Assembly: GCA_023379345.1 (NCBI GenBank) | Contig: JAMCUV010000020.1 | Span: 1 to 33,953, forward strand | Source of the DNA: Thermoplasmatota archaeon | GTDB lineage: Archaea > Thermoplasmatota > Thermoplasmata > Thermoplasmatales > Thermoplasmataceae | Direction: 5' to 3' | DNA: 33,953 bases | Part shown: piece after piece, positions 1 through 33,953 of the stretch | How the letters are laid out: the number at the start of each line of letters is the position of its first letter | Numbering within the stretch: position 1 is the first letter of the stretch | The notes under the pieces: model-generated | The model's input: only the letters and a program-made list of their open reading frames with translations | The model's database searches: none | Told to the model about the DNA's origin: nothing | Translations under genes and position numbers: made by a program

Positions 1-70
1 GCGAGGGGATTCGGACCCCTGATCTGCAGCTTAGGAGGCTGCTGCCATATCCAGACTGGGCCACGCGCCC
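1..70 (-). tRNA. tRNA-Arg (anticodon CCT), 3' end cut off by window edge
   Basis: On the minus strand the sequence folds as a tRNA. The 5' acceptor strand is GGGCGCG. The anticodon stem GCAGC/GCTGC encloses the loop CTCCTAA, giving anticodon CCT, which reads the Arg codon AGG. The T stem AGGGG/CCCCT encloses the 7-base loop TCCGAAT. Only the first three bases (CGC) of the 3' acceptor strand are present; the last four, the discriminator base and any CCA lie outside the window. No intron is seen. Confidence 0.92.
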
Positions 71-100
71 TAACTTGGTGCTCAACATAATCACATACTT

Positions 101-110
101 GTATATATTT
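101..110 (-). promoter_or_regulatory. TATA box for the tRNA-Arg gene
   Basis: The minus strand reads AAATATATAC about 31-40 bases before the first base of the mature tRNA. This is the expected place for an archaeal TATA box with a few bases of 5' leader. The call rests on sequence and spacing only. Confidence 0.6.
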
Positions 111-158
111 CAAACTCAAGATCGTAACCTCCGAAGACATTCATGAGATCTCTATTTG

Positions 159-329
159 CTAAAGGTCTTGCAACAGGATCTGAATGCAATGCGACGGCTG
201 CCCAAGTTCCCTGGTTGCATCATGGGACAATGTCATGGGGTTCCGGATAAAGATTGCGATTTTATCTCGGAATATTTCACCCATGAAGGGAGCTGCTGCA
301 ACCACAACATCAGAAAGTGTATTCCTCAT
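159..329 (-). other. Possible orphan or decayed 56-codon ORF; otherwise empty stretch 71-415
   Basis: The 345 bases between the tRNA and queD hold no convincing gene. The only open frame worth noting is a 56-codon minus-strand ORF with an ATG at 329 and a TAG at 159. It reads MRNTLSDVVVAAAPFMGEIF at its start, then a charged and hydrophobic stretch ending ILLQDL. It could be the N-terminal remnant of a larger protein or a chance ORF. There is no clear TATA box or ribosome binding site before it, and I do not recognise the family. Confidence 0.2.
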
Positions 330-383
330 GGATAGTTCCTAGCTTCTCACATGATTGATTCAGATCCCCAGAAATGCTGATCA

Positions 384-392
384 AAAATTAAG
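384..392 (+). promoter_or_regulatory. TATA-like box for queD
   Basis: The A/T-rich element AAAATTAAG is centred about 28 bases before the queD ATG at 416. This spacing predicts transcription starting at or next to the start codon, so the queD-queC message is probably leaderless. Confidence 0.45.
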
Positions 393-415
393 AATAATGT
401 CAATATGCAGTAATT

Positions 416-886
416 ATGAAACTTATGATTGATGGGTCACTTGGCCACATGGATTTTTCGGCAGCACATTTCATACCAACAATAGAGAAGTGTGCCCATC
501 TCCATGGACACAACTACTACGTAAATGTGGAAGTTGAGGGTGAACCTGTGGAAGGCGTGCTTATGGACTATGGAATACTGAAGTCCCTGATTAGAAAAGC
601 CATTGAACCCTTGGACCATAGAATACTTGTCCCGGAACGTTCCGGTTTCTCCACTTGCACAATTGACGGAGATGTGTGCCTGGTTGCATATGCAGGAAAG
701 AAATTCCAGTTTCCTCTCAGCGACGTGTATCTGCTCGACAGGGAAATGAGCTCAAGTGAGTTGCTTTCCAAAAGCATACTTGAAAAGACACAGAGGGAAA
801 TATTCCGTCACAGGAATATCACAAGGGTCGCAGTTTGCGTTTACGAGAGCCCCGGGCAGGGTGCATGTTCGGAAGTGACCCGATGA
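416..886 (+). CDS. queD: 6-carboxy-tetrahydropterin synthase (QueD, PTPS family)
   Basis: A 156-residue protein of the 6-pyruvoyl/6-carboxy-tetrahydropterin synthase family, which converts 7,8-dihydroneopterin triphosphate into the precursor of 7-deazaguanine. The zinc ligands are visible as H18 and the HGH pair H30/H32. C26, just before LHGHNY, is the catalytic cysteine; D67-H68 in LDHRIL and E144 in VYESPG are the other expected active-site residues. The length and the 30-residue middle segment match archaeal members. The ATG at 416 has a TATA-like element about 28 bases upstream, so it is probably leaderless. The stop overlaps the queC ATG (ATGA, 883-886), so the two are coupled. With queC next door, the product is most likely preQ0 for archaeosine in tRNA rather than biopterin. 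queE is not in the window. Confidence 0.9.
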   Translation: MKLMIDGSLGHMDFSAAHFIPTIEKCAHLHGHNYYVNVEVEGEPVEGVLMDYGILKSLIRKAIEPLDHRILVPERSGFSTCTIDGDVCLVAYAGKKFQFPLSDVYLLDREMSSSELLSKSILEKTQREIFRHRNITRVAVCVYESPGQGACSEVTR

Positions 887-1590
887 TTGGTAAAGCAGTA
901 TGCCTCCTGTCAGGAGGGGTTGATTCCACCACAGTTCTGGCCATCGCCCTGAGCAAGGGATACGATTGCACAGCCATAAGCTTCGATTATGGGCAGAGGC
1001 ACAGCAGGGAACTTGAAGCGTCTGCCAGGGTGGCGGAACATTACCACGTCCAGAGGCATGTGGTCAGGATGAATCTGAATGAAGTCACAAGCAGTGCCCT
1101 GACCGGCCAGAAGGATGTGGAAACCAGGTCGCTGGATCACATAGAGGCAAGCATCCCCAATACATATGTGCCATCAAGGAACATCATATTCCTTTCCATA
1201 GCAGCATCAATGGCTGAATCAATAGGCGCAAACCATATTTTCATCGGCGCCAATGCAGTTGATTTCTCCGGATACCCAGACTGCAGGCCCGCCTTCTACA
1301 ACGCTTTCGAAAATGCGTTGAACATGGGAACAGTGGCCGGAGCAGAAAACCCCTTCAGAATAAATGTTCCCCTGCAATACCTCACCAAGGGAGAGATAAT
1401 AAGAACAGGAATGTCACTGAATGTGCCGTACGAGCTTACCACCTCATGTTACCTTGGCAGAGAAAAAGCATGCGGAAAATGTGATTCTTGCCTCCTGAGG
1501 CTGAAAGGATTCATGGAGGCCAGCATCCCCGATCCGATCCCTTACGAGACCTATCCGGAATTTTATAAAAAATTTCTTGGGAAAAATTAG
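883..1590 (+). CDS. queC: 7-cyano-7-deazaguanine (preQ0) synthase QueC
   Basis: A 235-residue PP-loop ATPase that turns 7-carboxy-7-deazaguanine into preQ0, using ATP and ammonia. The N-terminal PP-loop SGGVDST lies at residues 10-16. The C-terminal zinc site has four cysteines in the pattern C-x7-C-x2-C-x2-C (CYLGREKACGKCDSC). The frame is open further upstream, but the ATG at 883 is preferred: it sits in a 4-base ATGA overlap with the queD stop, places the PP-loop at the usual distance from the N-terminus, and follows a GGAAGTGA element resembling a ribosome binding site. Its 3' end overlaps the 3' end of mdh on the other strand by 4 bases. Confidence 0.93.
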   Translation: MIGKAVCLLSGGVDSTTVLAIALSKGYDCTAISFDYGQRHSRELEASARVAEHYHVQRHVVRMNLNEVTSSALTGQKDVETRSLDHIEASIPNTYVPSRNIIFLSIAASMAESIGANHIFIGANAVDFSGYPDCRPAFYNAFENALNMGTVAGAENPFRINVPLQYLTKGEIIRTGMSLNVPYELTTSCYLGREKACGKCDSCLLRLKGFMEASIPDPIPYETYPEFYKKFLGKN

Positions 1591-1595
1591 TTTTT
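1582..1595. terminator. Bidirectional A5-TTAG-T5 terminator-like element between queC and mdh
   Basis: AAAAA (1582-1586), TTAG (1587-1590) and TTTTT (1591-1595) form a small inverted repeat. Its 4-base centre holds the stop codons of both convergent genes (queC TAG, mdh TAA). Each strand therefore reads a T5 run directly after its own stop, and mdh meets a second run of six T at 1567-1572. Oligo-T is the usual archaeal termination signal; use here is inferred. Confidence 0.5.
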
Positions 1596-2561
1596 GGATT
1601 TCAGGAAGTCGTCAACCTTTTTGCAGTTCTCCTGAACTCCCTTAACAGTCTTCTCCCAGAGGGCTTTCTCCTCGGCAGTGAAGTCCATATCGTATATTCT
1701 CTCAACACCGTTTGAGCCTATGCTTATGGGAACGCCGATGAATATGCCTGATGCGCCGTAGTGCTTTGCATGGTCCCCTTCAAGGTAGGCTGCGCATGGG
1801 ATGACTCTGTGTTTGTCCTTTATTATTGATTCTACCATGGCAGTGATGGAGATGCCAGGTGCGTAATACGCGCTTCCAGTCTTGAGGTAGTTCACTATTT
1901 CCCCGCCACCGAATCTCGTTCTCTTCACAATCTCGTCAATCTTCTCCTTTGAAAGAAGGTTGCTGATTGGGATGCCTGAGACGTTTGAGTATCTTATGAA
2001 CGGCACCATGTCATCGCCGTGCCCGCCAATCACGAATGCGTTGACGTCCTCGACCGATACGTTAAGTTCCATTGCAAGAAAAGTCCTGAATCTTGAGCTG
2101 TCAAGTGACCCGCCAAGTCCCATTATGTATTCCGGCTTCACTCCGGAAACCTTCTGGAAAGCATATGCCATTATATCGGCAGGATTTGATACAACCACGA
2201 CCTTCGAATGCGGGGAATATTTCTTGACATTCCTGGCAACATCTGACATGATCTCAAGGTTCTTGTTCAGGAGATCGTCACGGCTCATGCCTGGTTTCCT
2301 TGCAAGTCCAGCCGTTATAACTATGACATCTGAGTTTTCCATATTCTTGTATGCTTCGGGATTTATGGTTGTGAATCCTTTCACCTCAACATCAGTGCCC
2401 CAGTGCGGGCTTCCCTCCATAATATCAAGGCCCTTACCTTCAGGAATGCCGTCTACCACATCGAATAAATATACGTCGCCGAGTTCCTTCAGCGCTATAA
2501 ACTGAGCCACAGTAGCCCCAACATTTCCGGCTCCCACTACTGAAATCTTTTTTCTTACCAT
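1587..2561 (-). CDS. mdh: Malate dehydrogenase, NAD-dependent (LDH-like type)
   Basis: A 324-residue LDH/MDH-family enzyme interconverting malate and oxaloacetate. The nucleotide-binding motif GAGNVG is at 10-15, and D34 at the end of the second strand (YLFD) favours NAD over NADP. In the mobile loop ARKPGMSR, R88 sits at the position (102 in LDH numbering) where Arg selects malate and Gln selects lactate, and R94 is the catalytic loop arginine. D154 and R157 (LDSSRFR) and H181 (GGHGDD) complete the active site. A TTTAAG box about 25 bases before the ATG predicts a leaderless message. It is transcribed away from the DUF835 gene and converges on queC. Confidence 0.95.
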   Translation of the reverse strand: MVRKKISVVGAGNVGATVAQFIALKELGDVYLFDVVDGIPEGKGLDIMEGSPHWGTDVEVKGFTTINPEAYKNMENSDVIVITAGLARKPGMSRDDLLNKNLEIMSDVARNVKKYSPHSKVVVVSNPADIMAYAFQKVSGVKPEYIMGLGGSLDSSRFRTFLAMELNVSVEDVNAFVIGGHGDDMVPFIRYSNVSGIPISNLLSKEKIDEIVKRTRFGGGEIVNYLKTGSAYYAPGISITAMVESIIKDKHRVIPCAAYLEGDHAKHYGASGIFIGVPISIGSNGVERIYDMDFTAEEKALWEKTVKGVQENCKKVDDFLKSKN

Positions 2562-2580
2562 GACAGAAAATCACTTATTC

Positions 2581-2590
2581 AATCTTAAAG
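2581..2590 (-). promoter_or_regulatory. TATA-like box for mdh
   Basis: The minus strand reads CTTTAAGATT centred 25 bases before the mdh ATG at 2561, the distance expected for a leaderless archaeal transcript. The rest of the divergent spacer between mdh and the DUF835 gene (2562-2774) shows no other clear signal. Confidence 0.5.
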
Positions 2591-2740
2591 TTGTGCCTAG
2601 GCATCCAAATAAAGCGCACAGTTGATACGAATGGGTTACCACGGTTATTTATGTCTCCATGCACATTTATGTTTAAAATATTAGAAATATTAGAGATTCA
2701 GGAGAAATTTCATGAGAAAACTGGCACGGCACAATGGCAA

Positions 2741-2750
2741 AAATTAAATA
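2741..2750 (+). promoter_or_regulatory. TATA box deciding the start of the DUF835 gene
   Basis: AAATTAAATA is centred about 29 bases before the ATG at 2775. The open frame could begin at a TTG at 2754, but that lies within a few bases of this box and would be upstream of any transcript started from it. The box therefore supports a leaderless start at 2775. Confidence 0.5.
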
Positions 2751-2774
2751 ATCTTGAAGTTTAAATTAGAGACA

Positions 2775-3641
2775 ATGATTCTTGTATATGATGGGTCTGG
2801 CAGTGAAGAGGATATGCTCAGGGAGCTTATGGCTCCCACTGGCATGGAGTTCCAGCTGCTGAAAAAACTGAGCGTCCGGATTCTGGAGGAGGCCAGCCCC
2901 ACCACTTTGATATATTTCGTTGATGGCGGAATGCCAAGTGAGGATGAGAAGCTATTCCTCAAAGAAAAAAGAGAATTCCTCCTCATACTCATGTACAGGT
3001 CCGTTCCAGAAGTGAATGAACGGATAAGATATTCATCTGAGCTTGTGCCCATAGACCCGGACAACATTGATGAGACCCGTGACCGCCTGAGGAAAGCTCT
3101 TTCAAGCCATACAGTCCGGAAGCTCAGGACAATTAATGATACCACAATATACCTGGCCAAGAATGGGCTTTACCCTGGAAACACATATTTCACTAACCCT
3201 GATAACACCGGCCTTTTCACCTCCATGCTCATATCAAAGCATATTGACAGGGACAGATCCCTTGTTGTTTCAAGATTCAATCTGAGAATGGAGATGCCGG
3301 AAATCCTCAATGACAGGAACTTCATCTGGGTGACTGATTCCATCGGAGCGCAGCGGAACCGGCCGGTGAATCTCACATTTATTGTGGATACAATAATCAA
3401 GAGGATAAATGAGGGTTCGACCTACCTGATTTTTATTGACATTTTTGACCTGATGATAGTTTACCATTCCTTCTATGATGTGGCACGCTCCTTTGAATTG
3501 ATAAAGAGCGCCGCAATGGAAAAGGAAGTATACCTGATACTTGTCCTGGGCGAGGAATCCATGGACCACATCCAGTTTGGACAGATTACAAGGTACTGCT
3601 ATGAATGGAGCCCCAGAAAGATAAACGACCTGGAGAGATGA
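2775..3641 (+). CDS. Receiver-like domain plus DUF835 protein
   Basis: A 288-residue soluble protein. Residues 1-110 look like a degenerate response-regulator receiver: strand MILVYD at 1-6, strand LIYFVD ending in D50 followed by GGMP (compare the receiver D-x-x-M-P), then strand FLLILMY. The lysine normally near the domain end is missing (VPIDP). Residues about 140-288 match DUF835: SLVVSRF, FIWVTDS, then STYLIFIDIFDLMIVYHSF and a strand LILVLG. DUF835 has no known biochemical function and is common in Euryarchaeota, often near signalling or RecA/KaiC-like proteins. The next gene starts 7 bases after its stop and encodes a KaiC/GvpD-like ATPase, so the two probably work together in sensing or gene control. 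The receiver call is mine, from pattern only. Confidence 0.65.
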   Translation: MILVYDGSGSEEDMLRELMAPTGMEFQLLKKLSVRILEEASPTTLIYFVDGGMPSEDEKLFLKEKREFLLILMYRSVPEVNERIRYSSELVPIDPDNIDETRDRLRKALSSHTVRKLRTINDTTIYLAKNGLYPGNTYFTNPDNTGLFTSMLISKHIDRDRSLVVSRFNLRMEMPEILNDRNFIWVTDSIGAQRNRPVNLTFIVDTIIKRINEGSTYLIFIDIFDLMIVYHSFYDVARSFELIKSAAMEKEVYLILVLGEESMDHIQFGQITRYCYEWSPRKINDLER

Positions 3642-3648
3642 TGCATTC

Positions 3649-5094
3649 TTGAAAATTAGAGAAGGACTGATTGGACTACTTGACAATTTCTTCAGCCAGA
3701 AATTCGGGAAGTCGCTGGTAATCAAGGGTAAGCCCGGTGCGGGCAAGACGACTTTCGCACTTGGATACCTGGAGGGCATCCTTGGAGACACTCCCGTATG
3801 CTATCTTTCATCCAGGTTTTCCGATGATTCTCTTTTTGAATCCTTCCCGTGGCTCAAGGACGTATCCATAAAGAACAGGGAAGCAGGTGCACAGTCAGAC
3901 CTCACATCGGTCAGTACCGATTCACTGCAGAAACTTGAAAGAATGATCGAGGAGGGCCAGATTTCAAATTCCCTCAACAAGGGCTTGATCCTCAACATAA
4001 CGGATCTCCTGCCAGACATAAGATCCATTTATGAGTTTGTAGATGCAAATTTTGGGAACAACCCACTGATTGTCATAGATTCCATGGAAGCCCTGTCAGA
4101 GAAGTACGACATGAGCAGTCTAACGCTCTTTTCCGTCATACATTCTGATCTTGTGGAAAAATCCGGAGCCAATATTATTGCAATTCTTGAAGCCAACGAG
4201 AACCAGAAGCTGGAGTACTTTTCGGATGGCGTTGTATCAATGGATTACTACGTTGATTCGGATTTCCTTGTGAGGAGGGCCACCGTTGAGAAGCTCAGGG
4301 GAGTTTCACTGGGATCTACGCCAGTCTACCTGTACACACTCAAGGAGGGCAGGTTTGACCCGTTCAAGCAAAACCTCATAATATACCCTGAAACCCGCAT
4401 TGCTGTTGAGGCGGGAAAGAGCCATGAGGAATTTGAGGTACCGCTTGATTCGTCCGATCTCCCCAAACTTACCCCAACCGGGTCGAAATCAATTCCCCTT
4501 GGATCTGTGATAATGTTTCACAGGAAAGACAATTCAAACGTTGTCAACGATGTTGTCAACCTGGTAAAGAACAATCTCATAAAAAACGCAATTTCCGTGG
4601 GACGTGGTGTCATTGATGCCACATCCAGCAGCTATGAGACTTCCAGGATACTTGTCAACGTCATGGATCCTGAAACCATGAAACATTACATAACAGCCGA
4701 GAAGTCCAAGAGGGCCAACTCGTTTGTAATTAATCTTGAAGGAAAGAGCATTGTAGAGGATTTCCCCAATGACGTCATAGATTTCTTCATGTCATCATCA
4801 TCCAGGCCAAACCTCTATTTCTTTTCCACGGATTTCCTGATGTTCACGTACGGTCCAGACTTCTTCGGAGACCTGGTTAACCTCATAAACGGCATAAGGC
4901 CCACAGGAGCAACCATAATAATAGCAGATGACGAGTATTACGGCAAAATAAGCCATTACTCAAATCTTGCCATCCATTTCAAGGAAGTCAGTGGCTATGC
5001 GCTGATGAATTCAGCCCCCAGAATCTCCTATGCTGCCATTCCTGAATATGACAAATCACACTGGCCGGACATAAAGCTGTTCGACATTGTGTGA
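3649..5094 (+). CDS. GvpD/KaiC-like P-loop ATPase with a degenerate second domain
   Basis: A 481-residue RecA/KaiC-superfamily protein resembling the gas-vesicle regulator GvpD. The N-terminal domain is intact: Walker A GKPGAGKTT at 27-35 and a Walker B strand LIVIDS with D144. From about residue 265 a second copy can be followed: GSVIMFHRKDNSNVVNDVV aligns with the Walker A region but lacks GKT, and GATIIIADDEYYGKISHYSN aligns with GANIIAILEANENQKLEYFS of the first domain. The start is a TTG at 3649 with GGAG 13 bases before it; no ATG in frame is nearby. It follows the DUF835 gene by 7 bases and is surely cotranscribed. No gas-vesicle structural genes are in the window, so a regulatory role is likelier than flotation. 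Function is otherwise unknown. Confidence 0.72.
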   Translation: MKIREGLIGLLDNFFSQKFGKSLVIKGKPGAGKTTFALGYLEGILGDTPVCYLSSRFSDDSLFESFPWLKDVSIKNREAGAQSDLTSVSTDSLQKLERMIEEGQISNSLNKGLILNITDLLPDIRSIYEFVDANFGNNPLIVIDSMEALSEKYDMSSLTLFSVIHSDLVEKSGANIIAILEANENQKLEYFSDGVVSMDYYVDSDFLVRRATVEKLRGVSLGSTPVYLYTLKEGRFDPFKQNLIIYPETRIAVEAGKSHEEFEVPLDSSDLPKLTPTGSKSIPLGSVIMFHRKDNSNVVNDVVNLVKNNLIKNAISVGRGVIDATSSSYETSRILVNVMDPETMKHYITAEKSKRANSFVINLEGKSIVEDFPNDVIDFFMSSSSRPNLYFFSTDFLMFTYGPDFFGDLVNLINGIRPTGATIIIADDEYYGKISHYSNLAIHFKEVSGYALMNSAPRISYAAIPEYDKSHWPDIKLFDIV

Positions 5095-5125
5095 AAGCAA
5101 AGGAAGATTGTTCTTTCCTACGCTT
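5095..5125. terminator. Inverted repeat between convergent genes
   Basis: AAGC-AA-AGGAA, a 9-base loop, then TTCCT-AC-GCTT form a 31-base imperfect hairpin starting right after the ATPase stop (5092-5094). The stop of the Pcc1-like gene on the other strand (5118-5120) lies in its right arm. It could end transcription in both directions. There is no long T run, so termination is inferred from position and symmetry. Confidence 0.35.
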
Positions 5126-5573
5126 CCCGTATGGCTGTGATTGCTATTTCCCTGATTTCAACATAATGCTTTGAAACATCGAACGAAGCGTCGTCCAGGG
5201 TGCATATTGCCAGATCCCTTAAAACTGAATATGAAATGTCCAGGAGCCTCCTTATTGATTGGTGCAGGAATTCAGTTTTAGCCTTCGCTATTACTGCAAT
5301 ACGGTTTCCACTGATCTCGAAGCTTATTGCCAGATCCCCTGTGAAGCAGACATTCTCCTTTGATGACATGGCCTGATCCCTGACCTGGGTGAAGCAGTCG
5401 TTTTCCTTTCCTGCACCTTCTATCAACTTGCCAACTTTCTCGGATGGCAGCACTAGTGTTCCCGATGACTGTAACTGATACAATGACCTCAACAGGATAG
5501 TGCTATGAATATCAAAAATATGTTTGATCCTTGAAGCAAGCCTTAGACCTGCAACCCTGAGTACAGCGTTCAA
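5118..5573 (-). CDS. Pcc1-like protein (possible KEOPS subunit)
   Basis: Up to 151 residues. Residues about 39-120 resemble Pcc1, the small dimerising subunit of the KEOPS complex that makes the t6A modification of tRNA. The motif LVLPSEKVGKLIEGA fits the Pcc1 FPSEDVAKVVYEA segment, and FEISGNRIAVIAKAKTEFL followed by a long helix fits the strand-helix end. A roughly 10-residue insertion and a C-terminal tail of about 30 residues are unusual. The longest frame starts at a TTG at 5573, but Pcc1 proteins are about 80-120 residues, so the true start may be a TTG at 5492 or 5483; the latter follows GAGGTCA, and the A/T-rich stretch ACATATTTTT is about 25 bases before the former. Assignment is from remembered pattern, without alignment. 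Confidence 0.5.
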   Translation of the reverse strand: MNAVLRVAGLRLASRIKHIFDIHSTILLRSLYQLQSSGTLVLPSEKVGKLIEGAGKENDCFTQVRDQAMSSKENVCFTGDLAISFEISGNRIAVIAKAKTEFLHQSIRRLLDISYSVLRDLAICTLDDASFDVSKHYVEIREIAITAIREA

Positions 5574-5783
5574 CTTCGGAGATTATTAGGTATTGTTCCT
5601 AAGCAACAACATATGTTACCTCTTTTTCCAGGCCTTCATGGGCGCATTCAACTCAGATATGGTTTGTGGAGGCTTCATGGGTTCGAGCGTTCTCAAGCCA
5701 CGGGGTCATCCGCCCACATGCGGACATGGCAGCTGATTCATTTTCATGGCATCTAATGCCCGGTGAATGTCATCTCGCATATG

Positions 5784-5790
5784 TTAAATC
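5784..5790 (+). promoter_or_regulatory. TATA box for hemB
   Basis: TTAAATC is centred 24 bases before the ATG at 5811. It predicts a leaderless hemB message and argues against the longer frame starting at 5763, which would begin upstream of the box. Confidence 0.5.
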
Positions 5791-5810
5791 TCAGCTTGCA
5801 ATGGCCACAC

Positions 5811-6770
5811 ATGTTTCCAGTATCAAGACCCAGGAGATTACGAACCACCCAGGATATTCGTGATCTTGTTGCAGAGACTGCCATTAGGCCTGAAAAACTC
5901 ATAATGCCTGTCTTTGTGGATGAGGGGGCAAAAAAGGCAGTCCCAATAAAGTCCATGCCAGGCATACACCGTTATCCTTTGTCCGAACTTGAAAACCACC
6001 TTCTCTCCCTTCAGAGTTCCGGAGTCAGGAGCATACTGCTCTTTGGAATTCCTGTGAACAAGGATGAGACCGGCAGCTCTGCGTATGACGAGAACGGCAT
6101 TGTCCAGAAAGCCATAAACATCAGCAAGGAAAAAACCGGCCTTATCACAATTGCCGATCTGTGCATGTGCGAATATACCAGCCACGGGCATTGCGGTATA
6201 CTCAGAGGCAATTATGTGGACAATGATGCCACTCTGGATTCCTATGGAAAAATAGCAAAGACATATGCCGATGCAGGCGTGGACCTCATAGCACCAAGCG
6301 GCATGATGGACGGACAGGTAGGCAGGATAAGAAAGACACTGGATGACGCTGGATATTCCAGAATCCCCATAATGGCCTACAGCGCAAAATATGCCTCATC
6401 TCTCTATGGGCCATTCCGTGAGGCAGCAGAATCGACTCCTAGCTTCGGGGACCGCAGGAGCTACCAGATGGACCCCCGGAACTCCAGGGAGGCCATGAGG
6501 GAGATAGATCTGGATGTAAAGGAAGGCGCTGACATAATCATGGTTAAGCCTGCCCTCTTCTACCTTGATGTGATTAGAGGAGCAAGGCGGAAATATTCAC
6601 TGCCCCTGGCCGCATACAGTGTTAGCGGTGAATACACAATGATAAGGAACGCCGTGGATGCAGGATATCTCTCTGCGAATGCAATAGAAGAAGCCATAGG
6701 ATCGATTTTCAGGGCCGGAGCTGACATGGTAATAACCTACTTTGCCAAGTATCTGGCAGAAAAATTGTGA
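5811..6770 (+). CDS. hemB: Delta-aminolevulinic acid dehydratase (porphobilinogen synthase)
   Basis: A 319-residue HemB that condenses two 5-aminolevulinate molecules into porphobilinogen, the first common step of haem and other tetrapyrroles. The start at 5811 gives the typical N-terminus MFPVSRPRRLRTT. The two Schiff-base lysines are K193 (YSAKYASS) and K246 (MVKPALF). The metal site DLCMCEYTSHGHCG carries C118, C120 and C128, so this is the zinc-cysteine type rather than the magnesium-aspartate type. No other haem genes are nearby and the gene stands alone with its own TATA box. Haem would serve cytochromes of the respiratory chain. Confidence 0.95.
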   Translation: MFPVSRPRRLRTTQDIRDLVAETAIRPEKLIMPVFVDEGAKKAVPIKSMPGIHRYPLSELENHLLSLQSSGVRSILLFGIPVNKDETGSSAYDENGIVQKAINISKEKTGLITIADLCMCEYTSHGHCGILRGNYVDNDATLDSYGKIAKTYADAGVDLIAPSGMMDGQVGRIRKTLDDAGYSRIPIMAYSAKYASSLYGPFREAAESTPSFGDRRSYQMDPRNSREAMREIDLDVKEGADIIMVKPALFYLDVIRGARRKYSLPLAAYSVSGEYTMIRNAVDAGYLSANAIEEAIGSIFRAGADMVITYFAKYLAEKL

Positions 6771-6788
6771 CGTTGCACCATTCGCCGA

Positions 6789-6798
6789 TTTAATATAT
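6789..6798 (+). promoter_or_regulatory. TATA box for the peroxiredoxin gene
   Basis: TTTAATATAT lies 32-41 bases before the ATG at 6830. A GGTGAT ribosome-binding element at 6818-6823 falls close to the predicted transcription start. The rubrerythrin gene has nearly the same arrangement (TTAATATATC, then AGGTG 5 bases before ATG). Confidence 0.55.
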
Positions 6799-6829
6799 CA
6801 AAAAACAATAACTATTTGGTGATAAAAAA

Positions 6830-7444
6830 ATGGCAGTAACATTAGGACAGAAAGCACCGGACTTCACGGTAAACTCAACGCAGGGCCCCATAACTCTATC
6901 AAATTTCAAGGGTAAATGGGTTTTGCTTTTCTCGCATCCTGCAGACTTCACACCTGTGTGCACAACTGAATTCATGGCATTTTCAGAATCCTATGAGGAG
7001 TTCAAGAAACTTGGAGTGGAACTTATAGGGCTCAGTGTTGACAGCATATATTCCCATATAGCGTGGCTCAAGGACATTAAGGACAAATATGGCATTGAGG
7101 TTCCATTCCCTGTTCTTGCAGATCTTGAGAGGGAGGTTGCAACCCAGTATAATCTGCTGGATCCCAAGGTTGGCACAACAGTAAGGGGAGTGTTCATAAT
7201 AGATCCGAACCAGACTGTAAGATGGATGATATACTATCCTGCTGAGACTGGAAGGAGTATCAGGGAAATCATACGTGTCATTAAAGCTCTCCAGTTCAAC
7301 TGGGACAAGAAACTGGCCACACCTGCCAACTGGGAACCGGGCAAAGAGGGGATTGCATCAGCTCCTAGCACGCTGAAGGATGCTCTTGCAAGAGAAAAGG
7401 AAGCGGGAGCCGAACGCTGGTACCTGAAAAGAGTCAAAGCGTGA
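6830..7444 (+). CDS. 1-Cys peroxiredoxin (Prx6-type)
   Basis: A 204-residue thioredoxin-fold peroxidase reducing hydrogen and organic peroxides. The peroxidatic cysteine is C44 in DFTPVCTTE, with the usual FSHPADFTPVC context, and the distal arginine is in TTVRGVFIID. It is the only cysteine in the protein, so there is no resolving cysteine; many archaeal Prx6-type enzymes carry a C-terminal CxxxC, which is absent from the end RWYLKRVKA. An external thiol or another protein must regenerate it. The long C-terminal extension (residues about 150-204) is typical of the Prx6 dimerisation domain. A short leader with GGTGAT precedes the ATG. A small unknown gene follows within about 20 bases and may be cotranscribed. 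Confidence 0.93.
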   Translation: MAVTLGQKAPDFTVNSTQGPITLSNFKGKWVLLFSHPADFTPVCTTEFMAFSESYEEFKKLGVELIGLSVDSIYSHIAWLKDIKDKYGIEVPFPVLADLEREVATQYNLLDPKVGTTVRGVFIIDPNQTVRWMIYYPAETGRSIREIIRVIKALQFNWDKKLATPANWEPGKEGIASAPSTLKDALAREKEAGAERWYLKRVKA

Positions 7445-7463
7445 TATCTTGACTCTCTGTGCC

Positions 7464-7787
7464 ATGTACAACATCACTGTGGGGGAGAGGCACCCCGCAG
7501 TAATCTGTGTTGATCTCTCAAATGTCAGCAAATCGCTTCTTGCCCTGGCAGATGTGCTTTCCACTGATTATGTGGAAGATGGTCTGCAGGAGTTCATTGA
7601 GGAGTTTTCCAGGACGGACGAGGTCATGCCGGAAGACAAGACTGTGGGATTTGTGGTTGTTAACTCCACAAAGCGGGTGCTGTCATTATCCTTTGCTTCC
7701 ATTCCAGATGACCTGGCGAACAAACTTAAGGCAGATGCTGATTCCTTCAGGAAAATAGGCTACGATGTCCAGCTGGACATTGAATAA
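7464..7787 (+). CDS. Small conserved-looking protein of unknown function
   Basis: About 107 residues starting MYNITVGERHPAVICVDLSN; I do not recognise the family. It has an alternating strand-helix pattern (PAVICVDLS, LLALADVL, KTVGFVVVNS, RVLSLSFASI) and an acidic C-terminus, with no signal peptide or membrane segment. The frame extends to a TTG at 7449, but the ATG at 7464 is preferred because the GTGAT at 7441-7445 is only 3 bases from the TTG. It starts 19 bases after the peroxiredoxin stop, so it is probably expressed with it. A run of six T at 7813-7818 downstream would end the transcript before tatA. Confidence 0.6.
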   Translation: MYNITVGERHPAVICVDLSNVSKSLLALADVLSTDYVEDGLQEFIEEFSRTDEVMPEDKTVGFVVVNSTKRVLSLSFASIPDDLANKLKADADSFRKIGYDVQLDIE

Positions 7788-7812
7788 GAAAGCCTCTGCG
7801 CATCTGGTCCGC

Positions 7813-7818
7813 TTTTTT
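7813..7818 (+). terminator. T6 terminator after the peroxiredoxin unit
   Basis: A run of six T lies 26 bases after the stop at 7787 and before the tatA TATA box at 7829. Oligo-T tracts end transcription in archaea. No stable hairpin precedes it. Confidence 0.4.
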
Positions 7819-7828
7819 CCATAAAAGG

Positions 7829-7836
7829 TTAAATAA
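7829..7836 (+). promoter_or_regulatory. TATA box for tatA-tatC
   Basis: TTAAATAA is centred about 25 bases before the ATG at 7857. It supports a leaderless start there instead of the TTG at 7842, which lies only a few bases after the box. Confidence 0.55.
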
Positions 7837-7856
7837 GCAGGTTGAATTACATTGGT

Positions 7857-8162
7857 ATGTTTGATTCACCCATAGAGTGGTTGATCATTGTAGCGGTTAT
7901 ACTCCTGCTTTTTGGGAGCACCAAGAAGATCCCGGAATTCGCCAGGAACCTTGGAAAAGCGACGGGCGAATTCAAGCGCGGGCAGATGGAGCTTGAGAAT
8001 GAGATCAAGAAAGCCATGAATCCGGCACCGGCAGCTGCTGATGCCAACAAAGCCATAGATTATACTGAGATAGCACGCAACCTCGGAATAGATCCCGCAA
8101 ACAAGACCCACGAACAGCTTACGAAAGAAATCGCTGAGAAACTGAAGCTCAATGATCAATGA
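7857..8162 (+). CDS. tatA: Twin-arginine translocase subunit TatA
   Basis: A 101-residue protein with the TatA layout: a short N-terminal membrane helix (about residues 5-19, WLIIVAVILLLF), the FG hinge at 19-20, an amphipathic helix (KIPEFARNLGKATGEFKRG) and a charged C-terminal tail. TatA oligomers form the pore through which folded proteins with RR signal peptides cross the membrane. The tail carries an Ala/Pro-rich linker (residues about 55-63) and a helical end, longer than in minimal TatA proteins. The stop overlaps the tatC start (ATGA, 8159-8162). No tatB is present here, as is usual in archaeal two-component Tat systems. Confidence 0.92.
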   Translation: MFDSPIEWLIIVAVILLLFGSTKKIPEFARNLGKATGEFKRGQMELENEIKKAMNPAPAAADANKAIDYTEIARNLGIDPANKTHEQLTKEIAEKLKLNDQ

Positions 8163-8986
8163 CAGACGAAGAATTCCTGCCAATTATCTTTAAGAATATA
8201 GATGAGTTGCGTTTTCGTCTAGTCCGTATTCTTGAAGTGTTTGGATTCTTCTTTATATTCTTCCTGATTTTTTCCATACACAGGGTGACATTATTTGGTG
8301 TGTCATTCCCGTTCATCACCTTTGACGTTTACCACAATATTCCTGCACAGTTCCTGAAACTTCTGGAGGCGCATATAATTCCCAACGGAACCCAGCTACT
8401 TGTATTGAAGCCAACAGATGGAGTCTCGGCCAACATATACACCGCGCTGTTTCTTTCCCTTATATTTGCCATGCCCAATATCGTATACCAGATAGGCAAG
8501 TTCATCGGCCCTGCACTTAAGAAGAGCGAAAAGGAGCTCATAAGGGTCATAACGGTGCCAGCAAGCCTCCTCTTTGCAGCGGGCGCATTCATGGGCCTGT
8601 GGTTTGTGGCTCCGGAACTCTTCACCATATTTCACAATTTCAACATCGGCCTGGGGGCCGAATCCACCATGGGCGTCATGAGCTTTGTGTCCTTTCTACT
8701 TCTGTATGTTGTGAGCTTTGGAGTTGCATTTGAGATTCCAGTGTTCATGTATGGACTCACCAGATCCGGCATGGTTCAGGCTGAAACCTGGTACAAGTAC
8801 TGGAGGTATGCAATCGTTGGATCACTGGTCTTTGGAATGATATTTTCCCCCGGAGTGCTTGGATTCACAATGATGGTAATGTCATTACCCATGATTGCAC
8901 TGTATTTCGCGGGCGCATATTTTGCCATGAGGTACCAGAGAAAATACGGGCAGAAGGAATCAAATACTGTTACGGAAGCGCTCTAA
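8159..8986 (+). CDS. tatC: Twin-arginine translocase subunit TatC
   Basis: A 275-residue polytopic membrane protein that recognises twin-arginine signal peptides. The cytoplasmic N-terminus carries NIDELRFRLVR, matching the conserved ELRxR motif, and the segment ANIYTALFLSLIFAMPNIVYQIGKFIGPAL matches the family core before the third helix. Six hydrophobic segments are visible. The first extracytoplasmic loop (about residues 45-85) is long. Start and tatA stop overlap by 4 bases. The 3' end overlaps the convergent crotonase-family gene by 27 bases. Confidence 0.93.
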   Translation: MTDEEFLPIIFKNIDELRFRLVRILEVFGFFFIFFLIFSIHRVTLFGVSFPFITFDVYHNIPAQFLKLLEAHIIPNGTQLLVLKPTDGVSANIYTALFLSLIFAMPNIVYQIGKFIGPALKKSEKELIRVITVPASLLFAAGAFMGLWFVAPELFTIFHNFNIGLGAESTMGVMSFVSFLLLYVVSFGVAFEIPVFMYGLTRSGMVQAETWYKYWRYAIVGSLVFGMIFSPGVLGFTMMVMSLPMIALYFAGAYFAMRYQRKYGQKESNTVTEAL

Positions 8987-9697
8987 TTCAGTCATTGTCA
9001 GGCAGCTGGGTGAATAGATCCTGAAGAAAAGAGAATCTATGGCCTGCCTGTACTGGCCAACGCGTTCCGCTGGCTTGAGCATGCTCACCAGCCTTGTCTC
9101 CATCTTCCTGCAGTAATTTTCGGCATCTCTCATGAAATTCATGGAATCTATGATTGCTGTTATCATGCCGAACGATTGTGCTTCCTGTATTCCGAATATC
9201 GCGCCTGATTTAACTGCGGCAAAGAGACCGCCGGGATACTTGTCTGGTATTTCAGGAACAAAACCTGTGAGTGAGGGGATCCCGAACTTGATTTCCGGCA
9301 TCCCGAAGTGCGATCTCCCGGAACTGATTATAAAATCAGAACACAATGCGATCTCCAGTCCCAGGCCAAGGGCATAGCCATTTATGGCGGATATGACGGG
9401 CCGGTCATTCCTCAGTATTATCCTTGCAATAGAAGTTCCAAGTGAATAGGCCTCCTCCAGATGCATCTTATCAGATATCTTGGTGCAGGAGGCTGAATAG
9501 CCAACAGAAAATGCCCTCTCGCCACTTCCTGTGATCATTATGGGATTGTTGTTTCCAGAAATTGCTTCGGTCAGGGCCATCAACATGTCCCTGAGTCCTT
9601 CATTGGTGAGGGTGTTGTTCACTCCATTTGATATTGTGACAACATTGAGATCATCCTCCTTCTTAAGATTCACCAGGGGAACTCTCTCCAGAGACAT
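8960..9697 (-). CDS. Enoyl-CoA hydratase/isomerase family protein
   Basis: A 245-residue crotonase-fold protein acting on acyl-CoA thioesters. The oxyanion-hole segments GERAFSVGYSAS (59-70) and INGYALGLGLEIALCSD (105-121) are present, and both glutamates of true enoyl-CoA hydratases are kept: E115 (GLE) and E135 (MPEIKFG). Hydratase activity is therefore plausible, though family members have many reactions. The protein is slightly short, with a divergent C-terminal third. An acyl-CoA dehydrogenase gene lies 14 kb away and could act in the same fatty or branched-chain acyl-CoA degradation, but they are not in one operon. The AATTTTTAAG box about 29 bases before the ATG predicts a leaderless message. 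Confidence 0.85.
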   Translation of the reverse strand: MSLERVPLVNLKKEDDLNVVTISNGVNNTLTNEGLRDMLMALTEAISGNNNPIMITGSGERAFSVGYSASCTKISDKMHLEEAYSLGTSIARIILRNDRPVISAINGYALGLGLEIALCSDFIISSGRSHFGMPEIKFGIPSLTGFVPEIPDKYPGGLFAAVKSGAIFGIQEAQSFGMITAIIDSMNFMRDAENYCRKMETRLVSMLKPAERVGQYRQAIDSLFFRIYSPSCLTMTELERFRNSI

Positions 9698-9721
9698 GGG
9701 TACAAATATGCAGGACTTGAC

Positions 9722-9730
9722 TTAAAAATT
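9722..9730 (-). promoter_or_regulatory. TATA-like box of the crotonase-family gene, also a T5 run after the nuo operon
   Basis: The minus strand reads ATTTTTAAG centred about 29 bases before the ATG at 9697. The same T5 run lies about 30 bases after the stop of the last gene of the complex I operon (9755), so it may both end that transcript and start the next. Confidence 0.4.
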
Positions 9731-9754
9731 GACCTCACATGTAGCGAAATTTCT

Positions 9755-10009
9755 TCAGTACATTGTGAGATTATATTTCCGGTCCATGGCCTGATAATCT
9801 TCCAGTGAAGTTATTCTCAGAAGGTCTGTAAGTGTTTGCATTGCCTTGGCATAACTGTCGTCGTATATCTCCCTGCCAAGGATCAGGCGTTTCTGCACTG
9901 GATCATACATAACCTGTTCACCGTGCTTCTTAAGGCAGTGTATGCATTCCGCCGCAGACTCCTCATTCTCCTCAATGTGGGAAAAGCAATCGTCAAACCT
10001 TGCAGTCAT
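9755..10009 (-). CDS. Unknown small Cys/His-rich protein, last gene of the nuo operon
   Basis: An 84-residue protein, soluble, acidic, without a recognised family. The N-terminal third is rich in possible metal ligands: C8, H11, C22, H24, C25 and H29 (DDCFSH, then ECIHCLKKH), which could bind zinc or iron. The C-terminal half is helical. Its ATG overlaps the stop of the preceding gene (ATGA, 10006-10009), which in turn sits 5 bases after nuoN, so it is cotranscribed with complex I. It may be an assembly or accessory factor; this is inference from position only. Confidence 0.7.
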   Translation of the reverse strand: MTARFDDCFSHIEENEESAAECIHCLKKHGEQVMYDPVQKRLILGREIYDDSYAKAMQTLTDLLRITSLEDYQAMDRKYNLTMY

Positions 10010-10371
10010 AGATCATCGCACCTCTTCATGTCAAATTCAGGAAACCTGACATCGTATCGGTCAATGGCAAGCTCCAGCAGATAGAACAGCGAAGGCAGAT
10101 AACCATGTTCACCTGTCTGCCTTTCGAGAAGGTTTTCAAGGCCATGGATTCCTCCGCTAATTGATTTGAACTGCTCCAGTGTAATCTGGGATCTTAGGAG
10201 GCTGTCAAGAGCTTTCAGAAACTCCAGATACCCCTGCAGTTCCGGTCTGCTTCTCCGCTTCAGGATGATTCCGAGATTCCTTATGCGCCTCTGAATGACC
10301 TTCTCCGCATCTCCGATATCGCCGTATATTATTGCACTCTTGATTATTTCCATATCGCTGTCTATGGACAT
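10006..10371 (-). CDS. Unknown helical protein cotranscribed with complex I genes
   Basis: A 121-residue charged, predominantly helical protein starting MSIDSDMEIIKSAIIYG, without recognised domains, signal peptide or membrane segment. The frame runs further upstream into nuoN, but the ATG at 10371 is preferred: it follows the nuoN stop (TGA, 10377-10379) by 5 bases, and a GGTGATT ribosome binding site overlaps that stop. The protein may be a peripheral partner or assembly factor of the NADH-module-less complex I. Repeated helices with Leu spacing (LGIILKRRSRPELQGYLEFL) suggest a helical bundle. Confidence 0.7.
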   Translation of the reverse strand: MSIDSDMEIIKSAIIYGDIGDAEKVIQRRIRNLGIILKRRSRPELQGYLEFLKALDSLLRSQITLEQFKSISGGIHGLENLLERQTGEHGYLPSLFYLLELAIDRYDVRFPEFDMKRCDDL

Positions 10372-10376
10372 TTCAA

Positions 10377-11825
10377 TCACCCGAATAATCCGTTTGCCAT
10401 GCTTATGAGGGAGGGCCACCAGATGACAACCACTGATAGGGCCACTGTTATGAGTGCGGAAGCGTAAATGGGCACCCTGGCTGAGGTTGACATATCAAAT
10501 GGCTCTCCAGAAATGGGATCCTTACCAAACATATACAGAATTATCCTGAAATAATAGAAAACAGAAATTGCACTGTTCAGTATGGCGATTATGGCCAGCC
10601 ACCAGAGGTTCCCCTCTATGAGTGACAGGAAAAGAAGATACTTGGCAAAGAACCCTCCCGTTATTGGGACCCCTGCCAGTGCAAGGAGCATCACTGCGAA
10701 GCTTACTGCAGTTGCAGGTGATTTCTTGGCCAGGCCCGAAATATCGCTGATCATGACATTATCTTTCTTGACCAGGTTCAGTGTTATGAAAGCCCCTCCC
10801 TTCATGAACACGTAAACGAGAGCATAGAACATTCCTGCCGCAACTGCCACATCAACCACTGCAGAATTTGTGTTTCCCACAAAGCCCACCACTGCAAGCA
10901 CAAGTATGAGGTACCCCGCCTGCGCTATGCTGGAATATGCCAGTAGCCTCTTCAGGTTGTTCTGAGATAGGGCTGCGACGTTGCCGTATGTCATTGTCAG
11001 TATGGAAAGTATGATGAAGAGATATGAAACATCCCTGAAATCTGAGGAGAAACCCACAAGGAATATCTTCAGTATCACCAGGAAAGCCAGGACCTTGCTT
11101 CCAGCAGCAAGATACGCAGAGATGGAGTTCTCTGTGCCATCATAGGCATCAAGTGCCCACTGGTGCATTGGGAATATTGCCAGCTTGAAGCCAAAGCCGA
11201 TTATGAGGAACACTAGTGAAATCAGGAGTTCCGGTGTAGGTGGGGCTGATTTCAGTACCTGAAGATCAAAGGTTCCGGTCTGAAGAAAGAAGAATGAAGC
11301 CCCGAAGAGTATGAATGCCGTTGCGATTGTTCCAGTAAAGAAGTACTTGATTGTGCCCTCCAGGTTACGCCGGGATTTGCCAAAGCTTGCGAGCACATAT
11401 GTCCCAATACTAACCGATTCAAATGCCACGAAAAGCGTGATTATGTTGTAGCTGAATGCGGCAAATATCATGCCAACTGAGACAAAGAGCAGGGTTGCGT
11501 AAAATACCTCACTCTTTGATTTAATTGCCCTTGTTGCCGGATAGGAAATGAGCATTCCGGAAAGCAGCATGACTATGGCGAAGTATATTCCGAAGTCTGA
11601 ATACTGGAAGGTGCCGTAAAAGAGGGATTTTCCCACGGGAGAAAGGAGGAATACCAGGATTGCAGATATTCCCAGAGCTCCAAAGGAGATCCATGAGATT
11701 ATGCGCTTATCGATTCTGAAGGTTCCTAGGGCAAGGATTATGAACCCCACAAGCCCAAGGAATATCTCGGGCGTGAAGGTTACAAGAGCCTGTGCTCCAC
11801 TCAGTGAAATTATTGCAGCTGTCAT
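10377..11825 (-). CDS. nuoN: Complex I subunit N (proton-pumping antiporter-like)
   Basis: A 482-residue membrane protein of the Mrp antiporter-like family with about 14 hydrophobic helices. The helix-5 glutamate is seen in VAFESVSIGTYVLASFG, and the discontinuous-helix region in FKLAIFPMHQWALDAYDGTENSISAYLAAGSKV, with the family's lysine and histidine. It forms one of three proton channels in the membrane arm. The ATG overlaps the nuoM stop by one base (TAATG, 11823-11827), following a purine-rich GGGGGAAT. The next gene starts 5 bases after its stop. Confidence 0.95.
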   Translation of the reverse strand: MTAAIISLSGAQALVTFTPEIFLGLVGFIILALGTFRIDKRIISWISFGALGISAILVFLLSPVGKSLFYGTFQYSDFGIYFAIVMLLSGMLISYPATRAIKSKSEVFYATLLFVSVGMIFAAFSYNIITLFVAFESVSIGTYVLASFGKSRRNLEGTIKYFFTGTIATAFILFGASFFFLQTGTFDLQVLKSAPPTPELLISLVFLIIGFGFKLAIFPMHQWALDAYDGTENSISAYLAAGSKVLAFLVILKIFLVGFSSDFRDVSYLFIILSILTMTYGNVAALSQNNLKRLLAYSSIAQAGYLILVLAVVGFVGNTNSAVVDVAVAAGMFYALVYVFMKGGAFITLNLVKKDNVMISDISGLAKKSPATAVSFAVMLLALAGVPITGGFFAKYLLFLSLIEGNLWWLAIIAILNSAISVFYYFRIILYMFGKDPISGEPFDMSTSARVPIYASALITVALSVVVIWWPSLISMANGLFG

Positions 11826-13306
11826 TAGATTATTCCCCCAACATAGGATACAAGTATGCCATAGATCAGGTTTGGAACTATTCCAAGAATGAATATGGCA
11901 GCGAATGTCCCCATAAGTATGGCAAATCTGGATGGCGTCACGTCGGCGATCTTCCCAAGATTCTCGTTATAAGGCCCGTATAGCGATCTCTGTGCGGCCC
12001 ATATGTGATAAGATGCGGTCACTATCATTCCAAGTATCACCAGTAGTATGAGCCAGCCGATTGCTGCAAAAGACCCCACAAGAATTGAGAACTCACCGAT
12101 AAATCCTGCCAGTCCCGGAAGACCAAGGGATGCCAGTAGCCCGGCAAGAAGGAATGTGCTGAGCATGGGCACCTCACGGTAAATGCCACCGAGTCCGTAG
12201 GTTGTTTCCTTTCCTGTACTCATCTTTATGAAATACAGCGCCGTGAATATCATGGCCATGATGAGCCCATGAGCCACTATCTGGAACATGCCTCCAGCAA
12301 GCTCAAGGCTGGCGGTATATTTTGTGCCTTCCAGGAGGCCGGCGCCGAATGAAAGTGTGACAAAGCCCATTGCCCCTGCGCTGGCGAATGCCATCATGCG
12401 CTTGAGGTTCTTCTGGATCAGTGCTGTGAATGAGAAATAGAGGAGGCTGATGATGCCCAGGGCCACCAGAAGCTGCAGTACACCGGTCCCAAGGGAGCTG
12501 TATATTGGCATAAGTATCCCAAACAGTCCATAACCCCCCATCAGGGATAAGCCCCCCGCAAGTATAACAGTGCCCGGGTATGGAGATGTCTCGTATGTGT
12601 CAGGAAGCCACGAGTGAAGCGGGAAAGACGGCATCTTCACCAGGAATGCGAAGAGGAAGCCGAAGAATGCGAAGTACCTGAGAGCTGTTGGAATCATGTC
12701 AATGTACTTCGACTGCATGAGCGCCCCTATTTCGAAGGTAAATACTCCAGTTGCGTCATAGTGATATGCGTACACTGTGAATATGGCAAGGAGAAGGAAC
12801 ACGGAGCCTATGTGGGTATAAACGAAGAACTTCAGTGAAACATGATCCTTGTTTCTCCCCCCATATTGTGCAACCATGAAGTATACCGGTATAAGCACCA
12901 CCTCCCAGAATATATAGAAAAACAGGAAGTCTCTGGAAATAAGTATTCCATAGAGCCCGACCTCGGTTATCATGATGTATGAATACATTGTCTGGGTGAA
13001 TTCATGCTTGCCGGCTATGAAAGCCGCGATGAATATGACTATTCCTGAAAGAATAAGCAGTGCGTCGGCAAAGCCGCTGACCCCAATGGAGAACGCAATA
13101 CCAATGGAGGGCGCAAGATTGTAAACACTTACTGAACGGAATCCTCCGGCCCCGTAACCCGTGCTGAATCTCAGTATGCTGTATACTATTGTGGCGACGA
13201 GGAATATGGCCGTGGCAATGAGGGCATATTCACGCCTGCGATCCGTAAAAGCGAATGAAACCAGTGAGGCAAGTACCATTATTATGAAAAGTATGAGAAT
13301 GAACAA
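11825..13306 (-). CDS. nuoM: Complex I subunit M (proton-pumping antiporter-like)
   Basis: A 493-residue antiporter-like membrane subunit. Signature segments are FFYIFWEVVLIPVYFMVAQYGG with the conserved glutamate, and FLVKMPSFPLHSWLPDTYETSPYPGTVILAGG with the conserved lysine and histidine. The start is a TTG at 13306 one base after the nuoL stop. Using the first internal ATG at 13279 would remove half of the first membrane helix (FILILFIIMVLASLVSFAF), so TTG is preferred. GGTTGATG just upstream could act as the ribosome binding site. Confidence 0.95.
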   Translation of the reverse strand: MFILILFIIMVLASLVSFAFTDRRREYALIATAIFLVATIVYSILRFSTGYGAGGFRSVSVYNLAPSIGIAFSIGVSGFADALLILSGIVIFIAAFIAGKHEFTQTMYSYIMITEVGLYGILISRDFLFFYIFWEVVLIPVYFMVAQYGGRNKDHVSLKFFVYTHIGSVFLLLAIFTVYAYHYDATGVFTFEIGALMQSKYIDMIPTALRYFAFFGFLFAFLVKMPSFPLHSWLPDTYETSPYPGTVILAGGLSLMGGYGLFGILMPIYSSLGTGVLQLLVALGIISLLYFSFTALIQKNLKRMMAFASAGAMGFVTLSFGAGLLEGTKYTASLELAGGMFQIVAHGLIMAMIFTALYFIKMSTGKETTYGLGGIYREVPMLSTFLLAGLLASLGLPGLAGFIGEFSILVGSFAAIGWLILLVILGMIVTASYHIWAAQRSLYGPYNENLGKIADVTPSRFAILMGTFAAIFILGIVPNLIYGILVSYVGGII

Positions 13307-13307
13307 G

Positions 13308-15245
13308 TTACATCAACCCCGCCAGGAGCATTATGATAAAAACAATGGAAATGCCTATTATGAGGACAACAAAGTAGTTCTCCACCACTCCGTCCTGCAG
13401 TTTCCTGAAGAATGACCCAAGACTCAGTGTTCCTGATCCTGTCTTGTCCACCGCGTTGTTGTACGCATTCTCAAATGAGGCGATACCGCCGGATACTGGC
13501 GCTATGACTCTCTCGGCAATTATATTTGTGAACAGTGTGTCTAGGTAGAACTTGTTCTTCGCCAGCCTGTAAAGCCTGTTCTTGTTGAAATCCATATGCC
13601 TCCACCTGTCTGTGCCGTAAAGAACATATGTAACAATGAGGCCGATGGCGAGGAGCGTGATGGGTATGGCTTCAATGTAAATGGGAACTGACGGAACAAA
13701 GGCTTCCGGAGTGATGAATTTATAGAAAGGAGTCTGTATGAGACCGAGTAAAAGCGCCCCTGCAGCCAGGATAAACAGCGGGATCAGTGCCCAGACAGAG
13801 GGATCCTTGGCATGCTCAGCCAGATGTGACCTGGGCTTTCCGAGGGAGACCCGGAAGAACATCCTGAAAGTGTAAAGTGTGGTTAGAAGCGTGCCGGTAG
13901 CAAGGAATATCCATGGAATAAAGCTCCAGGCAGTGCCATAATGCGTATAGTAGAGCCAGGAAGCTGAAATTATTGAATCCTTGGAGAAGTAGCCAGCAGT
14001 TCCGGGAAATGCGATTAATGCCAGTGACCCTATGAAGAGAAGAGTGACTGTCATGGGCATTTTTCTCCACAATCCGCCCATTTCCCTTGTGTCCCTGAGG
14101 TCCATAAGGGCTATGAGTATGGCACCGGCTGCCATGAACAGAAGTGCCTTGAACACTGCATGGACAACCAGATGGAACATTCCCAGCGGTACGGCAGCAT
14201 AACCGAACAGGCCGCCAAGGCCTATGGCTGCAAACATGTAACCTATCTGGCTTATTGTTGAATATGCCAGGATGCGTTTTATGTCATTTACAAATATTCC
14301 GATTATTCCAGCAAAAACCGCAGTAAAGGCTCCAAGTATGACCACTGAATAGAGTGCGAATGGTGCAGCTGCGTAAAATATGTTGAAGACCCTGGCGACA
14401 AGATAGACCCCGGCAGTAACCATTGTAGCTGCATGGATAAGGGCGGAAACCGTAGTTGGACCTTCCATTGCATCCGGTATCCATACGTGAAGTGGGAACT
14501 GTGCAGATTTACCTGCCGCTCCTGCCAGAAACAATACTGCAACAATACCCAAGGTGTTCTTTCCTATATAGGAAGCAATAAGACTGGCGTTATTGATGAG
14601 GAATGGTATGCTGAGCGGGCTGTTGCTGCCAAGACCTGGAAAACCAACCAGGGAATCGTAAAGGATTGCCATGCCTACAAGGAATAGCAGGTCACCAACT
14701 CTTGTCACTATGAATGCCTTCTTGGCAGCAGCTGTGGCATTTGGCTTGAAGAACCAGAAGCCTATAAGAAGGTATGAACACAGTCCCACCAGTTCCCAGA
14801 ACAGGAAGAATACAACCAGGTTCGAAGCCACCACAAGACCAAGCATTCCCGCCGTGAACAGGGAAGTTTCAGCAAAATACACATGCTTGTTTGGATCGTT
14901 CTTCATGTAATACAACGCAAAGAGATGTATCATCAATGACACAAATGACACCATCAGTGCCATCATTATGGACAGCCTGTCAATGAATATGCCAATATCA
15001 ATGTTGAAGAACCACAGGTAATGGTTATATGCATACTGCCCAGTTATGACATAAAGTTTTGAGCTGTTTGACACAACCGTTCCGGCATCGACATAGAAAA
15101 ATGTTATGATGGAGGCAACCAGTGCTCCGCCAACAGCAAGAGATGCTATGATTCCTGCCAGCGATTTATAACGCTTCCCAACTGCGAGAGCTATTGGGGC
15201 ACCAATGAGAGGACTTAGAAATATGAACCAACCAGGCCAATACAT
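13308..15245 (-). CDS. nuoL: Complex I subunit L (distal proton-pumping subunit)
   Basis: A 645-residue subunit, the largest of the membrane arm. The antiporter core is marked by LFWELVGLCSYLLIGFWF and GKSAQFPLHVWIPDAMEGPTTVSALIHAATMV, almost identical to bacterial NuoL. After the core there is a polar region (residues about 455-480), more hydrophobic helices, a stretch (about 555-610, NKNRLYRLAKNKFYLDTLFTNII) fitting the start of the lateral amphipathic helix, and a final membrane helix. The ATG at 15245 follows the nuoK stop by one base. Confidence 0.96.
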   Translation of the reverse strand: MYWPGWFIFLSPLIGAPIALAVGKRYKSLAGIIASLAVGGALVASIITFFYVDAGTVVSNSSKLYVITGQYAYNHYLWFFNIDIGIFIDRLSIMMALMVSFVSLMIHLFALYYMKNDPNKHVYFAETSLFTAGMLGLVVASNLVVFFLFWELVGLCSYLLIGFWFFKPNATAAAKKAFIVTRVGDLLFLVGMAILYDSLVGFPGLGSNSPLSIPFLINNASLIASYIGKNTLGIVAVLFLAGAAGKSAQFPLHVWIPDAMEGPTTVSALIHAATMVTAGVYLVARVFNIFYAAAPFALYSVVILGAFTAVFAGIIGIFVNDIKRILAYSTISQIGYMFAAIGLGGLFGYAAVPLGMFHLVVHAVFKALLFMAAGAILIALMDLRDTREMGGLWRKMPMTVTLLFIGSLALIAFPGTAGYFSKDSIISASWLYYTHYGTAWSFIPWIFLATGTLLTTLYTFRMFFRVSLGKPRSHLAEHAKDPSVWALIPLFILAAGALLLGLIQTPFYKFITPEAFVPSVPIYIEAIPITLLAIGLIVTYVLYGTDRWRHMDFNKNRLYRLAKNKFYLDTLFTNIIAERVIAPVSGGIASFENAYNNAVDKTGSGTLSLGSFFRKLQDGVVENYFVVLIIGISIVFIIMLLAGLM

Positions 15246-15246
15246 G

Positions 15247-15546
15247 TTACCACTTTATCTCCTTCAGCAGGGAAATGGCAATCCTGCCGACCTTTTTATA
15301 TGTGGCTGTGAGCAGACTGAGGCCCACAACTGATTCCACTGCGCCTATGGCGATGCCAAACAGCGCCATTATGAGTGGATCAACTGATCCGTAGGCTATT
15401 GCTACGGCAACGAGATTTAGAATTGCAGAGTTGATGATTATTTCAAGAGAGATCAGCATCTTAATGCCGATGTTGGACGTCATTACCCCATAGAGACCAA
15501 TTACAAAGAGGATCAGGGAAAGCATGCTCACAAGAAGTATCTGCAT
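15247..15546 (-). CDS. nuoK: Complex I subunit K
   Basis: A 99-residue membrane protein with three helices. Acidic residues within the helices (LISLEIIINSAILNL and GAVESVVGLSLL) match the two conserved glutamates of NuoK that belong to the proton path. The ATG overlaps the preceding stop by one base (TAATG), and a GGGAGGG ribosome binding site lies at 15554-15560, seven bases upstream. Confidence 0.95.
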   Translation of the reverse strand: MQILLVSMLSLILFVIGLYGVMTSNIGIKMLISLEIIINSAILNLVAVAIAYGSVDPLIMALFGIAIGAVESVVGLSLLTATYKKVGRIAISLLKEIKW

Positions 15547-15764
15547 TAATCTTCCCTCCCTGCTATATAGAACATGCCTATGATTCCGGCCACCAGAATG
15601 AGCGAAAGCAGTTCAAACGGTATGAGGTATTTTCCGAACAGAGTGGTTCCGATCTGGGCAATGTTCTGTGAAGACGGGGTGAAATTATACCGTATCCTTG
15701 CCACTTCAATTCCGAATACAACCAGGAACAGGGCAGCCGCAACTGCTGATAATTTGTTATTCAA
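15546..15764 (-). CDS. nuoJ2: Complex I subunit J, C-terminal half as a separate protein
   Basis: A 72-residue protein with two membrane helices, corresponding to helices 4-5 of bacterial NuoJ (LSAVAAALFLVVFGIEV and FELLSLILVAGIIGMFYIAG); the second contains the conserved PFELLSLILLAAxIGA-like motif. The start is a TTG at 15764 inside the end of nuoJ1 in another frame, with a strong GGAGGT site at 15772-15777, seven bases before it. The ribosome binding site argues for a real separate start, not a sequencing frameshift. Split NuoJ is known from other archaea. Confidence 0.9.
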   Translation of the reverse strand: MNNKLSAVAAALFLVVFGIEVARIRYNFTPSSQNIAQIGTTLFGKYLIPFELLSLILVAGIIGMFYIAGRED

Positions 15765-16005
15765 GTTCCTTACCTCCGCTGAGCATCAGGGTAAACACAA
15801 GCAGTGTTACTACTGCGCCCACAAAGACCAAAAGCTCAACTGCCCCTATTATTGATCCACCCAGGAATATGAAGAGTGCAGAGAGCATTACCAAGAAGAC
15901 CATCAGATAAACCGCAGAATGCGTAAGGTTCTTTTCTGCAACGGTCTTGAGCGCAAGAGGTATCAGTATAATGGCGAACAGTATGAGAACAATGGTATAG
16001 ATCAC
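15757..16005 (-). CDS. nuoJ1: Complex I subunit J, N-terminal half as a separate protein
   Basis: An 82-residue protein with three membrane helices, corresponding to helices 1-3 of NuoJ. SAVYLMVFLVMLSALFIFLGGSIIGAVELLVFVGAVVTLLVF contains the conserved glycine-rich helix 3 (pi-bulge region) with its glutamate. The start is a GTG at 16005 that overlaps the nuoI stop (GTGA, 16002-16005), with GAGGTGAT just upstream. Its last 8 bases overlap nuoJ2 in another frame. Confidence 0.9.
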   Translation of the reverse strand: MIYTIVLILFAIILIPLALKTVAEKNLTHSAVYLMVFLVMLSALFIFLGGSIIGAVELLVFVGAVVTLLVFTLMLSGGKELE

Positions 16006-16436
16006 TTTATCACCTCGTCCTCAGGCAGTGAGAGCTCTTCTGGGGAATACGTGAAGCTGTTCCTTGTCCTGGCGAGCTCGAACGTGTGCGTAAGGTAAAT
16101 GGCATCGGTAGGACAGATCTCCTCACAGTTGCGGCATATTGTGCAAGTTCCGAAGTTAACATCCGGATAGATATGCCTCTTGTTTCTTGGATTATCACGG
16201 TTCACTTTCTGCATTGTTATGCTCTTGTTGGGGCAGACCTGTTCGCAGAGGGTGCATCCCACGCAGTCATCCAGGCTCAGGAATATTCTGAACCTGAACC
16301 TGTCAGGATAATCGGGTTTCTCTTCAGGATACTGAACTGTTACCGGTTTCTGTAAAACGTGCTTTCCCACAGATACTACTGCCTTTATAGTGCCTATCAG
16401 CGGTATTTCCTTCTTAGGTTCCTTAACTTCTATCAT
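16002..16436 (-). CDS. nuoI: Complex I subunit I (two [4Fe-4S] clusters)
   Basis: A 144-residue ferredoxin-like subunit carrying electrons to the terminal cluster in NuoB. Two C-x2-C-x2-C-x3-C motifs are complete: C58, C61, C64, C68 and C98, C101, C104, C108. An amphipathic N-terminal region (residues 10-32) would anchor it at the membrane. Because NuoEFG are absent, this subunit is a likely docking point for a soluble donor such as ferredoxin. The start overlaps the nuoH stop (ATGA). Confidence 0.95.
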   Translation of the reverse strand: MIEVKEPKKEIPLIGTIKAVVSVGKHVLQKPVTVQYPEEKPDYPDRFRFRIFLSLDDCVGCTLCEQVCPNKSITMQKVNRDNPRNKRHIYPDVNFGTCTICRNCEEICPTDAIYLTHTFELARTRNSFTYSPEELSLPEDEVIK

Positions 16437-17473
16437 AGCGACAACCCCAGAGTTAATATTCCTGCAATTACCAGATTAATTATGGCTGCCGGCAGGAGAT
16501 ACTTCCATCCCATATTGACAAACCTGTCTATCCTTATCCTTGGAACTGACAGCCAGATTGTGAATGACAGTATGACCAGTATCATTGCCTTTATGAAGAG
16601 ATAAACGAAGCCTGCATCTCCTGAAAATGGGCCATTGTAAGCACCTAGATAAAGGAGGGACACTATCATTGAACCCAGGAAGATGCTTCCGAACATTCCC
16701 ATGTAGAACATTCCGAACCTCATGCCGGAATACTCGATGGAGTGGCCTGAGACAAGCTCACTGTCACTCTCGCTCATATCAAATGGAGAATATGCAGCCC
16801 TTGCGATCATTGCGATGAAGAAAACACCAAGCCCGATCACTTGCGGTATGCCATATGGAATGGACTGAACGGAAATGAGGTTCACCATGTTGAGAGGCTG
16901 GTTAGTCCTAGCTGATGCCATCATGACAAGGGCAAGCACAGATATCATCATTGGAACTTCAAAGGAGATATCCTTGGCAACTCCTCTCAGGGCCCCAAGT
17001 ACAGCGTACTTGTTCTTTGAGCTCACACCTGCCAGAACTTCTCCAACAGGCATAATGGCAAGTGCCGCGAAGAGAAGCAGGAGGGAAACATTGGAATGTG
17101 TGATTGTCAGTGACCCGATATAATAGAAATCCCCATATGGAATGATGGCAAAAGCCATTATGAGACCAAGGAAAACAACTATTGGTGCAATTTTGTAAGG
17201 CAGGTCATCACGCCTGCTTGGAAGGATGCTTTCCTTTCCAACGAGCTTCAAGGCATCAGCTATGAGCTGCAGTGTACCGGCCTTTCCCACCCTGTTGGGG
17301 CCTATTCTCAGCTGCACACGGGCCATGTATTTACGGAAGAGGTATATCATGACTATGAGCATGATCACTACGAAAATCAGCATGAACAAAGTTTCGAAGA
17401 AATAAGCCAGAATATAAGCAGGGTAATGTCCCAGTATTGCGAAGAATGCAGCCAATCTTTCCAGTACGCTCAT
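16433..17473 (-). CDS. nuoH: Complex I subunit H (quinone-chamber membrane subunit)
   Basis: A 346-residue membrane subunit with about eight helices that forms the quinone chamber with NuoB and NuoD. The signature RKYMARVQLRIGPNRVG is at 47-63, followed by GEVLAGVSSKNKYAVLGALRG and SPFDMSESDSELVSGHSIEYSGMRF. The glutamate normally just before RK in this signature (ERK in most NuoH/ND1) is phenylalanine here, F46, read as YLFRKYMA. The loop PEAESELV is altered to SESDSELV. The ATG overlaps the nuoD stop (ATGA, 17470-17473). Confidence 0.95.
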   Translation of the reverse strand: MSVLERLAAFFAILGHYPAYILAYFFETLFMLIFVVIMLIVMIYLFRKYMARVQLRIGPNRVGKAGTLQLIADALKLVGKESILPSRRDDLPYKIAPIVVFLGLIMAFAIIPYGDFYYIGSLTITHSNVSLLLLFAALAIMPVGEVLAGVSSKNKYAVLGALRGVAKDISFEVPMMISVLALVMMASARTNQPLNMVNLISVQSIPYGIPQVIGLGVFFIAMIARAAYSPFDMSESDSELVSGHSIEYSGMRFGMFYMGMFGSIFLGSMIVSLLYLGAYNGPFSGDAGFVYLFIKAMILVILSFTIWLSVPRIRIDRFVNMGWKYLLPAAIINLVIAGILTLGLSL

Positions 17474-18603
17474 CTGTCCACCTCGCCGAACACGAGGTCT
17501 GTGGTGCCGGATATTGAGAAAAGGTCAGCTATCATGACATCCTTGGCCAGATACGGCAGCACACTCAGGTTCCTCATGGCGGGGCTCCTCACGTGGACCC
17601 TGTAGGGTTTTACACTTCCATCTGCTACAATGTAGACGCCAAATTCACCCTTGGAGGACTCCGTTCTTGCATATGCTTCCCCCTCTCCCCTTAGCCTTAT
17701 CATCAGGGATTTCTTTGCCTTGGGATTGAAATACGGGCCATCGGGTATCTTCTTTATAGCCTGTTTTATTATTCTTATGGATTGCCGCATTTCCTCAAAC
17801 CTTACAAGGAATCTGGCAAGATTGTCTTTCTTGAATGATACGGGAATGTCAAAATTCAGCTTATCGTAAACCAGGTATGGCTCAGCCTTCCTTACGTCGT
17901 ATTCCACTCCCGAGGCCCTGAGCATTGGTCCCGTTACCCCATATTCTATGGCAACTTCCGGCTCAAGTATGCCCACCCCCTTGTTTCTCGATATGAATAT
18001 GTCGTTCTTCACAAATGTGTTGAAAATCTCCTCAAGTTTCTTGGGAAATTCTTCAGTGAATTGGTCTATGTCGTAGATAATCTGATCATCAATATCCTGG
18101 TAAACTCCACCGATGCTCATGTAGTTTGTCTGCTGCCTTGAACCGCTCACTGCAGTGAAAATCCTCAGTATCTTTTCCCTTTCAATGAAGCAATAGAAGA
18201 AAGGCGTAAGCATACCCAGGTCAAGGCCAAACGCTCCTGCCCATACCAAGTGGGCTGCAATCCTGTTGAGTTCCGCCATTATTACTCTTATCCACTGCGC
18301 CCTCTCAGGTGGCGGTATCCCCAGAACTTTCTCAGCAGCTTCTAGATAGCCAAGCTCCATATTCATGGCGCCAACATAGTCCATTCTGTCGAAGTAAATG
18401 AGCGAATCACAGTAATAATCCATTTCACAGAGTTTTTCGGCATTTCTGTGGAGATATCCAATAATTGGCTCAACCTCCTTGACTGTTTCACCATCAAGCT
18501 TTACCCTGAGCCTTAGTACGCCATGGGTGGATGGGTGCTGTGGACCTATATTGAGTTCAACCCACTCCTTGGATTGATCTATCTTCTCGCCCTCAACAAC
18601 CAT
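17470..18603 (-). CDS. nuoD: Complex I subunit D (49-kDa, quinone-binding)
   Basis: A 377-residue subunit, related to the large subunit of NiFe hydrogenases, without the nickel-binding cysteines. The quinone-site histidine is in GPQHPSTHG (H23/H27), and Y76 in FDRMDYVGAMNM is the conserved quinone-binding tyrosine. The frame extends to a TTG at 18609, but the ATG at 18603 is preferred because it overlaps the nuoC stop by one base (TAATG). It is separate from nuoC, unlike the fused NuoCD of some bacteria. Confidence 0.95.
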   Translation of the reverse strand: MVVEGEKIDQSKEWVELNIGPQHPSTHGVLRLRVKLDGETVKEVEPIIGYLHRNAEKLCEMDYYCDSLIYFDRMDYVGAMNMELGYLEAAEKVLGIPPPERAQWIRVIMAELNRIAAHLVWAGAFGLDLGMLTPFFYCFIEREKILRIFTAVSGSRQQTNYMSIGGVYQDIDDQIIYDIDQFTEEFPKKLEEIFNTFVKNDIFISRNKGVGILEPEVAIEYGVTGPMLRASGVEYDVRKAEPYLVYDKLNFDIPVSFKKDNLARFLVRFEEMRQSIRIIKQAIKKIPDGPYFNPKAKKSLMIRLRGEGEAYARTESSKGEFGVYIVADGSVKPYRVHVRSPAMRNLSVLPYLAKDVMIADLFSISGTTDLVFGEVDR

Positions 18604-19064
18604 TACCAACCATCTCCGGGATCGAAGGTTGCGTAATCGTTCCCATCCTCATCCATGTTTATATATTGAACCTTAGACAGATCGTAGTTCTTCCTGAGCG
18701 GGTGACCAACCCAGGATTCTGGCAGGAACAGGCGCTTAAGATTTGGATGACCTTCGAAGACTATGCCCAGCATGTCGTACTGTTCACGCTCCTCCCAGTT
18801 GGCTGCGGCATACAGGGATGAAATGCTTGGCATCCTTTCGTCCATAGTCTCAGTTCTAACCACTATGTACTCATTTTTCTTCATGTTGTGCAAGTGATAA
18901 ACGACTTCCAGCCTGTCTTTTCGGTCAATGCCGGTAATCAGGGATAGATGGTCGTAGCCCTTGCTCTTCAGGTCCTTTATCAGTTCAACAAGATTTTCCT
19001 TGGCTACCTTGAGGTTTCTCCTTCCATCCTTTCCCTTGGTCTCCTCAATAATTTCAACCAACAA
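18603..19064 (-). CDS. nuoC: Complex I subunit C (30-kDa)
   Basis: A 153-residue subunit of the peripheral arm. The family signature is in NWEEREQYDMLGIVFEGHPNLKRLFLPESWVGHPLRKNY (about residues 94-132). The start is one of two consecutive TTG codons, at 19064 or 19061; the GAGGTGAT ribosome binding site overlaps the nuoB stop and sits 2 or 5 bases from them, so 19061 may be the functional one. Confidence 0.94.
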   Translation of the reverse strand: MLVEIIEETKGKDGRRNLKVAKENLVELIKDLKSKGYDHLSLITGIDRKDRLEVVYHLHNMKKNEYIVVRTETMDERMPSISSLYAAANWEEREQYDMLGIVFEGHPNLKRLFLPESWVGHPLRKNYDLSKVQYINMDEDGNDYATFDPGDGW

Positions 19065-19067
19065 TCA

Positions 19068-19541
19068 TCACCTCTCCGCTTCGTTCCGTATCTTTTTCTG
19101 AAGCAGCATTATTCCGTAGGTCAGCGCTTCAGGGGTCGGTGGGCATCCGGGAACATATACGTCAACAGGAACTACCCTGTCAACACCAAGGACAACAGAA
19201 TATCCAAGATGATATGGCCCTCCCTGGATGACGCAGACACCCATTGCTATGACGTACTTGGGGTAAGGCATCTCATCATAAATTCTCCTCAGCCTGGGAG
19301 CCATCTTTTTCGTAACAGTTCCTGACACTATCATCAAATCAGACTGCCTGGGTGAGTTCCTGAAAATTTCACTCCCAAACCTGGAAATATCCAGATTGGA
19401 AGCCTGTATTGCCATCATCTCAATGGCGCAGCATGCCAGTCCAAAGGTCAAGGGCCAGAGCGAGTTGCTTCTTGCCCATTCCATGGCCTGATCAACTGTT
19501 GTTGTAAGTGCACCGCCTTCTCCACTCTTCACTTCTGCCAC
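19068..19541 (-). CDS. nuoB: Complex I subunit B (terminal [4Fe-4S] cluster N2)
   Basis: A 157-residue subunit that carries cluster N2 and passes electrons to quinone. The ligands are the adjacent pair C37-C38, C103 and C133 (VPGCPPTPE). The usual loop GxCxxSGGxY appears as [10 protein letters not shown]. The start is a GTG at 19541, which overlaps the end of nuoA by 13 bases in another frame. It is the first redox subunit of an operon that has no NuoEFG. Confidence 0.95.
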
Positions 19542-19987
19542 CTCATATATCCTTCCTTGAAAGCATAGTAAACCACAAAAAGTGGCATTGCAAGGAACAG
19601 GATTGTCTCAAGGAACGGGACTATCCCAAGTGCCTTGAAATCAAATGCCCACGGGAAAAGAAGTACCATATCCACATCAAAAAGTATGAAAAGAAGCATT
19701 ATAACGTAATACTGGACCGTAACAAATTTCCCTATCTCTCCCCGGGCAACCTCACCAGTTTCATACGGCTCAAGGTATGACCCATCCTTGGCGGGAGGTG
19801 AACGTTCAAGAACCAGATTCTGAACAATATCATCCGGTTTCATGCTAAACTTTTTATTTGGCCTGTACCGGCTTTCCCCAAGTGTGGGAAGAAGCATAAA
19901 CAGCCCGATCATCCCGAGAACCATTAGAACCAGGGTGATTAGCAATGGGATGTATCCGTCCAACATCCAGTGAGTATCGTTAGACAT
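19529..19987 (-). CDS. nuoA: Complex I subunit A
   Basis: A 152-residue three-helix membrane subunit, longer than the usual 120 because of an extended loop after helix 1 (residues about 38-80). The loop motif YETG (75-78) corresponds to the YECG of other members, with threonine in place of the cysteine. [16 protein letters not shown] carries the membrane-embedded acids D104 and D106. This is the first gene of the nuo operon. It starts 75 bases after gatE, an A/T-rich gap with TATA-like ATTTAAAATATT at 20045-20056, so it probably has its own promoter and a short leader. Confidence 0.93.
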
Positions 19988-20044
19988 TATTTAAGAATTG
20001 TTTAGCAGATCGGATTTGGGCTTATTTTCCAAGGTGTACCGTCA

Positions 20045-20056
20045 ATATTTTAAATT
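20045..20056 (-). promoter_or_regulatory. Candidate TATA box of the nuo operon
   Basis: The minus strand reads ATTTAAAATATT about 58-69 bases before the nuoA ATG, predicting a leader of about 35-40 bases. A second A/T-rich element (TTAAATA) touches the ATG itself and is too close to drive nuoA. Read-through from gatDE remains possible because there is no long T run between. Confidence 0.35.
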
Positions 20057-20062
20057 TTATAT

Positions 20063-21871
20063 TTAATTTTGCTCCCCGGAAATATCCTTGAATATCCTGA
20101 AAGCAGTGGAAGGATCAAAAATCCCCTTGACGGTTGCCTTGAGGCGAGGTATGAGATTTTTCTCATTTATGCTTTCTCCTTCATAGAGCGCTAAAATGGC
20201 TTTACGCAGTTCACCATCATCTATGTGTTTCAATTCTGGAGAGACCAGAATTGAATCAATGGGCATGGATTGCACAATCAGGAGGTCCAGGGCACGTTCA
20301 TATTCCTCTTTCACCGCACTCCTTCCAGCAAGTGCAGTGAGCAGTTTCCTTACGTCTGCCATATTGATGTTTCTGGTCGCCTTCCTGGCAAGATCAGGGA
20401 TAACCTGAAGCAGTAACCTTGAGGCGAGTTTTCCGTTGCCAAGTACAGAAGTGTAGTCATCAATTACGCTGGAAAGATTGTTCACTATTATTGATGAGGC
20501 TTCCTGCTGGGATATCCCATATTTTCTGGAAAATTCGGCAATAAGCTCCTCCCTGCTCTTCGGAACTATCTCCTGCGATCGCCTCATCAGTTCCCGTGTT
20601 ATTGGATAATTAGGGATATCTGTTTCCGGATACATCCTTTCACCGCCAGGAAGCGGTCTCAGGTAATGTGTTTCGCCCTGGGCATCAGCATATCTGGTTT
20701 CCGACAGATCAAGCCTGAGAATTTTTGAAATCCTCGCATTCATTTCGCTTCCTATGATCCTGATATGTGCATCATCCGATACTATGATGAAAAATCCGTC
20801 ATCTGCCCGGGGTTTCAGCATATCCTTCAATGGTTCCAGTTCACCTTTGACCCCGTAGCCGGGAAGCTCGTCTGAGTGCATTATTCCACCGGAACCGTAC
20901 AGCTTTGCCACATCGGCCAGCTCTCTTCCAAGCCTGTATGTACCGTTCCTGAGATACCCGTTCAATCCTGGGAGCAGGGAGGCGTAAACCTTCATTCCAG
21001 CCTCAAGAGACCGCCTTATGACCTTGGATCCGGTTTCAGCAAACAATTCGGTAACATCCGTGAATTCGATTCCATTTTCCCAGTTACTTCCAAGTTTGTC
21101 AGCCATCTCCTTCAGTGATGCCTGTCTCTCCTTTTCATACAGAAGGCAATCCCTTATTACTGAAAGTTTAGGCACGCCCTTTATTTCAACCCGGCCATAA
21201 CCCATGGAAAAATTCACATCCTGCCTTATTGATTCCGGGGCCCTGCGTGACCATCCTGAGAGGAGTATGATATCACCGATCTGCTTTGCGACCTCAACGG
21301 CGTGTTCACCGTCCAAGATATCAGGTTCAGTTGCAATCTCCAGCAATGGAATTCCAAGCCTGTCAAGTGAGTACGATACTTCGGCCGATGCGTCTGAAAT
21401 CTTTCTTGCGGAATCCTCCTCCAGGCATATTGTGCTGATCCTCACCCTTCCACGTGTTGTGTCAACCCAGCCTCCGAAAGATATTATGGCTGTTCTCTGG
21501 AAGCCAGATGTGTTGGAGCCATCAACAACGATCTTTCTCATGTACTCAAGAACATCAACAGTCCTGCAGTTGAGCGCCTGTGAAACAGCCAGGCCTTTCA
21601 AAAGAGCCTCTGAGTTAACATCATGCGGAGGTTCCTCATCATATTCAACCAGGCAACTGTTGTCGGAGATCTCATACTCAAATACTCTGCTGCGGCCCCT
21701 CTCATAAACTGCAGCTGGGTCATAATTGCCCATCTCCCCAGTGGAGAGAGAAAGCTTCCTGTAAATTGATCCAGACTTGGTCCCATCACTTTCTGTGGGG
21801 CATTCACAGAATAACTTCCGGCCTCCAAGCTGCACATGAATCTCCAGGCCTATCTTTACAGGCGCGGTCAT
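20063..21871 (-). CDS. gatE: Glutamyl-tRNA(Gln) amidotransferase subunit E
   Basis: A 602-residue GatB-family subunit of the archaeal GatDE enzyme, which converts Glu-tRNA(Gln) into Gln-tRNA(Gln). The N-terminal signature GLEIHVQLGGRKLFCECP is at 7-24, and IRQDVNFSMGYGRVEIKGV lies near 215-235. The protein is about 120 residues longer than bacterial GatB owing to the insertion typical of GatE (residues about 290-410), and the C-terminal helical YqeY-like tail binds tRNA. It pairs with gatD upstream, whose stop overlaps its start by 4 bases (ATGA, 21868-21871). GatE rather than GatB is called because of that pairing and length. Confidence 0.95.
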   Translation of the reverse strand: MTAPVKIGLEIHVQLGGRKLFCECPTESDGTKSGSIYRKLSLSTGEMGNYDPAAVYERGRSRVFEYEISDNSCLVEYDEEPPHDVNSEALLKGLAVSQALNCRTVDVLEYMRKIVVDGSNTSGFQRTAIISFGGWVDTTRGRVRISTICLEEDSARKISDASAEVSYSLDRLGIPLLEIATEPDILDGEHAVEVAKQIGDIILLSGWSRRAPESIRQDVNFSMGYGRVEIKGVPKLSVIRDCLLYEKERQASLKEMADKLGSNWENGIEFTDVTELFAETGSKVIRRSLEAGMKVYASLLPGLNGYLRNGTYRLGRELADVAKLYGSGGIMHSDELPGYGVKGELEPLKDMLKPRADDGFFIIVSDDAHIRIIGSEMNARISKILRLDLSETRYADAQGETHYLRPLPGGERMYPETDIPNYPITRELMRRSQEIVPKSREELIAEFSRKYGISQQEASSIIVNNLSSVIDDYTSVLGNGKLASRLLLQVIPDLARKATRNINMADVRKLLTALAGRSAVKEEYERALDLLIVQSMPIDSILVSPELKHIDDGELRKAILALYEGESINEKNLIPRLKATVKGIFDPSTAFRIFKDISGEQN

Positions 21872-23133
21872 ATGGGCTCATCCCCCAGTCCGTCTCTCAA
21901 ATTGAACTCCCCACGCATGTTCTTAAGGAAAAGCCCAATAAAATCCTCATCTGGATAATTGCCCAGAAGGTGCATGCTCTTCACCATGGCAACCTCAGGA
22001 AGCATTGATCCAGCAGGGATTACCCCAATGGACTGGAGTTCCCTTCCAGTTGAGTAGACGTTCATGTCAACCATTCCGTTTATGCACTGTGATGTCATTA
22101 TGACCTTGACTCCGCTATCCACCGCATCTTTTATTATGCCATAGAACCTTCTTCCCACATGGCCCAGCCCGGTTCCCATTATTATTGAGGCCCGCCTGCC
22201 ATCCAGCATCTGCCCCAGATCATCCGGTTCGAGAGATGGGTGAAAATACACCATTGAAACTTTACGCTCAAGTTTGTCCATTAGTACGTTCCTTTCTGAT
22301 GCTGGACTCGGGCCTTCGTTGAATCTGGCAGCACCAGATGAATAAACTGCCATGGGTTTTCCTCCAAGGGTCCGGAATGCGTCCCTTCTTGAGGTATGCA
22401 TCTTCCTGACCCTGACCGCTCGATGCAATGCAGCTTCATGGTCCGAGATGTTCCTGTGCATCACAACGCCCACTTCTCCCATTGGCACCTTGGAGAATTC
22501 AAGTGCAGCCTCAAGGTTCAGGAATGCATCGCTGCTTGGCCTGTCGGAGCTCCTCTGGGACCCGACGAAAAGGATTGGGCCAGTCTGCTCCTGGAACATG
22601 AATGACAGGGCTGATGCAGTATATGACATAGTGTCGGTGCCATGCAGCACTATGGTTCCCCCATTCCTCTCCAGGAGTTTCAGCGACCTGCGGGCGATTT
22701 CCACCCAGTCATTTGGTTTCAGATTCTCACTCAGGACCGGATCCATGAGATCCATATCCAGCGAAAACTCCCTGATATTGGACACACTGTCTTCCAGAAA
22801 TGCGGGGTCCAGCACCGGCTTGACTGCTCCTGTCACGTAGTCCACCCTGCTTGCTATTGTTCCACCTGTTGCAAGGAGACCGACTTTTTTTCCACCATCA
22901 GGCTTCCCTTTTCTGGCTTCAGTGGACACGATCTTTCTTGTGCCCCTCAATTCAACGTCGTCCATTGAATCTACCGGAATTGTCATGTTGTAGCCGCTGC
23001 TGAGTTTCACGTTCACCAGACCGTTACTGTAACTTATGACAATCCCATCAAACTGGGTTTGCTTGTATTTGAACCTTAGAATTGCTCCCTCAACAAGATC
23101 CTTCAATGTGCCGCATCCCTTGCTGAGTATCAT
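21868..23133 (-). CDS. gatD: Glutamyl-tRNA(Gln) amidotransferase subunit D
   Basis: A 421-residue subunit that releases ammonia from glutamine for GatE. The N-terminal 80 residues are the small beta-barrel domain; the rest is a type I asparaginase fold. Catalytic residues are T92 (LATGGTIAS), T166 and D167 (HGTDTM), and K244 (RVRKMHTS), all present. GatDE is an archaeal-only enzyme, which supports the taxonomic call. A GATTAAAAG element lies about 20 bases before the ATG, a little closer than ideal for a TATA box. Confidence 0.95.
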   Translation of the reverse strand: MILSKGCGTLKDLVEGAILRFKYKQTQFDGIVISYSNGLVNVKLSSGYNMTIPVDSMDDVELRGTRKIVSTEARKGKPDGGKKVGLLATGGTIASRVDYVTGAVKPVLDPAFLEDSVSNIREFSLDMDLMDPVLSENLKPNDWVEIARRSLKLLERNGGTIVLHGTDTMSYTASALSFMFQEQTGPILFVGSQRSSDRPSSDAFLNLEAALEFSKVPMGEVGVVMHRNISDHEAALHRAVRVRKMHTSRRDAFRTLGGKPMAVYSSGAARFNEGPSPASERNVLMDKLERKVSMVYFHPSLEPDDLGQMLDGRRASIIMGTGLGHVGRRFYGIIKDAVDSGVKVIMTSQCINGMVDMNVYSTGRELQSIGVIPAGSMLPEVAMVKSMHLLGNYPDEDFIGLFLKNMRGEFNLRDGLGDEPI

Positions 23134-23148
23134 GATCTGTGCTTAAAA

Positions 23149-23157
23149 CTTTTAATC
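23149..23157 (-). promoter_or_regulatory. Possible TATA box of gatD
   Basis: The minus strand reads GATTAAAAG about 16-24 bases before the gatD ATG. The spacing is short, so the call is tentative. The remaining gap up to 23249 shows nothing else. Confidence 0.3.
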
Positions 23158-23249
23158 GGCTGAGAAAAATGATAGGCGAAATTCTGCCATGCATATTCCG
23201 CTTTGCTTCTATTTTGACCTGGATGCCATTGGTTCTGGATTTAAGTCTG

Positions 23250-24068
23250 CTAAAAAAGCTGCATCTGGTGGCCTCCGGATTCCATCCCCATGATTCCTGC
23301 GAAGTCCATTGCATTCCGCGGTGCATTGCCTGAAGGGTGGTTGTTGAAATAAACGAAAACCTCGTCACCGAGGTCCATGCTCTTCTTTACGAAGCTGGAT
23401 AGCTGCCTGAGTTCCTCCAGGCTGTATTTATATCTGTATCTGGCTGAAGGATCCTCGCTGCTTGAAAACCATGATTCGGCATTTCTTCCGTGAAACCTGA
23501 AGTAGGAAATTCCGTGACCGTAATCAGCATAACTCTTTAGTCTGGCAGCAGGGCTGTCCGTGTTTGCAGGAGTGTACCCGGTTTCATCGTATATCTTCCG
23601 GATAGCCGGGCTGTTTGCAAGTGATTCACTCCTGAATTCCAGTACGCCCTTGAAATCGTGGATGCCCACGCTTGATAGGAGCGTATTCAGGTTCGCGGCA
23701 TGCGATTCCTTGAAGAAAGGTGGAAGCTGGACCAGCAGGGCCCCTGAAAGATGTGCCTGGGACAATGGCCTCAAGGTGCTGTCTGAAAATTTCTCCATTT
23801 CCTCCACTGCTGATCTGATGTCTCGCAATAACAGATCATGCGTGATGTTTCCGGGCGCCTTGATGGAGAATCGGAATCTGGCCAGCTTTCCTGCTGTCTT
23901 TATCCAGTGGATTATGGTATCTTCAGCAACCTGCCTGTAAAAGGTTACGTTCACCTCGACTGAGTTGAAAAATCTTCCATAATAACTGAGGCTGCCAGAC
24001 ATGCCCCGGGGATAGAACACATCGTTCCAGTCACTGTAAGCCCAGCCTGAGCAGCCCAGCCATATCAT
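23250..24068 (-). CDS. DUF72 (YecE-like) TIM-barrel protein
   Basis: A 272-residue protein with the DUF72 signatures: LGCSGWAYSDWNDVFYPRG at the N-terminus, SVEVNVTFYR near residue 37, and YFRFHGRN and VYFNNHPSGNAPRNA toward the C-terminus. The family has a TIM-barrel fold and no settled reaction. Its ATG follows the acyl-CoA dehydrogenase stop with no gap, so the two are translated together. No functional link between them is known to me. Confidence 0.9.
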   Translation of the reverse strand: MIWLGCSGWAYSDWNDVFYPRGMSGSLSYYGRFFNSVEVNVTFYRQVAEDTIIHWIKTAGKLARFRFSIKAPGNITHDLLLRDIRSAVEEMEKFSDSTLRPLSQAHLSGALLVQLPPFFKESHAANLNTLLSSVGIHDFKGVLEFRSESLANSPAIRKIYDETGYTPANTDSPAARLKSYADYGHGISYFRFHGRNAESWFSSSEDPSARYRYKYSLEELRQLSSFVKKSMDLGDEVFVYFNNHPSGNAPRNAMDFAGIMGMESGGHQMQLF

Positions 24069-25211
24069 CTACTGTCTTAGAAGTTCTCTGGCTATTATAA
24101 CTCTCTGGATCTGGTTTGTTCCTTCATAGATCTGGGTTATCTTTGCGTCCCTCATGTGCCGCTCTGCGTCCAGATCTGTTGTATACCCGTATCCGCCGAA
24201 CAGCTGAAGACAATCAGTTGTGATGCTCATTGCCGCATCAGATGCGAAGAGTTTGGCCTGTGATGAAATCTTCACTGCATTCTCATGCCTGTCCCACATC
24301 TCAGCTGCCTTGTATGTGAGAAGCCTGGCAGCATCCAGTTTCGTAGACATGTCAGCAAGCATGAACTGTATTCCCTGGAAATCCCCTATGGCTTGGCCAA
24401 ACTGTTTCCTCTGCCTGACGTAATCCACCGCCTCGTCAAGGGCAGCTTGGGCGATTCCCAGTGCCTGTGCCGCTATGCCTATTCGCCCGGAATCCAGGGT
24501 CTCCATTACAACCCTGAATCCCCTGTTAACCTCGCCCACAACATTCTCATCCGGGACGAAGACGTCCTGAAACTCCAGCTCCACTGTGCTGCTCCCGCGT
24601 ATGCCGAGTTTCTCTATGTCCCTGCTGACCCTGAATCCAGGTGAATCAGCGTCCACAACAAAGGTTGTTATGCCCTTGTGACCCTTGGAGGGGTCTGTGA
24701 CCGCATCCACAACAAAGAATTTCGCGATACGCCCGTTTGAGATGAACATCTTGCTTCCGTTGATGACATAGCCGTTGCCTTTCCTGACTGCAGAGGTCTT
24801 GATTGCGGCAGCGTCGCTTCCAGCATTTGCCTCCGTCAGCGCTAGACCTCCCACTGCGCCTGCAGCCACCTTCGTGAGATATCTCCTCTTCAGGTCATCG
24901 CTCCCGAACATGATGAGGGGATCGGCAAAAAGTGTCAGTGCACCATCCAGTACAAGTGCAGTGCTGGGGCATGCCATTGAAAGCTCTTCTATGACTCTCA
25001 CAAGAAAACTGAAGCTGAGTCCTGCTCCGCCGTATTCCTTGGGTATATAGCTTGAGAAGAGCCCCAGTTCATTCATCCTGTCTATGATTTTCTGCGGGAC
25101 TGACTTGGTCCTGTCTATCTCTCTTGCAAGAGGCTTGACCTCTTTCTGGGCAAATTGCCTTACATACTTCAGAACTTCATTTTCGTCCTGCGTTATGGTG
25201 GCTTCAATCAT
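24069..25211 (-). CDS. Acyl-CoA dehydrogenase
   Basis: A 380-residue FAD enzyme of the acyl-CoA dehydrogenase family, which introduces the alpha-beta double bond in acyl-CoA thioesters. FAD/substrate signature ALTEANAGSD (about 123-132) and FISNG (about 155-159) are present, and the catalytic base is E363 in QIYEGTNQIQR, the position used by short-chain and butyryl-type enzymes. LQLFGGYGYTTD is the C-terminal family signature. The length is typical. The substrate cannot be read from sequence. The downstream DUF72 gene is directly coupled. A T/A-rich TATA-like region precedes the ATG. Confidence 0.94.
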   Translation of the reverse strand: MIEATITQDENEVLKYVRQFAQKEVKPLAREIDRTKSVPQKIIDRMNELGLFSSYIPKEYGGAGLSFSFLVRVIEELSMACPSTALVLDGALTLFADPLIMFGSDDLKRRYLTKVAAGAVGGLALTEANAGSDAAAIKTSAVRKGNGYVINGSKMFISNGRIAKFFVVDAVTDPSKGHKGITTFVVDADSPGFRVSRDIEKLGIRGSSTVELEFQDVFVPDENVVGEVNRGFRVVMETLDSGRIGIAAQALGIAQAALDEAVDYVRQRKQFGQAIGDFQGIQFMLADMSTKLDAARLLTYKAAEMWDRHENAVKISSQAKLFASDAAMSITTDCLQLFGGYGYTTDLDAERHMRDAKITQIYEGTNQIQRVIIARELLRQ

Positions 25212-25225
25212 GAGACTGGGATGGG

Positions 25226-25240
25226 TATAAAAATAATAAA
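25226..25240 (-). promoter_or_regulatory. TATA-like region of the acyl-CoA dehydrogenase gene and T-rich end of the rubrerythrin unit
   Basis: The minus strand reads TTATTATTTTTATA 16-29 bases before the ATG at 25211, fitting a leaderless promoter. It also gives a T5 run about 40 bases after the DUF3501 stop and may end that transcript. Confidence 0.4.
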
Positions 25241-25271
25241 TTGTCTGTTGTGAAGAGGGGTTGGATTACAG

Positions 25272-25844
25272 TTAAACTGTAAGTTCGCTCTTCAATTGCT
25301 GCAGCAATAACCCAGATATCTTTCCGGCCTCGGAATAGCCCGGCTTCCTTGTCTCGATATAGACGTTCTCGGCTGACCTGAACTGATCCGCAAGAGCCCT
25401 GTTGAAGTGGAATTTCAGGTACTGAAGAGTGGATTCCAGGACTTCTGTCGATCGCCCCTCCTCCGGGGTGGCCTTAAGTTCGTGCCCGTCAAATGAGAGA
25501 TAAACAGTATTCTCAATGCCCGTCAGCCTGGGCATCTCAGCCACCATCTGCCTTTCATCCCTGAACTCTATGAACATCGATACACTGAATGTATCAGGCC
25601 GGGGAAGCAGATCACTATATACCTCTATGAGCCTCCTTATTTCCTCAGGGTCCTTGACCTTCTCTATGAAAACCATTTCATTGATCTGGTTCATCACTGT
25701 GTCTCTTGATTCAAAGAGAAAGCTGAAGGTCTTCGTCTCCACTCTTCTGGTCTTCTTGATTTCAATGATCTTTCTTGTGATTTCGTCCCGCTGCTTCTCA
25801 AAATTTTCGGGAGGAATTATCTCCTCCGATCTTATCTCCTGCAT
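25272..25844 (-). CDS. DUF3501 family protein
   Basis: A 190-residue soluble protein matching DUF3501: an N-terminal helix, then KKTRRVETKTFSFLFESRDTVMNQINEMVFIEKV, in which FExRDTVxxQINEM is the family hallmark, then YSDLLPRPDTFSVSMFIEF. In bacteria this family is often found beside rubrerythrin genes, and here it starts 11 bases after the rubrerythrin stop with a GGTGGGC ribosome binding site. A role with rubrerythrin in peroxide or iron handling is likely, but its reaction is not known. No cysteines or signal peptide are seen. Confidence 0.82.
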   Translation of the reverse strand: MQEIRSEEIIPPENFEKQRDEITRKIIEIKKTRRVETKTFSFLFESRDTVMNQINEMVFIEKVKDPEEIRRLIEVYSDLLPRPDTFSVSMFIEFRDERQMVAEMPRLTGIENTVYLSFDGHELKATPEEGRSTEVLESTLQYLKFHFNRALADQFRSAENVYIETRKPGYSEAGKISGLLLQQLKSELTV

Positions 25845-25855
25845 ATGAGCCCACC

Positions 25856-26275
25856 TTACTTGGGCAGCTTAGCCAGAGTGTCTTCGTATTTCTTTGCGTG
25901 TGATTTTTCTGCCTTTGAAAGTATCTCAAACCAGTGTGCTATGTCGTCAAACTGCTCGTCCCTAGCAACCTTTGCGAACCCGGGGTACATCTGGCTGTAC
26001 TCGTATGTTTCCCCAGCAATTGCTGATTTCAGGTTCTGTTCTGTTGTTCCTATGGGCTCACCCGTGACAGGGTCCCCGACCTGTGCAAGATATTTGAGAT
26101 GGCCGAATGCATGTGCAGTTTCTCCATCGGCTGTTGACCTGAATATGGATGCAACCTCCTGGTATCCTTCCTCGTCTGCCTTCTGCGCGAAATAGAGATA
26201 GCGCCTGTTGGCCTGGCTCTCACCGGCAAAACCGGCTTTCAGATTTTCCAGCGTCTTACTGTTTTTTAGTTCCAT
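25856..26275 (-). CDS. Rubrerythrin, without rubredoxin domain
   Basis: A 139-residue four-helix ferritin-like di-iron peroxidase. All expected di-iron ligands can be placed: E19, E52 and H55 (GETAH), E89 and E92 (GETYEY), E123 and H126 (AEKSH). The C-terminal rubredoxin domain of classical rubrerythrin is missing, as in sulerythrin-type proteins, so an outside electron donor is needed. It reduces hydrogen peroxide in the cytoplasm. It leads a two-gene unit with DUF3501. A TTAATATATC box and an AGGTG element five bases before the ATG precede it, an arrangement shared with the peroxiredoxin gene. Confidence 0.93.
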   Translation of the reverse strand: MELKNSKTLENLKAGFAGESQANRRYLYFAQKADEEGYQEVASIFRSTADGETAHAFGHLKYLAQVGDPVTGEPIGTTEQNLKSAIAGETYEYSQMYPGFAKVARDEQFDDIAHWFEILSKAEKSHAKKYEDTLAKLPK

Positions 26276-26302
26276 TTTGACACCTAACGTTTATCTGTCC
26301 AC

Positions 26303-26312
26303 GATATATTAA
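26303..26312 (-). promoter_or_regulatory. TATA box of the rubrerythrin unit
   Basis: The minus strand reads TTAATATATC centred about 33 bases before the ATG at 26275. AGGTG at 26281-26285 could serve as a ribosome binding site very close to the predicted transcript end. Upstream there are two related direct copies, AGTTAT and AGTTAA, 4 bases apart on the plus strand (about 26322-26337), which could be an operator; this is weak. Confidence 0.5.
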
Positions 26313-26340
26313 CTTTATGATAGTTATTCTCAGTTAATAA

Positions 26341-27498
26341 TTATAAAAATTTACCATACCGTGAAGCAACTGCGTAGACTGCCACAGCCCCTGGAATCTC
26401 AGCTTCACCAGTATCAAGGCTGAAATTTTCACCTGCAATGCTTATCTTTAGAGGACGCTGGATGTCCACCCTTGCTGACCGACTGTTGAAACCTGTATAG
26501 ATGGCATCTCGGAGCGGATCAAATGAATCAAACCCATCAACGGGTATATGCTTCACGATGAATCCAGTTTTTCCATGAAGGCTTCCTGGAGTCCTTATGA
26601 GCCTGTGCACGTCGGTGGTCACCGGCTCATCAATTTCACATGCAATGCTGTCCCTGACCTTGCTGATGATGTGCGTGAGTATCTTCTCGTCGTTGGCATC
26701 CATGTGCCTGTACTTCTCGCTCCCGGGCTTCAGGAACAGATCGCGCTTCTTCACCGGCACGCCGGAGCCGATCTGTTTGGATAGATTGCGGATGTAGGCT
26801 TCGGCGCTTCTCCTGTTTCCAAGCACGCTGGATAGTGCCTGGCTGCTGGATTCGTCTGCAACTTCAGCAAGAAATTCAACAAAGAGCCTGTCCACGTCGG
26901 ATTTCCATCCACCCATGACAGCAGAGGCTTCCTGCATTGACCTGCGGACGTCATAAGTGCTGAATCCCTCACCCCGTATGTAATTTGCAATCTCACGGCG
27001 GGAGTCCGATCCAAGAGAGTAGATGGAATCTTCCACAACGTGGACATGATAACCTCTTCCGCCGGAAAAAAATATCTTCAGGTCCTTCTCCTGAAATCCA
27101 AGATCATCCATCAGGAAGCGAAAAATGAGACGGTGTGTGTGCTTCTTGACCTCTGAAAGAATTTCGGTATAACTCATCTTTTCTGCACCCGGAATATGGT
27201 CTGCATCCAGATCAAATATGAGTTCGGCACCAAGCCATTCCTTGTCCTTCATGACCTTTTCTTCCGGCTTCCTGTAATATGCGGTGGAATAATATGTGTG
27301 GCGCGGAACAATGCGCCTCATCATATCAGTCAGGGAGGTGAGGTTCAGCACTGCCCTGTGCCTTACCATGGTTCCAAAAAATGGGATGAAACCGATTTCC
27401 CTTGCAGAGACTATGTCAATGAGATCAGCCTTCCAGTTCCTGTAATAGTCATGAAAATATTCACGCAGCACATTTTCTGAAGTGTCTGTCTCAGGCAA
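26341..27498 (-). CDS. priS: DNA primase small (catalytic) subunit PriS
   Basis: The polymerising subunit of archaeal primase, which makes RNA/DNA primers. The catalytic aspartates lie in AELIFDLDADH, followed by FFSGGRGYHVHV and EPVTTDVHRLIRTPGSLHGKTG, all family signatures. The frame is open to 27561, with an ATG at 27537, but the only good TATA box (27518-27527) lies after that ATG. A TTG at 27498, about 25 bases beyond the box centre, gives a protein of about 385 residues beginning LPETDTSENVLREYFHDYY, the usual distance from this helix to the N-terminus. No cysteine lies between the aspartates and SGGRGYH, where most archaeal PriS carry a zinc knuckle. priL is not in the window. Confidence 0.9.
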   Translation of the reverse strand: MPETDTSENVLREYFHDYYRNWKADLIDIVSAREIGFIPFFGTMVRHRAVLNLTSLTDMMRRIVPRHTYYSTAYYRKPEEKVMKDKEWLGAELIFDLDADHIPGAEKMSYTEILSEVKKHTHRLIFRFLMDDLGFQEKDLKIFFSGGRGYHVHVVEDSIYSLGSDSRREIANYIRGEGFSTYDVRRSMQEASAVMGGWKSDVDRLFVEFLAEVADESSSQALSSVLGNRRSAEAYIRNLSKQIGSGVPVKKRDLFLKPGSEKYRHMDANDEKILTHIISKVRDSIACEIDEPVTTDVHRLIRTPGSLHGKTGFIVKHIPVDGFDSFDPLRDAIYTGFNSRSARVDIQRPLKISIAGENFSLDTGEAEIPGAVAVYAVASRYGKFL

Positions 27499-27517
27499 CG
27501 CCTGCCCATGACATGAT

Positions 27518-27527
27518 ATATTAATAT
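27518..27527. promoter_or_regulatory. Palindromic TATA box shared by priS and the S53 protease gene
   Basis: ATATTAATAT is a perfect 10-base palindrome and reads as a TATA box on both strands. Its centre is about 25 bases from the TTG at 27498 (priS, minus strand) and about 29 bases from the ATG at 27551 (protease, plus strand). Both distances fit leaderless transcripts, so one element may serve both directions. Confidence 0.5.
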
Positions 27528-27550
27528 GATTTACCATTGAGTTGAGGCAG

Positions 27551-30500
27551 ATGCCTTTCAATAAGTTCTACGCGATACTTGCAGTTCTGCTCATGGCAGC
27601 ACCCATGGCGGCATTAATTCCTATGTGGCAGCCATATTCCGCACACAGCAACATAGAAGCAGGCATCATCCATTCTGGAGAGAATGTGACGCAGAGTAAT
27701 GAACAATACTATATTGCCTATTTCCCCGGAACATATTCAGGAATGATCACCACTGAACTGGGCTTGCTGGGAGTGAGCTATGCAAGTTCAGGAGGCTTCA
27801 TGAACATATATCCTAATGAGGCGCAGCTGGCGTATGTGTCAAATATCCTGAAAATCGCCAGCAAGGACTTCGGCATTCAATATGCCCTGATCAACGGCAC
27901 CGTAACTTCCACCCCTTATGATGTCGTGTCGCAGGTGACCCCGGACCTTGTCATTCCCTATGCTTTTGTGCCCTCCCAGATCGCAAGCGCATACAACTTC
28001 ACCTGGGAATACAGGTCAGGATATACCGGTTCAGGAATAACAATAGGAATAGTGGATGCATATGGCGACCCCAATCTGGCCTATGATCTCAAGGCATTTG
28101 ATGAGTTGAATGGCCTTCCGCCTGCGAATCTGAGCGTTGCTTATCCAGAGGGGCAGCCAGGGAATGGGACGTACAATGCATCATGGGCACTGGAGACTGC
28201 GACGGATGTTGAATGGGCACATGCCATGGCCCCAAATGCCACAATACTACTCTACATTGCCCCTTCAGCCATCACCCAAACGCTTCAGTTTGCCGTCAGC
28301 GACATGGTCGACAGCAGTTCCGTGAATATTATTTCCCTGAGTTGGGGCAATCCCGAGATCCAGTTAACACAGCGTGAAATTGGAGTTTATTCACAGATAT
28401 ACAGGGAAGCTTACCTGAAGGGGATAACCGTTGTTGCCGCAACGGGGGACTCCGGATCAGATTATTATGGTGCGAATGGGACTGGCATACCAACTGTGAA
28501 TTTTCCATCCTCAGATCCATATGTTACCGCTGTGGGAGGCACTTCACTGAGCCTCTTTGATGGAAAATACTCCCAGACTGCATGGGGCGGACTCTACGAA
28601 GGGCAGAGTTTCGGAAGCGGAGGAGGGTACAGCAGGTTCTTTTCAACACCCTACTGGCAGTCTGCGCCTGGCTTCAACAGCACTGAAAGGGGGACCCCTG
28701 ACGTCTCGCTGGACGCAAACCAGTACACAGGAATGATAGTTGTTGTCAGGGGCAAACAGTATGAGGCGGGCGGTACAAGCATTGCCACCCCAATCTGGGC
28801 AGCTGCAGCAGCCATAATGGATCAGGCCACCCACAGGAACCTGGGCTTCCTGAATCCACTTCTGTATCAGATTTCAAGGACCCCATTATACAATTCATCA
28901 TTTGAACAGATAAGGACAGGAACCAATGGCGCATACAGTGCAGCACCGGGATGGAATCCTGTTACCGGATTGGGGACGCCAAGCGTTTCGGGACTGGTGA
29001 ACGCCACTGAAAAGATAACTGCCGGATTCGGCGGGCAGGTTCTTCTCCAGGGAAATGCCACGTATGCCAGCAGCGTATATTCAGTCCTGAATCTTTCCGT
29101 AAACACCTCAAACATGAAGTCGAACGGAAGTGGTTTCTATTATGTTGGGCTGTATAACAGTCCAGCCAATTATATTGAATTTGGCGTAAACGTTTCGGCG
29201 TCTGCCGCCAATTATATGATGAGGATAGGACAGTCCGGTTATGTCAGGACATTTTACGGCCCCCAGATTTCAGGATCATGGGGGCCATTGCACTACATCT
29301 CGAACCTGTCGCTCACCTACAAAAATGGGTGGATATCAGCAACATCCAATAGTTCAAGAGAAATCAGCGTCCCTGCGCCGGTATTTCTCAACTATGCTGG
29401 CAACTCAACCCCGGTGGCCGGAGGAGTAAGCATTGGTTCTTACGACAATCTAACTGATCTTGGGAATTTCACTTTCAGCAGCCTGACCGGGGTTTACAAT
29501 GGCACTCAATTGAATTCCTCAGGTATGTATTTCCAGAGGTTTTCAGGAATTGACATTCCCGGCTATTCATCACTGAATGCTGCAATAAACGGGACAGAAG
29601 TTGAATTTTCCCGGTATATCAAGAGCAGTCCCCCGGCAATCTCCTATGGTCCGCCGGCACCTCTGATTTCATATATGCTTAATTTCAGCTTGCCGGTGCA
29701 CGGGTCGTTCCACCTTTCCAACTACACAGGATCCGTTGAATGGAAGGTCAACGGAACGTCCATTGCTGGTAACACATATTCATTCCCTGCGACGGGGTAT
29801 TACAACATCACGGCCTCAGAATATGTGGACAGGAGCAGGGTGAATGAGACACGCATAATTTACATACCTGACATGGTGATCCAGAACGTGAGCGTCCACT
29901 CTGATGTGTCCCATGACCTGAACCCTCCGTCGTCTATCGTTGTGGATTATTTCTCCAGATATGCTGTCAGGAATACATCAGCAATACCGGTGGTTTCGGG
30001 CACGAATGATTTCGCAGTTTCGTCTACAGGATTCCGCACTGAATCCCTGAGCAACAAATCGTCCGGGAACCTCACCATAGAGCTTCATGCACTGCCAGTG
30101 CCAGTTTCCGCTTTCTTATTCCAGGGCAATGCGACTGTGACGATCCAGAACGTTACTGTGGCAGGTGAGAACGGGACATTTTCCGGAACAACAATGCCGG
30201 GTGTCGTGTGGATCAACGCCACCGCCCCTGGTTTTATTCCATTGAACCTGTCAACCATCATAATGCCGGGAACTTCATACCGCACGCAGATATTGCTTCA
30301 GCCTGAATCCAGCAGCATGGTTCTCATACAGGGCACGGTGAATGACGCGGTTTATGCCTTCCCTGTGGCTGGGGCCGTCGTATCTGTGTCAAACCAGTCA
30401 TATTCTTACACGAATTCCACCGGATACTATCGACTTTACGAGGGTTCAGGCACCCTCAATATATCAGCGTCCGCGAATCTCTATGAATCCCAGTACAAGC

Positions 30501-30964
30501 ACCTTGTTCTGAAATTTGCCCCACTTGACCTCAACTTCTCCTTGAAACCTCTGGACATAAACATCAGCTCCATGCCTTTCATAACAATAACCAGGTATTT
30601 CCCGCTGTTCTTCTTCATGGGAGTTGTCACCTGGTCAGGCTACAGCGGAAAGATCTTCTCTGAATATCAGCTCTACGTTTCCCAGAATGCAGGCTTCTTC
30701 AATCCAAGGGTTATCACCTTCACATCACCATCAAGCACATCCACCGTGATCTCCGGCATATATCCCGGGCACACTTACTACGCAACAATAGTGCTGAGGC
30801 TCTCCGATGGGGAGGTCTATCAGTCTTCGGTGGTTAAGATAACTTACTCAAATCCCGTATATCTGGGAATGAACATTGCCATAGTGGGAGGCATTGCAAT
30901 CTATCTGGCTTTCATGGGCGCATATTTAAGGAGGAGATGGAAAAAGACGCCTGTTTATCCCTAA
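27551..30964 (+). CDS. Secreted, membrane-anchored S53 (sedolisin) peptidase with long C-terminal extension
   Basis: A 1137-residue acid endopeptidase. Residues 1-32 are a signal peptide. About 32-150 is a pro-region, shorter than the usual 180. The S53 domain (about 150-490) has E215 and D219 (WALETATDVEW), oxyanion D300 (ATGDSGSD) and serine S410 (GGTSIATP), with near-standard spacing. The calcium loop is altered: the usual aspartates are Q453 (FEQI) and N469 (GWNPVTG). After it come beta-rich regions, an immunoglobulin-like repeat (about 720-780), a carboxypeptidase-regulatory-like domain (about 925-1000), a fibronectin-III-like segment and a membrane helix (about 1103-1125) with RRRWKK. 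Many N-x-S/T sequons suggest a glycosylated surface protein that digests peptides at low pH. The ATG at 27551 is preferred to the TTG at 27542. Confidence 0.92.
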   Translation: MPFNKFYAILAVLLMAAPMAALIPMWQPYSAHSNIEAGIIHSGENVTQSNEQYYIAYFPGTYSGMITTELGLLGVSYASSGGFMNIYPNEAQLAYVSNILKIASKDFGIQYALINGTVTSTPYDVVSQVTPDLVIPYAFVPSQIASAYNFTWEYRSGYTGSGITIGIVDAYGDPNLAYDLKAFDELNGLPPANLSVAYPEGQPGNGTYNASWALETATDVEWAHAMAPNATILLYIAPSAITQTLQFAVSDMVDSSSVNIISLSWGNPEIQLTQREIGVYSQIYREAYLKGITVVAATGDSGSDYYGANGTGIPTVNFPSSDPYVTAVGGTSLSLFDGKYSQTAWGGLYEGQSFGSGGGYSRFFSTPYWQSAPGFNSTERGTPDVSLDANQYTGMIVVVRGKQYEAGGTSIATPIWAAAAAIMDQATHRNLGFLNPLLYQISRTPLYNSSFEQIRTGTNGAYSAAPGWNPVTGLGTPSVSGLVNATEKITAGFGGQVLLQGNATYASSVYSVLNLSVNTSNMKSNGSGFYYVGLYNSPANYIEFGVNVSASAANYMMRIGQSGYVRTFYGPQISGSWGPLHYISNLSLTYKNGWISATSNSSREISVPAPVFLNYAGNSTPVAGGVSIGSYDNLTDLGNFTFSSLTGVYNGTQLNSSGMYFQRFSGIDIPGYSSLNAAINGTEVEFSRYIKSSPPAISYGPPAPLISYMLNFSLPVHGSFHLSNYTGSVEWKVNGTSIAGNTYSFPATGYYNITASEYVDRSRVNETRIIYIPDMVIQNVSVHSDVSHDLNPPSSIVVDYFSRYAVRNTSAIPVVSGTNDFAVSSTGFRTESLSNKSSGNLTIELHALPVPVSAFLFQGNATVTIQNVTVAGENGTFSGTTMPGVVWINATAPGFIPLNLSTIIMPGTSYRTQILLQPESSSMVLIQGTVNDAVYAFPVAGAVVSVSNQSYSYTNSTGYYRLYEGSGTLNISASANLYESQYKHLVLKFAPLDLNFSLKPLDINISSMPFITITRYFPLFFFMGVVTWSGYSGKIFSEYQLYVSQNAGFFNPRVITFTSPSSTSTVISGIYPGHTYYATIVLRLSDGEVYQSSVVKITYSNPVYLGMNIAIVGGIAIYLAFMGAYLRRRWKKTPVYP

Positions 30965-30979
30965 TGCGTCTCTTTTTCC
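30939..30979. terminator. Bidirectional hairpin with both stop codons in its loop
   Basis: GGAAAAAGACGC (30939-30950) pairs with GCGTCTCTTTTTCC (30966-30979) over 12 base pairs with a 2-base bulge. The 15-base loop holds the stop of the protease (TAA, 30962-30964) and of porB (TAG, 30961-30963). Each strand gets a T5 run at the far end of the hairpin, inside the opposing gene. This resembles a two-way terminator; function is inferred. Confidence 0.55.
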
Positions 30980-31842
30980 AGAAGGCCCTCCCATCTTCTG
31001 TCAACTTCTTCCTGCAAAATACTGATTTCATCCTCGTCCATATGCGAAAATCTCTTCTGGGACTGGACATATTCCTTGACAGAAACAGGCTTGCTGGGTC
31101 TGGTGAGCCTGAACGTGCCCATTGAGTACTCATACAGCGGGAACATCCTTGACTGCACAGCCATCCGCGACACCTCGATGGTTTTCTCGGGAGGGTAGTA
31201 CCAGCCTGTGGGGCATGGCGCGAGGATCTGGATGAACTTCGGGCCGTTGGTCTTCTTGGCATTCTGCACCTTCCGGATGAGGTCTTCAGGATATGCTATG
31301 GTGGCTGTTGCCACATATGGAACTCCCTGGGCCATCATTATATCCGCCACAACCTTCTTCTGCTGCTTCTTGAAATTTCTATCCAGACCAACTGGAGTGG
31401 TTGTGGTTTCAGCACCGTAGGGCGTGCTTCCGGATCTCTGGACACCTGTGTTCATGTAGCCCTCATTGTCGTACATGATGTAGAACACGTTGTGTCCCCG
31501 TTCCATGGCTCCCGATAGTGACTGGAGACCTATGTCTGCTGTCCCTCCGTCACCGGCAAACCCAACAACGTTGTAATCGCTGTCGCCCCTTATATCCAGT
31601 GCCTCTCTCAGACCACTTATTGAAGCGCCTGTGGCTGCAAATGGAGTGTAAACCATTGGTATGTCCAGTGTCCTGTTTGGCATGGCACCGGGAATCACCG
31701 CCCAGCATGAGGCAGGCACTGAGACCACGGTCTTCTTGCCAAGCGCCTTCAGAACATATCTCATTGCCAGTGTTGCACCGCATCCCTGGCAGGCTGTGTG
31801 CCCAGGTTCCATAAGTTCCTGTTCGGGAATGGATGTGGGCAT
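30961..31842 (-). CDS. porB: 2-oxoacid:ferredoxin oxidoreductase, beta subunit (pyruvate type)
   Basis: The thiamine-diphosphate subunit, 293 residues from the ATG at 31842. Numbering from the GTG at 31845, the [4Fe-4S] ligands are C19, C22, C47 and C211, with the same C-x2-C-x24-C spacing as pyruvate:ferredoxin oxidoreductase. The thiamine site is GDGGTADIG with DNEGYMNTGVQRSGSTPYGA. The start is either GTG at 31845 or ATG at 31842; the ATG is preferred because GGTGATC (31847-31853), a perfect archaeal ribosome binding site, lies 4 bases before it. It overlaps the porA stop. The complex converts pyruvate, CoA and oxidised ferredoxin to acetyl-CoA, CO2 and reduced ferredoxin. Confidence 0.94.
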   Translation of the reverse strand: MPTSIPEQELMEPGHTACQGCGATLAMRYVLKALGKKTVVSVPASCWAVIPGAMPNRTLDIPMVYTPFAATGASISGLREALDIRGDSDYNVVGFAGDGGTADIGLQSLSGAMERGHNVFYIMYDNEGYMNTGVQRSGSTPYGAETTTTPVGLDRNFKKQQKKVVADIMMAQGVPYVATATIAYPEDLIRKVQNAKKTNGPKFIQILAPCPTGWYYPPEKTIEVSRMAVQSRMFPLYEYSMGTFRLTRPSKPVSVKEYVQSQKRFSHMDEDEISILQEEVDRRWEGLLEKETH

Positions 31843-33029
31843 CACTGATCACCCCTTGTGTTTATGAAAACAGTACCTTCCTTCCCTGCCGCCATCATGT
31901 CTATCATCCCCTCTATGTCATCCTCCTTCACATCACGGCCCCCAATGCCGGCAACGAACCCTGTTACGGGTATGTCTGATCTGCCGTAAAGTGCTGCCTT
32001 GATCTCATTGAACATGGTCCCTCCGGATCCAAATGACACTGATCTGTCGATCACGCCTATGTGGGCAGCATCCTTTGTGGCACGCACAATATCCTCGGCA
32101 GGGAATGGCCTGAAATACCTTATCCTGATTATTCCCACCTTCCTGCCATCGGCCCTCATCTTCCCTGCAACATATTTAGCGGTTGATGCAACTGTCCCTG
32201 ATGCTACAAGTAAGTACTCCGCACCGTCAGTCATGTATTCCTCAATCAATCCTCCGTAGTCACGGCCGAAGATCTCGGAGAATTCCCCTGTCACCTTCTT
32301 GATGGTGTTGGCAGATTGCCACATGCTCTCCATCATATCCTTTTTCAGTTCCATGAAGGGACCGTCAGGTGTGGAATATGATCCGTAGCCCATGGGGCGA
32401 TCCGAATCAACCTTGAAATCCAGGTGGAATTCGGGAAGGAATTCGTCAACAAGCTCCTGGTCCGGTATCACAACCTGCTCCGAAGTGTGCGACAGTATGA
32501 AGGCGTCCTCCATGCTCATGAAGGGGAGCATCACACCTGAATCCTCTGCAATCCGGTAACCCATTATGAGCGTGTCCATGGCCTCCTGATTTGATTCACT
32601 GTAGACCTGAATCCATCCAGTGTCCTTCTGGTTCATGCTGTCGGACTGGTCGGACCATATATTCCATGGGGGGCCAATGGCCCTGTTGACCACGCTCATG
32701 ACAATTGGAAGGCGCTGGCCCGCAACCCAGTGCAGCATCTCATGCATGTAGAGAAGACCCTGTGAGCTTGTTGCAGTGTAAGACCTCACGCCGGCAATTT
32801 CACTTGCAAATACAGCGGCCATTGCACTGTGTTCACTTTCCACCTCAACATACCTGGCGCTGATCTCCCTGTTTGCCACCATTTCCGCCAGTTTTTCCAC
32901 AATTGTGGTCTGCGGTGTGATGGGGTATGCTGAGATGAAGCCCACCTTTGACAGGCGAACGCCCTCTGCAACAGCCTCATTGCCGGTCATTATTGATGTC
33001 TTTGATCCTATTTCCCTCATTCCAGTCAT
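31842..33029 (-). CDS. porA: 2-oxoacid:ferredoxin oxidoreductase, alpha subunit (pyruvate type)
   Basis: A 395-residue subunit with the pyrimidine-binding part of the active site. Family segments are GNEAVAEGVRLSKVGFISAYPITPQTTIVEKL, RYVEVESEHSAMAAVFASEIAGVRSYTATSSQGLLYMHEMLHW and the C-terminal GIIRIRYFRPFPAEDIV. The threonine of YPITPQT and the conserved region around ESEH are present. Two ATGs (33029 and 33020) are possible; 33029 overlaps the porD stop (ATGA) with GAGGAGG immediately upstream. Pyruvate is the likely substrate but other 2-oxoacids cannot be excluded. Confidence 0.94.
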   Translation of the reverse strand: MTGMREIGSKTSIMTGNEAVAEGVRLSKVGFISAYPITPQTTIVEKLAEMVANREISARYVEVESEHSAMAAVFASEIAGVRSYTATSSQGLLYMHEMLHWVAGQRLPIVMSVVNRAIGPPWNIWSDQSDSMNQKDTGWIQVYSESNQEAMDTLIMGYRIAEDSGVMLPFMSMEDAFILSHTSEQVVIPDQELVDEFLPEFHLDFKVDSDRPMGYGSYSTPDGPFMELKKDMMESMWQSANTIKKVTGEFSEIFGRDYGGLIEEYMTDGAEYLLVASGTVASTAKYVAGKMRADGRKVGIIRIRYFRPFPAEDIVRATKDAAHIGVIDRSVSFGSGGTMFNEIKAALYGRSDIPVTGFVAGIGGRDVKEDDIEGMIDMMAAGKEGTVFINTRGDQ

Positions 33030-33325
33030 TCCTCCTCAAAATTCATTTCTATACATTTCTCCGGGCACTCATTTGCGCATATTCCGCATCCCTTGCAGTA
33101 ATCGTAGTCTATGACCGGAATGCTGAAGGCAATAACCTTCTGGTTGGGTGCCGGAGTCTTGCGCCCATCCTCAAGATTTATTGCATTGTCGGGGCAGAAT
33201 TTCCAGCATATCTCGCACCTTATGCAGCTTGAATAGTCAATTACGGGCTTCAGTGTCCTCCACAGGCCCGTATGGTTTGCCCTCGAACTGGTCTCCGCCA
33301 GTGGTACAAGCACCAACTCTACCAC
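33026..33325 (-). CDS. porD: 2-oxoacid:ferredoxin oxidoreductase, delta subunit (ferredoxin-like)
   Basis: A 99-residue protein with two [4Fe-4S] motifs: C34, C37, C40, C44 and C77, C80, C83, C87. It passes electrons from the beta-subunit cluster to free ferredoxin. The start is a GTG at 33325, overlapping the porG stop by 7 bases in another frame, with GGATGGG directly upstream; no ATG in frame is available before the first cysteine motif. Confidence 0.94.
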   Translation of the reverse strand: MVELVLVPLAETSSRANHTGLWRTLKPVIDYSSCIRCEICWKFCPDNAINLEDGRKTPAPNQKVIAFSIPVIDYDYCKGCGICANECPEKCIEMNFEEE

Positions 33326-33867
33326 CCCATCCTTACGGAACTGTATGCTTTCTCGGCTGCGCTGACATTCACATCAGCCTTGGACGGAGACATTTCTGAT
33401 ATTGCTTCACGAATCTGGGTCATGTCCACAACCCCTGTGCTCTTTGAGAAGGCACCAAGCATCGCGGTGTTGATTATGGGGTTTGTTCTGTTGCCCAGTC
33501 CGAGATCGGTGGCAATCCTGGTTGCATCCACTGTTGCCACATGGTAAGGAAGGCCGAGATCTTCGGGAGCTTCAGGTGAATTGAGTATGAGCGACGACCC
33601 GGGCTTCATCCCTGCAGTCACATCGACGGTCTCCATCACCTTGCTGTCCAGCACCACAACGACATCAGGATTGTAAACCTGCGTCTTCAGCAGTATGGGC
33701 GTGGTGTCAATCCGCGTGAACGCTGTAACGGGTGCCCCCCTTCGCTCCGTCCCGAAGAATGGAAATGATATTACATACTCACCGGACATGAAGGATGCCA
33801 GAGCTAGCATCTTTGAAGCCGTTACTGCACCCTGTCCCCCTCTTCCGTGAAACCTGACTTCCAGCAT
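33319..33867 (-). CDS. porG: 2-oxoacid:ferredoxin oxidoreductase, gamma subunit
   Basis: A 182-residue subunit beginning MLEVRFHGRGGQGAVTASKMLA, the signature of the gamma domain, with SFPFFGTERRGAPVTAFTRI further on. It leads the operon porG-porD-porA-porB, in which every gene overlaps the next by 1-7 bases. A TTATTATATTG element about 26-36 bases before the ATG is the likely TATA box. Confidence 0.94.
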   Translation of the reverse strand: MLEVRFHGRGGQGAVTASKMLALASFMSGEYVISFPFFGTERRGAPVTAFTRIDTTPILLKTQVYNPDVVVVLDSKVMETVDVTAGMKPGSSLILNSPEAPEDLGLPYHVATVDATRIATDLGLGNRTNPIINTAMLGAFSKSTGVVDMTQIREAISEMSPSKADVNVSAAEKAYSSVRMGW

Positions 33868-33892
33868 ATTGATCAGGATTACCTTTGCACCA

Positions 33893-33903
33893 CAATATAA
33901 TAA
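33893..33903 (-). promoter_or_regulatory. TATA box of the por operon
   Basis: The minus strand reads TTATTATATTG centred about 31 bases before the porG ATG, predicting a leader of a few bases. The remaining bases to the window end (33904-33953) are A/T-rich and end in GGAGG on the plus strand, which could precede a divergent gene outside the window. Confidence 0.5.
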
Positions 33904-33953
33904 GATGTGCCCTTACATATAATGAGGAAAATTATTTAGGGAGCAACTGGAGG

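Follow-up and report, generated by a model that had tools for sequence, protein, structure and literature searches.

The fpo operon of methanogens, which codes for the F420H2 dehydrogenase, includes the gene for FpoO. In the cyanobacterial NDH-1MS complex, the soluble CupA/CupS proteins lie at NdhF3, beside NdhD3 and facing the cytoplasm (PMC6981117); the distal modules of this system are NdhF3-NdhD3-CupA-CupS and NdhF4-NdhD4-CupB. The nuo cluster of Campylobacterota lacks nuoEF and contains two extra genes, NuoX and NuoY, which take the place of nuoEF and are associated with the use of flavodoxin or ferredoxin (PMC6682613). The complex I of Thermoplasmatales has no NADH-oxidising module, and which donor supplies its electrons is left open in PMC5155288 and also in PMC3750248.

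The window, defined as the whole stretch of 33,953 nucleotides analysed here, comes from a metagenome-assembled genome that belongs to the order Thermoplasmatales and is 66% complete, in 115 contigs. It contains the cluster nuoA-B-C-D-H-I-J-K-L-M-N on the minus strand, running from 19987 to 10377, and two small genes, hereinafter designated A and B, behind it (Table 1). Coordinates and letters agree with the preliminary description, in which A is a helical protein of 121 residues starting 5 nt after nuoN from a ribosome site over the nuoN stop, and B is an 84-residue protein overlapping A by 4 nt and having six Cys/His within its first 29 positions. Specifically, five nucleotides lie between the nuoN stop and the A start, and GGTGAT within TTCGGGTGATTGAAATG, overlapping the nuoN stop, is the A ribosome site. 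The start of B lies at 10009 and the stop of A ends at 10006, sharing the 4-nt overlap ATGA, while the B ribosome site GAGGTG is located in the final codons of A. In B, the six Cys/His residues are C8, H11, C22, H24, C25 and H29.

Table 1. Features of the nuoN-A-B region in the window
Feature	Coordinates	Strand	Remarks
Protein A	10009..10371 (coding 10371..10009, stop 10008-10006)	-	121 aa; ATG at 10371
Protein B	9755..10009 with stop (9758-10009 without)	-	84 aa; ATG at 10009
nuoN	10377..11825	-	TGA stop at 10379-10377
nuoM	11825..13306	-	together with nuoL, linked to A in genus g14
nuoL	13308..15245	-	with nuoM, partner of A in genus g14
Remaining nuo operon, nuoA-B-C-D-H-I-J-K	15246..19987	-	nuoE/F/G missing
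A ribosome binding site, GGGTGAT over nuoN stop codon	10372..10383	-	short gaps alike in relatives
B ribosome site in KRC codons of A and ATGA stop/start overlap, AAGAGGTG	10006..10026	-	

A and B are real, conserved genes. Of the 77 genomes of the family, 72 contain A by single-sequence search, covering all 19 genera, and 73 by profile search; profiles also detect both proteins in two further families of the order, f3 and f4. Synonymous change predominates within genera for both genes, with dN/dS of about 0.04–0.17 for most A pairs and 0.01–0.06 for most B pairs, the exception being one very close pair (0.36 for A, 0.23 for B). Outside genus g14, which is probably Picrophilus, the order nuoN-A-B with short gaps or overlaps is kept at 90 of 90 loci in 89 genomes, a set that includes one locus where a stretch of N separates nuoN from A. 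At these loci A overlaps nuoN or starts at most 12 nt after it, and B overlaps A or starts at most 21 nt after it, the overlap being exactly 4 nt at 71 of the loci. An apparent nuoN-A fusion (G069) was rejected as the product of the run of N in the assembly. The genes downstream of B vary (crotonase and tatCA, hemB, others), and the conserved unit is therefore nuo-A-B. The refuting case named in the preliminary description, the two genes commonly lying far from nuo genes, was not seen; in g14, too, they adjoin nuo genes. From the gene overlaps and ribosome sites we infer that A and B are translationally coupled to the nuo genes.

The two genes occur where a close complex I occurs. In a class sample of 400 genomes, 224 pass a strict NuoD cut-off of E ≤ 1e-80. 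Among them, A and B are both present in 79 of the 81 genomes of f1, f3 and f4, which have a close NuoD, and in none of the 143 other class genomes, whose NuoD/FpoD is more distant (40–46% identity in the rows listed). The two exceptions (G033 and G045) have contigs that end just after nuoN or within nuoL. True loss of A was rejected for both, and likewise for two contig-end cases from the family-wide set (G036 and G076), because all four contigs stop before A. In f2 of the same order, a profile search finds neither A nor B apart from three weak A matches (E 3e-5 to 1e-3) inside frames of 266–267 aa, which were taken as chance. The NuoD-like proteins of f2 have at most 39% identity and are taken to be hydrogenase-type large subunits. 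The occurrence of A and B is thus restricted to complex I, and in the Thermoplasmatales, which are heat- and acid-loving archaea, the two are always encoded together with it.

The contrast between 79 of 81 and 0 of 143 identifies A and B as an order-specific addition to complex I. As 143 genomes have NuoD/FpoD and neither gene, A and B are no general feature of complex I lacking NuoEFG and are not generally required by complex I in the class. No small genes equivalent to A/B were noticed after nuoN in other class families, among loci extending past nuoN; in several of these loci a gene for a prenyl (GGPP-type) synthase-like protein and one for an FAD-dependent reductase-like protein follow nuoN.

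Genus g14 has a split operon. It comprises two species, G055 (99% complete) and G056, one of them with a fragmentary genome; the genome is 1.5 Mb and the G+C content of the loci read is about 32–38%. One contig of G055 carries nuoA-B-C-D-H-I and the J/K region followed directly by nuoN and then B, with nuoL, nuoM and A missing there, and G056 has the same nuoN-B junction. The genes nuoL and nuoM are instead found away from the core operon in two separate cassettes, each arranged nuoL-nuoM-A, with A 9 or −4 nt from nuoM. The cassettes have diverged from each other (L075 and L085 on G055 contigs C1 and C3; L088 and L081 in G056). Because nuoN lies between nuoM and A elsewhere, simple breakage cannot yield nuoL-M-A plus nuoN-B; copying followed by complementary loss can produce this arrangement. 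The A and NuoM trees agree on the g14 copies, placing C3 outside a group of C1 and the genera g5 and g2, with a support of only 83 at the C1/C3 fork of the A tree. The NuoL tree, slightly unlike these two, groups both g14 copies.

The two nuoL-nuoM-A cassettes link A to the distal NuoL/M pair and not to electron entry. The split is one evolutionary event, and linkage to nuo genes falls short of proving contact. A further idea is that A and B have nothing to do with complex I and are simply carried along in a conserved operon. Both are unknown families, as this idea would allow, but both are still tied to nuo genes after the operon was split, and their co-occurrence follows the close NuoD (79/81) and not the distant type (0/143). 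We therefore regard such a passive association as very improbable.

The AlphaFold2 model of A is a helical bundle (pLDDT 84, pTM 0.77), consistent with the helical protein of the preliminary description. The best conserved stretch of A in the alignment is its C-terminal tail, RY(N/D)xxxPxxxxKRxxD, also written RY..(F/Y)P..D.KRC.D, which remains disordered when A is modelled by itself (pLDDT below about 50). Conservation of an unfolded tail is a common sign of a docking segment, and we infer this role for the tail of A. Part of the codon conservation in the tail is accounted for by the B ribosome site. The C3-type A copies of g14, which have no B behind them, retain KR with AAG CGT in place of AGG; thus, the tail of the A protein is itself under constraint. 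B is modelled as a small alpha-beta domain, helix-helix-hairpin-helix-helix (AlphaFold2, pLDDT 90, pTM 0.76). A Foldseek search of PDB folds gives no significant match for either protein (best E 1.4 for A, 2.8 for B), and Pfam, NCBIfam and PDB sequence searches reveal no family that A or B consistently matches. Specifically, neither matches profiles of NuoE/F/G or FpoF (Complex1_51K, FrhB_FdhB_C and others). Literature searches of open-licence papers yielded no description of A or B, and a search with Thermoplasma acidophilum locus tags yielded only unrelated Theileria papers.

The Cys/His residues of B are not a conserved set. In the alignment of f1, only H24 of the six is invariant; B of genera g4 (probably Cuniculiplasma) and g6 has no Cys in the N-terminal region, the His invariant in f1 is replaced in f3, and B of f4, which is 69 aa long, has neither Cys nor His anywhere. 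The order-wide invariant positions are instead R41 and E47 in the core and N80, T82 and Y84, three residues of the C-terminal NLTMY motif, whose pattern is N(L/I)T(M/D/I)Y. Because the Cys/His were lost in several genera and in f4, B has no family-wide metal centre or Fe-S cluster, and its assignment as a Zn-finger, ferredoxin, Fe-S or other metal protein was rejected.

These data separate the two roles, electron-input adaptor or assembly factors, that the preliminary description had offered. Neighbourhood and co-occurrence favour an assembly or accessory role. An adaptor, by which one or both proteins take electrons or dock a donor in place of NuoEFG, as with NuoX/NuoY, would suit a nuo operon that has no NuoEFG and no established natural donor (PMC5155288); NuoXY show that such replacement genes exist (PMC6682613), an FpoF-type protein (PF04432) is found in 0 of 77 genomes, and in g14 it is B that has remained beside the core genes. 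We nonetheless consider this role improbable. B lacks conserved metal ligands and A has no conserved Cys/His fit for a cofactor, A is tied to the distal NuoL/M pair in g14, and other class genomes with NuoD/FpoD carry neither gene. It is possible that B is a cofactor-free docking protein for a donor. Overall, A and B look like extra parts of the membrane arm or assembly helpers, and not like a metal-bearing electron inlet.

On the combined sequence evidence, we favour, with reasonable but limited confidence, the reading that A and B are soluble proteins without cofactors that serve specifically the NuoEFG-less complex I of this order, most likely as small peripheral membrane-arm subunits or dedicated assembly factors. 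Translational coupling would ensure that both are made in step with complex I. The most likely docking site of A would be the distal antiporter-like pair NuoL/NuoM, on its cytoplasmic face; for B, whose C-terminal tail is strongly conserved, it would be NuoN or another part of the core. Either a permanent place in the finished complex or a role in assembly would be in line with this proposal. A narrower alternative, that A and B are solely assembly factors or chaperones for the insertion or maturation of NuoL/M/N and stay outside the finished enzyme, is in our view possible but less likely. Both are small, soluble and co-translated with the last membrane subunits, the complex I of other lineages does without them, and proteins needed for assembly only would give an identical genomic pattern. 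However, the strict coupling and the presence of one A per nuoL-nuoM copy in g14 suggest a stoichiometric need, and searches of Pfam and NCBIfam reveal no likeness to known complex I assembly factors.

NDH-1MS is the system nearest in kind, the place of A on the enzyme being putative. There, an exchangeable NuoL/NuoM-type pair at the far end of complex I is accompanied by a soluble and largely helical subunit that faces the cytoplasm (PMC6981117), and in g14 there are two alternative nuoL-nuoM pairs, each with its own A gene. The linkage to a NuoL/NuoM-type gene pair that characterises CupA/CupS is seen for A only in g14; elsewhere A follows nuoN. CupA is a 50-kDa protein with a Zn site for CO2 hydration, whereas A has 121 residues, and A has no profile match, no Foldseek match below E=1.4 and no conserved His/Cys. 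A is thus not a CupA, differing in size, sequence, fold and metal site. A and B resemble NuoX/NuoY in forming a pair of additional genes in a nuo cluster without nuoEF. They do not take the place of nuoE/nuoF, however, but follow nuoN at 90 of 90 loci and nuoM or nuoN in g14, and they are further set apart by having no conserved ligands and by the association of A with nuoL-nuoM in g14. FpoO is similar in being small, lineage-specific and encoded in a complex I-type operon of archaea; A and B differ in matching no Pfam or NCBIfam family and in the absence of an FpoF-type protein here.

Two so far unnamed proteins thereby join the parts list of Thermoplasmatales complex I in at least three families, putatively including Thermoplasma acidophilum, and the g14 split assigns each protein to a part of the enzyme in a testable way. 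The split also hints that distal modules of an archaeal complex I can be swapped. Tentatively, A might mark a distal NuoL/NuoM module that is exchangeable and corresponds, in archaea, to the NdhF/NdhD/Cup modules of cyanobacteria. If so, g14 could fit alternative NuoL-NuoM-A ends onto one NuoA-K/N-B core, for example as a means of altering or gating proton pumping against a very steep pH gradient.

The absence of NuoEFG noted in the preliminary description holds for the nuo operon but not for the whole genome. A 487-aa protein matching NuoF (PF01512), with a likely NuoE-like N-terminus, is encoded on another contig (G000:C113, L163:6561-8024), directly followed by an 889-aa formate dehydrogenase-like protein (L163:8012-10681); the pair is probably an NAD-dependent formate dehydrogenase. 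PF01512 proteins are present in 27 of the 77 family genomes, contrary to the statement that NuoEF is absent from every Thermoplasmatales genome (PMC5155288). The FpoF/FrhB C-terminal family was rejected as an alternative electron inlet, being absent in all 77. Reduced ferredoxin is a plausible donor of the NuoEFG-less complex. Genes of the 2-oxoacid:ferredoxin oxidoreductase type are located at 30961-33867 of the window, about 11 kb upstream of the nuo operon.

A second copy of A, 94% identical, is found in the same genome on a 7-kb contig with the same neighbours (G000:C10, L089). Its stretch nuoN-A-B-crotonase-tatCA-prx-hemB has neighbours 93–99% identical to the version in the window, and the copy is probably a strain variant in an assembled genome of mixed strains.
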